Shown piece by piece: positions 1 through 64,000 of a stretch of DNA of 64,000 nt (positions are counted from its first letter, which is position 1; each line of letters opens with the position of its first letter). The stretch is from assembly GCA_027596035.1 (NCBI GenBank), contig JADGJA010000019.1:1-64000 (forward strand), written 5' to 3'. The notes under the pieces were generated by a model. The model had not been told where the DNA came from. It ran no database searches and saw nothing but the letters and a program-made list of their open reading frames with translations. Source of the DNA: Thoreauomyces humboldtii. Lineage: Eukaryota; Chytridiomycota; Chytridiomycetes; Spizellomycetales; Powellomycetaceae. The translations under genes were made by a program, and so were the position numbers.

Positions 1-481
1 GGAAAGTGTATGGGTCAGGATGAACAAAGGACATTTGGCGGTGAAATGTGAGTGCAACGGGAAACCTGAAGGCATGCCAATCCATCCGACCCTGAGTTGT
101 CGCGCAGCAGTTTGTGGTCCATGAGGATTCGGAACTCGACGTTGAAGGGCTTGGTGGTTGTCATGATGTCGATCTCGGATGAGCAGCTTCGATACAGATG
201 TACCGTGAGATAGCTAGGGGCCACGGTGCTTCGGTGGGCTCGTGCTGGAAAACGTCCTTGAAGTGTGGAGTACTGTATCCAGCACCTGAGATTTAGGCAG
301 CACGCAACGATCCGATTGGCGGTGCAAGCCTCCAAATCCCAAATTACAGTGTTCACAGAGTGTCCAACAAGTGTCTCCAGTGTCCACCCTATGCAAACTA
401 TAATAAACGTCCGACTAAAAAAGACAAATAGAACACGAAGGTACCAACACTCTTATGGAGCGGCCTCTTGGGTTGGAACCT
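1..481. other. No gene seen; 3' flank of the hydrolase gene
   Basis: Short overlapping open frames occur on both strands, but none shows a recognisable domain, a convincing start or splice pattern. The stretch lies just beyond the stop codon of the minus-strand hydrolase gene and probably contains its 3' untranslated region. Confidence 0.5.
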
Positions 482-1742
482 TTAGACAGCCCTCTGTCCC
501 AACCACTCGAGAAACAGATCGCAGACCTCCTCCGCTTTGGGTTCCCTAGAGAGATCGTGCTCTTGTCCCTCTAGGATATGCAGCGTCTTGTCAGTGGACA
601 AAGCCCGTGCGTACAGATCCTTCGATCCCTCTGGACTAGATCGGGACGAGCAAAAGGATCATGAGTTTTGGGGGAGTTTTCACAGAGACGAGGAAGGGAC
701 ATGACAACGCCGCTTACTTTGTAGCTCGGTCGGCGTCCCCGTGGATGACGATGAAGGGAGTCTTGATGTCAGTGAGATTTGCTTGCAGGCTGTCAGGATG
801 CATTTCCTGCGGTGAGGCAAGGCACGGTATGGCGGTTCGTCCAATGGTATGGACTCACTCTTCGAACCCGTTCAGCATGGCCAAACCCGTACCGATGCGC
901 AGCCGACCATGATACGTCAATGGATCTAGGTTACACGAATGAGGATGACTTCTTCCATACTTTTCACTACACCTCGATATCCACGCACACGCGCTCTCAC
1001 CTGCAAGGAACATCTCCTCGAACCTGATATCCGACGCATTTTTCCCCCTGTTCGCGGCGGCGAGCGGCAGGAACGGAGCGACGTAGCACAGAGCGTGAGC
1101 CACCATCTGGACGGCCCACCCGGGTCTCGAATCGTCCTGCACGGACACCAGAGGACACAGCACGACGAGTCCCGCCATGTCCTCCGGATGTCTCCTCGCG
1201 TAAGCGAGCGCGAGGAGTCCACCCAGACTCCCGCCCATGAGGAACACCTTCCCGGACCTGGACGGCTCGTACTTGCGCACGACCTCGACGAGGACGTCGT
1301 GGACGAGCTGGACCTGTTCGTCGATGGACGAGAACCCGCCGTGGACGCCCGAGGAACGTCCGTGTCCGATGAGGTCGGGCATCGTGAGACGGTATCCGGC
1401 GTTGACCAGACGGGAGGGCCATGAGACGTCCGCCCATCGGGTCCCGTAGTCGTGGAGACCGTGGATGGATATCACATCCGCCAAGGGTTTGGAAGAGGGT
1501 GACGATTGGGTGGCAGCGGTTGTGGAGGTGGGAGAAACGGCCAGAGACCATGTGGCGCTGAAGACCTTGTTGTCTCCCGAGGTCGTGAAGCGGTTGGTGC
1601 ATGCGTAAGGCGGGAGGGTGAAGACGCGTTCGGAGGCTGACCACGGGGCGGAGGAACGTTCGTAGCTTGTTTCGTGGTGGTTGATGCCGAAGGTTTCCCG
1701 GACTACTTCTGGGACCCATGGGTGCTCGAGCATGAAGGCCAT
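482..1742 (-). CDS. Alpha/beta hydrolase, monoacylglycerol-lipase / serine aminopeptidase S33 type
   Basis: Four exons (1742-1001, 925-859, 789-718, 635-482), all GT-AG and in phase, give 344 residues. The fold is visible: an HGLHDYG oxyanion-type strand, a GHGRSSG segment as in monoglyceride lipases, the nucleophile elbow GGSLGG, an HGDAD strand carrying the likely acid, and a C-terminal EGQEHDL segment with the catalytic His. Such enzymes cleave ester bonds of monoacylglycerols or related lipids; the substrate cannot be read from sequence. The start at 1742 is the first ATG of the frame; upstream in-frame sequence has only non-ATG candidates. For introns 2 and 3 the frame decides which AG is used: intron 2 takes the AG about 16 nt inside the obvious one, and intron 3 the AG just before TCCAGAG. 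Family is confident, substrate is not. Confidence 0.85.
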
Positions 1743-2102
1743 TGTGAGGTTGCCTTGAGACCGTTTGGTTGAGAACGTTGTGTTTTGTGGAATGGAGACG
1801 GGGGCAGTAGTACGAAGGGTGAATGACAGCAGGTGCAACAAGATCTGATGGTCCGAACTTATCGGACAAGTGCAGAAAAGTCAAGCGCACAGCCACGTTG
1901 ACGGGTTCTTCGGACAGCCCACGGAGAGAGAGAGACGGGAGAGAGATAGGAGAGGAGAGAGAGAGAAGCAGAGGCAGGAGGGCCAGGTGTTGAACAGCTT
2001 TGATTTTTTCTGGAACTGTAGTTGAGGTTTACATACAGGTAGGATTAGACGTGCAAGGAAGAAAAGGAAAACGAGATAGGAAGAGGAAGCATGGAACTTG
2101 TT
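1743..2102. repeat. GA-rich low-complexity tract in the hydrolase upstream region
   Basis: From about 1,921 to 1,980 the + strand is an imperfect GAGA/GGAGA purine run, a CT-rich tract when read in the direction of the hydrolase gene. Pyrimidine-rich upstream tracts are common in fungal promoters. No coding feature is seen between the hydrolase start and the stop of the next gene. Confidence 0.55.
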
Positions 2103-3473
2103 TCAGAGCCCATCGCGGGACGGGTACAAGCACGATGTTGGGGGACTGAACGATTTAGTCATCATCAACGAGCTGGCGTCCTTCTCCGCTGCACGCCGAG
2201 ATAAAGCATCAGATGATGGATCATAGACAGGTGCAGATGCCTGAGGAGACTGCGAACCGGGTGCGATCAACAAGGCCAACGGATCGCCGACGTTTTCCTC
2301 CTCGTGTTTTTCAACGCTTGTGGGATGACAGTCGAGTTTGTGGCCCATGGGATGCCAGATTCGATCGGGCGGAAGATGTTCGAGGTTGTAATGGAAAATG
2401 TGCTGCTGCGAAGGATCGGTCTGCCATTGCCACGGTTGTAGAGTGACGTCTGTATCTCCGCTGTGGTACCACACAAGCCCTGAGTGCTCAAGTGAATAAT
2501 GTACGGCATGTATCACGGGCGGGAAGCCATAGTCAGCGAAGGCAGGCTCGGCTGTAGGGTCGACGGCAGCAGGCCGAGCTCGTACCGGTAGTAGAGTTAC
2601 TGTCGAAGACGCCGTGTGCGAAGGCGACATCGATGCGGTCGCCGTGGTGTCCCAAGACGGCTGTGAGAATCCCAGGGAGCAATGGGCAGGACTTGAAGCA
2701 GACTCGGAAGGGGTCTGCTGGCGGACGACAGGGGAACAGGAAGATGCTGACGTGCCATCCGAGTCTTCTGCCGAAGTGCGCTCGGAAACCTTTCTTGCTC
2801 CACCATCAAAGGCTTCGGCATGCTGATTCTGAAGTTTCTTCTCATGCAGACGGATGTGAGTCATTGAGTTGTCATGCCTCGTGAATCTGGAAGAACATCC
2901 TGGAATGGTGCAGGCAAAGGGCCGCAATCCACTGTGCGTTTTGAAGTGGCGCTGGAGGTGGCCAGAGGTCTGAAAGGCCTTGCTGCAACCGTTAGCCGTG
3001 CATGGAAAGCGACGAGGAAGATTGCGAGAGGCCTTCTTCGCCGTGGTAGAAGTTCGCGTCATGGATTTTCTTGGAGGGGCAGACTTGCTGCGAGTGGGAG
3101 CTACGGCGTGGGAGTTCGGAAGTCGAGCGATCGTCGGAGGCTGCGCGTCCGTGGATGCTGCAGCTGGTTCAGAGCGGCTTCGAGTCGAGGTCTGCTCCTG
3201 CGGATAGGGCGGCCATATCAAGGTATCACGAAATCTTCCTACTGTAGCCATAGCACCTGGGGGTACGGGGATGCAAGGAGAGGCTGGCATGGCAAGAAGC
3301 TGGTCGACTCCTGAGGAGGCTGTGAGGGAACCTTGATGGTGATCGAAGCGGTGATGGCCGTTGTGCCCAAGCGAGATCAAGTCATCCGACCAGAAGTTAT
3401 GCCTTCCGAGGTACGCCGTAACGCCGGTCCTGCTTGTGGTGGGAGCATGTGCGACAGAGTCCGAACGGAGCAT
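2103..3473 (-). CDS. C2H2 zinc-finger protein, probable transcription factor
   Basis: One uninterrupted frame of 456 residues. The first ATG in frame is at 3473; upstream codons of the open frame lack an ATG. Two adjacent C2H2 fingers lie near residues 160-220. The first has CTANGCSKAF followed by an H-x3-H pair, the second CTIPGCSSRF followed by H-x4-H, joined by an HSGLRPF linker close to the canonical TGEKPF type. A Lys/Arg-rich stretch precedes them and could be a nuclear signal. The rest is Ser/Pro/Thr-rich and looks disordered, as in fungal stress or developmental regulators of the Msn2/Azf1 kind. Which regulator this is cannot be said. It is unusual here in having no intron. Nuclear DNA-binding is inferred from the fingers alone. 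Confidence 0.8.
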   Translation of the reverse strand: MLRSDSVAHAPTTSRTGVTAYLGRHNFWSDDLISLGHNGHHRFDHHQGSLTASSGVDQLLAMPASPCIPVPPGAMATVGRFRDTLIWPPYPQEQTSTRSRSEPAAASTDAQPPTIARLPNSHAVAPTRSKSAPPRKSMTRTSTTAKKASRNLPRRFPCTANGCSKAFQTSGHLQRHFKTHSGLRPFACTIPGCSSRFTRHDNSMTHIRLHEKKLQNQHAEAFDGGARKVSERTSAEDSDGTSASSCSPVVRQQTPSESASSPAHCSLGFSQPSWDTTATASMSPSHTASSTVTLLPVRARPAAVDPTAEPAFADYGFPPVIHAVHYSLEHSGLVWYHSGDTDVTLQPWQWQTDPSQQHIFHYNLEHLPPDRIWHPMGHKLDCHPTSVEKHEEENVGDPLALLIAPGSQSPQASAPVYDPSSDALSRRAAEKDASSLMMTKSFSPPTSCLYPSRDGL

Positions 3474-4773
3474 TGCCACTCGTGAAAGCGATTGAAACGA
3501 AAGAGTGGACAGCTGTGGGACTGCTCTTCAGAGTGAAAGGGGTGACGGACTGTGAAAGTATATAATGGCGGGATCCAGGATGGAGATGGAAGTACAGGCG
3601 AGAAGAGAAGGAGAGAGAAAGGCAAAGAGAGAGAGAGAGAGTGTGTGAGGGAGAGGGAGAGGGATGAGTGTGCGTGCCAGTCTGTATGAGGCGAGAGGAA
3701 AAGCGGCGTCCTGTCAGAAAAAAACACAGGTTCCTCAGGGAAGAAGACCCAACGCCGACATATGCACCGGTACCCCTTTCGGGATCTCATCATCAGAGAC
3801 CTTTGAGCTACGAAAGGACACGGCTGGGAAAGTAAAGCCAGTTCGGGAGACGTCCAAGTAAGACGGTCGTTGTTATGGCAAAAGTCCTGCCGAGCCACAA
3901 TAGTCCCCCAGGCAGGCTCTGATGCGGATCGACAGTGACCTGGTCTCGGCTCTATGCGGGCACAGCTTCAGGAGCAGCCTTGCCTCTCCAAATTCAACCA
4001 CCTGGCTGATGCTCAAATCTATGGTTGTCACTTTGCGGAACCTGTCGGGACTTGGGATCATGGTCAAGTTGCTTTTCCCGCTGCGCGGGAAGCGGCCACA
4101 TTGCCGTTAAATCCTGTATCACCCAACCGCATCCCGCACCCATGCTCCACTTCCAACCCGCAGAAAGAGGGTTGGGTGGGTGTCCATCCGACACGGCGAG
4201 CGGTCAAACCGAGGAAGCAAGCGAACTTTCGAGAGCGCTCGAGGAAGATGACGGCCGTCTGCCGCTCGCGAAGAAGAGACTTGGCGATGCGCGGTGAAAG
4301 TTGATGAAGGGCGAGCGTTCGTGGTGTGCCGTGCTTTTTGTTCTGTGGGGTGGACGTCATTGACAGCTCGCAAAACGAGCGAATTTCCGAGAATGTTCCA
4401 TGGGGGCAAACAGAAAAAAAAAGCAAAAGAGCTTGTCCCAAACGGCGCCAAGTGTCTCTGGTGATTTTCCGGCTCTGCTCGCCCAGCGGCCCAGGGGCCA
4501 GGGCCCTGTTCTCCGATCCCCTTCGTCGTGTGTCAGCTGCCGTGTCGCCCTTGTGCATCTGGGGTTCTCCCATCCTTTGATTCTTCCCCTCTGCCTTCCC
4601 TCAATCCTCCTCCTTCCCCCAACCAACCAACCAAACCAACCAAACCGCCTCCCTCCCTTTGTCGCATAAAGAGAGGGTCCTCTCCATATAGCCGCTCGCT
4701 CCTTCCTCTCTATCCCCTCCGCATCCAATCCCTTTCGCATTCCCTTGGAACCCCGTCTTTTTCATTCAGCGCA
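3474..4773. other. Divergent promoter region between zinc-finger and SPFH genes; GA and CCAA repeats
   Basis: This 1.3-kb stretch separates two divergently transcribed genes. It contains a (GA)n-type purine run at about 3,600-3,662 and a CCAA-rich repeat at about 4,619-4,648, followed by a CT-rich tract just upstream of the SPFH start. Several open frames of 60-170 codons overlap on both strands, but none shows a domain or codon pattern I can support. Confidence 0.5.
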
Positions 4774-6085
4774 ATGTCGGGTCCCTCAACCACAACCATC
4801 GCAGGGCTCAACGAGAAGCAGCAGTCTCCTCCCTCGTCCAACAACGCTTCACGGCACCACCAGGGAGGAGGGTTCGTCTCGGACCAGCCCTCGGCCGTGC
4901 CCCCGCCCATGTTCCCTCTGCAGCAGTCGTACGCCTGCGAGATTCCTCTGCCCGAGGAGGCGCACGGGTGGTGTACGTTTCTGTTCCTCTGGGACTTGCC
5001 TTTCGCGCGGACCTCACTCTTCCTCGCTCTTGCTCACATGTCTTCTTTTCGCTCGTGCAGATGAAACTATGATGACGTGCCTGGGAGGCGTCGTCGGCTC
5101 CTTTGGATCCATCCCTTGCTGCTTCGTCTGCCCCAACCCTTACAAGAGCGTCGACCAAGGCAGCGTTGGACTTGTCACTCGATTCGGACGATACTACAAG
5201 AGGTAACGTGATGTCGATGCGCTGGCTCTTGCCCTTCTTGTTCTGTAAGCTAGCATATGCTCACATCGGTCATCATCCCTGTAGCGTCGACCCTGGTCTC
5301 CACAAGATCAACCCTATCACCGAAACCCTTCAGAAGGCAGACATTCGTATCCAGATCGAGTCCATCCCCACACAGAGCGTCATGTCCCAGGACAACGTCA
5401 TGGTCATGATCGACAGTGTCCTCTACTGGCACCTCACTGACCCTGTAAGGTTTCGCTCGACCCATTTGCCCGCATTCTCCACTCGGCAGCTGACGCGATT
5501 GCATTGCTCTTCGAATAGTACACGGCCATCTTCCTCGTGAAGGACGTCCAGAAGGCTCTTCGCGAGCGCACCCAGACAACCCTCCGTCAGATTGTCGGTT
5601 CCCGATCCATCCAGGAGTGCGTGGAGGAGCGCGAGAAGATCGCCCACGAGATCCAGGCCATCGTCGAGGGACCTGCCTCCGCGTGGGGCGTCCGTGTCGA
5701 GTCCATCCTCATCAAGGACATGCAGTTCTCCCAGGAACTCCAGGAGACCCTATCGTCGGCGGCAAAGCAGCAACGACTCGGAGAGTCCAAGATCATCGCC
5801 GCCAAGGCCGAAGTCGAGAGCGCGAAACTCATGAGGGAGGCCTCGGACATCCTGAGCACCCCTGCTGCCATGCAGATCCGATACCTCGAGACTCTGGGAC
5901 AGATGTCTGCCAAGGCGGGAACCAAGGGTGAGCTTCCGTTGGCGTCCTGCATCCTTCTTTCCTCGAACATGTTTTGCTGATTTCCTGTTCGACACTTCGT
6001 AGTCATCTTCATGCCTGCGAACTCGCAGCAGATGGGCACCCTTGCCAATATCGAGCAGATCGCTGGTCCTCCTCAAGGATTTTAG
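4774..6085 (+). CDS. SPFH/stomatin-family membrane scaffold protein
   Basis: Five exons (4774-4972, 5061-5202, 5285-5444, 5519-5927, 6003-6085), all GT-AG and in phase, give 330 residues. After a disordered 65-residue N-terminus comes a short Cys-containing hydrophobic hairpin (CLGGVVGSFGSIPCCFVC), as stomatins use to sit in the inner membrane leaflet, possibly palmitoylated. The SPFH/Band 7 domain follows, with family segments such as GLVTRFGRYYK, DPGLHKINP and WGVRVESILIKDM, then an Ala/Glu-rich coiled coil and a C-terminal VIFMPANSQQMG stretch. Stomatins oligomerise and organise membrane microdomains or regulate channels and proteolysis. The motif order and length fit the stomatin/podocin group rather than prohibitin. 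Partner unknown. Confidence 0.93.
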
Positions 6086-6577
6086 TCGTCCTCCAGGATA
6101 CTACTAGTCGATCGTACCGCGCGACCCGTTCGCTTTTCCTTTTCCTTTCCCGATGTCGACAAGTTTTCTCGCCGTCTCCGTGGGAACATTACCCCTGCGC
6201 ACATTTTGTACCATATGAACCACCCGGGCTCTATTCCTTTCTGCACATTTACCTTTTGGTCATGCAATGCCATAGCGTTTTGATCCTCTTCCGTGGTACA
6301 CCTACCGTTATAAAGTTTTTCGGTCATTTCACAGGGGGTTTTCGTGGGGGGGATTGTCGACAGCCGTTTGCGTGGGATGAATCGTATGACTGACTGATCG
6401 ACCGCTGCTGGCTGCTTTTTCCTCAGCATCCTTTCTTCCTACAATACAATAACATTGGTACGGACGCTGTCCTCGTCCGCAATATAAAAGAGAAGGAGCC
6501 CTGTATCAACACCGAGGTCGAGAAGGAAAGAGAACAGGAACTTGTGACGATCACCAAGCCAAACAACAATTCACGCA
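6086..6577. other. Intergenic region, SPFH 3' flank and GNAT promoter
   Basis: No coding region is supported here. The left part is likely the 3' untranslated region of the SPFH gene; the right part holds a TATA-like box (separate entry). Confidence 0.5.
6483..6490 (+). promoter_or_regulatory. TATA-like box upstream of the GNAT gene
   Basis: TATAAAAG lies 88 bp upstream of the ATG at 6578, a plausible position for a TATA box in a gene with a short leader. No experimental support. Confidence 0.45.
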
Positions 6578-7252
6578 ATGACCACTTCAACCACCACGCC
6601 CACGGTCCCCGCCTCCTTTCCCACCACCCTCCCCACGACCATCACGGTCACCACCCCTCGTCTCACCCTCCGAACGACGGTCCCCGCGGACTCTGCGCGA
6701 CTCTGCGAGGTCTACTCGGACCCCGTGACCATGCTCCACCTCGCCTGCATGTACCAACCCTGGACCGTCCCGGAGATGGACGCCAAGTGCGAGGAGAAGA
6801 GGGAGAAGCAGTCTCGTCACCTCTGCATCCCCCTCACCATCGTGCACACCGCCACCGACCGGGTGCTCGGGACGTGCGGGTTCAGGGACATCGACCTGAA
6901 GGCCAGGACGGCCGAGTGGGGCTGCATCCTGGACGCGGAGGCCGGTGGGATGGGGTACGGGACCGAGATCATGTTGGGTCTGGTCGGGTACGTCGTGGAG
7001 GAGCTCGGCGTCGAGGAGGTCGTGGTCGTCACGGGGGCCAAGAACGTGGCCATGAGGGGAATGGTGGAGAGGTTGGGGGTGCCCCAGGTGTGGCCGGAGT
7101 ACCTGGGAAAGCCGGGGCAGAGCGGGTTCGGGTTGGAGGATCCCGTGTGCTACATGATCAAGAGCGGGGAGTTCTGGACCACCTTGAAGGCCAAGTTGGA
7201 GGCCAAGATGGAGAGGATACTGGGGAACGGCAAGGTTCAGGCCAAGGAATAG
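6578..7252 (+). CDS. GNAT-family N-acetyltransferase, RimJ/RimL type
   Basis: A single-exon frame of 224 residues from the first ATG after a TATA-like box. The N-terminus has the family opening TPRLTLRTTVPADSARL. The middle has GTCGFRDIDL and an AEWGCILD beta strand, followed by the acetyl-CoA loop region GGMGYGTEIMLGLV and a GAKNVAMRGMVERLG segment typical of motif B. RimJ/RimL-type GNATs acetylate protein N-termini or small amines; the substrate is not predictable. The coding region is much richer in G+C than its flanks, so long antisense and out-of-frame open frames exist over it; only this frame carries the GNAT pattern. Confidence 0.88.
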   Translation: MTTSTTTPTVPASFPTTLPTTITVTTPRLTLRTTVPADSARLCEVYSDPVTMLHLACMYQPWTVPEMDAKCEEKREKQSRHLCIPLTIVHTATDRVLGTCGFRDIDLKARTAEWGCILDAEAGGMGYGTEIMLGLVGYVVEELGVEEVVVVTGAKNVAMRGMVERLGVPQVWPEYLGKPGQSGFGLEDPVCYMIKSGEFWTTLKAKLEAKMERILGNGKVQAKE

Positions 7253-7365
7253 AGAATCAAGGAATATAGAGACGTGTAGACGCATGCGTTGCTTGCAGAA
7301 GATGTGTATTGGGGTTGATTACTGTATACGGTGAGTGAGATGGACGGACAGCTTTCCATTTCCGT

Positions 7366-8295
7366 TCATGCAGTCTTCTCCCTCCTCTTTCGGACCTGAG
7401 CGTCCCACTGTCCCAACGCCTTGTCCAACTGCTCCACGTACGCATCCCCGTATTTCCCACCTACCAAGTCCCTCATCTCCTCCCTCTGCCTCTGGGCTCT
7501 TCCCTTGGCCAACGCCTCCCTGACCTTCCTCTGGTACATCTTGGCCACGTCGCAATCCTGCACGTACTTTTCCTGCACGGCGCACAGGTACTCGTCGAAC
7601 CCGCCCGCGGCGTCCACCTCCCTGAGAGCATGGGCCGAGAGTCTGCACCAGACGTTCATGTCCAGGGCCCTCGAGTAGAGCGGGTGGTAGATGATGTTGG
7701 GGAGGTACGCTCTCCTGGTCCGGTTGGAACCCTTGGGCGAGATGTTGTCACCGAAGGTGATGCGCTTCCCGTGGAGGAGGGTGGGAAGGGTTCGACGAAG
7801 GGGTTTGAGTTCGTGTGGGATGAGACCGTACCGACGGGGATCGGCCAAGGGACCCTTGGCTGCTACGTCGCGAGCCAGTTGCCAGATCTTGAGGGGATAC
7901 GGCATCGGCATGGTGGGGGATGCGGACGATGAAGGGGACGGGAGGCCGGCGTGGCTTTCTGAAAGGTACGGACGGGCGCGTGTGGTGCTTTGGACGGAGG
8001 TTAGAATTGGAAGCTTTTTGCTACGCGATGCGATGAAGACGACGTTTTGAGCTTTGAGGCGATCGGAGAAGGCGAAAGGGAGCGTGAAGAGAATCAGCAA
8101 GAGTACCGGTATGGGTAAGACGAGAGCCTTCTTCTTCCGACGTGAGAAGGTGTAATGGGATCTTACAACCGACGACGGGAAAGCCGCGAAAAAGCGAACA
8201 GGCACGAGTAGCCAGCCACTTTGGCCAAAGAGACAAAAGTCGCACAGTTTCTCGTCCAATAAGATCGACTCCATCCCTCGAAGACTCCAGAGCAT
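7366..8295 (-). CDS. Mitochondrial large-ribosomal-subunit protein bL28m
   Basis: The C-terminal 180 residues carry the L28 domain: HGKRITFGDNIS, then SNRTRRAYLPN and LDMNVWCRLSAHALREVDAAGG, followed by a charged mitochondrial-type extension. bL28 binds 23S-type rRNA in the large subunit of the mitoribosome. The stop is at 7366-7368. The start is uncertain. The open frame reaches an ATG at 8295, but residues 1-125 of that reading are atypical. One possibility is a 5' exon in another frame around 8,160-8,300 (a basic, Leu/Phe-rich segment ending near a GTAAG at about 8,165) spliced to an acceptor near 7,990. A shorter product from ATG 7911 would lack a targeting peptide. Domain identity is firm; the N-terminus is not. 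Confidence 0.82.
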   Translation of the reverse strand: MLWSLRGMESILLDEKLCDFCLFGQSGWLLVPVRFFAAFPSSVVRSHYTFSRRKKKALVLPIPVLLLILFTLPFAFSDRLKAQNVVFIASRSKKLPILTSVQSTTRARPYLSESHAGLPSPSSSASPTMPMPYPLKIWQLARDVAAKGPLADPRRYGLIPHELKPLRRTLPTLLHGKRITFGDNISPKGSNRTRRAYLPNIIYHPLYSRALDMNVWCRLSAHALREVDAAGGFDEYLCAVQEKYVQDCDVAKMYQRKVREALAKGRAQRQREEMRDLVGGKYGDAYVEQLDKALGQWDAQVRKRREKTA

Positions 8296-8622
8296 CTAGA
8301 GAACAAACTGGAAACACCGTGAGATCTCTCCTCGAAGCAAATAACAGAGCCATAACCAGGGTTGTCGTTCGATGACCGAAGACGCAATGACCCAGGAAGC
8401 AATGATCACCGAACGTATGAGCGAAAGCACATGGCAGACATCTCCATGCCACTCCATTCTGTTGCTGCTCCTTGATTAAACGACTGTCTTCATTTCCGCG
8501 CTACAGCGCAAGCAGTTTCAAACAAACGGGCTCGCTCGGAAGACCTCGAGGTCGAGGGTACTGCAATTCCCAATTCCGAGGACGGGCTGGAACCTGCAGC
8601 CAGGGTGACCGGAGAAGAGCCC

Positions 8623-10251
8623 ATGGAAGTCGACGGTCTTGCCGAATCCAATGTCGGGATTCAGATCATGGGACTCGCCGCGATTCAACAACGGGAAGGG
8701 GTACAGCATTCTGAACCTACCGGAGCCTCAGATGTCACCGACTCTACCTCCACGGGTCAAGCGCCTGTGCCGATGCACGACGCGGTTAGTGAAAGCAACG
8801 TGAATGGAAAGAGCAACGGTTCCGCCGTTCGGGATCGGCGTGCGTCTGGAGCGGCTGTGACCGCTCGCGAGGACCAGTTGCGTGCTGTGATGCGCAAGAT
8901 CACAGAGGGAGCTGCCTTACAGCTCTCATTCGCCGAAGAAGCCGCGGAGCTCCTCCGCGGAACCCAACTTTCCGCTGCATCTGTCAGTCAGGATCCCTTC
9001 TTAAAGACCTATGCGGACTTCATCGCCGTGAGCGTGGCCCAAATGGACTCCGAGGGACGAAAACATTGGGAGGACTATTTACTCAAGACGGCTCTCCACT
9101 GGTTCGAGCTGGTACTCCCACAGCCTAAACCGGAAAGCTTTGCAGACTTGACGGAAACGCTGCGGAAAAAGTTTCCGCCAGCAAAGGACTTGGCGGAAGA
9201 GGCCATCAAGAGAATCAAGAGCTGCGCTCTGGTCGACAACATGACGGCTTTTGTCGACGAGTTCAATGCAGATGTGAACCTGCTCGTTCAACAGAATGGA
9301 AAGCAAGTGGATGGAGACGAAACGTCGGCTTCGCCACTGTCGGAGACGCAGCTGTGCGACTGTTTTCTGGATGGACTGGGACGGCAACCTGCGTATGGCA
9401 TTCGACTGCGCGACATGGTCGTTGCTCGTCACGACCCCTTCCAGCCCATGACGCTCACAGCGATACAGGATCTGGCTGTCGTATACTATTCGCGCATGGG
9501 CTTAGATGCGGTGACCGTGAAGATTACCAACCCGGTGGCCGAGAAGAGAACAGTTCTAACCACCGATGAAGCTCCACGAAAGATCCGCGCTATCTCACGG
9601 GACGAGTTATCCGCCGATAGGACTCCCGCGGCTCGTGCCGCAACCAAGCCTGAACCGCCGAAATTCGGTCGGTACTGCCGTCACTGCAATCGCACGAATC
9701 ACGCCTCTGCCGACTGCCGAAACGCTCCCAAACGATCCGCTGAATCAGGCCCTTACATACACGAAAGTAGAGCTGCGCACCTCAGTAGCCGAAAGAGCGA
9801 TCAGGTCGCCGGACCCCCTATTTCCGACGTACCACCACCGCCGCCGTCATCGTCATCGTCCACTCGTTGCGAGAACTGCGGACGAAACGATCATTCCACT
9901 TCCCAGTGTCATCTTCCCCGTCTGGACCACCCCTTGAGCGATAACCGCGTCCGTGAAGATCGCAGCCGCAGTCGCTCACGCGTGAGCATCAACTCTCGTC
10001 TGCAGAGCGCACCGCACCATCCCAAGCGCCCCTCCTCCGCGTCCATGTCCACCGGCGCATCCTGCCACATCTGCAAGAGGACCGGTCACACCGCCGAGAC
10101 GTGTCGTCACGCACACGGCAACGGAGGGGACGTCCCGGTGTGCGCCAACTGCAACATCAAGGGTCACACCGTGAGGACTTGTCACAAACTCGGGAGATAC
10201 GCTCCCGGTGATCCGAGGGGCGACCGTGGAACCGGCGGCGACCGTCGTTAG
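8623..10251 (+). CDS. Stand-alone Gag-like protein with four CCHC zinc knuckles
   Basis: A 542-residue frame. Residues ~150-270 resemble the retrotransposon Gag (PF03732-type) region: W-rich HWEDYLLKTALHWFE, an F-x-DLTETLRKKF helix and a helix with FVDEFNADVNLLV. C-terminal to it are four CCHC zinc knuckles of C-x2-C-x4-H-x4-C spacing (starting CRHCNRTNH, CENCGRNDH, CHICKRTGH, CANCNIKGH), separated by Ser/Arg-rich linkers. Such proteins bind nucleic acid. No protease, reverse transcriptase or integrase lies downstream, and no long terminal repeats were recognised. It is therefore either a solo Gag remnant still open for 1.6 kb or a co-opted cellular gene. The frame stays open upstream to an acceptor-like CTACAG at ~8,504, so a 5' exon may exist and the ATG at 8623 may not be the true start. 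Confidence 0.7.
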   Translation: MEVDGLAESNVGIQIMGLAAIQQREGVQHSEPTGASDVTDSTSTGQAPVPMHDAVSESNVNGKSNGSAVRDRRASGAAVTAREDQLRAVMRKITEGAALQLSFAEEAAELLRGTQLSAASVSQDPFLKTYADFIAVSVAQMDSEGRKHWEDYLLKTALHWFELVLPQPKPESFADLTETLRKKFPPAKDLAEEAIKRIKSCALVDNMTAFVDEFNADVNLLVQQNGKQVDGDETSASPLSETQLCDCFLDGLGRQPAYGIRLRDMVVARHDPFQPMTLTAIQDLAVVYYSRMGLDAVTVKITNPVAEKRTVLTTDEAPRKIRAISRDELSADRTPAARAATKPEPPKFGRYCRHCNRTNHASADCRNAPKRSAESGPYIHESRAAHLSSRKSDQVAGPPISDVPPPPPSSSSSTRCENCGRNDHSTSQCHLPRLDHPLSDNRVREDRSRSRSRVSINSRLQSAPHHPKRPSSASMSTGASCHICKRTGHTAETCRHAHGNGGDVPVCANCNIKGHTVRTCHKLGRYAPGDPRGDRGTGGDRR

Positions 10252-10888
10252 AGGTTTCGGTTCGCTCGTCCTTGTCCTTGGGAGATATCCGAGTTTCGTT
10301 CAGGGACCGAGGCTGAAGTTTGGAGAAGCATCAATGCAGAGCAAAGCTTTCCGCCGTTTGCGTGCGAGATTCTTTCTTCAGTTCATACGTGCTATTTTTT
10401 GCATCTTGAGAGATCCAGCCTGTTGTTGTATTGTCTGATTGAAAATTGAATATCCTGGAATGATTTGAAAAAACGGGAGCACAACGTCGAAACCCATCTG
10501 CGGAAGGCGGAAAGAAGCATAACCAAGCTTGATTTGTGTTTCTCTTTGATTGTACCTGAAATTACTGAGTATGACACTCCTTACCGAATCATCTTCGGGG
10601 AACACGTGAAGGATCAATGCTTTACAGTACAGAGCTACTCGCATCTCCTCGGATTTCCAAATTCTTCAGAGGCTAGGCCAAATTCTTCACGACGGCGACC
10701 TGCACCTACGTGCGCCTTCTTCAAAAAACCAAAAATCTCATAAGACCGGTTTCTTGACGCAGACGAGATGGGATAAAATTATATATGAAAAAAAGAATAA
10801 GGGGATGCCAGGGTTCCAAAGATGTAAGAATGGTCCAGCAACAAACAACAGAGTACTCTGTTTGTCCTCCGACAAGGAAGCTGTCTCT
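10252..10888. other. Intergenic region between the Gag-like gene and CCDC39
   Basis: AT-rich compared with the neighbouring genes. A 92-codon plus-strand frame (10,465-10,743) has no recognisable features and I do not support it as a gene. This is probably the 3' flanks of two convergent genes. Confidence 0.45.
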
Positions 10889-13800
10889 TCATCGTCCTGT
10901 CCCAGAGCTCGCGACGCTCGCTCGCCGTGATGCGCTCCCGTGGGAACTGACGGAAGAAGCCGATCCGGATCGAGCTGGATGACGGATCCTCTGCGATCCC
11001 GTTATCGGACCGCGAAGAGCGCCTCCCGCTAGACTGGCGCCTGGGAGATTTGGATCTACCAGTGGAAGTGTGATGGATGCTGTCGATAACAGTACCGAGT
11101 CAGTTGCTTAATGACTGTTTCTCAGTAGCGAAGACAGGTGGATGATGGGATGACTCACCATTCAAATTGGTCGTTGACAATCTGGCGGTCGTGGGAGTGG
11201 TCCGACCGCTTGCTCCCGTCGGAGGAACACCTACGCTTCCTCGTATGGAAGTACGGGGAGAACTCCTGCCGCCTATCAACAGAGAGGATCCACGTCGGGC
11301 GGGTGTATTGGCTCCCGATCCTCGGTCGCTTCCGTTGTCGGATGCGAGGGAGGCGCGAGATTCGGATCGAGACGGAACGCGGGAGACGGTTCGTGAAGGT
11401 GGTTGCACTCCGTTCTGCGAAGTGAAAAAGAAAAAAGTTTAGGCCGGGATGTGATGAATAATGATGGCGCATGACTTTACTCACCTCCAAAAGCAACTGC
11501 CCGACCCTCTGTCCGATGCCTTCCCCACGTTCCGCAACCTTCATCAAAGCTTCTATGGCTAGATTCCCTAACTCTCTCATTTCCCTGACCTTGAAATCCT
11601 TTTCCTCGATGGTCGCTACACCCAAAGGTCCGTTCATGGCCCTCCTCAGATCCTTGGCTGCCCTCGACACGGTCTTCGTGGCTCGATCGTGTCGAGCGTT
11701 ACCGTCCGCGATCTCGCGCTGAAGTGCCGCGAGTCGGGATTCTAGCGTCTGAACGGATTGGAGACGAGTGGCCTCGTCTGTCGTCGTGGAAAGGAGTTGC
11801 TTTTCAGCTGTGAGGAGAGAGTGTTGTAGGGATTGGATCTCGGATCGTTTCGACTTGTAGCGTTCCATGGCGTGTCGATATTGCTGTGCGGCAAAGCATG
11901 AAAAGTTAGTAGTTGCACACTTTTGCACTGGATATAGCACAATTCACCTGCTCCAGCATCTCCCGGTGTTGAATGTCTTTACTACTGAGCTCGGCTTTGT
12001 ACAAGCTGTCAAGGGGAGGGCCTTGGTAAGTCTTCATGACAATCCGACTAAACGACCCTCGGCACGCGCCACTCACTTTAACCGATATTCCTCGTTTCGA
12101 TCATTCATCATCTTCAACGTGTTTTCCAACGCCTTTATCTCTTTCTCAGCCTTCCTGATATGCGAATCGAGTTCATCGCCCTCTCTCTGCAGCTCCTCCC
12201 GATGTTGGGCAGCTCTGATGACATAGTACGCCTGACTGTGCTCGATCTTCTCTCCACCCTCGCCGACCTCCCCACCGTCGTCGCCGCCGTGCTCGCCGGC
12301 GAAGCTCGTCATGACGATCTCGTATCGACGCTTGAGCTTCTCGACCTTGGACACCCGGTCCCGGAGTTCCGCCGACGCAGAGTATCGCTCCTCTTCGGCC
12401 GACTTGAGCTGGAGACGGAGCATGTCCTTGTGGATCTCGATCTCCTTGCTACGTTCTTCGAGAGCGAGGTGAAGGTGCACCTGTCGGTTCTCGAGGCTGA
12501 AGACCTGTGTTTTGTGATTAGTGCGTGAGTGGGGAATGTGGGAGATGCGGAGAGAGATTGAGATGGCGACGGACCTCGTCGGCTCGGGCATTGAGGAATC
12601 CACGGAGTTTGCGTAGCTCGAGACGTAGGATGTTCTCTTCCACCATCAGGTCCTCCTTCTCTCGAACTTTTTGGACGAGTTGTTTGGCCTGTCAAGGAAA
12701 AGGAGATTGAGCACATGATAGCCGGGTCTCCTGGCGTCGAAAGCAATAAAATATCGTACCGCACTGTCATTGTGAAGGGTCAGCTCATCGATACTGTTCT
12801 TGACGGTCGCCTTATCCTTTTCGAGAATCTCCAGTTTGCGTTGCGCGGAGCTACGAGGCGGGACAACCGAGTAAGTGACCCAAGCCAGCTGATCACGACT
12901 TCTGGGCGACCTCCACTCACATCACATCCCCTTGACTCTTCTTCAGCTGAGCGTTCAAGAGTCCCCACTTGACGGTGGTTCCCTCCAACTGTCCGTTCAG
13001 GTCCGCGATCCTCTTCATGAGCATCTCCTTCTCCTCGTCGGTCCTCTCCCCCTGCGCTCGTCGAAGCTTGCGCTCCAGCTGCTGGATCTGAAACTCCTGA
13101 GCGTACAGCATGGCCTGCTGCTTCAGTGCCTCCTGGTCCAGACGGTGGACCTTGGACTTGAGGTTCCGAAGGGCAGCCTCTCCCCCCGTGAGAGACGCCG
13201 ACATGTCCTTCTCGTCCTGCTTCAGACGGAACACTTCCTGGTTTCGTTTGAACTCTGTCGAAAACAAAAATCATCACGTTTAGACATATGTTTCCGCAGA
13301 GAGTTCAAGATGGGGGGGCTCGAACCCCCCAGAAAAAAAAGGGAAGAGCGTCACACATACGGGATTCTCGGAGAACCTTCAGTTCCCTGTCGAGCTCCCT
13401 GCTCCTGTTCTCCTCCTGCTTGAGGATCTCCTGAAGCTCTTGGGCGCTCTGCTCCATCGTCATGGTCTTGTCCGTCACGTGCGCCAGCTTGACCTTCATG
13501 TCCTCCGCGTTTTGCTTCTCCCGTTCCAGCTTGTCGTGCTTGTCGTTGAGATCGTCTTTGAGGTTCACCACTTCGCCTCTCTTGTTGACGAGATCCGTTG
13601 CGGCTGTGCGAGGGGGAGGGTGAGATCGCGATGGAAGCTTCGCGAGAATCTAAGGAACGCCTATCTTACTCTTGTTGAGAGTGTTTCGAAGCACTTCGAG
13701 CTCGTCCTGGAACTGGATGAGGCCGGCATTGGCTTGGGTCTGATCGAACCTAGCAAACGATGGAGTCAGAAATGAAGAAAAAGCAAAAGAAACGGTCATG

Positions 13801-14918
13801 AAAAATGGAAAGTCTTCCGCCTTCATGAGAGGGGTCATCGAAAGTCTTCCGCGCTGACATACCTGAACTTGCTGACGGCCCTCTCCGTCAAGGCGATCTT
13901 CTTGTCCGTCTCGTCATTGTTGTCGTTCTGCTGATCCAGGAACCTCTGCTTCTCGTCGATGACCCTCTGCTGGTTGGCGATCTCCGTCCTGGTGGCCTCA
14001 AAGGCCTCCTGGACGTCCACGATCTGCTGGTCCTTGATCCTCATCCCTTCGATGGTCGACTCCCACTGCTGTATCAGGTCCTGTCGCTCCTGATGCAGCA
14101 GCTTGAACGCCTCGGTCGTCTTGTCGAGCTCGATCTGGGTGACCTGGGTCTCGGTCACCTCGGCGGAGAGGATGGCCTTCTTCCGGTTGACCTCCTGCAT
14201 GAGCTTTTCTATGCCGAGACTGAGCTCCTTAATCTTCTGGTTGTCCTCCTTGGTGTACTTGAGGAGGGCCATGTTGTCCTCCTCCTTCTCGGACTGCACG
14301 CGAAGCCATTCGTCCAGTTCGGACTTTTCGAGCTTGAGGTCCCCTCGTATGCCGTCGATGCGCTCGTTGTTGCGATATATGTTGTTCTGTATCGCGTTCA
14401 ACTGGAAGGGGGGAAAAAAAAGGACAGATGAGGAGATCAGACTCTGACTTTTCCCGGAGCAGGAACCCAAAGGCATCATCATCATCATCATCTATCGCAA
14501 TGTCTTTACATGATCCGTGACCTGCACGATGTCCTTGTCTATCCGCTTTATCTCTATGGCCAGGCGACCGGCCTCCCTCTCGGCCAACTGCTTGAAGTGA
14601 TCCTCGGTGTCGATCTGTCGACCTTTCGCGTCGGCCAGGGCTTGGGTGTGGTGTAGTTCCTGCTGCACGTTCTTCATGTGAGCTGCCATGGTGTCTGTCC
14701 TGGCGGCATTGTCGTCGTACGCTGCCAGCAGCGAGCTGAGTTTCCGCTCTGCCTCTTGGATCTATGGACAGGAGAGGCATCGATGAGATTTCGACAGGGA
14801 GTGCGATGAGTATGGGAGAGGAACGACGACTTGCCTCCCTGCTGAGAGCCTTGTTCTGAGCGTTCGCAAAGGGTGGTAGAGAGTGGACATGGTTGTTCTC
14901 CTCGAAGCTGAGCATCAT
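10889..14918 (-). CDS. CCDC39: CCDC39 homolog, axonemal 96-nm ruler protein of motile flagella
   Basis: More than ten short-intron exons encode an almost continuous coiled coil matching CCDC39 along its length. From the N-terminus these are: MMLSFEENNHVH; an MKNVQQELHHTQAL block ending in EDHFKQLAEREAGRL; LDKTTEAFKLLHQERQDLIQQWE; LKQQAMLYAQEFQIQQLERKL; a QAYYVIRAAQHREELQREGD block; and a Ser/Arg-rich tail, as in animal CCDC39. The final exon (11079-10889), reached by a donor after position 11159, ends the protein in Ser/Gly/Arg repeats. With CCDC40, this protein sets the 96-nm repeat and anchors inner dynein arms and radial spokes, so its presence implies a motile flagellum. An intron near 13,310 contains a G6/C6 hairpin. 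CCDC40 is not in the window. Exon borders were checked only for the C-terminal part; the start is the first of two ATGs in frame. Confidence 0.92.
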
Positions 14919-15893
14919 GGAAACGGGAGGGAGTGTCGAACACGACGACGACGACCGAGGGAAACGGGAAGAACGCGAGGAGGGAAAAAGAAACCGGCGG
15001 AAGGAGAGTATGACTGACACAAACAGCCCTTTGCTCACGTCACCCTCACCCTCGGATTGTCCGCTCCGTCCGGACACAGCCCCCTTGCTCCATCCATCGT
15101 CCCCGCAAATATGATACCTACCTGGTAACAAGAGGATTGGCAAAGTCGTGGGAGAGATATCCGCGAGCAGCATATACAACGTTCCGGCCCTCTATCCAAG
15201 CTACTGAGAGGCAAGGTGTGATAGCAGACTTGTTGCTCGGTCCTGAAAAGTGCACTCGACAAACCAGTACAAAGGCGAAGAGAGATGCCGCGACTCTTTA
15301 CCCTCCAAAAAAAACATCATCGTACCAACCACCCTGATGTATCTTTCAATCTGCTCTCTCCCTCGATTACCGTGCTGCATTAGTCCGTCAAGCCAACCAC
15401 CGCGAACCGTTCCGTTTTGTCCGTCGTTGAAGATCACTTCCGGCGTACCAGCCCGACGGACAGCGAACCGCGTCTGACTCAAAGCTGCTGGAGCTTGTTT
15501 GAGGTCCTTCGAATGATCCATGTATAGTCTACTGGAATGACACAGCCTGATGTTGAGCTGCTGCAAGGCTGGCAGCGCAGGAAGGTTTCGAACGTTCGCG
15601 AAAACTCACAGCTTCTCGACAGCGCCGTCAGAGAGCGGGGTCAGAGCGACCCTAGGAGCGACCAGAGCGAGGCCGGGAGCAAGGTGCAGAGATGCCTGCA
15701 AAAGCGACACCGGCACCCTACCCTGGGCCCTTCGAATGAGACTCGGTGAACCTTGACATGGAGGGCGTCATCATTGCGACGGCTTTTTCTACCGCCACCT
15801 GGCTTAGCGCGAGGGCTTGCTTTCCGCAGGTCTATCTAAGATATCATGAATAAGAAGAATCTAAATCATACAAAAGAGCCTAAGACGCCCAGA
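14919..15893. other. Intergenic region between CCDC39 and VWA8
   Basis: A minus-strand open frame at 15,201-15,566 (121 codons) lacks an ATG and I could not build a convincing spliced gene around it. Nothing else is supported. The left part is likely the CCDC39 promoter; the right end is the VWA8 3' flank. Confidence 0.4.
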
Positions 15894-18800
15894 TTACACT
15901 CCTGCCGTAAGGATCTCGCGAAGGATCTTGGGAATGTCCGGGGTGCGCAGCGCGACGAAGGCCTTTCCGGGCGGTAGCGTCCTTGTCAACCTGATTGGGC
16001 AGAACGATGGAACATGTCAGCAATAAGCAAAATACGGAAAAGAAGAGCAAGACGAGAGGAGAATCTTCAATACAAAACTTACATTGCAGCTTCTTCCCCA
16101 AAGGAGCCGATGAACAGCATGGCGCAGTTGACACGAGGGTCCGTCTCGATGATCTTACCCAGCGTCGCCGGTTGGATGCCGTAACGCTTCAGGTTGGCGT
16201 CCGACATAACGAGCACAAAGTAGTCGTCGGCGTCTTCGGCCGTAATGTCCTTGATGGCTCGTTCCGTCGCCTTGAGCGTCGTGTCGCCGGAAAAGCAGTA
16301 TTGCGAGTGGGCGGACATGGTCTGGAGAACCTTCATCCGCTCCATCTCGTTCTTCGGGGGATCGCCAGGTGCAACAAAGACGATCTTCTCGGAGTCGCCT
16401 GGTCAAAGAGAAGCGTCAAAAATCATTTTACCCGGGGTAAAGCAAGGATGGTGTGGATCATACCAGAGTGTCCGACAATGTCATACGAATACTTGTCGCC
16501 CAGCGACTGCATGCTTTCCATAATCATGAGAGCAGCCTCCAAAGATCTGCCCAAGCGCCCGTCGTGTTCGTTATAACTATACATAGACGCCGATACGTCG
16601 AACACAAACTTCAATCGTTTTGGCTTGTTCTGCGTAGCTCCGTGTTCCGGTGTCTCTTCTCCGCGTCGCTTGTATATGCTCGACTCTCCCGTGAGACCCT
16701 CGATGATCTTTCCCTCGTCCAGCTCTCCATCCGTCTGGTTCTGTAGCCAGGTTCGTTCTTTCTCCCTGGCTTGGACTCCCTCCAGAATCACTTTCAGCTG
16801 ACGAATCTCCTGGCGCACGTTGCTGAAGATTTCCTTGTAGACGGTAGCCTCGTGAGCGCTCATCTTGATCTCGCTGAGTCGCTTGGCGAGAGCCTCGCGA
16901 CCCATCTGCTTTGCAGCCTCCTTGATGTGTTCAGGAACATCGTTCTTCTGCTCGTCCGAGAGTCGAACGATCGGTTGACCTTTCTTGTGTAAACGGTAAG
17001 GACCGGCTCTACCACCGATACCAGCCGTGTCGCTACCGCCGGATCCGCCGGCCCACTGGTTACCGCCGACGTGAGGTTTGTCGTCCTCCTTGCCGTGTTT
17101 GGGGCCCTTGATGTCGGCGGGGGCCTTGTTCCTTCCTTGCTCCCACTTCATGTCGAGCTTCTTCTCACCCGCAGCCGATCCCTTCTTGACGGCCTCGAAA
17201 CCGACCGCGGAAACGTTGAGACCGTGTTTTCGGAGCGCGGCGACCAGGACCTCGAAAAACTCTTTGCGATGGACGTCAAAGTCGAACACGTTTCGGAGGA
17301 TCTGATCCAGCGAGTCCTCCGGGAACGCCTGCATATGCTTGACGATGTTCATGAGCTCTCGAAGAGAATACGGATATGCGACAAGTCCGTCATCAAAGGC
17401 CTGCCGAAGCTCGCCGAACGCGTTGATGAGCTGGAACAGTATCTCAGGGTCGACGGCGGGTGCCGACTGCGAAAGAAGAGCGAGTTCCGACCGAGCGTCA
17501 GGGTTCTCGACCGCGTGGCAGGAGAAGACTTCGCCGATGGCGCCAAAGAAGTCGTTCCCAAGGAACGGGTAACCCGGTCGGTTGGCCAACACGATCAGCC
17601 GGAAGTCGGGGTGGATGACCACGTCGCGGTCGGGGTCGATGAGCCGCGGGTCTTTTGGAGGAGGTCTGATGCGACGGCCGTCGCCCAAAGCCATCTCGCC
17701 GGTCTCAGCGAGCGACTTTAGGATGCTGGTGATGTAAACCGGAGCCTTGTCGGCTTCGTCCACAATGAGCACACGACCCTTTCTGGCGGCCCTGACAAGA
17801 GGGCTATCCTTATAGCTGATTACACCACCCTCCACAACCGGCTGGATGGTCAATGACTGCACCGTACTGTCTCTGTGAAGCTGGACATACTCCCGTGGTC
17901 GACCCACGAGCTCCAGGAACCGATCCGTAAGACGATTCTTTCCCACACCTTGGTTTCCAATAAGAAGGAGATGCTCACCGAGACTGAAGTCGACGGCTAT
18001 ATCGCGCATGACGCGGGTGTGAACCTCGTTGTCATAAAAACCTGGTCCTCCCTCGGCGGTGTGAGGGATGAGAGCTCGAGCCTCTCCATCGTTCTCGTGA
18101 AGCTGGTACTTTGGCAGCGTCACATCACCAAGACGGAGAATGGTAGAGTTCTGGTCGATCGTGTACGAGATGTTCTTCTCGGCTTTCCGGATGCCAGAAT
18201 TTGCCAGCACTTCCTCCAAAGCTTGTCTCGCGAGCTGGGGGAGGAACGGACTGAGACACGTGCGATGGATCGTGGCGTACAAGTTCTCGTCCGGGTACTG
18301 TGCGAGTCGTCGACAAATGCGCAGCAGCTGACGGGTGGAGAGAGAGGTGGATTTGGCGAGGACCGTCTCGTGACCAGAACCGGCACCTTCCGCGAGCTGA
18401 CGGAAGTGAGCGGCAAAGTCAAGCAGCTGCTTGAGTTTGGCTGGTGGGCATCCTGTGAGTTCGGTCAAGAGAGCCGTTTCCTCTGCAGCTCCGATGGCGG
18501 GAACTTCGATAAACTGGAACATGGTGCCGACCTCTTCCGTCAACCACGTCATGTCCTGCTTAGTGGCTTTATGATTGAGCGTCACGCTGCTAGTACCAAT
18601 GATGCGGAAAGATGGATGCACGCGGTGGACGCCACGAGCATTGAGGTCAGCGTCCGACAGCCCCGTTGTCTCTTTCATCAGATCGAAGTTCTCGGCGCTC
18701 GTGAGGAACGAGCCGTCGGGCATAACAATCTCCCGATCCTGCAGGAGTCGCTGAAGGGAGGCCACGGTGCCAGCCCTGACCCAATGCAAGCCGTCGAGCA

Positions 18801-20670
18801 CCGCAATCTTGCCAGCAACGGCCGCCCGCACCAGTTCAGAATCCTCCCAAAAGGTACTTCCGTCTGGTCGAGTACGTCGTCGCTGCAAGAGATCGCGCGC
18901 GGTCATGTCTCGGAACAGATGAACGGTCTCAACCTCATAACCAAACAAACTCGCAAAGCGCATGACCGCGTAAGTCTTGCCGCTTCCCTTGGGTCCGACA
19001 AGGCAAATGTCTTTGCTGAGAGCATGGGCCTGCGCCATGTGCGATACAATGTCCTGGTATCGAGGGGTGTGAACGAACCGTTGACCGTAAAGTCCGATAT
19101 CTGTCGACGTCAGAGGGCTGGTTGACCCGCTCCCGAGTGTGACCTGCACGTCGGCTGGACCGGCAGCGGACCGAAAGCTCGCTTGACCACTCGCCACGTT
19201 CGTCAGATCATACTGGGATCTTCTACCTGGTTTAACATCTAGAGCGGTGTCCCAAGGCAACTCAAATTTTGCAGCGAGCTGCTGAAGCGCCTGACCCTGA
19301 TCATTATTCAACGAATTTCCAGCCCATGTGGCCGGCCAGAAACGACGCAGAGCGCCTCCAAGATCCTGAGCTTCACTAGGGAAGGCGGTCAGCAAATCCG
19401 ATATGCCGCTGATAGCGGTCTGAGGCAGTTGAGGTAGCAAAGACGAGTTCGATGCCTCGCTGGATGATATAGCCAGCTGGTCCTGGATCTCATGGGTGTA
19501 CTTGATCGTACGGACGAGATCTCTGAGCTTGACAAGAAGCTCCGCCAGGGTCTGACCCAAGGCATGGGAAGACAGCTCATCCCAGGATCGGGTCCCGAAC
19601 TCAAACTGGCTGTCAACGTATCGAACTTGGAAACGACTACGGAAAGGCGGATCGAGCGGACTCCCAGGATAAGGAGGGACGGGTAATCCCAATGCGATGA
19701 CCCGGAATCGGTCGCTCGCACGGATCAACTTCCAGGCATCCAGTTTCTCCTTAGAGTTAGCTTTCAACAGCGCGTCGTATCGCGAGGGATGGATGATGTG
19801 CGACCCGTTCTCTAGATGCATCTCTCTGTTCTCCAACAAGTTGTTCAAGACTGGCAAAACGTTGCGTTCGGCCTTTTCGATTCCCTCGATAACCAGGACG
19901 CGGCCTTCGATGGCAGCACGCACGGCAACTCCATCGATCCACTGCGCCGTGAGACCACCGCTGGAAGACTCTCGCACGATCTCGCGTCGTTGCTTCAGAT
20001 CCGACTCGGCAGATGTGTCGCGGTGTAGAGCGACATACTCGTGCTCACGATTTGTCAGGTGGAGGTACGTCATAGTGAGATGCCTTTTCAGCGGACCAGG
20101 AGGTCCTACAGATACAGTCCCAAGACAATAAGCATGTCATGCGGCAAGTCAAATGCACATCAAGAAACGTACCCTGAGAGGAATCCGTAATTCATTAGTA
20201 GAGTTCGTTAAGCGAGCCAAGATCATCCACTCACCAGCAGAAACATGTCCTGACCCAAAATATCCTTTCGCATCATCCACTGCAAATGCTCCAATACCTC
20301 CTGCAATCCCATTCCATGAGTTCTTCGAACGACGACCCACATCAGTTGATGAGCAACCTACCTGACGTTCAACGTCCAGCAGTGTCTTGGCAGGCACTTT
20401 CTCCGCCGCCTTCGCAGCCACGACATCAACGCACACTCCGCCGATGCACAACCTCCCTGAGGGATCATTTTGCAGAGATGCTGTTCCGGCGGTCGAGGTC
20501 GTCAAAGAGGCAGACAAGGTGGTCTTGAGTTGGGAAGCGACCTGCTCTATGCGCTCGAGTGCGATTCGAGTGGCGTCGTTGAGGGGAGACATGCGAGCGA
20601 CACCTGCACCACTACGACCAACGGCAAAGGTTGAATGTCGCAGCTGAGAGAACAGCAGACGTGCTCTCAT
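15894..20670 (-). CDS. VWA8: VWA8, mitochondrial AAA+ (MoxR-like) protein with C-terminal von Willebrand A domain
   Basis: Exons 20670-20362, 20300-20235, 20173 alone, 20105-16464, 16398-16083 and 15990-15894 sum to 4,431 nt, giving 1,476 residues. A basic, Arg/Ser/Leu-rich N-terminus suits mitochondrial import. Three AAA-like modules follow: a degenerate first loop FLLGPPGPLKR, then GPKGSGKTYAV, then GNQGVGKNRLTDRF with VLIVDEADKAP. A C-terminal vWA domain has the metal-site motif FDVSASM and ends in LTRTLPPGKAFVAL. Conserved segments such as ALHRDTSAESDLKQRREI and GNQWAGGSGGSDTAG match animal VWA8 closely. The protein is about 430 residues shorter than the human form as I recall it: the region between the third AAA module and the GGN-WAGG linker is nearly absent. 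The single-base exon at 20173 is needed to keep the frame (see findings). VWA8 is a mitochondrial matrix-facing ATPase of poorly defined role. Confidence 0.95.
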
Positions 20671-21188
20671 ATGCGATGTGAATGGCAATGAAGGCACCAA
20701 TCACCAACACAGCCCAGAGCGTACAGTATGGTCTGCAAGACGTTAATCCGTGCCTTTGTCAGGAGGTTCACCATCACCTGGTTTGTCAACCCCTCGGGAG
20801 AACCAAACGGACCGACGGAAGGACATCCAGTCCGACAGTTCAGACACCTCCTGAGCCGCTCGCCGCAGCAACCATGACGGAGTTTGCGGAGTTTGCAACG
20901 ACGACAAGAGTAGATAATGTGCCAGTATTGATTCACATGAGAACAAAGGCGCTGCCCTACAAAGTTCGCAATAAGCGGCGAGGTGCGCGGAAAGAGGGGG
21001 GAATACAAAGAGCTGTGCAAGAAATGACCAAAAAGAGTGTGGTAAGGAGAAAATGGATGCTGGAGGCGCGATAATGTTCGCCATTTGTAAGTTCAAGTAG
21101 TAAGACCGCCCGGGAATCAGTATGGAGGATCCGCACGGAGCAAGAAGAATTTTCACAGGTGAGGCTTGTGCGATGCATATTGGCGACT
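20671..21188. other. Gap between VWA8 and the ULS1-like helicase gene
   Basis: The stretch lies upstream of VWA8 and downstream of the helicase, both on the minus strand. Open frames on both strands (for example + strand 20,682-21,074) have no recognisable domain. A minus-strand hydrophobic segment at about 20,680-20,735 could be read as one transmembrane helix, but no start or splice pattern supports a gene. Confidence 0.4.
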
Positions 21189-24100
21189 TCACTCATCGTC
21201 CGAGATGCCGTCGTTCAGATCGAACCGTCCCGGAGGAAGACCTCTCCGGCCCCGGCTGCCAGCTCCAGGCTCCTCTGCGGGATCGTTGTTGCTGTTGAAC
21301 AGGCTCATGAGATCCCGAAGGCTCAACCTTGCATTGGCGGCACTTTGAGCTCCATCGCCTTCTCCCAGAGCAGCGTTGAACAGGGCTTGCTTCTTCTGCT
21401 GCAGCGCCAGGATTCGATCCTCGACCGTGTCCGGGATCGTCACGGAATGAACGTAGCATTCTTTCTGCTGTCCGAAACGGTGGACGCGGTCGATGGCCTG
21501 GTTCTCAACGGCAGGGTTCCACCAGACGTCGAGAAGGACCACGCGGTTCGCGCAGGTCAGGTTGAGACCAAGAGAGCCGCACTTGAGGGAAACGAGAAGG
21601 ACGGTAACTTTCTTGTCTGCCGCGAGCAGCATGAGGTTCTCGTTACGAGTGGTAGCTGACATCGATCCGTCATACTGGGAGTAAAGGATATGAGTGTGAA
21701 CATGCAGAGCGTGAATATGGGGAAGACTTACGCGAACAAAGCGAAACCGGCGCTTGGTTAGTGCTTTCTCGACCAAATCAAGCATCCCGATGAACTGGGA
21801 AAAGACTATGGGAGACACGGTAAGCCAGGGGTCTGAGTAAAGGAAAATGACATCCCTACCGATCGTCTTCTCTCCAGGGTGAGTTCGTCGCGTCTCTTCC
21901 AGAATCTCGATGAGTTTGACAATTTTTGTGGAAGGCAAATCCTGCTCCACCGGATCCTTTGCGATATCCTCGATGATCTGATCGATTTCAGGGTCGTGCT
22001 CTCCCTCATCCTCATCGAATGCAGGTCCCTTGCCTTTGATATCTTTTGAGTTTTCGGGTGAAGTTGGCTTCGGAGCGTGAACCTTCTTGTAGTAAGCGGT
22101 GGAGACGACCTGATCGATGGAAACAGTCCCCCGGCAAGACGGGCATCGGCGTTCCCGGTCACTGGCGGTGTGACTGGTGAGCGCAGCAGTGAGACACTCT
22201 GAACAGAAGACATGCCCACAGGTAGTAATGATGCCCTTGTCAATGGCATCGAGGCAGATCACGCACTCCTGCAGGGGATTATCGTGCATCAATATACAAA
22301 CTCTCGGAATCCAGATACTGTGAGACTGACATACCTGCGAAAGGTCCATCTCCGCGATACGTGCCGCGACTACCGGATCCCAGCCCTTGATGATCTCGTC
22401 GAACCTTTCAGCTTCAGAAGGAGGAACGGGGTCCTCGCTTTTGTCGAAGTCGGATGCAACAAGGGACGGATGGCAGCAAGCCTGTCGGAGCCGGAGAAGT
22501 AGAACCAGGATGTTGCTGTAATTCTTCATTACGGTGCCTGCGCGGACATATGCGTTGAACTTGAGCTGAATGCGCGTTTCAAGTCCAGAGTAGAACTCTC
22601 GCTCCGCTTCAGAGAAATCAGCTCTTGCCGGTTCGACATGCTTCTCCTTCAGCTCAATGATCGGTTTGCCATCTATGGTGGACTTCTTGTTGCGGCGTAG
22701 GCAAACTGATTTGAGAATAAACATAACACGTTTCATGCCGCGAGGCCAGGAGTAGGCGAACTTGAGAGGCACTGCAAGAGGTTTGTCAGCAACTGTCAAC
22801 GGTAGAGGAAGCAGCGATTCACTGAAGTCACGAAAGCATGTCGCGAAACCCAAATGAATCCAACTCACCAATGACCTGCTTCCGGAAGTAATCCCAGTCA
22901 CAGAAGGGACTTATGTCAAGGAACTTCAAGAGGCTGTAAAGCTCTCCAACGTTATTCTGAATCGGTGTGCCGGATAAGCACCATCTGTATGTTGCGAGCA
23001 AGTTGCAGCATGCTTTTGCACCACGTGTGTTCTTGTTCTTGACAATATGAGCTTAAATACGAAAGACAACAGCCAAAATGAGCTTAAATGAGGAAAGACG
23101 CCATTCCGAAACACCACTAAGCTCAACGTACCTTCGTCAAGGATGACTCGCCGCCATCGCTTTTTGAACAGCGGACCGGCTGTCCGCCGAAGGACAGCAG
23201 GGTCCTCTGCCTCAGCAAGGTTCTGTTCAAACTCTAAACAAACGAATTTCGACAATCAGTCAATGATTCACCCTTGCCGTTCAGACTGTCAACCACGCAC
23301 CCGCATCGGCCTGATCTTGCTGTTCCTGTCGATCAACAACACCTGCAAACTTTCGTTTCTTCTTTGGCGGTTGCGGCCACTCGTTTGACAGGATCGCGTA
23401 ACTGGTGAGAACAACGTCGTATCGTTCCAAGGCTGTCACTTTTTTTGGTCTGCCTGCGCCGTGGTAAACGAAGACGGACAAGGCTCGACCCTGAACCTTG
23501 TCCAAGATTTCCTTCTCCCACTTCAAGTCAAGGAAAGCGAGAGAAAGGAATCAGCATCAAAGCCCATTGCCAATTATAGGAAACACTCACTTGATAAATG
23601 AGAGACACAGGACAAACCACCAAGGTACCAAGTTGATGGTCCCCTGTTACGTTGTTTGAGAGTATTAAAGAGATGCTAGAAACAGTTTTGCCGAGACCCA
23701 TGTCATCGGCAAGAATGCCACCCTTGTTGCTGCCGGCTTCCATTTTGAGCATCCATTCGAGGCCGATCTTCTGATGTTCCAACAAAGTAAGCTTGAGCTG
23801 TGGAGGGGACTGAATCCGGGCTTCGGGCGGGGTGATTTCCGTGGTGTGGGAAACATTTTCTAAGAGGGTGCGAAGCTGCTTCTTGGTTTCCTCGTCGTCA
23901 TCGCCGCCGAAGCCCAGATTGACTGGCGGCTTCATTCCCGCCGGAATTTCCGCTTCGTTATCGGAGCCGGCGTCGTCTTCGGCCTTGACTTCGTCTTTCC
24001 AGGGGGGCATTTGGGGAAGGTATCCAGCGCGAGGCTGCTTGGAAAGGCCGCGAACCGCAGCATGGAGATTACTGAGTGCCTGGGAAGCAGGTAACGCCGC

Positions 24101-24997
24101 AGAAGCATTTACCTGCTGACCCCAGGGAGGAACCTGCCGCAAGTACGGTTCGTTCTTGATGCCATTGGAAGTGGATACGCTGGTAGTCGGAGATAGGACA
24201 TGAAAGGGTGGTCTCTGAGATTCGTTCTTGACTGGCCTAAACGAGGACGAGGAGCCTCCGACGGCGAAATTCGGGGAAGGCGAAGGAGCTGGGGATTCCT
24301 GCTTGAACGCCCTCATCCACTCCTGGGTTTGATCCCAATCAGCCAGTACGGGGTCGATCTCATCCTTCACTCGCTCGATTTCGACGCCATTCTGATGTAG
24401 AGCAGAATTAGTAGCGTTTGGGAACGTGGAGGAAACAATCTGCAAATCGTCCATCTCGAGCGACCGAGCAAAAGCTTCGTCTTGGGAACGAAGTTGTTCT
24501 TCGGCGAGTTCTTCTTCCTGTTGCAATCGTCTTGCGATCTCTTCGTCCCCTGCAGCGATTGTTTCGTTGCGAGACTGGAGGGCGAGTTGGGTGTAATCAT
24601 CTTCGGTCAGGTCAATGATGTCGGCTCCGTTCCGGTCGTCGTTGATACGGCGGTGTAAATAGGCAGCGTAATCTGCGTCACTCGAGAAGCCAGGTGGTGG
24701 GCCATCGTCGCAAAGGTCGATCGCCTCGACGTCCAGTACTTCCTGCTGAGGTTCTGTCTTTGGCTTGGGCTCTCGTTTTGCGACAAGTTCCTCTGCCTGT
24801 CGTTGCCTGCGGGTCGCAGCTTGAGCTGCCAGGGAAGATGGTGACGGCTGCGATCCCGTGCCTGCCGCCGGCCGGGAGCCAATCAGAAAATCTGGGGACA
24901 AACTCCGCGTGTCATCCGGAGGGTGAGGCACTGGAACGTTGGTAAGATCCATGAAGTCTGGCGAGAAGCTACTCGAACGTAGCATCCCGTCAGCCAT
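21189..24997 (-). CDS. SNF2-family ATPase with internal RING finger and N-terminal SIMs, ULS1-like SUMO-targeted ubiquitin ligase
   Basis: A multi-exon gene whose start is the first in-frame ATG (24997). The N-terminal ~250 residues hold several candidate SUMO-interacting motifs ([24 protein letters not shown]) and an acidic UIM-like helix ([18 protein letters not shown]). The SNF2 core follows: Walker [12 protein letters not shown], an RRVILDEAH Walker B that is completed only after an intron is removed (DE-G then CT), and SLCRRNKKS-type motifs. Between the two ATPase lobes sits a C3HC4 RING ([27 protein letters not shown]). Lobe 2 has [18 protein letters not shown] and [12 protein letters not shown]. 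This order is that of the Rad5/Rad16/ULS1 group; the absence of a HIRAN domain and presence of SIMs point to ULS1 (yeast) or Rrp1/Rrp2 (fission yeast). Its expected role is nuclear: removing SUMO-conjugated proteins from chromatin. Confidence 0.87.
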
Positions 24998-25369
24998 TGC
25001 TGAGGACGAGCGGTTCGGACTGGACAAAAGCGTGCCGAAAAGAGAGTTGGGGACCCTGAGAGTGCCCGTTTGGCGAAAGCTGCAATAGGCGACGACAGAT
25101 TCTCTCTGCGGACGAGACAAGTCGATTGCTTAGGAAGACTCCAGTAAGCTCGGGATCGAATTGGCAGGTGGAGTCGTGTATGAGTCGGAAATGGGGGAAA
25201 GTATGAATGGAAAATCCGTTTTCGGACAGCTGCCCCTCGGGAGGGAGGGGGTCCGACAATGACTTCTCTCGAGGAGCAAACCAGTCAAAAGCGAAAGCGG
25301 CGTCCATCATCCGGACGATCCACGTCATGACGCAGGACTGTGGAAAGCCCCAACACAGACGTTCCTGTT

Positions 25370-26124
25370 CTATCCCGCTCTCTTGTATTTGCTGGGCAGG
25401 AAGCGTCCCCACATGCGCTTTGCGATAGCGCGGAAGTAAGTCCCCCTCCCAAACAGTGTCCCAACCGTGACCAGAATGAGAGAGTACATGGGCAGCGTGG
25501 TGCACAGATACGCTATACGGTACGCCCAGGGTCCATCCAGTAGCGTTCCTTCGTAAACACATAGGGGTCAGTACAACGAGCAATACTGTAATCTCTGGTA
25601 TTTCGGATAAACTTCTCTCGAGAATGGTCAACGCTTCGCTTACCATCGATGCCGTACAGCTGCGCGACGATGGGCTTGACAACCCGAACCACCGTGCTTC
25701 CCGTGATGCCAAAGACGACAAAGACCACAGCCCAATCGTACCACCACCCTCGTGAATACCGCGGATGGATGGTTGGAGATGGACGGAGAGAACTTGCAAC
25801 CTTCGGTGGTGGATGTGGCGCGGTTGGGTTCGAGGACGACGACGGCAGGGGAGTTGAGGGTTTGGATTGCACAGACATTGAGGCGGTAGTGGACGGGGAA
25901 GCGACCGGGTTTGTGGTTGGGCTGGAAGATGTCGAGAACGGAGCAAAGCAGAGAGGTAGACCTTTGAATCGGCGAGGATTCCGGAGCGAGGTTGCAGAGA
26001 CAAGCGACGAGGGTGACGGGCAAAGCGCCGAGGAAAGGTTGCGCAAGAGGTACTGCGTTCCGAGCGGAAGGTGCTGTCGTGAACAGGAAGCAAGAGCTGC
26101 AGAGCTCCTGCACAAAGATAGCAT
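25370..26124 (-). CDS. DUF6787-type mitochondrial membrane protein
   Basis: The first exon starts with an ATG at 26124 and encodes a Ser/Arg/Leu-rich presequence, then a Pro/Ser-rich linker and the domain start WWYDWAVVFVVFGITGSTVV, a first membrane helix. The donor is GTAAGC after YGID. An acceptor at about 25,540 resumes with LLDGPWAYRIAYLC, then a second helix LPMYSLILVTVGTLFGRG, then FRAIAKRMWGRF and a basic C-terminus (stop 25370-25372). The F-x-ITGS-x3-R-x-V-K-P segment and the P-x-Y-x3-L-x3-GTLFG segment are the hallmarks I associate with the DUF6787 family, small two-helix proteins of unknown function in bacteria and eukaryotic organelles. The splice keeps the frame (G|GA). Confidence 0.7.
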
Positions 26125-27340
26125 GCCCCTATTCGTTCTTCAAGAGCAAGGAGAGGAAAGGATCGACACTGGATATACTACTGTATGTACTTGTTCTATA
26201 TACTGCGAGATGTTGGTTGAGACGGGAACGAAGGAAAGGCGGAGAGGCAGCACAGGGTGATGAGCTTCCGGAGCACGGGATGGCTGTGCTCTCCATACCA
26301 CGACTTTCCTCGTCCCCATTCTCCATCCACTCGCACGTCTTCCCAAGCATCCACACAAGTCTCGGTAAGTTGATCTGGCGCCGCGTGCCTGGTCTCAGCA
26401 CCTCAACACGGAATTGCTTGCCTCACCTTCCCACACATCCCTCCACTTCCCATTCCCCCCCTAAGTTCCCGGGCTGGAAGCTGAAAAAAGGGAAGATGTT
26501 CACGACCGTTCCGTTTGCTCAGATTCTAAAATTGAGAGTACCCTCAAGAGGGCTATGCACGGTCAAACAGAAGGACCCAAACGACCTTAGCGAAAGTGCG
26601 GTCTCGACGGACCCAGCGATGCTCATGATTGTGCGTAGGCACTTCCGACGTTCAGAGAGAGGGGGTTCAACTGATCTTGAAAACGTCTCAGTCAACTGAT
26701 TGAACCGGCGTCATGATCTGGCCGCGTTTTTTGGGCGTTGACAACGAAAGTTGCACTTCACCAACCGTTCAGGCTGCAAGGCTTGTGCGGGTGCGTAGAG
26801 ACGATGAAACAGCCGAAGGGAGGCAAGACCTCGAAGACGTGCTGATACTGTTATTGTTCTCGTGTGGGGTATAGTGTGTTCTTGCGATGGCAGCAATTGT
26901 CCAAGGGAATTTTTGATGCGTTTCTCAGCCATTGTTCATGGACAGCAAACAATAGACCGTTTGGCGCTACGGGACTGTCGCGGCTGCATAGAGCAGACAA
27001 TTCTTGACCTGGTTTTCAGGAGTTTCCAACACGTCGAGACTCATCATAAGAGGCGGGAGGATGATCAGCAGGAGTAAGCGGACGCCAGCAAAGGGCTATG
27101 AGACGAGTCGAAAAATGGTGTTCTGGACAAGATGAGCGCAGTTTGGAAGGTAAAAGCGAAGTTGGGGTCCCGCGAAAACGACCTCCGAAGAACAAGGATT
27201 CTGACTTGTCGATGTTGGGCCTAATTGCGTAAGCAACTCGCCAGGCGCGCGCTGCTACTTCTTCGTGTTGGTATTCCTCTTTCCTGCTGCTCTCCGTACA
27301 TCATCGCCAACGTATCAAACAACCCCAAAAGATCTTCACC
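26125..27340. other. Intergenic region; no supported gene
   Basis: Divergent spacer between the minus-strand DUF6787 gene and the plus-strand GT2-like gene. A plus-strand frame at 26,496-26,699 begins with ATG but has no recognisable features. Nothing else is seen. Confidence 0.45.
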
Positions 27341-28218
27341 ATGTTTGCCAACGCTGTTGCCTCCGCCAGAAACAAACGTCTGTTCAAGTTGCTTGCCGTC
27401 GCCTTGCTTGTGCTCGTCACGGCGTCGTGGCACTTCTCGTCGTTGAGAGAGTCAGGTGCATCTCTCCGCCAAGCCCTTGCAAGCAAAATCCAGGGGCAGA
27501 AGCAGGAACTGCGATGCGATTTTGACTATCCCGGCCCGTTGAGATTGGAAGACTTGGCGTGTGGCGCGGAAAACTTCCCTTTCCCGAGCCCCGTGTTCTT
27601 CAAAAAGGTGCCTCCCGGGTCGAAGCACTACAAGGTTCCCGGCACGGTACATGATCTGCGCGGCATCAGAAGTCCCAACTCACCGAGGTAATTCTGTTAA
27701 TCTTTTGCCCTTGGGTTTATTTCATCGTTGTGCTTACATGTGAACTGCTCCTACAAATCCCTCTGGTGCCATCGGACAGTGTACCGATATTTATAACTTT
27801 CAAAGACCGGGTTACGTACCTGCTGGAACTCATCAGATCTTACCATCGGCACATCGGGACTCCGTTCGAGATTGTCGTTGTCGATGACCACTCTACGTAC
27901 CCCGCCGCCGTCAATTTCTTGGAGCGTCTCAAGGAATCCGGCATTCCGGTCATCTCACTCCCTCCTCACGGACCCGACGTGTTCAACGAGCTGTACGCAC
28001 GTTTTGCTGCTGAAATCCAAGGCTACATGAAGACCTCCACGGCGCCAAACTTTCTTTGGACCGACCCTGACGCGCAGCTCGACAGCGCTCCATACGACAT
28101 CTTGGAGGTCTACGCAGACGTGATTGACACTCTTGGCGCATACAACGTGGGCGGCTCCCTCCGTTGGGACGACTGGATTGAGGAGCTGCGAGACGACACC
28201 GGATTCGAGCATAAATAA
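27341..28218 (+). CDS. Short GT2-like type II membrane glycosyltransferase, possibly truncated
   Basis: Two exons (27341-27687, 27780-28218) join in phase (AG|T) into 261 residues. A basic N-terminus and one membrane span (LLAVALLVLVTASWHF) give a type II Golgi topology, followed by a stem. The catalytic part begins PIFITFKDRVTYLLELIRSY, then FEIVVVDDHSTYP, the usual GT-A family 2 opening that binds the nucleotide, and a DPDAQ motif that could be the metal-binding DxD. It stops at TTGFEHK-type sequence only ~75 residues after that motif, whereas GT-A enzymes usually continue for another 80-120 residues with an acceptor-binding part. No in-frame continuation was found beyond 28,218. It may therefore be a 3'-truncated gene next to a transposon-rich region. 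Donor and acceptor unknown. Confidence 0.6.
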
Positions 28219-29300
28219 CCTGGCTCTGCGAGTCAAATTTCGTAGGACTTGGATGCGAGCTTTCAGAGAACTTGGGAGTCCCGACACAGTGCCCGGTATG
28301 AAGTGCTGCGCCACTTCATGGTACACTCCGGTACACTCCGCCATGATACGAAATCATGTACATACTTCGCTTTTTTGAGACGCTTTTGACAGACTTTTGA
28401 ATCCCCCAGGGACCACACATCTACCTCAAAAAAGCGGTCCCGTACACGAGAAACCCTCAAAAAGTGTCCTCGAAACCCTTACGCAGTCCCCGAAGCCCTA
28501 CTGTGACCCCTGCGTGGTGTCAAAAAAATCGCATCTCAGCCATCTTTGAACAGCGACGACGGCCCGACCCAAGTTCTGCTATCCAAATCAAGTTATTTTT
28601 TGCTCGAGCCAGGTTATTTATGCTCGAATCAAGTTATTTTTTGCTCCCAAGTTTTTTTTTCGATTTTGGCCGGAACAGCACCCCATACATGTCCCCTCCC
28701 TTAAAACCTCCTGGAAACCACCATTCTTGGAATGCTGGAAACCTAGATTCTACAGGAAAGCAGGCGAAGGCCGGCTACATCCACGAAACCTCAAGGTAAA
28801 GCGGAGTAGAATTCAGAGCTGTCGAGAACGGAGGATTCCTCGCTGTCAACCTCCGGATTCCATGCTGTAAAAACTCCTGTAATCCTCCTGTTATTGGAAT
28901 CCTGGTGGCATGGAAGGCGCCTGTTCCGGCGTGTAATATAAGCAGGACTCCTTGATTTTCTGTACCCCTCGACAGCACCTGCACAGCCACCTTCAGAAGC
29001 GCTGGTCCGGGACCGAAACTTTCTTCCCTTTTCCCCTCCACCGTTTCCCCCTTGCACCATCACATTTTCTGTTGCTCACTTCCCAGCACACACTTGCTTC
29101 AGCTCCACGAAATTAACAGGGTAGAATCGTACTGGTGAGCTTGGCACACGGCGAAAACCGAGGAAATATCGGTCCAGAACTGAGTGACTTTTCTTATAGG
29201 CAACTCTCCTCAACTCCTCAAAAAAGCGTCAGCATGGCCAGAAAGAGTACTGGAAAGCAGCCTTTGGAGCGCAAGGTTCCTACCACAGGCAGCAAGGCTT
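28219..29300. repeat. Low-complexity, AT-rich stretch with short tandem repeat
   Basis: Directly downstream of the GT2-like stop the sequence loses coding character. At about 28,588-28,660 a short unit of the form CAAGTTATTTTTTGCTC recurs three times imperfectly, ending in a T-run. The stretch may be remains of inserted elements. No gene is supported. Confidence 0.5.
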
Positions 29301-29940
29301 GTGATGACTTCTGCAGGGATGTGTTTGCAGGAGCCCACATTCATTGAAGGCAAAGCAGGTGTTGGTAAAACATTCCTGGTGAATCACAACCCATCTCAAA
29401 TGACAACACCGGCTCCCTCTGATCGAGGATGGACGTGTGGATCGGACAAACTCCGGAACTCTCACCTCAACAATCCATCCGGGATCTGCAGCTGCACAGC
29501 ACATTGCATCAGCGGCCCTGTTGGTATGGGATGACTTACCAATGGCAAATCGGGCCGCTGTAGAATGTGTCAACTTGCTGCTGAGGAACATCACAGGAAC
29601 GGACCTCGATTGGGCAACTGGCAACAGATTGCGCCAGTTCTCAAACGCGGCTCAAAGGCTGGCGTGCTGGTGATTTCGCTGAAACAATCAACGCTGTGGC
29701 AACACTGTGTTACACGCTTGCTGACTGTACCCATCCGGGTGGCTGCCGATGCACAGTTTGTCAAACTCTGCACAGGATTGCGGTGACGCCAGCTACTGCA
29801 CTCTCTCTGGACGACTTCGCTAACACAGAACATCTTGCCGACTGCAGTTCGTTTCTCCTTCCGGCAGAGGACATACAGGATCCACACAGCTCCCTCGCGA
29901 GTACGTATGCGGGATTACGTTCTCCTATTGTGGCCCACTG
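29300..29940 (+). pseudogene. Decayed Helitron-type (Pif1-like) DNA helicase fragment
   Basis: Pieces of a Pif1/Helitron helicase appear in order but in different frames. A Walker A-like EGKAGVGKTFLV lies near 29,343-29,390. A Walker B region, SAALLVWDDLPMANRAAVEC, is at about 29,505-29,565; Helitron helicases have IIWDEAPM-like sequence here. Then comes GNWQQIAPVLKRGSKA, followed by KQSTLWQHCVTRLLTV (29,620-29,740), corresponding to the GDFRQ-LPVV-RGSRA and LKRS-LW-HV-LRL segments of the family. At least two frame changes separate the pieces and no N-terminal Rep domain is seen. This is a degraded mobile-element relic, not a functional gene. Confidence 0.5.
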
Positions 29941-30628
29941 AAGAGCGGACCACCCCAAACGTCGTTTTTACGGAACTTTTGGACAAATTTACTTGAACTT
30001 GGCTGACCGAGAATCGACTCTGAAGCTTCAGTGCACCCTGAATGATTTCCTGTTTTCTCGCCCAATCTCCCTGAATTTCAGTGTACCCTGAATTCCGTTT
30101 AGCTTACGGTGGGGAGGGCGGGCACGCCGCCCATTGGCCTAGTATCGTATATCTTCCACAGGACAATACCGGCAGCAGTCCTTGAGTAGGGTAAACCCCC
30201 AAGATACTCACACCGACAGTTGCCCTATCCTGGCACTTTGGTGAGGTCTTTGTCGGTCGTTGGTGACGTGGGTGGGGTGACAGCTAAGGTGTGTCTGGGG
30301 GGGCGTCGGGGTGAATGCGCTCCGGCGTTGAAGCGTTGAGTTTGGTGGCTGGAGCTTACATTGCGGTCAAGCTGCGAACTCCGACGCGTCTCGCTCAGAC
30401 CCCACTCGGTGGGCGGTGCCCACTTCTTTGCGCAATCCAATTGCCGGCATTTGCCCGCATCGCGTTCGACCCTGCTGCGCACTGGAGCATCCCACCGCCG
30501 CTTTGCCGTCTGACTCGTGCGTATTCAGCACCCAATTTTTGGAGCGCAGCCCTTGACGCCATTCGCCGTCACCTTCGTCTTTCTCGCAGGCCAGCACAAA
30601 AGTTCAGGACTTCACCGTAATTCAAGTT
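29941..30628. other. Intergenic region; no supported gene
   Basis: A short direct repeat of the form TTCAGTG(C/T)ACCCTGAAT occurs at about 30,028-30,045 and 30,077-30,095. The open frames here show nothing recognisable. It precedes the GT-D-like pseudogene. Confidence 0.4.
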
Positions 30629-31862
30629 ATGGTTTTCAAGAGGGGCACGCAGGTGTTCGCACTGGCATTTGTGGTTCTTCTCGCTACATGCTGGCTTGTG
30701 TCTCGACGCAGCACTGGGACGGACGTCCTCAGGGCGCTCGATTCTGGGATTTCACCTGCAACCACCGGGTGCAAGGTTCCGCGAAAGGTTAGTCATGGTT
30801 TATAAATTCTCTCGTTGGACTCTTATACGAAGCTGACCGGTTGTTACTCTCAAAGTTCGTAGGAGGCTTCGTTGAAGACTGGGAGCGCATTACGGGGGAT
30901 ATTATTGAGAAGATGTTACTGGGCAAAAGTTTAGGCATGGCTGTTGCGCGGTAGGGCACGTATATTCGTTAGGACAACATCTTCGGCCGTAATGCTTGAC
31001 GCTGCCAATTGATGCTAGTTACGCCGACGGTGAGACCGCGGTCATGTACGGGACCAAGATCGGAGGTAAAACGCAAGCCGCAAAGGTGCGTGCCAGAACG
31101 ACCTCCTCTGATCCATCGAGACGGTCTCAGCATTACTGAAACAATGTGAAGATGGATCATTGGACCTGGGATGGCCCCAGCCTCTTGGGCAACGACCTTA
31201 AAGCAAGTTTCAAAAAGCACTACGGAGAGCCCTACTGATACGGGCTGCCAACCCCGGAGGAAGATTCAAAGTACCTCCCGCTGCATATGAACAACCTCGG
31301 TATGTTAACGAACGTCTTTCGTCAATCTGCTGCGCTGGCCACCAAATCAAAGAAACGCTCTTACAGAACAATGCTTGGACTACGTCACATATGCAGACAT
31401 CTTTTCCAGCGGCAACTTTCCAAAGACTCGAGACTGGATGAACAAGATGGTAGAAGCCCACGCGGGACAGTTTGGCATTCTCGCCAATTTCTGCGCGTTT
31501 GGATACAAAGGTGTCGTCCCGACCTGGGCGATCGACCACTGGGCGGTTCCTGACAACATAGTGGCGTACTGAGAGAAATCCCGGGATCCCACGAAGGCTA
31601 CGCTGCAGAAGCTCGCATGTCGTCTCCGCCGGACCCGGTTCAGAAGCTTTCATTGATATCATGTGGGCGGCCAACCCGAAAAACGCATATATCGATTTCG
31701 GTTCATCCGTTGATATGCTACTCAAGGTACCTGCTTCTAGAACGGCGTGTATTCTGATTGAGAAACTCAATGCAGGGAGAAGCTACTCGTCCCTACCATC
31801 ACTCTCCGATGGCTCCACTAGCACGCTGGAGTATGGCTCCCGTAATGGTGCCCCAAGCTTAG
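30629..31862 (+). pseudogene. GT-D-like glycosyltransferase pseudogene (copy A)
   Basis: The layout is that of a small type II membrane glycosyltransferase: ATG at 30629, a membrane anchor (FALAFVVLLATCWLV), then FVGGFVEDWERITGD, then RYADGETAVMYG after an intron ending at 31,019. An R-Y/F-G-D-G-E start and an SAGP-SEA-IDIMW-ANP-NAYIDFG finish resemble bacterial GT-D-fold (DUF1792) transferases. Introns sit at the same places as in copy B (51,182-52,475) and the last exon ends in the same way. Copy A is broken. Two conserved Trp codons read TGA (31,236-31,238 and 31,570-31,572), and a deletion with frameshift lies near 31,610 before VVSAGPGSEAF. The metal-site motif reads ADGE instead of GDGE. 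Confidence 0.7.
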
Positions 31863-33000
31863 GAGAGAACGGAGAGGGCCCGAGGGCGCCTGTCTGGCAC
31901 GCTGAGTTTTCCCAGTTTACTTTCATGAGGGTGTTGAAGTCCTGCCTTTTCAGTCGATGTAGGAGAAGGCGACACTCGCCTAAAGGGCGATCGAGTGCTC
32001 CAAACCATCTCCTGTTTTTCAAGGATATGTCGTGTCGAAAGTGCCGAGTACTCCCTTGGATTTTCGTCACGCAGAGCTCGTAATACAATGAGGAAAGCGG
32101 TGACCGCGCACAACATAGATTTATTGGCATCCTGGCTCATAAAGCTCAATATGCGGGCAACCTACGCCGCATCCCAGCCGTCGGGTGATTCTGACTCAGC
32201 TGCGATGTATTGGGATCGAAGACGATCGAAGACGATCGACGAGCGAACCGACAACTCCCGGCTGGTCGAAAATCTGGACAACGCTACGAATGCCGTCTTT
32301 CCCAAAAAAGCGATGTCAAACAAATTCTCTATTGAATCATGGAAGCATCAGGATTTGAAATCGTGTCGCGGCGATGACGGACATGTTGAAGTTTGGGTTC
32401 GCGCCACTCGTATCCGGGAAACCCGACTTGCGGTTGGCCTTTCTTTCTGATGACCGGGTGACACCCTCTCGATATAGCCTCTTGCACTCCCATCCCGTGC
32501 TTCGTCCTAAGGAACAGAAGAAACACTTTGGTGAGTCTCAGCCGCGCTCATGATCCTGTGGGCTTGACTGGTACCGAAAGAGCTCCAAGTGTTCAGCAAG
32601 CCGGGCCCCGGACCCCGCTCTTGTGGCTTCTCCGCAATGAGCGACCCACGATGACATGACCGCGACACTCTTCCATCTGCATCAATGCCAAAAGCATGAA
32701 CGTAAGTTCAGCTTTTAAGTAACCCTTTGCATTTGACAACAACGGGCCTTACCCGGCCTTACGAACGCGGTAGTAGAAATCGTCGTCCTCAACTTCTTGA
32801 GGAGCGAACGCCGGATCGTAATATCCTACTTCTCTAACCATATCTGTCTGTGGTTATAAATGCAATTCAACAGTGTAAGTTTAACAACGTCGCACCACTC
32901 TTTGTAGGTTCATTCCCGTTCCGCACCTTGAGTAACCATGGGTGCACCTGGACGCAGTCTACTACCGTTTGATCTTCTTTCCAAAGGTCTGCAGGACAAC
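31863..33000. other. Intergenic, no supported gene
   Basis: Open frames on both strands (for example + 31,995-32,450) have no domain and no splice support. The stretch joins two decayed genes and may be gene debris. Confidence 0.4.
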
Positions 33001-33049
33001 GTTTCAGGGGTTCAGTAATTTGAAGTCATTCTAGACAGCTTTATTCATG

Positions 33050-33996
33050 CCCGGCTCACCTATCCAATCCTGCATCTCGCCAACGCTTATTGTCGGATCG
33101 AATCCGTTGAGCAAGAATGGCTGCAGAATGCCTACCTCTGGGGCATCCGCATTTATGAGGCGTGTACCATTCGGCTGGGAACAGCATGTCGTCGTGCATC
33201 TGCCAAAGGATGACGTACTTCAGTTTTTTGCTGCGCATCTTTCGGAAAAAGGGAGGACAAGAAAGGGAGAGCGAGTTGGGCGTATATCTCAAGCACATGT
33301 TTAAAGTCGACGTTGGACGACAGGACTGAGATCATGATCTCGATGCGAGGCAGGACCTGTCGCGAGTAAAACCAAGACAAACTCGTAGTCAAACATCATT
33401 GGCAGGATCGCGATAGCCTCGTCTGATGATCACGCACGATCTGTTGGTTTTTTGCCTCCGCATCCTCCAGCAAAATGGTTGGCACCGTCTGATACGACCG
33501 CATGTACAAAGTTGCTTCGCTGGCTGGCCGAGGCTGTTTAAGCAAGAAACATGAAGGTGCAGGTGTGGTCAGCGTATGGTTTGTGGAGGCATGAAAGCAG
33601 CTCCGTACCGCAAGCCTATAGCACCGTTCACTCACCACGTTGAGATATACAAAGAGCGTGACATTGTGCTGCCCAAAATCACTAGCCAGCAAGGTCTGTA
33701 GCGTTCTGTACCCGCGCAAACCCAGAAGCGGTCAACCAAGCCCAATCTTTGATATTCAAAGTAAAACGCGTCTTCCATACCGATGCACCCACGACCATCG
33801 ATCCGCTAAGATCAGAGAAACAGCCACGTTGTGCCTAGGCGTGTGCTTTCGTATCGGAGGTCCCGACGAAACACGCATGGTGGCTGCTGGTACGGACCCT
33901 GATCTGTACGATAAGCAGCACGGCGAAAACGGCAAAAGCGGCGACCGCGCGATACGCTGTGGGGAAGATCCAGTGGGGCAGTTTTGCGAAGTGCAT
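33050..33996 (-). pseudogene. Possible decayed type II membrane glycosyltransferase
   Basis: An ATG at 33996 opens a basic N-terminus and a clear membrane span (YRAVAAFAVFAVLLIVQIR), as in Golgi transferases. Downstream, in different frames, are segments that look like a GT-A core: RGYRTLQTLLASDFGQHNVT followed by LFVYLN near 33,640-33,720, and YVILWQMHDDMLFPAEW near 33,190-33,240, the latter resembling the E-D-D strand of GT2/GT13 enzymes. I could not join these by GT-AG introns without crossing stops or frame changes, so it is probably a relic. The assignment rests on weak pattern similarity. Confidence 0.3.
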
Positions 33997-34291
33997 CTCG
34001 ATGGGAGGTTTCGTGGTCGGCGACGCTCCACGCGCAGGATTTAGTGGTCGAAACGCGTGCCGCGCTGATTTCACAAATCTACTAAAGGTGCTGTGCAGGC
34101 TTACATCATATTCTACTCGAGTAATGTAACCCTAAGGGTTACGGCATGTGCTGCCCGACCCGAGTGGCTGTGCCTGTTCACTTGAACATTACCAGTCCGA
34201 ACGTGTCCGGGATCCCCCGTCGTCACAAATGTCAACCTTTTGCACTTCCCCCGATTCTCACATAATTTGGCAAACAAAGGAGCGAAGAACC

Positions 34292-35510
34292 ATGAACGAC
34301 ACGGATGCTGCTGCGGCGAGGTTGGCATTGGAACTTTCCGAACCGATACTCACAAAAGCCGCAGAGTTCCGCCGGATAGTCCAGCAGAAGACCACACCCG
34401 CATTGGTGAAACAGACCGTCTTGATACCTTACCTATGCGTTCATCTCGCATGCGAAACGTCAGTGCCAATCATTCATCAACACCACGACGTCTAGTGGGA
34501 TTTTGGTGTTTCCTCTCAATTCATCTTCTTCACTTCTAGCCGTCAGATATCTTTCCCGGCCGTTCAATGTGTGAAACTCTTGCAGACTACCGGGTCAAAA
34601 TATAACACAGCCCTGGGTCGAATTCGTCAGATACTCAAGCTGCCACCACCGGTCCTGAACCTACACTCGCTCGCCGTAAGGCTTGGAGCGACTCAACTTG
34701 TCGGCACCGCTGAGGAGTTGCTGGCAGTCTTTATTGCCAGGTATCAGGAGGAAATGACGGATCAACGCCGCAGCAATTTCGACGATAAGAACCACAATCT
34801 TCTTGCCGCCGTGTTCTACGTATGCGGAAAGACCATGGTCCGTCAAAAAGAAGTCCTTTTTCTGCGCCACCTTTCCTTCATACTCACGATCATGATATAA
34901 TCCTATAGATGAAGATTGCCAAGAAGGACGTCGAATGCCTCGTGGAAAATTGTACAATGTTCAAAACTTACACAACCCTGGTTGAGCATTACTGCAAGGA
35001 CGAGATCCATGCTCTGAAACGCACAGGGGCTCAGCAAATCCAGCGGAATGCAGCGCCGTATGCTTGCGAGAATGCGATCGTCAATGGTGAGGAAGCAGGG
35101 GAGGCATTAGCTTCCAAAAGGTCGGCATCCGATCTCGGAAACAGAAGGGCCGGGGCATCCGGACCGGCAAAGCGAGCCCGCATGGGAGCATCGTCTTCGA
35201 TCCCGTTGGCACCGGTAACGGGGAATGGTATTGCAAACGAGTCGGTCCTCGCTTCGGCCGTCAGCGGGATCAACGCCATGGTAATGTAATTCCTTTCCTG
35301 AGTACATTCCGGTTCTTTTTCTCAACTTGGACGTTAACTATCTCCCGGCTGGCATCTATATAGATATCGCATCGGGAAGTCAAGAGCACGAAGCGGTACA
35401 CTGACTATATAATGTGGCGAGCTGCACTCCTGGAAAGCCTTCCTCCAGCATCGAATGTTCCAAACGACTCCTGCAAAACAATTTCCTTCGGCTTTGGGGG
35501 GAGAAGATGA
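34292..35510 (+). CDS. ORC6: Origin recognition complex subunit 6
   Basis: Four exons (34292-34458, 34540-34837, 34909-35280, 35364-35510), all GT-AG and in phase, give 327 residues. The middle carries cyclin-box/TFIIB-like helices as in ORC6 (LAVRLGATQLVGTAEELLAVF, then LLAAVFYVCGKTM and MKIAKKDVECLVE). A basic, disordered linker with a KRSASDLGNRR / PAKRARM nuclear-signal-like stretch follows. The last exon gives REVKSTKRYTDYIMWRAALL, matching the conserved C-terminal Tyr/Trp motif by which ORC6 binds ORC3. Without splicing at 35280 the frame would stop two codons later and lose this motif, so the last intron is well supported. The product loads MCM helicase at replication origins in the nucleus. 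Confidence 0.86.
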
Positions 35511-36601
35511 CGAATCGCATGGAGCATAGCATTCAGCACCTCCGGTTTTTATAAAATCCACATTTGCACGAAAGAATTTTGGACCACCAGGCGTCGAAGA
35601 AGTGAAAGCATGATTAGTGATTATTCTTTAACTCTCAAAACTGCACAAAACCTTGAAGCTCAATCTTGGGAAGTGTCGTCGGGGCGGGCTCTAAAGCCAG
35701 AAGGCTGCGTCCTCCTGGAAGAGTTCTGTTGTGACGCCCACGGCGCCAACAGCACGCTCCCGACATGTGCGATTGTCTTGAGGAGAACTTTTTGCAGAAT
35801 ACCGAGTCGAGAGGGATCCAATTGCAGAATGACGTTCTTTACGGGGCCCTGATCTTCAAACCCCTCCAACAGGGTAGTCAAGAGTCGGAGCAGGTCAAAA
35901 GGGCGTTCTTCTGACGGATTGCTCCCAGCAGCTCTCCAGTACCAACGCCGGTGATTCTAACGCCAACCAGTACAACAGCCTTCATCGTGAGGTAGCGTTG
36001 CGATGTGTTGGTATCACCGGCGAGCTGCATCTGCAGGATCAGAACCAGGGTAAATCTTGAGGTGCTTATTGCGCTCTCAATCGCTCATATGGAGTAACGC
36101 ATAGCTCGCGGATCTTTGTGGAGTACGATGACTCCCACGAGAGCGGCCTATGGCTGGATATACAAATGTTCGTCAACGTTTCCGTTTCGTGCTTCCTCGC
36201 TTGTGGCGAGGAGAAATGAGTTGCAGCACAGACTGAAGCATTTTGAGCAGCAACGCAACACCTCAATCGCCGCATCAGAAGTGGATTAGGGATACCTTTG
36301 CCTCATCGACCGGATCCCGGGACGATCGAGAAGACCATACTAAGCGCCGATCGTGCAATGAATTGTCTGGACGATGGGAGGACTTGGAGTGGGAAGGAGG
36401 GTGCTGATTTCTGACTGACCGCGTTTTCTCGTCGTCGACGTCTTCCCCCTTTCAAGATCCCCTCACCTTCATCCCGCAGCCTCCTTAACCCCGCAACTTC
36501 CACTGACCCGTCCACCGTCCGAAACTTTTCAGGGATTGGTATATAGGCAAAGTTATCGGCAGCCCATCACTCTTGTTATCGGCAGCCCATCACTATTCAA
36601 C
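35511..36601. other. Intergenic region between ORC6 and EDC3, with a 23-bp direct duplication
   Basis: No gene is supported. Immediately before the EDC3 ATG, GTTATCGGCAGCCCATCACT occurs twice with a 23-bp period (36,552-36,597). It lies in the probable 5' leader or core promoter. Confidence 0.5.
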
Positions 36602-39102
36602 ATGGAGCAATTTCTCGGGATAGTCGTGGTGCGGAAGGGACGCACGTAGTGCCGTCAACACCCGATAACTGACTACACTCCTTGCAGCGCTTATACCTCG
36701 CTAATGGTTTGGTCTTGGACGGCCGTGTGGGAAGCATTGATCAAGTGACCCAGCTTTTGACACTGCAAGAAGGTGCGTTGTCACTTGACCTTGGGAACTG
36801 CCACATTGGCTCGAACGTGATACTCATCGGATGACCGTCTCTAGTCTCCACCATTATTAATGGCATTCCGCAGCGCTTCACTACGTATCCTGTCCCGGGG
36901 CAGGATATCAAAGATCTTGAAATTTTGGCTGATACTAACGCGCCACCGGAACCTCAACATCGACCACCTCTGCATCCTCCGCCACATCTCACCCAGCCGC
37001 CACATCATCAACACTACTCTCAGCCTCGAGACACTCCGCCGCTTCATCAGCATATGCGTCCGCCGTCAGGTCCTAGGACCCCGCATGACAACGCTTATTC
37101 CCAGCAAAACTATGGGCAACAGCATCATCCGTCTGACCATACATCTGTCCCTCAATATCGAGCAAACGACAGGTCTCTCTATGCAGAACCTGCGTCAAGG
37201 AGTACGCAGGAAAATGGTATGCACTATGCATTGCAAGCGCCACCAGTCAGGGACCCTAGTCCAGGGTTGGCAAACAAAGTGAAAGCCAGGCAGCCAGCTT
37301 CATTCGTGGACCCGGCCATACTTTCGGTAGAGATGCAGTCGCTTCACTTGTCTACAGACCATAACGCCTTAGCTAACTGATCTCGCTTCTTACAGATGAG
37401 CCGTAGTGAAAGCGCTTCCCCTTTGCACTCACATCCGGTGGTCTCACCCGGGCAGGGTCGTTCGGCCCCTCCCCTGAGGAAGGTCCCTTCAGGGAGGAAA
37501 GCGAAACGCGATCATGGCACAGTAAGTTACTGGCTTCGCCGATACCTCTCGCTTTGGTGCTAATCATTACGGCCAGAGCAAGGTTCCTCGTAACCCACGA
37601 ATCATTCTGCAGGAGCCAAGTTCAATCGTAGTTACCGAAAGCGAGATGGATGAAGAAACGGTCGACTATTCCGAGATAAGCTGTCTGGAAGCACCGTATC
37701 CCCCCAGATCTCAGGGGCGAAACAAAGCTGGCAGGCAGCAAACCAGCTCACCAGGTCCTCGTAACGATAGCCAATCACATGTGGATGGTAAGCTCCTTGA
37801 GAGTCCCATTTCGTGTGCTTTCTTGTGCTCACTGGTTCGATTCGCAGGCTCTCGGCCGTCTCCCCGTGCACGACGGACAGATGCGTTTCAAGGAGAGGTG
37901 GCTAATCTGTCAGATGACTTCGACTTCCAAGCTAGCCTTACGCAGTTCGATAAGCGGCGCATCTTTGCGGAGATTCGACAGGCGGATGCAACCGCGCCCG
38001 AAACACTTCTGGTCAACCTCAATCGACTACGGTCGCCCCTCCCGCATGGAATGCAGAAACTTGGCATTCGGGACATGGTTCTGGACAACACCTCGGCAGG
38101 CCCGAGTGGCGACGAGACTGGTAATGATGCCGAAGTCGAAAGCGATCTGGACAGCGACGGAGCCTACTTGCAATCTGGTGAACAAGCATCGGGACAGTAT
38201 AGGCAACCGCCCTCTCGAAAGGTTTGCCGAACACTGGGCGGGGTCACCGTACCGAGTGTGACCCCGAACGAGATGCTGGAAATCGAACGGATAGCGGAGA
38301 CAGAAACGGGTCCGAGCGCTGAGCAGATGATCGAAAACGGTGGTCGAGGTTGCGCCATGATGGTTCTGCAGGCTCTCGGCGGCAACCGTCGTATCAAACC
38401 GGGGAATCACAACGATGGTCCTCTAGTTGTCGTACTGGTGGGAAACAACAAGATTGGAGCTTTCGGTCTCTGCGCTGCACGGCATCTCGCCAACCACGAA
38501 TGCAACGTGATTGTCGCGGCGGTCGGGAGCGACGTGGAACTTGTCAACTCTGTGGCCATTCAACAGAAGATATACATTCCGACCGGCGGCAAGCTTTCCC
38601 GCGGTCATATGGATCTACCTCATCCCTCATCCCAGCCGGTTGACATCATAGTCGATGCTCTGCTCGGCACGCACCAGACCATCCTGGATCTGAGCGAGCA
38701 CGACAAGAGCTTGGCATGTGACTTGATGCTCTGGGCGAACGAGAGCAAGGCCAACGTCGTCAGCCTGGACATGCCCAGCGGCGTAAACGGCGTCACAGGT
38801 AAGGGCACCTAACGGTCTTCAGTTTTCTCCCATCGAGGTACCCCATTTACTAATCTCCCCACCTGATGCCTGACCTTTTAGGGATTCCAATGTCACCATC
38901 CCACCATATCACTCCAAAGTGGACTATGGCGCTGGGAGTGCCCAAAACTGGTCACCTCCATGCGTCACGTCACACCCTCGGGGAACTTTTCCTCGCCGAT
39001 CTGGGCATCCCTCGCATCGTCTTTCAAAAAGCCAACAAGTCGGCATACGTGTCGCCGTTTGGCGACAAGTTCTTGGTTGGGCTTGAGGTTCAAGCTTCCT
39101 GA
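36602..39102 (+). CDS. EDC3: Enhancer of mRNA-decapping protein 3
   Basis: Several exons, the first three at 36602-36628, 36688-36772 and 36845-37326, all in phase. The N-terminal LSm16-type domain is split over these: MEQFLGIVV, then LYLANGLVLDGRVGSIDQV and INGIPQRFTTYPVPGQDIKD. A Pro/Gln/His-rich disordered region follows, then an FDF box (SDDFDFQASLTQFDKRRIFAEI) and a C-terminal YjeF_N domain (DGPLVVVLVGNNKIGAFGLCAARHL, VDALLGTH, VVSLDMPSGVNG), which ends at 39102 after an intron at the ...GVTG site. EDC3 is a P-body scaffold: the LSm domain contacts DCP2, FDF binds the DDX6/Dhh1 helicase and YjeF_N dimerises. All three modules are present in the correct order and the length is typical. 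Confidence 0.95.
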
Positions 39103-39286
39103 AAGAAAGCCTTTCTCCTCTCTCCTGAGTCTACTGCTTCTTGATCCGCTCTCAATAGATAGGCCATCCCCGCTAATTGATGCTCGTGGTTGTGGATGCC
39201 TCCGTGCCCAAAGTGCAAAGTATGATTAGTGTAGACAGAAAGTTGGGCGGCCAGTCCCAAAGTGTCGAAGTGCTTTCTTCTCAGAA

Positions 39287-40412
39287 CTATTGCTCCATAA
39301 GATCGTCTTCATCTAAACGAAGACCATACCAAGAGTCAGCAGGCGATGCATACCCTGCACTCGCGGGTTGCACTCACCATCATCATCGTAGTCATCGTTG
39401 GCGGCGGGACGCTGAGACACGGGCATGGAAGGAAGGGCGGGCGGTGGTGCCGCATTGAAAGTTGGAGGTTGTATAATACCGGAAGCATCAGTACTAGAAA
39501 TATGAGGAAGCGCTGGCAAGGACGTAGCGGCGCTATCGTTGGATACCCCTCCCATCTGCTGTGGCCCATTTGTGGAAGGAAAAGCGGGTAATGGTTTTGG
39601 CGCCGCTTTCTAGGTAGTAGAATGCAATAAAAGCTATTAGCTAAATGGTCTATAGAAATCACCATCCGTCTCGATATTTTTACCTTGACGGCAATCTGAA
39701 AGTTGGTGCCGGTGAGGGTGTGTCGTTCTGGTGGGAGACGGACACCGTATTTCTCGGGTATCAGTGGCAAGGGGGCAGCATTCTTCTTTGCGGCCAGGGC
39801 TTCTAGGAACTGAAGCAGGTGGTAAGTGAGGTCTCTGGTTTGCAGATGGTCTCGCTAGTCGGTCCGAACGCACCTCTCGCCGGGGTGGATTCGTGAAGGA
39901 GTGGGCTGCCCGGCCCTCGATGGCTATCCGCACGTCATCTGTGGTGATGTTGTTGTGATTGGCATGCTCCGCGTATGTTTGAGCGTCTCCGAGTACATCC
40001 AGCACGTATCCTAAGGAGGATTGGAACATCAGCGACCGCTCATGCCAAGCATACACTCGTTCCTCTTCTGAGGGTGGGGCCTACGATGCATGAACTCCAG
40101 AAGCTGCGGCACTACCCTTGGCTCATAATCTTCGACGCCCATTCCCTGCAGCATGAGCGAGACAAGCTTTGCATCGCGAGGTAACTGCACCGCATCCTGT
40201 CGCCCGTGAGCAGCCGCTGCTGCAAGAAGAGCTGCCGTCTCTGGATTTATTCCATCCTGGTGCCCTGATGTATGATGATGTTGTGCCAGGAACTGAGCGG
40301 GAGTCGTGGGTAGTAGGGCTTGCGAAGGAGCGGGGGTTTGTGGAAGGGAATCTGAAGGTTGGCCGGAAGTTTCCCCTTGAGATCGTCCTCCGTCGCCGTT
40401 CAATACGCTCAT
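39287..40412 (-). CDS. TAF9: TFIID/SAGA subunit TAF9
   Basis: The start ATG is at 40412. A disordered, Gln/Pro/Ala-rich N-terminus precedes the histone fold, which begins RDAKLVSLMLQGMGVEDYEP and runs into RVVPQLLEFMHR. It continues after a 72-nt intron as YVLDVLGDAQTYAEHA and ITTDDVRIAIEGRAAHSF, followed by the conserved NPPRRE and, after the next intron, PLPLIPEKYGVRLPPERHTLTGTNF. This is the TAF9 pattern throughout. The last short exon, reached from an acidic DDYDDD stretch, adds DEDDLMEQ before a TAG at 39287-39289. TAF9 pairs with TAF6 in TFIID and SAGA in the nucleus. The gene converges on EDC3 with 184 bp between stop codons. Confidence 0.93.
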
Positions 40413-42015
40413 CCGAGGCCTACTGTAGCGTCGTTGTATGCTCCTCTGTTGAGATCTATCTGCTGGCCGTGTTTGACACGATCTTCAGTTCGCAATTGGC
40501 AAGAGATCGATCATCGAGAGGGGCAGGGGCGTGCTTACCCAAGCTCCATCTGTCCCCTTTTGGAGGGGAAATGAACAAAACGGCGTTCACCAGACTCTTG
40601 TCAAACGCCAGTGATCGGAGTGATCCTCATACGATGGATTAATGAGACCTCCAAATGATTCCGATCATACGCTAGCTACTATCTATATGCTACCATTCAT
40701 CAGGGGAACGCATCCTTGCTCTGATTGTCGTCACTTTTCAAGTGTCTGCTCGTAATCCGGGGATGCAAGCGCATTGGCAGCTTCTCAACGCACTATAGAG
40801 TGCAATAAACAGGATTGCTTGCAAATTACATGTCGTTGTAAAGTGCATCCTGCTCTTCTACATTATCAGTAGTATCCTAGGTTAATAAGTATGACTATTG
40901 GTTTTTGACAGCCAATCCGCCGATTCCAACGAACTCCGCCCTCCTAAAAATAAGGCATCGCACCATTCAAGCTTGCATTCTGATTCCCTTACTCCTCCAC
41001 GTGCCTGATGGCTTCCTGTCACTGAGGCCTTGGACTGACACCGCCGAAGCAGACTTCACTTTCAATGACCCTCAGGTGAAATGCGGGTTAGCGCGCCTTT
41101 GTTGGAAACTTCGCTAGTGGAAAAGCTCTCGAGACGTCTTTCGGAAACTGTGGAACATTCCAGCTTTTTTCACGAAAGGCACAGGATGGAGGCGGTGTCT
41201 CCTGAAATTGTGCATCAGCTTCGAGGACCGGGAAATGTTGTCGGCGTTTATGATTTATTGTGCCTGTTCATGATTCTTTGGGATCGACAACATGTTACTA
41301 CGCATGCATGAAGGCGTCTGCCAGGATCTAGGCTGCCGAGAATCCTTTCGGAGTTCGTCCTATCCTGCGTTCGTTTTGCGAGCGGCGGGAGGGGATGGCA
41401 GGGGGCGTCAGGCCCGAGGCCCGAAGCTCGCCTTAGACGGCAACGCTCGGTGGAGGATGGCTTTAGTTAACTAGCTGCGGAAAAAAATTTGATGCTGAGA
41501 TGCAAGCGACGCAGTATCTCGACCTAGTGGGTCAGAACGTCAAGGAAATCCACAAGCTGCCGAGACCATGGATCGGCGAGATCTACATGGCAATCAGTCC
41601 AGTTCCGCGGGTCGGGCTAGCGGCGCCTGCTGCTGTCTTTAGACAAAGCCGAATCTTGAGTAATCGGTATCAGACTCCGCACCCATCGTTTTCAGGCTCC
41701 GCAGGTCGGATTGACGTCGGGGGCGTAGAAGCGCCCCCGGCCCAACCCCCGGCGTTGCTGATCGCCCCCGGCCCAGCCCCCGGCGTTGCTGATCGTCCCT
41801 CAGCTCTCTCGGAAACATGTCAGTACGAAGGCTTCGTTGAACATAAACATCGGGCCTGACATTCAAACAGCTCCTGGAATCCTCCCCCAACTATTCGGCT
41901 GCAATTTTTCCTTCATTGGTATTGGAGAAAATGATGAAGTACGACAATCTCTAGTTCAGCAAAGATCCCAACCATTGTGCTAATCCTGACTTCCCGTAGT
42001 TCTCGATCACCCCGA
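40413..42015. other. Intergenic region with a 31-bp GC-rich tandem duplication
   Basis: No gene is supported; open frames such as 40,905-41,117 and 41,500-41,859 lack domains. At 41,733-41,794 a 31-bp unit of the form GCCCCCGGCCCARCCCCCGG followed by CGTTGCTGATC is present twice in direct tandem with one difference. The right part is presumably the promoter of the surface-protein gene at 42,016. Confidence 0.5.
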
Positions 42016-43755
42016 ATGAATATCTCTACTCCCAGCATTTTCTTGCTGGTGATGCTTGCGCGCGCCAAAGCTTCTTCAACCCCTCAGGTTTGTACGTTCG
42101 CTTTCTGAACGCCTGCTCTGCGTATACAGGACCAACCTGCACAAGGGTCGATGCCCTTCGGTCGTCGCAACGTGTCCTCAGAACGGTGCTCCACAGCTTC
42201 TCTCCTCGAGTGGACAAGTCTGCACGACATACAGCGAATGCTCGGCGACCACACAGTTCATCGGCAGTGGCAGCCTTGTGCCGCTCAATGGACAGCAGTA
42301 CACGGTCTTGTCAGGAACTACACTCGTTTTGTGCCCTGACACTGTGTGTGCGTCTGCTTTGACAGCCGGGACGACCTCTGCCACCTTCCAGTTAGGGAGT
42401 TCAGGACCGCTGACCTTGCAACCAACTGGACTCGATGGAACGTTTTATGCCGTCGTGAGCTCGACCGCATATGTCACGACGGACAATTCAACATTCTACA
42501 CATCGGTGACCAACCCACCTGCTTTCGGAAACTTATACGCCAATCCTGGTCGACAACTCATGGCGAGCTTGCCGCCCGACTCTGCAACCGCAGCCGGCAC
42601 CTTTTGGTATGGGCGAGGGGCCTCGAGGGACTGGCATGCATATCGGACAACCTCAACATGTGTTTATTCCCCAGGTACGTGCCGGTTGCGGCAGATGACT
42701 TTCGCCTAGACACGGCGGTTTGCGACGATGCCATTCGCTTTGTTGAGGGAGATTTTGCAACGTACTCCGGGTACACCTTGGTCAACTACAAATCCACGCA
42801 AGCCGGACTCACCTACTTCACACTCGGGTCCGCCGCCGAAGCCATCCCCACTCCTAGCGAGTGCCAAACCGTCCAGAATAATGCATCTAGCAACGTGCGT
42901 TATGTGTAGCCTAGCAGAATGTTCCTAGGCGCAAACTGGGACGGAACAGCCTATTTGGACGGGAACGGGACCCTTTACAACGTGACGAATGCGGCATGGA
43001 CAACGGTCCCAGATATGGCCGGCTGCCTGGATAACGGCGTGACCTACTTCAAGATCGGGGGCATCTACAAAGTTTTCTCTTCCGGCAGCGGAACTTGCGT
43101 TTTGAACACCGGCGTTCCAGTCTTGGTGGCCACTCCTCTCTACGATTTCTCCTATGAGTCTCTGACCATCACAGCCGCGGCCGCAGACCTGACCAGTGAG
43201 ACGTGCTTCCAGAACGGTACAGCCTCGTACAGCCTCAACAACACCGTGGTGAGCCCCACCCTGAACCGCTTCTCATCGACCTCCTGCAGCAACCCAACGA
43301 TCGATGCCTCCGGAAACTTCAGCAGCCTCCCCGGGAATTGCAGCAACCTCGCCGTGAACGACTATGCGAACAGCGACAGCACGATCGTGCAGTTCCTCAG
43401 CTCCAGCTACGGTTGCAGCACACCCTCCTGCATTGATGTCAGGACCTGTCTGACGGACTCGTGCCTTTACGATGACGGCCTGATGGCAGGCAACGTGAAC
43501 TGCACAACGGTGGACGGCGTTGCGATGGGCATGATCTACGTTCGAGACCCCGTCACTTCGACAACCTCGGAACCCTCTAGCACTACTAATGGAATCCCGT
43601 ATCCGACAGAGTCCATTGATTGCACCTTCGACGATAGCATCGGCACGTACACCTGCAGCGGTGCTGCCGGGTTTGCGACAAGCGGTTGGACCGGGTCTCT
43701 GTCGGTCGCTGCCACCGTGGGAGCTGCAATGGCACTTTACTTTACGCTGATCTAA
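42016..43755 (+). CDS. Secreted, probably GPI-anchored cell-surface protein
   Basis: Exon 1 (42016-42087) encodes a signal peptide (MNISTPSIFLLVMLARAKA). Exon 2 (42146-42606) joins it in phase using an AG 14 nt inside the first one. Exon 3 starts at 42675 (TG|G). The product is Ser/Thr/Gly/Asn-rich with evenly spaced Cys and repeated modules of the form Y-x-V-x-(S/N)-G-T. It ends in a Thr/Ser-rich stalk followed by a hydrophobic tail (WTGSLSVAATVGAAMALYF), as required for GPI attachment. An in-frame TAG at 42,907-42,909 interrupts exon 3. It is removed if a 54-nt intron (42,861-42,914, GT-AG, in phase) is spliced; otherwise the gene is split. No enzyme domain recognised; a wall or zoospore-surface role is inferred from topology only. 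Confidence 0.68.
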
Positions 43756-44026
43756 GGCGGGTCGAGCTGACTAATTTCGATTTTTGGGTTGAGCTTCGAT
43801 GGTGGAAAGTAAGGGCGCGACCAGACGCGGGGTCGGTTCCTCATAAAACATTTTTCGTCTGAACATGTTCAAGTATGGTATATATCATGTTACAGCTGAC
43901 AAAGGAAACCAGGTTCTTCGTTGAGAGAAGAAGGAACGGAGGGGAAAGCGCGTCAGTAACTGTGAACCTCCATGGGTTTTGAGGAGAGTGTAGCGTTCAT
44001 ATGATGGGTATAGATCCTCAGCCCTC

Positions 44027-47000
44027 TCATGCGGGGCATTCAAATCGGCGGTCCGTTGGTTCCATGACTTTGTTGTAAAAGATAGTCGCGCACTTGTCGC
44101 ACGGGACTTGAATATCGGCGTTGTCGTCGGTATGCGCCTGGACGAATTGGGTTTCACCACCGAATCCGTCATATGGCCAGAAAGACCTATCTTCTGGCTT
44201 CAAGTCGTCGAAGATAGACGTCGACCATGCCATCCCATTGAAGTCCAGCGGAAACCTTCGTTCCGGCCAGCCCGCGTGGAACTCCTTGACCGTTCCGTTC
44301 TCGTTCGGAACCGCGTACTCTACGCCGGGTCCCAGACCGTGCACTGGTAGGTAGGCGAAGCGTCGGACGTTGTAAAGGAGGTCGAATCCTTGTGGATGTA
44401 CGTACGAATCGTCGTCAAGGGGATGGACCGTGCCGCGAGCGCCGAAAGTGCGAGTCAGCTTGACGATCAGCTCGAGGATCGCGTTCTTTTGCGCGTTGCC
44501 ATACGCGCGACTGGGTCCGAAGGCAAAGTAGACAAAGGGAACCTCGCTACATTGCAGTAGCTTCAGTAGATCCTTGTTGAGGCAAGGTCCGTCCTCAGCG
44601 ATGAACCAGATGACTTGACGGCAGTCTTGCCCCTTCGTATTCTTGCAGCGGATCTTGCTGTTTGTTACGTGTTGCTGGATCGACGCGATGTGCCTTCCGA
44701 AACTTGGCAACCGGTTTCCGGTCTTTTCTCGCTGGTAAGTGGCAGTCAGCAGGAAGAGGGCTGACTGGTCGAGCGCTAAGGGTTCGTGGATCCCGACAGC
44801 GGCAGGGGTACATGTCCCCTTGTTCTCCTCGACGGTTTCAAGAATCTGATCCGCAGCAGCTTTTGAAAGCTTGGCTGGGTTCGACCACATCTGCCCTAAT
44901 GCCTTGTGAACGAAAGTAGAAAACTCCTCCGGATCCAAGCTTTTCTGTTGGGCGACGTTGTGTTTCTTTGTCAAATCGGCGATGGGACTATCGCACTCGG
45001 ATTCTTTCGATATCGTATTCTGCAGCCAGCTCAGAGGTACCAACTGCTGCGCGTCGCAATCACTCCTCTCGCCAAGGCATTGGGAGAGAAACCACGCGGC
45101 CGTATTGCCAACATGGATCGTGCTGACTGTATTGTTGACACTCTGGCAAAGGGGCAGGAAAAGATGTTCTCCCTCGCAGAACTTCCCGCTTTTGACAGCT
45201 TGCGTTTGACCATTTGTGGGACACTGCACTGGATGGCTGTACTTGAACACGGTTGCTTTGACCTTGTTCTCGGTGTCGATGACTGTTTTGCATGACGCTT
45301 CGTCCTCGCAGGATACCCACGTCTTTCCGGCTTCCGTTTCGAGCGCTTGCTGCGTACTTGCCGGAGAATTCACATCCGCCAGCTGGGAAAAAAGGGATTT
45401 CGTGCGCTGATTCGACCTGACGAAGAAGTTGCCGGGATAGAGCTCATTTGCGAGCATTTCCTAACGATGATCCGAAATTCCATGAGCAATGCTCATAAAT
45501 TCGGAGTTGAGGGCTTGTGATGTTACCTTTTCATCGTTCAGAATCATATCCGCACTTTGAGCGATCGCGTAGGAGTCAAGGAGATTTCTCACATAAGCAA
45601 TGTTCCTGTATGCGGGTGTCAGCTGGTGAAGCAATGCGAAAAGGAAACAAGACCCGTCTGGACTACTTACAGGTCACCCACATGCACCGCAACTCCTTGC
45701 TTCAGAAGCTCGTGCGCAAGTTGTAACTTTCCGGCACTTTCTTGAAGTCCCGACTTGCCGATATCCCAGCACGGCAGATTCATGTCGAGACACATGTCCA
45801 ATGTTTTGCTGTTCACCGCGACAATATAGGATTTCATCTTTCCGAAGGTTACCAGGGTGTAGATGTTGTTCATAAGAAGGTTCCTAACAGCTCATAAACG
45901 TCAGCATATAGTACGCATAAAGCGCTAGTTACAAGCTTGTCCTACCGATCTCGGGTGTCATTGAAAAGGAGAAGACTGACAATCCTGTTCGTATCGGCGT
46001 CATGGTGACTTGTAACCGAGGCTAGTAACTTCTCGAGGTTCGACTGTTGACCGTACCAGTCAAACGACATCGAGCTTTGGAAGGAAGGTTGAGAAGTTTA
46101 CCACGGTAAAAACGAGTGCAATAAACTTACCCAGATGGCATGACCCATGGAGCGCTAAGTATCAAATCCTGTTCCAGCCACGACTGACTGAAGGACTCTC
46201 CTTTCATGGTCGCCTGCGCTACTGCCGACATCTCTGGCAGGAACTCTCGCTGCGGCTGATAACCGAGCACCTTCTTCATCTTGCATGTATCAGCCAAGGT
46301 CTTCATCAGATCGTTCTTTCGACCCGTAACGTGCACTTGGTTGGGAGACACCAGATCCGCCACTTGCTGCACGGTGTATCCCGTCCCTGTACCCAGGTTG
46401 ATGACCTGCCCTCGGACTGTTTCCGTCTGCTGCGCCAGGATGAGTCCTTCGACGATGTCTTTCACGTGAATAAAGTCTCGAGAGTGATCTCCTTCGCCTT
46501 CGATGGTAAGGGGAAGCCCGGCTGCAGCTTGGCGTGCGAAAACGCCAGTAACAATTGCATATGCCCCTTTGCTCGGTTGCCGCGGTCCGTATACCATAAA
46601 TAACCTTAAGCTCACTAGACAAATATCAACTCATGTGCAAGGAGGAAAGAAGGTGTGCGAAAAAAGCTTACCAGTGGGTACACCGAAAAGGTTATTGAAC
46701 ATCTGCATTTGCATCTCGCCTTCGAACTTCGATGCGGCATAGGGGGTGATGAAATCGGGCTGAAAGATGTTTTATCAGCCACAAACTTGTGCAGGAGACC
46801 GCAAAGATACACTTGCTCACAGCATCACGTTCGGATTGTGGAGCCGGTTGATTTCCGTAATACGTGGACGACGCGGCGTACATGACCTTCTTGATTTTAT
46901 GCTTTCGTGCAGCGTCAAGAACATCTGCAAATCCCGTGGTTAATTTCGCTGCTTGATCATCACAGCGAACTAGACACTTACTCCATGACCCGAGCGCATT

Positions 47001-49125
47001 GACCTCGGTGCAAAAGCGAGCCATGTCAGGGTTCTTCAGACTGGGAGCAACCTTGCTCATTGCAGCAAGATGGAAGACATATTCCATCCCTTCCATGGCT
47101 GTATCGAGAGCAGCAGGATCCATGATGTCTCCGAGAACGAAATCAAGATTGGCATGACCGCGCGGAACATGACGGATGGAGCCCGTGGCGAGGTTGTCGA
47201 AAACGCGGACATCGTAGCCAAGCTCCAAGAGACGGTCAACCAGCTGAGAGATGGCAAATTTAGCTTCCTTCTAGAATAAGCCACGCGTAGCGGTCGACCT
47301 ACTGTAGAGCCGATAAACCCTGCGTTTGACAAAAAGGTTGAATATATAAGAGCTTCGTCGGGTGATGTTACCGACAATTTATAACTCACCAGCTCCGCCA
47401 GTCACCAGCACTTTGGTTTTTCTCACCGAAGACGCAACCCGCGGGGACTGCAAAATCACGTCCTCGCAAGGGTCATTTCCCAAAGATGCGTTTCGATTGC
47501 CGGCTGCCAAATTCATCTTCTCGTCGATAGTATTTTGTAGAGCGGACGCGCTTCGATGGGCAGCCATCGTGGTTGACCCCACAATCAGTAGCACACCAGC
47601 GAGGAGGAACGCAACAACACTGGAAAGCGTTCGTTTCTTGGAGGACAGGGCTTTCAAGTGATGCGCCGGCAGGATAGCCACGTCTTTGTACCAGATCTTT
47701 CACAATCTTTAGCGTATGATACAGTCGGTTTCATCGTGCTTCCGTGTGCAAACGTACCATGCCAGCGAGGGTGATGCCGTATCCCACAACTTGCAATGTG
47801 CTAATCGGCGTGCTCCATATGAGGATGGAAACGAATACGAGAATGATGTCTTTGCCGATTCCGGAAAGACACATGACGAGCGACGAGGTTTTGCCAATCT
47901 ACATGAGCGTTTGGTTGCATGAGCACGGTGTTAGAATCCCACTCGGATCCGAATGAAGTTACCAGGGATACGACAGCGCAGTTCAATGCAAAGGCCACAG
48001 CGGCGTTTGATATCAGCGTAAAAGGTCCGATGTGGTAGAATGCATCCATGTTTAACCTAGGCGCTTCCACAATCAGACAGGCGATTCCATTCATAAGAGC
48101 GCAGATCTGGAGAGTCGTGAAGATTAAATCAGCCAGCAAAAAATTTCGCAGAAGCGCATGATCCATGCTTTACCGGTGCAACGTGGTAGAGAGAACACAA
48201 GGGATCCATCTTGTAAGCTTTCAAAAGCTTTTGAATCAAGACAAGTCGGACTGCCTCAGAGACGATGCCACACGCTTGAAAGGCCACTCCCACAATGACG
48301 AAATTGAATTCACCGTAGGAAGCAAGCACAACGCCCGAGACGATGACCATGACCTTGGCAAGGATGCCCCAGTTTGGCTTATCGGTTCCGAGGGTCCATC
48401 CGCATAAGAGTACGGCAACAGGGGTCGTAGCCTGCAAATGAAAACAGAGTGAGTGTTCCTGGGTCCCCATCGAGGCCTTGCGCATAGAGTCCTCGTTCAT
48501 TTTCGTTTACCTTGAGCATCTGAATGAATGCTACGGAGAGATGTAAGTAGGCGAGATTCGAAAAGATCAGGCTCGCCGAGAAAAAGGCACCGATGGGAAC
48601 TATGGCCTGCGGTTTTTTGACAGAGCGACATCAGCATGTGCGGTCAAGGCCCTCTTTCAATCTCTGATCATGTCTTTGCACCTTGAAATAGGTGGCATTG
48701 TCGAGCAAGACTGAGTCAACGCCCGAAAGGAGTCTGGTCGTCTTCCGTAGCACGCGGGTAGCAACGGTAGCAAAGACGAGATGCCAGGTTGTAAGGAAGA
48801 TGGGAAAGGCTGTGCATGGACGGAGTCGCGTCAGAGCGGTAAAGTCAAGTGATCACGCTTCCTGCAAAGACCGGCACTTACGAAAGCCGCCTCTGTCCAG
48901 GATCTGCTTGTTGAAAAGAATGACGGAGCACGACAAGGTCATCCAAACGATGATGTAGACGGCAGGATGGATGCCTCTTGTGACTGGGAGAGGACGAGGT
49001 GATTCATGATCGTCGGATAGCAGCAGCGAAGTGTCTGAGCTGCTCTCGTCGCGCATGTCTAAGATTGCGCTTTTGGAGACCTTGATACTTGCAGGTGCAT
49101 TCTTGGGAGAGTCGTCGAGGCCCAT
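44027..49125 (-). CDS. Fused nucleotide-sugar transporter / NAD-epimerase / PF03407-like transferase / GT43-like transferase
   Basis: Sixteen exons, all GT-AG with introns of 56-79 nt and consistent phase at every junction, sum to 4,128 nt (1,375 residues). Residues 1-340: ten-helix TPT/nucleotide-sugar transporter (LHLSVAFIQMLK, then TTPVAVLLCGWTLG; ends GYGITLAGM|IWYK). Residues ~360-381: an eleventh span (TLSSVVAFLLAGVLLIVGS). ~430-757: extended SDR epimerase with TGGAGFIGS, FHLAAMS and catalytic YAASK. ~770-1,070: PF03407-like transferase (YTLVTFGKMKSYIVAVNSKT, then NFFVRSNQRTKSLF). ~1,135-1,375: GT43-like with LDDDSYV, FHAGWPERRFPLDFNGMA and GFGGETQF. Junctions between modules lie at introns 47,697-47,757 and 46,075-46,130. 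If these were not spliced, the transporter would end nine residues later and the epimerase at PSG, and the epimerase would have no upstream ATG. Exon 8 is only 17 nt. Golgi location is inferred. Confidence 0.82.
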
Positions 49126-49321
49126 GTGTGCGCAAGGTTGATTGCCGGTCAATATAGAAAGAGGAGGAAGGAGAGGTGCAGGTCAAACGAAGATCATGGG
49201 GGAAGCGGGACTTTCTGGGTTTGTTTATGTACGCTGCCAGAGGGATCGCCCGCAACGCAAACACACGGTAACGCTCGCACGGATAACTCCGACTGCTGAC
49301 CCAACAACCTTTTACGAGACA

Positions 49322-49798
49322 ATGCTCTCGCGTCTCCTCGCGTCTCGCGTCTCCTCCAGCCGCTTCCCCTCCCCATACTACTATTACCTGATCAACACAT
49401 CCCATTCGTCAACTGAGACCCCCCTCGCATGCGATCCCTTCGCTCTTGGTTTCATTCTAGTCTTATTTGCCAGAACGATTTTCGACCAGATGTACGCCAT
49501 GTTCGATGCGATCCACCTGGACCCGGCAATAGCAAATGCACCACTCTTGATATGGGAAGAACCGACGCCAGTCTGCGAAGGCCGTGACGATTGCACAATA
49601 AGTCAGACCCAAGACGATGCCCTCGAGCTGTCTACACAAAACTCCCCGAACTCTGCGATACTGGACACGCTGGACACGCTCATGGAAGACAACTTTGGAC
49701 ACACGCCGAAAAACGAGACTTGGTTCGCCTCTCACCATTTCTATGCCAATGTTATGGCCGTATTCAACCTGATCCTGCCTCGACGTGTTCGACTTTGA
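49322..49798 (+). CDS. Hypothetical protein, divergent from the fused glycan gene
   Basis: A 158-residue ATG-initiated frame about 200 bp from the start of the fused gene on the other strand. It has a Ser/Arg-rich N-terminus, one moderately hydrophobic stretch (DPFALGFILVLFARTIF) and an acidic middle. I recognise no family. A shared divergent promoter would fit, but the frame could also be chance. Low confidence. Confidence 0.3.
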   Translation: MLSRLLASRVSSSRFPSPYYYYLINTSHSSTETPLACDPFALGFILVLFARTIFDQMYAMFDAIHLDPAIANAPLLIWEEPTPVCEGRDDCTISQTQDDALELSTQNSPNSAILDTLDTLMEDNFGHTPKNETWFASHHFYANVMAVFNLILPRRVRL

Positions 49799-49899
49799 AG
49801 AGGGCCCGGGAACCGGTTGGGCACCTGCGTTTTAGCATTTGAGAAGATACTGAATCGCGGGATCCATAATCTGAGCATGCGAAACGTAGAGTAGATGTT

Positions 49900-50720
49900 G
49901 TGGGAAGTCTGGCAGCACTGATCTTTGTGGGGAGCTGCAGCTGGCACCAAAACCCCTCGAAAATTTAACAAAAAAGCGCATACACAGATGTTGTGATTGC
50001 AGCAAGCGCCGACTACGTTTGGAGATGCAACCAGCATGCCTCTATAGTCATTTTTGCTCCACTCTCTGTCCGCGCAAGACCATTTTCGAAAAATGGTCTA
50101 TGGGGACCTCCTGGTTGCTTCAACGGCTGTCAAAATCCCGTTGAAAAAGCGCAGGCACAAACATCGTGATTGCGAGCATCCCCGCGGCCAAACCTGCCTG
50201 CAACTTGCACATTTCTATTGTCTTTTGTAGTGATCTATCCAATCGTGCAAGACCCATTGAAAAAAAAAGTTCCGTTGGGCCCTCTTAGCAGCTTCACAAT
50301 CTGTGAAAAGCCCGTCTGAAAAGTGCAAGTGCAAACACCGTAGTTGCGGGCCACCTTTAGGCCGTACCGAAATACAATTGACACGTCTCTATCCTCCATT
50401 GCGCTCCTCTGTCTGACCGCACAAGACCCGCATGAAAGAATGGACTGTAAGGCCCTCTCGGTTGCTTCAACGTCTGTCCAAAAAAACGTCGAAAAAGCGC
50501 ATGCACCAACCTCGTATTTGCGGGCACCACCGACTACCTATCAGAACGTAACCAGCACATATCTATGGCCGTTTGAGCTGCTCTATCTGGCCGCGCACCT
50601 CGAAAGTTGGTCTTTAGGGACCTCTCGGTTGCTTCAAAGTCTGTCGAAAAAGCGCATGCACCAACCTCGTATTTGCGGGCACTTCCGACTACTTATCAGG
50701 ACGTAAGCAGCACATGTCTA
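49900..50720. repeat. Degenerate ~173-bp tandem repeat array, five units
   Basis: The element RAAAAGYGCAnnnnCAAACnnCGT-like recurs at 49,970, 50,143, 50,318, 50,491 and 50,646, giving spacings of 173, 175, 173 and 155 bp. Each is preceded by a CTCTCGGTTGCTTCAA(A/C)-type segment and followed by an ACCAGCACATRTCTATG-type segment; the last two units are the most alike. No gene is seen within the array. A 107-codon frame (50,714-51,037) starts in its right edge and has no recognisable domain. Confidence 0.7.
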
Positions 50721-51181
50721 TGATCATTTGGACTCCTATATCTGTCAGCGCAAAGCTTTTCTGGAGTATAAGTCTGTTGGGTCGGTCGCAGCTCGGGTGG
50801 GCGGCAGGCGGGGAGCGGCGCTCCGTCTTGTTGTTCTCCGTCTTTCATGCAGACGACGACAACTTCCCATACCTCCCGCCGTTCTCTCTGAACCTCACGC
50901 ACCTTGTCAAACTCTTGAATGAACAGGACCCACCCCACTTACCTTCAGTGGACAACTCGGACGGAGAATCGGAAGGTCAGGAGAATGACGACCTGAAGAA
51001 CATGAAGCAGGAGGAATACGCCAAATTAAGCTTCTGATTTCCTATGACTTCCTTGGCGTAATGTCTCCGTCAGGAGACCGGAATTTGGGGAATGAAATCA
51101 TGACTGTACATCGCCCTCAAAAATTCAGCGCCAGAAAGTATATTTTCGTCTCCGTCCCAATAAGCCCTAGGCCTCCCTCCA

Positions 51182-52475
51182 TCAGGGAGAGTCGGGCACA
51201 AGGACGGGAGTCATGCCCCATTTGGGTAGCGTGTAATCCGCCTGACTCTGGTAAGGGCGGTTTGTCTCTCCCTGCGATTAGAGGATTGGCATAAATCAAA
51301 GAGATATCGATGTGGCCGAGCAGAAATCCCAAATGCTCACTCGTAGCATAATGTCCATGGCAGACCCAAAATCGATATAAGCATTGCCTGGGTTTGCTTC
51401 CCACATGATGTCGATCATTGCCTCGGAGGCAGGTCCAGCCGAGATGACAAAAACTTTACTCCTGTGCTTCCGGGCAAGGTCCTTTGAAACAGCTATTGTT
51501 GCGTCTCGTGACTGTTCCCAGTAAGCCACTATGTCGTCCGGTACAGGCCAGTGATCGACTGCCCAACTGGGGACGGGCTTGTCGCCGAATGCGCGGAAAT
51601 TAACACAAAAAACGAATTTTCCGGAATGTGCATGACTTTGGATAGCCACTCCTGAGTTTTTTTGAAGTTGCCAGCCCAAATGTCTGCGTATGTCACGTAG
51701 TCGAGGCTTTGCTCTTAAATTATGGAATGTGGAGCTTGAGCAAAGGCAAGTTTGGGAGGCCAGTACAGGATGATTAAGACAACCCACCAAGATTTTGCAT
51801 ATGAAGCGGGAGATGCTTTGGATCCTGTGCGGGAGTCGGAAATGCGTACCAGTATGGTTGGCCATAGTGTTTCTTGAGGCTTTCATTCATGTCATTGCCC
51901 AAAAGGCTTGGACCGCTCCACGTCCAATGATCAACCTTGAAACTTAGATCCGTGAGTGGAGGGTCTCTGGAGGCAGCAACAACAAGGTTCCCATATCTCA
52001 CCTTTCCGGCCTGAGTTTCGTCCCCGATTGAAAGACCATACATGACTGCCGCTTCTCCGTCTCCGTATCTAAAAGTATAGTTAGTACAGTAAAGCAAAGT
52101 CGGAACCGAGAGCATTACCGAGCTAGCGCCATCCCATTGCTGTCTCCGCGCAAAACATCTTCAATTTGTTTCGTAACTTGCTGCCAATCCTCGACGAAGC
52201 CACCAACGACCTTTCAGAGGGTAGCAAGGCGAGAGGTTAACAAGAAGCATCGCAGAAACTTGTCTCCGTCCCGGGAGGACCTACAATCCGGTCCATCCGT
52301 CCGGTCCTACCGTTCTCGGGGCCTTTTGGGACATTTTCAAGTTCTGGATTTGGGAGGCTCTAATGATGGTTTTGCCAGGGGAGCTTTGCCGGGCAAACAG
52401 CCAGCATACGCGGAGAAATGCCACCAACGGCAAGACAAAGATCCGCCTTCCCATCCTGTCGTTTATGATGTGCAT
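51182..52475 (-). pseudogene. GT-D-like glycosyltransferase (copy B), one frameshift
   Basis: Exons 52475-52311, 52211-52119, 52068-52002, 51935-51788, 51713-51341 and 51271-51182 follow the same intron pattern as copy A at 30,629-31,862. A type II anchor (RRIFVLPLVAFLRVCWLF) precedes VVGGFVEDW, then RYGDGEAAVMYG with an intact GDGE motif, then DHWTWSGPSLLGNDM and VFVISAGPASEAMIDIMW, then NAYIDFGSAMD. The last exon ends RPYQSQADYTLPKWGM. The start R-Y-GDGE and the S-A-G-P-A-S segment are what lead me to the GT-D (DUF1792) fold, known in bacterial polysaccharide enzymes. Near 51,617 (between KVMH and GKFVFCVNF) the frame shifts by one base relative to copy A, with no intron to explain it. Unless this is a sequencing error, copy B is inactive too. 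Donor sugar unknown. Confidence 0.62.
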
Positions 52476-52960
52476 GGTTGTTGTTGAGAAGCTGCTACTG
52501 CTCAATCTTTATCTTGGGGCAGGGGGCGGCGTCACGGTTGACTGACTGTTGAGGTATCATACACTGTAAACTAGGTCGGAAAACACGCGAAAATGTGGTT
52601 GCGCAGCTGCCGTGACCAACGCGTCGCTGAATGTGATGCGCTGTGTGACATCGCGTCGCGTCCGTCTGCGTGTGCTGACGTAACCATTTCTACGTCTTGA
52701 GCTATACAAGCTTTACCCACCAGACCTATAAGGTCTATGAACGCAAGCAGCGTAAAGTCAATTTCATCATGATTTTGAAATCCGTCATTCTAAGAGAGAA
52801 GGAAAAACAAGATGGAAAACCAATAGGATGCCAACCGGGGTAGGTTGTAGGGTAAGGGCATACGAGCCGGTCAGTATGCCGCAGAGCGAAACCTGGATCC
52901 GCCTCTCCGTTCTAATACGCATGCATCCACTGCAATCAATGCAGGCAATCAATCACGAGC

Positions 52961-55729
52961 TTAAGACCCAGCTCTGTAAGATCCGTCGAGCGATTCAGCT
53001 CCTGTACCGTCGATGGTGTAGGATTTCAGAAAATCGCGGAAGGACCCTGCCAACGAAGCTGATGTGGAATTCAGATGATGCGGCGCAATTGTCATGGGAA
53101 GGGACCGATGCCGAGTGGAAGCTTTTTGGATGGCCGTAAAAAACTCGGAGGCCCCTTGCGGTGATTGTAGCTGCAGTGTGTGTGCAGGAAGTGATTTGGA
53201 AACACACGGTGGGATGTGAGCTTCATTGTTTTCCCTCTCGTTAATTGCGAGAGGGGAAAGCGGTAATGTTCCATACCTTGACAACGTAAGCCTCGCCCGG
53301 AATATCGGATTCCGTGAAGGATATGTCCCTTTGATCCAGCTTGATCATCACCCTAGCCGACAGCAATAAATTCATAACTTTTCGATTTGCGATATCGTCG
53401 TATACGACTTTTGCGTCGAGTGATTAGCACGGTGATCGAATCAAATGAGCGTACTGATAGAACGTACCCAATCGGACAGATTCAGGTCGACCCGATGACA
53501 TGGTAACTGCAACAGTGCCCCGTTCGCACAAGTCCATGCTTTGGCCAGTCCTTGCATTAAACATATGCAATGTGGCAGCGGCCTTTTTTTCACGTAAGCT
53601 TTCTTCAGTGGCGGGCGGGCAGCTCGGAGGGCAGGAAGTCACCGACCTGCTCCAGGGTGACCTCGTGGCCAAGATCCCCTGTTGGAGGCGACGAGCTACT
53701 GACGTCACTTCGACATCTGGCTGGCGCAGATGCTGGTGCGTCCACCCAGCTGCGCTTGGTAAAACCTGAAGACTTGAGAGAGAACATGCATTTAGGTGCA
53801 AGATATATGCCTCATTGATGTGGCGAGTACATACGACTGTGAAAGGCTGATCCGATAGCTGTCGATGCAAAGCGGGGGCCTCCAGAGCAACCATCTTCTA
53901 GAAAAAAATGGGTGAATTTGAGTGCGTACAACTTTTACATGAGCTGGGCATTACCTGTTGCGCGGAGATTGCGCGGGTCCGGGGAGTTTGTTGAGGAATA
54001 TCGGAAAGGAAGTCTTGATATATCTGGCCGTAGTGATCGTGTGGAAATGCTATGGGCCCATGGCCAGGATGTTGGTCACCGTGAAATGGCAGACCGAGAT
54101 TGGAACCAAAAGCACCCTTCAAATGTCTGAAGGACAGAACGTTTCCGGAAGCACTTTCGAGATCTGGATTGCCTGCAGGGAGACCCTTTTATGAGAAAAG
54201 CATCTTCCAAGAGCTGAGCCAGCATCGACGCTCACGATTGAAGAGATCCAGAGGTCGCTTGTTCCAACTGTCGACGGATCTCTTCTTCTTAACATTGGGC
54301 CGCAGGCTGGGCCTTTCATTGGACGTGTCGACCGGGAAGTCCTGAACGTGTGACCGGTTCGAACTTTAGCAGGTCGTCAAAAGTTGAGCCGACCATTAGA
54401 CCATATCACTCACCTCTTCGCTCTTGGAGTTTTTGTTACTTATTTCGGCCAGAGCTTCCGGACGGATCTCCACTTTTAGAACAGCCTCAAGCTTTCTCTC
54501 CGCTTCTGCCTGTAACAGCATGTCCTCGTCCACGGGAAGCACGGCGCTCTCGTTGGGATCCAAAGAGGCGTTCATCCCTGTGCTCTCCATTTTGAGATTG
54601 TGTATCAAAACGAGCGAAGATGTCTTTGCAGTCGGCGTTAGCGCTCGGCTTAAACTTTCTCCGTCGGTCTTGGACTGCACGTCGTCCCGAGATACACGCT
54701 TGGAATCCGAAACAGTTTCAACAAGCGGTTTTGACATCGATTGGGATCGTTCCCGGGAGGCACCAGGTTTGAACCCCGCGGCTTCCTGGACGAGCTTTAA
54801 CGAAGGATCTTCTACAGGTAGCACTATTCTGACGGGCTGGTACAGAATGTAGGTTAGCTCCGACGCAGGACTGGATTCCAAAGACCAAAAGTACAGGCGC
54901 CACCGATTGTTCCTTTTCGCGAAGACGCTTCCTGAGGTCGCTCAACTGGAATATCGGATATTAGTTTGCGGACTACCTGTGATGGCTTAACATGAAATCA
55001 TACCTGCTCTCTCTCGTCAAGACGATCCAGTTTCTCTTTATGCAATTCTTGTCGGACATCAGTCAGCTGTTTCTGTTTGACGCTGTCGGTGAACGTCATA
55101 GCAAAGCAAAGGTAAACCGGTCGTCCCTACCTGTGCAGCCCGAAGTTGTTGAGTTACGCTCTGAAGATCGGCTTCCACCACCTTGACGGACTTCAGACTC
55201 TCGCTTTTGTGATACTCGCAGTCCAGCTTCGCTTTCAGACATGCGTTTTTGGCGGCCGCAAGGTCCTGTCTGTTCGGTGATTATGGTGTGACATGACCGT
55301 GTATGGCGCCGGTCGCTGACGTGCACTGCATTACCTCAGTCTCATTATCTGATCCTCGAATTGTCTCGATAACGAGTCCGAGGAACCGTCGACTTTTGTT
55401 CGCTTATATGTTAACTGGGAGAACATTCCTGCGATTAGAAAGAGAACGAGCGGCGGGTTTGACGCTGGGGTTTCACTGACATTGTTCGAGACTACGTTCG
55501 GAGAGCATTTACGCTTGTGAGGCCGAGCTGCATCTTCGATTGCGATTCGTCCATCATCGGTGAGATAGAGAGATAGTTCAGTTGACATCGTATGGTTGCT
55601 TCCAAAGAACGTAGGAAGCACAGCAGTGCTAATTGTATGTCTTTTGGTTCCAGCCTCAAGCCTCAAACAAAGCCTCACTTTGGCGTTCACGCGTACTGTA
55701 CCACCGGTAATGGATGAGTCCAGCGCCAT
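52961..55729 (-). CDS. Coiled-coil protein with C-terminal Ran-binding-domain-like region
   Basis: First ATG at 55729; many small exons, last exon ending TAA at 52961-52963. The N-terminus (~90 residues) is a beta-rich unrecognised region, followed by heptad-rich coiled coils (LSRQFEDQIMRLR, KQLTDVRQELHKEKLDRLDE, LSDLRKRLREKEQ). A long Ser/Thr/Glu-rich disordered part with basic clusters (RPNVKKKRSVDSWNKRPLD) comes next. The C-terminal ~130 residues read ATLHMFNARTGQSMDLCERG, then PESVRL, NRKVMNLLLSARVMIKLDQ and FFTAIQKA. This matches the order of a Ran-binding domain of RanBP3/NUP50 kind (K-L-Y-x-F, W-x-ERG, RL-x-M-R, L-x-L-x-LN-x-x-L). A nuclear-transport role is therefore possible but is inference. 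Several internal exon borders are uncertain. It is divergent from the CFAP43 relic with a shared ~100-bp spacer. Confidence 0.55.
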
Positions 55730-55831
55730 CGGACATTCTGCTTTCGACAGGCTGGTCCTGGCGTGAGATCGTGGCAACTCGTGAGGCCCGCAAGGATTCC
55801 CTCATCAAGCTAGTATCTCGCAAAAGCGGCA

Positions 55832-56993
55832 GTGCAAGTCAAGCTCCTGTGTGACAAGTCGTTCGGGATGTGTGTGACTGCAATTCCGGCGAGACAAGGG
55901 CTCACAGTCTCGTCTCCGAACTTAGCGGTGCAGGACCTCTGTGTTACGGCACCAGCCTTTTCCAGTGATGGTCAGTACCTTGCTTCTCTTGGATCCCTGC
56001 CCACACTTTCGCTGACCATCTGGTGGCGGACGAGTGCGATCGTATGCCAGGTGTCGCCTGGCATAGCAGCGGAACATGTGGCGTTCGACCCTCTGGATTC
56101 TCGAAGGCTATGCACCAGTGAAGAAGACGGTGGGGTTTGATTGTGGAAACTGGAGATGGGATGGAAGAGGTCCCGTCTCCGAGCTGTGTAGGTGGATTTT
56201 GGAAACTTCCTCGTATCGTATCAAGTGTCTTTCGATAGCTGACAGTGGAAATGTCACGCAGGATTGGGAACCCGATACCGGAATCGATTGAGGCTCTGGC
56301 AACACCAACAGAGTTCCCTACTCGGCACGGATGGACCATCAATGAGCAGGTCCTTTGCGTCACGAACAATCGAGGCGGAATCGTGCACTACGATCCGCTG
56401 ACGGGATTATCGGACTTTCATATCGGCCCTGGACAGCGAGCAAGATGATGTGGAAAAGAAGAATGAGGAAGATGACGAATCGATTTGCACAACGTTCTCA
56501 CAGGGGCAGATCTCATGCGTGGTGGTTGCGCGGGATGGTCTTACCGTCGGCGGAGAGGTATGATACTGTCTTAGTCCCGAAAAAGCTGACCAATCTTTAC
56601 GAAGGACGGAATTGTGCAGTTTCACAACCTTAGCAAACACGAAGCATGTTGTTACGGCCAAAGGTGTTCCGATTACTCGCCTGGAATTCGATCCCAGTTA
56701 CCATACCTTGATGATCCAAACCTCTGGCGGCAAGATCTACCATCACAGCGTAGGGACTGATAACGCAGTACAGGTGTGTGAGTTTCTCGAAAAGATGGCC
56801 CTTGGCTAGTGAGCTAGAAGTTGAAGGATGTTCTGTTCCACAGCTCCTACAAGCATCTCAATATACAGCTCTCGCCGTGCACGCTCCGAACAGTGTCTTG
56901 ATTGCCAGAGGTCCAAGCTTTTTATCTCTTTACCAGCTGAACAAGGACATCCCACAAGACACGAAAAATAGACTTCGAGAAACTCTAATTTAA
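55832..56993 (+). pseudogene. CFAP43: CFAP43 (flagellar WD-repeat protein) remnant
   Basis: Segments of the N-terminal WD-repeat half of CFAP43 appear in order. AFSSDGQYLASLGSLPTLSL followed by TIWW corresponds to the family's YLASYSSLPEFTLALW; CVTNNRGGIVHYDP corresponds to the repeat that follows. DGIVQFHNLSK, then ITRLEFDPSYHTLMIQTSGG and KIYHHSV match the later FSPNYTVLLIQTDKG-type blade. The frame is broken: a TGA at 56,138-56,140 falls inside V-x-LWKLE (family S-V-W-T-I-E), and a one-base shift follows NLSK near 56,640. The reading ends at 56,993, whereas the full protein is over 1,500 residues. CFAP43 tethers axonemal dynein heads in motile flagella. Either a truncated pseudogene copy or a damaged single copy. 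Confidence 0.6.
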
Positions 56994-57778
56994 AGACAAC
57001 CTCGAAGTACCCGTAAAATCTCTGCCAGACGTGTACCGTAGTATGTAAAGAGTTTCTGGATTCGGAGCCTCAAAAACGAGTGAGGGGAAGGAGGGGAAAG
57101 AGTAAGTTTTGCAAAAGGAGGCTGAACTCCTATGCGACTAGTATAAGTGTACATACAGTACATGCAAACCAGTGGTAGCTGATCCAGGCTTGAGGAACAT
57201 GGGGTCGGAGGTGCGGGACCCATTGTTCGAGATAAGCGCGAGAATGGGGAACGATCCGGGAACCATGAACCGGTGGGAGACAGAACGAATGGGTCCAGAC
57301 GCGTCGAGCTCGTCGTCATCCCTCTTTCAGGCTGCGCAGTTTGCACGCATTCAACCCCGGTACGGCTGTCGAAGTACCTGATTCTACTGGTACGGGTTAC
57401 GGCCGCGCGAGGAGTACTTGGGAATGTTTCGCGTCGAGGGCATTTCTAACGGAAGTGCTTGATGAAGGAGACGGTCGTTATGTCGAGATTTGTATGTACA
57501 GTATGTGGGAAGAGGGGAGCGGTCTCGATTGCCGCTCGGAACGCTGGTGCGGTCCGTGCGGTGAGTCACACCCAACAGGCTGCAGGCAGTTTTTCGACTT
57601 CAAATGGGACCAGTCGAACTTCTATCCCCACTTTGTCTTCGCAAAGGGACGAAAGCTATACCACATTCATAAACCGTTCTCCTTCTTGATTGGCATACTT
57701 TGGCCCAGATCGACTCTACCCAGATATACGAGCGAGAAACCCGTTTGACTGGCATCTCCTTTCCTCGCTCCTCCCATT
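56994..57778. other. Intergenic region with a dispersed repeat motif
   Basis: No supported gene. At about 57,041-57,095 a segment beginning GTATGTAAAGAGTTT, followed by GATTCGGAG and an A-rich GTGAGG run, is repeated in similar form at 60,301-60,350. The right end is the promoter of the MNN1-like gene. Confidence 0.4.
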
Positions 57779-59697
57779 ATGACGGCTTCGTTGCGACGAT
57801 GGCGCTCAGCCGACGGGTTCTTCCCAAAAAACTCTCACGATAGCAAGGACAAGCCCATCCGACGCAGATCTCTCTTCGGCTGGCTACGGAACGAAGACGA
57901 CCGCAACGCTCGGCAAACGACGGTGCGCACAATCGTCTTTGCTGTCGCTTTGTGGTTCCTCGCTATCGCACTCAGAAGGATACACCTGAACAATTCTATC
58001 CGAAGGTAGACTACGTTTGACCAACTAATATGGTATCAGCGTTATCTGAATCTCACTGTGTCTTAGAAAGAGCACATGCGACTCCGAGTCGGACGACGTT
58101 CCATACGAGTGCGTGGATACGATCGAAAGACTTAAAATCCTGACCGAGCCAGCTCGCCGAACCCCGCGCATCTGGGACTGGCACAACATGGTTCCTCGTT
58201 CTCGTCTCTTCCGCTCCCTGCTGGAAGAACGGTACACCATCGCAGGACATGAAAAAGCAAACTGTCTTCGCTTCATTGGCCCAGAGCACACCGGAGTTCC
58301 CACGCTGCCCCAGCTTGATGCCGTTATTATGGAGATACAGAACGATCTCTACCCTTTCGTTGCAACTCCAACAAGCCGTTTCCCATCAGCGCAACACCTC
58401 TTACGTTCCTATTCTGGTCGAGGGATTGTCATGACCACCGGGAACAGGCACACGCGGTTCGCTCTCAACACCATCAGGATGGTCAGATCACTCGGATGCA
58501 ACCTTCCCATCCAGATCTTTTACGCAAACAATCTCGATCTGAACGGAACGCATTTCAAGGAGCTCGCTTCACTCCCGAATGTCGAACTCCTTGACATGTC
58601 CAAACACATCGACATCCATGCGGCGTCTCGAGGCGAACCCCTCGCTCATCTCGGCTGGGCAATGAAACCTTTCTCGATGCTGGCTTCCCGGTTCCAGGAG
58701 ATCATTCTCCTCGATGCGGATGTCATGTTCTTGCAAAATCCCGAGGTCATGTTCGAATATCCACTTTACAAGGATACCGGCATCTTGCTCTTCAGAGATC
58801 GAACCCTTTACCCAGGAAACACACTGCATGCGCTCCTGAGCAGGATGATGGAGGAAACACCAATGAGCGATTATTACCGCAAGGAAGGACGAACGGGCAG
58901 CGCTCTATCTACTCACGAAGGAGAGTCGGGTGTCATCGTGGTCGACAAGCATCGCAACTTCCACTCTCTGCTGATGGCATGCAAGATGAATTCGGGACCC
59001 TATCAGCGAGATATGTATGAGACCGTCCTTGGTAGGTTCCGTTGAACTTTGTCTCGACCCATGATAACCGTCCTTGTCTGATGCACTCCTTACATAAGGT
59101 GACAAGGAGTCTTACTGGATGGCACAAGAGATACTCGATCTCCCCTACAGCTGGGCGCCCGGCGGCGGTGGTTCCATCGGCTATCTAGAACCTCATCCCA
59201 ACGACCCGAATATCATCAAGATCTGTGGTCAGCTCTATCACCCCGATCCCGACTTCCGTCCTCTCTGGGCCAACGGAGGCATGCTCAGCAACAAGCGAGA
59301 TCCCAAGGGAGAGGACATCGTCGAGTTCACGCACTGGGCCACCGACAAGACCTACAGGAACGTCGTGTGGGATTGGGAGAAAGCCAACAAACCGTTCTGC
59401 ATGCATCGCAGGAAGGATAGAGAAGGAAAGGATTGGGGTCCGCTGTCGCGAAGGGAGCTGGACATCATCGACAGGGCACTGAAGGATTGGAAGGAGATCG
59501 TGCACTTTGGGGACGGAAATGGGAAACAGGGTGGGAAGGTCAAGGTGGACGTGGACTGGGTCGCAAAGAAGATGGTCGCGGAAGAAGCCGTCAAACGTCA
59601 CCAGCCGAAAGATCTCAAGGATGGGGTTCATGGAAAGGGTGCTTTCGATAGCCGCGACACCCTCGAGCAAGGTCGGCCAATCATGCACGGTGCTTGA
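57779..59697 (+). CDS. MNN1-family alpha-1,3-mannosyltransferase-like protein (GT71)
   Basis: Three exons (57779-58005, 58067-59031, 59099-59697), in phase, give 596 residues. A basic N-terminal tail and a single span (RTIVFAVALWFLAIALRRIH) give a type II Golgi topology. The catalytic domain starts with GRGIVMTTGNRHTRFALNTI, a family signature, continues with LPIQIFYANNLDL and carries the metal-binding DxD in ILLDADVMFLQNPE. SGVIVVDKHRNFHSLLMACK and an ESYWMAQEI helix follow, also typical. The C-terminal 70 residues are Lys-rich and disordered. MNN1-type enzymes add mannose to N- or O-linked glycans of secreted and wall proteins. The family assignment is strong; linkage and acceptor are not predictable. 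It lies 10 kb from other glycan genes but is not co-directional with them. Confidence 0.9.
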
Positions 59698-60379
59698 CTC
59701 GACAATTCGCCTTTCGGATCATTGTGCTGAACATAAGTGGCCAGTCTTTCTCTTGAGATATTCGATTTTTCTTTATGGTCACGCATCTACCCACCCGCCA
59801 GATGGTGTTTGCGGCCGCCGACGCGTGCCGCCCCCAATCGCGGCGGTTGTGGCAGTCCTCGCTTGCGTAGGACTAGCGGTAGTTCGGCTGAGTTCATAAT
59901 CAACGTCGACAACACCAATCGATACCGCCTTCAAGTTCGTTGTCTTTGCAGAATCCAGCGTATAGAGGTTAGGTTCTGATCTGGCGTAGTCTTTGCACCC
60001 GGCCTACCGTATACTACTTCAAAACGAGGCACTGGATGAAGTCCCCTCCAAAACTTACCAGTGATAGGGTCTGCGGTCATTCCCTTCATTCAATATTCCT
60101 CTGCGTAAGACTTCGATCAAGGGCACAGGGTAATCTTCTTTGAAAAGATTGCCACCCTACGGCGCACTGCCGCAGCGAGCCTCCGTCGGCTCCTCAATCC
60201 CGCAATGCAGCAGCGAGCTTCAGTCGCCTCCTTAATCCCAACGTCAAAGCACCCCCCAGCGACTAGACCGTCCTCCAGAAGGTCTCCTCAGAGCCTTGTT
60301 GTATGTAAAGAAAGAGTTTTTGATTCGGAGACAAAAAAGGGTGAGGTGGGCTGATGATGGATGTGCAAGGACCGACTGC
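59698..60379. other. Intergenic region; convergent 3' flanks
   Basis: No gene supported. Short direct repeats of the form CAGCGAGC(C/T)TC(C/A)GTCG occur near 60,170-60,230. The second copy of the GTATGTAAAG repeat motif is at 60,301. Confidence 0.4.
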
Positions 60380-60838
60380 TTAGTGAGTAGCGGTGGTACG
60401 GCGAGTCTCGGCAATGACACCGGACATCTCCTCGACCTTTCTCTTTGCGCGACCGAAGGTACCGAGCTACACACGTCATCGAGAGAACATGGGTTAGGAC
60501 GAGGGGGGAAGGGAAGATCCTCAGCTCATGAGAACTTTACCCTGCGCTTAGCGAGCTTGCGGGCACGCTTGTCGGCTGAGTTCTTGAGCAACTCCATGAT
60601 ACGCTTCTCGTAAGGAGAGTAACCGGCGACCTCGCGGATCAGCTCGCGGACGAACTTTGTGCGCTTGGCGAGGGTCTGGAAAGGGAGCTCGTTAGGTCCA
60701 TTCATAGGCACGTGGGAAAGAGGAAGAGGAAGGACGTACCCCCTTGCGGTGGACGGGCTTGGGCTGGAGCTCACGCTTTGCGGTGACGTGGCCCTTGTTG
60801 TTGCCGACGGCAATGCCGGTCTTTGGTGTAGGGGCCAT
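60380..60838 (-). CDS. RPL36: Cytosolic 60S ribosomal protein eL36
   Basis: Three exons with two GT-AG introns, both phase 0. Exon 1 starts at ATG 60838: [19 protein letters not shown] ending in HRKG. Exon 2 gives [20 protein letters not shown] then [20 protein letters not shown]. Exon 3 gives [20 protein letters not shown] and ends TATH at TAA 60380-60382. This matches eL36 from end to end at the usual ~100 residues. It binds 5.8S/28S rRNA near the polypeptide exit side of the large subunit. Intron-containing ribosomal protein genes are normal in filamentous and zoosporic fungi. Confidence 0.97.
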
Positions 60839-62092
60839 TCTAGGATAGAGTGCCGTGCTAACAATGTGCGAAGGGAGGCAAACCGAAGGGCTGCTGCATG
60901 GCAAGGCGCTGAAGGGTCCCCCGTTTTTTTCTTCTTTTCCCCACCAGTCTCGCTTTCCCTTCGGAGCCTTTGGCCGGAGCCCAAAGGCCAAACCACCCTC
61001 ATGTGCATTTGCATGCACAACGCACTATACGCAAGGTAGCGTACCGTTGATCTCAGAACCTACCAGTATACATCGTTTTGGACAAGCGGAGGTCGACGGC
61101 TCCATAGTGCCCAGCGCAACAGACGTCGTCGAATATTTTCCTTGTCAAAGAGAGAGCAGGGGAGGCGACCGCTCCCGCTCCTTCGCCACCTCTCAGCGCT
61201 CGCCCTCCTAAAGAATAGAAGGGAGGCAAGGCTGATGGTGGAAGGTGCTTCTCTTGTGCTTCTCATTCCTCAGTCAGCTTGGGCTCGATCATGGATGACA
61301 TCCCGCCGCTTCTCCGTGGAATGTTTTTCTGGGAATGTTCTGTGTGGTAGGAAGGGCTGTGGGATGGGAGCTCTTTACACCTGTTTGCTCTTGAGGCTTA
61401 GCCAAGCGACTCGTGGAGGCACGAGGGCCGTCCCGGAGCTGCTCCTCCTCGTCCAACATCACCGCAAACTGACGCGCGTTCCTCGAACCAGATCTTTGTC
61501 GTTCAGGTCAATAGCGAAGATGATGCCCTGGATGTCTCAAAGGTACATGAGGTACATGGAGGAACAGTTGCACCATAAGTGTGAGTCGATGGGATACATC
61601 ATCTCCACTGAAAGTCACGGTGGCTTCCAAAGAGAACGAATCTGTTCCCAACCACAGTAAGATGCCACGTACCGAAGCTGATGTTCTATTGCGTGACGGT
61701 CACGACGTTTGATTCCTGCACGAGGAATCGATGCGTCACCTGTAGTTGGTGGGCTCGTCTCGGACTTCTGCAAGCGGACCCGCAGAAGCAAGGATTTAAG
61801 CGTTTAGAGTTTCTCTTTGGAACTTTCCTTTTTCGGAGGGTTTTGTGACTTCTCGGAGCGTCACGGATGATACACTCCGCTCTCTCTGTCTCTCTTTCTC
61901 CCCGTATCATCTCTTCCAAGGACTTTCACTTGTAAACAGCTGCACCAGTATAGACCAGACAGGACAGGAGGAGAAAGGGGAGAAACGAAGAAACACTCTG
62001 CTGTGGAAGAGGTTCATGACGGATTCCCACGCTCTCAGAGGGATCCCCTGCCTAGTTCCTTTCGCAACGCATCAACATCCTTTCCCTCTGGC
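60839..62092. other. Divergent spacer between RPL36 and the ASL-fragment gene
   Basis: A 172-codon plus-strand open frame (61,142-61,660) lacks any recognisable domain and is not supported. On the minus strand a short peptide GIIFAIDLNDKDLVRGTRVS near 61,475-61,535 looks coding-like, but no start or splice pattern could be built. CT-rich tracts at about 61,878-61,920 may belong to the promoter of the gene starting at 62,093. Confidence 0.35.
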
Positions 62093-64000
62093 ATGAGTAG
62101 CACTGGCTCACCACCAAGCAAGGAAGACGAGTCGGCGGCGGCGACACCTTCAGCTTTTCAGCAACTTCCACCACCGCAGGGACCTACCTCCATCTCCCCT
62201 CGTGCTGCCGACTTTGCCGCCACGCTCGCAGAGTCGGAGATCCTGGACGGAAACGATCTGAACTTCGACACTGACACAGACTCGGAAGTCGAAGGAATAA
62301 CCCCATCCGCTCTGCCCTCTCGATGCGAGTCTAAGCACAGTGACATCAATCCAGAGCACGGCGATCAAGTCGATGACAACCCGACAGTAGCGTCGCCACC
62401 ATCCAATACCCTCTACGATCCATTCTCAGAGCCACGCACGCTCCAGCCAGCAAAGAGCGATGGCTCGCTGAGGCACTCTCGATCGGCGCTCCTGGTGCCC
62501 ATCGGCATGGGCGGGGACACGCTGCCTCGCGCAGCCGCGCGTCTCGGTGGGAACCTGTCCTTGGCGAAGATCCCCGGAAGCATTCCCACCGATCCGGAAG
62601 AGTTCCATCCTCCAGAACCTACCTTGCCAGCTGCTGCTACAGCTTCGGTCCATCCACATCCGCCCACTCTACAGGCGGATGAGCCGGCGCCGGGTTCTCC
62701 TCCTAGTGAAGAGGTGAGACTTCTCAAAGCATGCGCATTTGCTGTGACCTTACGTAACAATATGATTTCTAGAAGACCTTGTTCACTGTCTATGAGGGGA
62801 GCAAGGCTCCGATAGATGTGAGAGAAGCAGTCGAAAACTCCATACCATCTCCGGAGCAGATTCATGTCGAAACTAGCAAGGATGCCGACGTCTCCGCTGA
62901 AACGGAAGCACCTGGAGACTTCACCCCTTCCGAAGGCCTGCAAACAGACGCTAGCGATGAAGCTGGCGTCTCGAGCGCCAGGAAAAATTCGTATACGGAA
63001 GAGGTTTCATCTACGTCCGCAAGCGTCTCAAATCCTGAAACCGATATCCACACAGATATCCACATCGCACTACCGTCTGTCCCGGTACCGACACCCGTCA
63101 CACCAGCATCTGAAACAAACCCGACTATCCTTGACCGACGACATTGGAAGACGGACATCATGGGTTCCCAAGCCTACGTGAAAGCCCTATCGCGGACTGG
63201 GATCCTGACCGCCGATCATCAGACGACGTTGAATAACGCTCTGGACGTCTTGTCCGCCGAGTGGAAGACCGACACTTTTATCTTGAAGGAAGGCGATGCG
63301 GACCTGCGAACCGCCAACGCGAGAAGGTTGGCTGAGATCGTGGGTGCTCCGCTCGCGGGAAAGATCTACACGTTGCCAAAGGTGAAGCCCGTCGAGCAGT
63401 CTCCGCCGTCTGCGCATGTGATCTCTCCGGTTATGCCGTTGGAGGTGCCGAAGGAGACTTCCATATCGACGCAAGACGATGGAAGCGTCGAAGCTGGTCC
63501 GCAGAGTGCAACCAGTCCCCAATACCTGCTCGCTCCGGAGAGTCCTGCTGGGATAGCTCCGCAAAGTCCTAGTACTTCAGAAGCGAAAGCGCATCTGATC
63601 TCACGAAGAAACACTACCGAGCCAAGTTCGGGCAGCAAGCCGCTGGTGAATGCGGCTGTCAGTCGAAGTAAGACGGTGAAACCGGAAGATTTGCCAACTC
63701 ATGCGAGCTCTTCTGCGGTCGATACTGTTGCTTCCGGCAAGCCATCTGTATCACTGCAGTCAACTTCGGAAGCCGCAAATGCTGTCCCGGAAGGATCAGG
63801 AGGCCCGCTAAAACCACAGCTTCAAATCCCGGAAACCGTCTCTCATATCGAAGCGTCAGAAGCTTCGCAGGAGTCATCACTTCACAGCATTCCAAGCATC
63901 TCTCGCATTGCGGCAGAACCCCTGAGCGAAACCGCGCTTCCAACAGCACAAAGCATCTCCCCTGAGGAAGCTTTACAAATGCCAAAAGATACCTCACATC
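62093..64000 (+). CDS. Long disordered protein with an embedded argininosuccinate-lyase-derived segment (partial, runs off window)
   Basis: Exon 1 begins at ATG 62093 (MSSTGSPPSKEDESAAAT) and ends at a GTGAGA donor after PPSEE near 62,715. The next exon starts KTLFTVYEGSKAP at about 62,774 and stays open to the end of the window, so at least 610 residues are seen. Most is Ser/Pro/Glu/Thr-rich and looks disordered. In the middle, 63,133-63,378, lies a compact block: DRRHWKTDIMGSQAYVKALS, then RTGILTADHQTTL, LSAEWKTDTFILKEGDADLR and TANARRLAEIVG. It aligns with the N-terminal domain of argininosuccinate lyase (fungal and human forms have W-x-x-D-x-x-GS-x-AY...EW...GTF...D-E-D-I-H-T-ANERRL-x-E-x-I-G). 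The following GRSRNDQ motif is missing (reads YTLPKVKP). The function of the protein is unknown. Confidence 0.75.

Follow-up and report, generated by a model that had tools for sequence, protein, structure and literature searches.

In the window examined here, viz. a stretch of 64,000 nucleotides from the chytrid Thoreauomyces humboldtii, a gene encodes a protein (GenBank HKX48_002908; P0001) in which, based on Pfam and hydropathy, a TPT transporter is followed by an extra membrane span, an SDR epimerase, a PF03407-like module and a GT43 module. In the reading which we favour, and to which as a whole we assign a probability of about 0.6, the protein truly exists as a single chain and belongs to the secretory pathway, although that it is translated in one piece in T. 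humboldtii is taken from a predicted gene model. It would bring a UDP-sugar into the lumen, epimerise it there and make the product available to its GT43 module. The import, the location, the substrate and the hand-over in this reading are what we infer.

The gene and its modules

The exon set rebuilt from the DNA (49125..44027, minus strand) comprises 16 exons and 15 GT-AG introns of 56-79 nt, and the donor of intron 10 at 46820 keeps the frame open. The coding sequence of 4128 nt (1375 codons plus the stop) contains no internal stops and its product is identical at every residue to HKX48_002908, which bears out the single spliced frame of 16 exons that had been proposed in an earlier note on this DNA. 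The coordinates of the gene and of its different parts are given in Table 1.

Table 1. Positions in the window of the exons, modules and motifs of HKX48_002908
Feature	Residues	Position	Strand	Basis or remark
Whole gene, exons 1-8		49125-48882, 48809-48682, 48606-48511, 48431-48174, 48106-47963, 47898-47758, 47696-47390, 47319-47303	-
Whole gene, exons 9-16		47243-46982, 46924-46821, 46759-46672, 46614-46131, 46074-45946, 45883-45671, 45605-45527, 45460-44027	-
Transporter module (TPT)	46-345	47673..48990	-	Pfam TPT; exons 1-7
Exon 7		47390..47696	-	transporter tail IWYKD, eleventh span, DPC and start of Rossmann fold, all in one exon
Eleventh span	364-382	47562..47618	-	hydropathy; net charge +4 on N side, 0 on C side
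DPC motif	412-414	47466..47474	-	between span and epimerase; conserved together with C707
SDR epimerase module	433-745	46169..47411	-	Pfam Epimerase, PDB match; S551/S552, Y574, K578
PF03407-like module	759-1000	45155..46073	-	Pfam and alignment; DLN for DxD
GT43 module	1179-1359	44078..44620	-	Pfam Glyco_transf_43; wholly within exon 16
DDD of GT43	1247-1249	44408..44416	-	last two Asp in 4/4 chytrid sequences, first in 3/4
Glu of GT43	1334	44153..44155	-	conserved in 4/4 chytrid sequences

The transporter module matches Pfam TPT over residues 55-340 (7.5e-21; 75.2 bits against a gathering score of 30; profile positions 4-290 of 291), and the assignment to the TPT family made in the earlier note therefore stands, whereas of the ten spans claimed there some are left unresolved by a simple hydropathy scan. 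Its closest stand-alone relatives are from Geranomyces variabilis (69-71% identity), and Aspergillus proteins that are annotated as UDP-galactofuranose transporters are 55-57% identical to it over 86-90% of the query. It shares 64% identity over 263 aa with the corresponding module of Cladochytrium and 69% with P0035 of T. humboldtii, in which a closely related paralogue of this transporter is fused to an unrelated lumenal domain, DUF3431.

The extra span claimed after the transporter is present, and its mean hydropathy of 2.29 is the maximum for the protein. In a one-to-one comparison, the linker region with this span aligns with the N-terminal signal anchor of the Gaertneriomyces protein P0004 (28% identity over 74 aa, E 4.4e-6), and this alignment with the anchor of a stand-alone relative strengthens the argument made earlier that the span would flip the enzymes into the lumen. 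The charges flanking the span fit a cytosolic N side in 9 of 14 fused proteins (equal in 2, opposite in 3) and in 44 of 68 unfused proteins (equal in 16, opposite in 8), the latter count having been made after 12 further proteins with a weak or late span were dropped, and the enzyme part of HKX48_002908 carries four sequons, at N406, N796, N1007 and N1286. The predicted structure of the related fusion P0038, due to its pTM of 0.60 and an uncertain linker (pLDDT <50 at 323-331 and 352-383), is silent on the facing of the modules relative to each other.

The epimerase module, which had been described as an SDR epimerase with intact TGGAGFIGS and YAASK, indeed contains these motifs at residues 436-444 and 574-578, matches Pfam Epimerase over residues 433-671 (1e-51; 176.1 bits against a gathering score of 20.9), and has the Tyr and Lys that are invariant in all 36 rows of the alignment. 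Its best PDB match is 6wjb (1.2e-49), and both in sequence and in fold it is closest to UDP-GlcNAc/UDP-glucose 4-epimerases, the fold search having been run with the P0038 model rather than with the window's protein and its match list being filled by epimerase structures. However, with 135.5 bits it falls short of the NCBIfam curated cut-off of 262.3 bits for the GalE equivalog TIGR01179. In addition to DPC, a second Cys motif, ADTC, is found at residues 704-707 (C707); of the 95 proteins with the Rossmann pattern, 90 have both motifs, and each motif taken by itself is present in 92. The anchor span, DPC and ADTC, which characterise a Golgi type II epimerase of this kind, are all present in HKX48_002908, and judged by its sequence the epimerase is a member of a wider signal-anchored family of putative lumenal enzymes, which has representatives among ascomycetes, chytrids, Blastocladiomycota and dinoflagellates.

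The earlier note had proposed that two glycosyltransferases follow the epimerase. For the first of these, the Pfam match to Nucleotid_trans (PF03407; residues 852-963, 5.9e-7) is above the gathering score (30.1 bits for the whole protein against 22), although it covers only profile positions 54-160 of 208, but where a DxD motif is expected there stands D871-L-N873 (codons 45675..45602, interrupted by intron 14). At this place DTD or DAD is present in the Allomyces proteins P0030, P0034 and P0036 and in P0111, and a profile comparison of this module with solved structures gave no match. Thus, the likeness to PF03407 holds, whereas the presence of two glycosyltransferases is unsupported, because in this module DxD is without its second Asp. 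The module is probably degenerate, and it is most likely a worn-out transferase that is retained as a spacer or binding part.

The GT43-like module with DDD and a Glu is, on the other hand, confirmed by its Pfam match (residues 1179-1359, 9.9e-12; 45.5 bits against a gathering score of 27). A profile of four chytrid GT43 sequences matched four human glucuronosyltransferase sequences in the PDB (1fgg, 3cu0, 2d0j and 1v82), with which the chytrid module has in common the GT43 profile, the Asp cluster and the aligned Glu; however, the human enzymes are stand-alone and the match is weak (7.2e-7 at best for the profile and 5.5e-4 for the single sequence). The profile alignment sets Glu 1334 on the Glu of human GT43 (2d0j), whereas the single-sequence alignment is one residue off; in the human enzymes this Glu is the catalytic base. 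Roles are known in GT43 enzymes for both the Asp cluster and the Glu, and their known donors are UDP-GlcA or UDP-Xyl, yet the epimerase on this chain resembles a UDP-hexose(NAc) enzyme.

Relatives with and without the fusion

A layout for which the earlier note knew of no described counterpart is not unique to T. humboldtii, as relatives are found in Cladochytrium, Gaertneriomyces and dinoflagellate-like transcripts. The search for the same architecture in other chytrids found it in Cladochytrium tenue, a member of a second chytrid order, where two proteins encoded on separate contigs (P0002 and P0003; 87% identical) have the same module order. Of these, P0002 is partial and P0003 is missing part of the transporter, their chains, like that of T. 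humboldtii, are predicted gene models, and their PF03407 region does not reach E 0.1 in Pfam and emerges only when the sequences are aligned (33% over 84 aa). In Gaertneriomyces, P0004 consists of anchor, epimerase, module and GT43 without a transporter, whereas P0111 (BC832DRAFT_557980) is a second fusion, with the order transporter, epimerase and PF03407. Six long transporter-epimerase proteins (P0038 and P0046-P0050), apparently from a dinoflagellate-like source and in three cases with transcript names (P0038, P0047 and P0049), link the epimerase family to a different TPT lineage; their TPT set and the fungal TPT set match each other in hhalign (97.7%). Further, P0110 joins the last quarter of the PF04142 transporter profile to the epimerase, while in P0063 the epimerase has a plain anchor and a GT8 module. 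The Blastocladiomycota relatives (P0030-P0037) have a membrane part with 7-9 hydrophobic segments in the four that were inspected. That this part is a hidden transporter was considered but is not supported, as it showed no similarity to either TPT set (hhalign probability 0.1).

Among the listed matches of a literature search, which covered few subscription journals, no nucleotide-sugar transporter-epimerase fusion appears in the titles or the starts of the abstracts.

The fused state changes 8 times on the epimerase tree, from which 3 of 40 rows were lost (P0058, P0076 and P0078); P0003, which nearly duplicates P0002 but contains a gap, was omitted from this tree as well as from the TPT tree. 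In the TPT tree, T. humboldtii and C. tenue do not group as one clade, but the test of such a clade is borderline (p-AU 0.054; 0.034 with P0111 included) and its groups were named after the first tree had been seen, whereas in the epimerase tree a clade of this pair is not rejected (p-AU 0.141). Due to these two results, it is possible that the transporter-epimerase join originated once in the chytrids and that the transporter was later lost or replaced. For the dinoflagellate-like proteins, a single clade of nine fused members is rejected in the epimerase tree (p-AU 0.006), although three of the nine (P0051, P0053 and P0073) are shorter and the unfused relatives may represent truncated transcripts.

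Interpretation of the chain

In the favoured reading, the TPT part would be a nucleotide-sugar transporter with both termini in the cytosol, and the eleventh span, which may once have served a stand-alone type II epimerase as its signal anchor, would carry the remainder of the chain into the lumen of the Golgi (or ER). There, the NAD-bound SDR enzyme would act on the incoming UDP-sugar as an epimerase, most likely at C4, and its product would serve the GT43 module at the C terminus as the donor for extending a glycan. That one chain would import, convert and transfer, as was first proposed from the sequence, can reasonably be inferred. A point of tension is that the named relatives of the transporter are by their annotation carriers of UDP-galactofuranose, which is absent from this scheme. 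A more far-reaching version, which we put forward tentatively, is that of a self-contained Golgi machine. A single polypeptide would import and convert a nucleotide sugar and pass it on to the transferase that it carries, and a donor whose synthesis is confined to this site in the cell would be formed and consumed where the sugar leaves the transporter. In this version, selection would repeatedly have favoured fusions of this epimerase family with transporters of more than one kind, both in chytrids and in a dinoflagellate-like lineage.

The same layout could instead serve a uronate or pentose sugar, with UDP-GlcA (or UDP-Xyl) entering through the transporter, the epimerase turning it into UDP-GalA (or UDP-Ara) and GT43 transferring the uronate or pentose, and this alternative, though it falls below even odds, has to be taken seriously. 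The GT43 module matches human glucuronosyltransferases, exons of a UDP-glucuronate decarboxylase are present on C819 of the genome (best PDB match UXS1, 4.9e-45), UDP-GlcA, UDP-GalA and UDP-Xyl are predicted in Chytridiomycota (PMC8092308), and plants carry out such a conversion with separate proteins (PMC6019018). However, UDP-GlcA 4-epimerases rank below UDP-GlcNAc/UDP-Glc 4-epimerases as matches of the epimerase, with a difference in fold Z of about 2-3 for the P0038 model. The Pfam searches of the genome for UDP-glucose dehydrogenase (PF03721 and PF00984) and UDP-galactopyranose mutase (PF03275) were also empty, but these absences carry little weight because the same search missed UDP-glucose pyrophosphorylase (PF01704), even in control genomes.

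It is also conceivable, but rather unlikely, that the chain is real and its transporter part is a mere membrane anchor and Golgi address, with the enzymes drawing on the general lumenal pool and no hand-over taking place. The alternation of fused and unfused versions on the epimerase tree indicates that a single anchor is also enough for the enzymes to work, the epimerase of P0063 does have a plain anchor, and P0035 looks as though the transporter had been used as a handy anchor for DUF3431. However, the degree of conservation of the transporter noted above is not needed for an anchor, and this epimerase family has acquired transporters from two or more lineages, perhaps three when the partial PF04142 case is counted, which exceeds what is expected from chance use of anchors.

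That the gene predictor and the earlier note merged two or three neighbours, viz. a transporter gene and a separate epimerase-transferase gene, is very improbable. The T. humboldtii chain is a predicted gene model, both halves have stand-alone relatives, and retention of intron 6 would, as computed, yield a complete stand-alone transporter of 345 residues ending in AGMVRLHTEAR. However, an in-frame stop lies in intron 6 immediately upstream of exon 7, and the first Met in the frame of this exon (residue 381) is located at the end of the span with none ahead of it. Due to this, the anchored epimerase is unable to start alone at exon 7, and a separate gene would either be left without the anchor or require a further, unseen exon ahead of it. 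Exon 16 similarly bridges modules, as the PF03407-like module ends in it and the entire GT43 module lies within it, and the same join is seen in C. tenue as well as in a different lineage, there in proteins with transcript names. The structure of exon 7 and the fused relatives thus make a merged model unlikely and support the earlier claim that transporter, extra span, epimerase and GT43 are on a single chain. Least probable is a span that fails to cross the membrane and leaves the enzymes in the cytosol, for which 3 of 14 fused proteins lacking the expected charge bias and the low-confidence placement of the span in the P0038 model could be cited, but against which stand its hydrophobicity, unmatched in the protein, its alignment with an N-terminal anchor, the conserved Cys pair after it and the linker charge of +4 on its near side.

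Comparison with known systems and significance

The favoured single-chain reading has partial counterparts in several known systems. The Golgi UDP-galactofuranose transporters UgtA and UgtB of Aspergillus niger (399 and 339 aa; PMC4630932), after whose function the annotated relatives mentioned above are named, are likewise TPT-type fungal nucleotide-sugar transporters, but unlike HKX48_002908 they have no enzyme attached. In plants, UUAT1 imports UDP-GlcA, on which GAE, UXS and UXE then act in the lumen to convert it (PMC6019018), and the C terminus of MUR4 is lumenal (PMC3283625). Import of a UDP-sugar by UUAT1/UXT followed by lumenal 4-epimerisation by a membrane-anchored SDR enzyme (GAE, MUR4/UXE) is common to the plants and the favoured reading (PMC6019018, PMC3283625), but the plant components are separate proteins with no transporter or transferase on the epimerase chain. 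The signal-anchored ascomycete proteins of about 760 aa (for example, P0005 and P0010), most of the long ones being 43-46% identical, have the same order of anchor, DPC, epimerase and PF03407-like module, but lack the transporter and GT43. In Golgi membranes, SLC35A transporters and MGAT transferases are likewise kept together, in non-covalent assemblies, but as described in PMC6453868 these are complexes of separate chains with no epimerase. The closest counterparts are P0111 and the dinoflagellate-like P0038 and P0046-P0050, which have a TPT-type transporter, an extra span and the same epimerase family on one chain as in the window's protein; however, P0111 ends in PF03407 with DAD and without GT43, and the dinoflagellate-like proteins end after the epimerase and have a transporter from the other TPT lineage.

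It is not yet settled whether nucleotide-sugar transporters release their cargo into a common lumenal pool or pass it directly to partner enzymes, and the matter is studied with complexes of separate proteins (PMC6453868). In a natural chain that links transporter, epimerase and transferase covalently, the partners are set, and the question becomes testable by mutating a single module and tracing the sugar. Further, the repeated fusion ties an uncharacterised family of lumenal epimerases to nucleotide-sugar import, and in the chytrids it points to an undescribed glycan pathway.

Exon structure and the single-gene question

On the minus strand, 16 exons separated by 15 GT-AG introns (56-79 nt) join into a 4128-nt frame for 1375 aa, and the product, rebuilt from the DNA, is identical in every letter to the GenBank hypothetical protein HKX48_002908 of Thoreauomyces humboldtii, a member of the Spizellomycetales in the NCBI taxonomy. 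The one spliced frame described in the earlier note is thereby recovered, and a domain search of the joined protein likewise bears out its module content, with TPT, Epimerase, Nucleotid_trans (PF03407) and GT43 found in this order, all above the gathering score.

Exon 7 bears on whether transporter and epimerase could be separate genes: without a break it encodes IWYKD (the last conserved transporter residues), a strongly hydrophobic span, DPC and the beginning of the Rossmann fold. The frame of this exon is closed immediately 5' by a stop within intron 6, and its first in-frame Met is residue 381, at the end of the span; thus, a separate epimerase gene starting in this exon would lack its anchor. 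An additional short form resulting from retention of intron 6 is possible, and it is predicted to be a 345-residue transporter ending soon after this intron.

Three other open frames were observed in the window. One, roughly 9 kb away from the fusion gene, encodes a further glycosyltransferase, another is convergent with that gene and hydrophobic at its C-terminal end, with no Pfam match, and the third, of 1237 aa, has a product that we take to be midasin-like.

Coordinates of the fusion gene, two of its exons and other open frames
Feature	Position	Strand	Content
Fusion gene	49125-44027	-	HKX48_002908
Exon 7	47696-47390	-	IWYKD, span 364-382, DPC, Rossmann-fold start of epimerase
Exon 16		-	End of PF03407-like module, complete GT43
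Open frame	58050-59045	+	Mannosyl_trans3 (PF11051, 1.5e-36)
Open frame	42910-43755	+	
Open frame	16423-20136	-	Three dynein-related AAA_5 domains

Related fusions in chytrids and in other lineages

A protein search with the window's protein gave 45 matches among 7984 scored candidates. The same architecture is present in two proteins of Cladochytrium tenue, which belongs to another chytrid order; both contain transporter, epimerase and GT43 (P0002 is partial and P0003 is gapped in the transporter), while PF03407 does not reach E 0.1 in Pfam and is visible by alignment alone (33% over 84 aa). Of two proteins from Gaertneriomyces semiglobifer, P0004 has an N-terminal anchor, epimerase, middle module (Pfam E 0.02, under the cut-off) and GT43, without the transporter, and P0111 has transporter, epimerase and PF03407, without GT43. 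Identity to the window's protein is 64% for the transporter (P0002) and, for P0002 and P0004, 74-76% for the epimerase, 52-57% for GT43 and only 33-34% for the middle module. As the linker including the extra span aligns with the P0004 anchor region (28% over 74 aa, pairwise E 4.4e-6), the sequences suggest that the eleventh span is an old signal anchor.

A search with P0038 gave 87 matches among 7999 scored candidates, including six long transporter-epimerase proteins (P0038, P0046-P0050), with MMETSP transcript names for P0038 and P0047 and a Trinity name for P0049. Since relatives with the epimerase only are named Effrenium voratum (a dinoflagellate) and Polarella glacialis, we infer a dinoflagellate-like source for these six. 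Their transporters form a separate lineage in the TPT tree and are clearly homologous to the fungal set (hhalign probability 97.7). Further, P0110 (545 aa, on a contig of 1802 bases) combines the last quarter of the PF04142 transporter profile with the same epimerase family and may be truncated at its start; due to this partial PF04142 match, fusion to this family was apparently made with another transporter family too. P0063 is an anchored epimerase with GT8. In a tree built from 37 epimerase modules, there are 8 changes of the fused state, of which starred branches force 6. In Allomyces and Blastocladiella (P0030-P0037), the N-terminal region is polytopic and precedes the same epimerase and a PF03407-like module; hhalign detected no TPT similarity in this region.

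Characteristics of the individual modules

By sequence, and by fold in a search with a P0038 model (mean pLDDT 83.5, pTM 0.60), the epimerase is nearest to UDP-GlcNAc and UDP-glucose 4-epimerases, below the GalE equivalog cut-off. Of the proteins retrieved, 95 have the Rossmann pattern: DPC precedes it in 92 and [AH][DN]TC is at its expected place in 92; both occur together in 90, and one of the five exceptions (P0113) lies outside the family. A disulfide may link the Cys residues of these motifs. That the motifs are conserved as a pair, and that the enzyme part of the window's protein has four sequons, fits a lumenal domain.

Of the two transferases proposed earlier, GT43 holds: besides Pfam, its identity is supported by a profile built from four chytrid sequences, which matched four human glucuronosyltransferase sequences (best 7.2e-7; the fifth match is unrelated, E 7), and by the Asp pair and Glu kept in 4/4 chytrid sequences. 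The middle module is less secure, as it aligns to PF03407, yet carries DLN. DTD or DAD is present in three Allomyces rows and P0111, and absent in Cladochytrium tenue, P0004, Irineochytrium (DTN) and the aligned ascomycete rows; Blastocladiella P0032 has lost it too. The DLN and low identity suggest decay of this module, although a D-x-N site is no proof of inactivity.

Among the best 120 of 1682 matches, Geranomyces variabilis has the nearest stand-alone transporters (69% over 86% and 71% over 65% of the query), followed by other chytrids and ascomycetes (52-62%), including five from Aspergillus that are annotated as UDP-galactofuranose transporter (55-57%). As UgtA and UgtB of Aspergillus niger are described as Golgi UDP-galactofuranose transporters (PMC4630932), these relatives provide a lead to a candidate substrate, not a test. 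A close transporter paralogue from Thoreauomyces humboldtii, P0035 (69% identical), carries an extra span and DUF3431 (PF11913, 3.5e-38), and appears to be a second fusion to a lumenal domain in this genome. In Aspergillus granulosus, the predicted protein P0044 (877 aa) has a PF04488 glycosyltransferase domain before TPT, and may represent either a further fusion or a merged gene model.

Proposed mechanism and its significance

Nucleotide-sugar transporter ends are described as cytosolic (PMC9368800), so one more span would place everything downstream in the lumen. The charge around this span in the window's protein (+4 versus 0) agrees with such placement, as does that in 9 of 14 fused proteins (equal in 2, opposite in 3). 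The SDR module would then epimerise an imported UDP-sugar, and GT43 would use the product. Candidate sugars are UDP-Glc or UDP-GlcNAc, judging from the epimerase, and UDP-GlcA or UDP-Xyl, judging from GT43; UXS exons are present in the genome. Published predictions credit Chytridiomycota with synthesis of UDP-GlcA, UDP-GalA and UDP-Xyl, though not of UDP-GalNAc (PMC8092308); the latter point speaks against a plain UDP-GlcNAc epimerase of the known set.

The single parts of this protein are of known kinds. Transporter, epimerase and transferase on one chain were not met in the literature among the matches listed. In plants, import and lumenal epimerisation also operate, but by separate proteins (PMC6019018, PMC3283625), and the closest published idea, a transporter-transferase assembly (PMC6453868), is non-covalent, whereas the window's protein is predicted to be one chain. 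The bolder reading, to which we give about one chance in three, is that this protein would be a channelling machine, leading from transporter to enzymes on a single chain.
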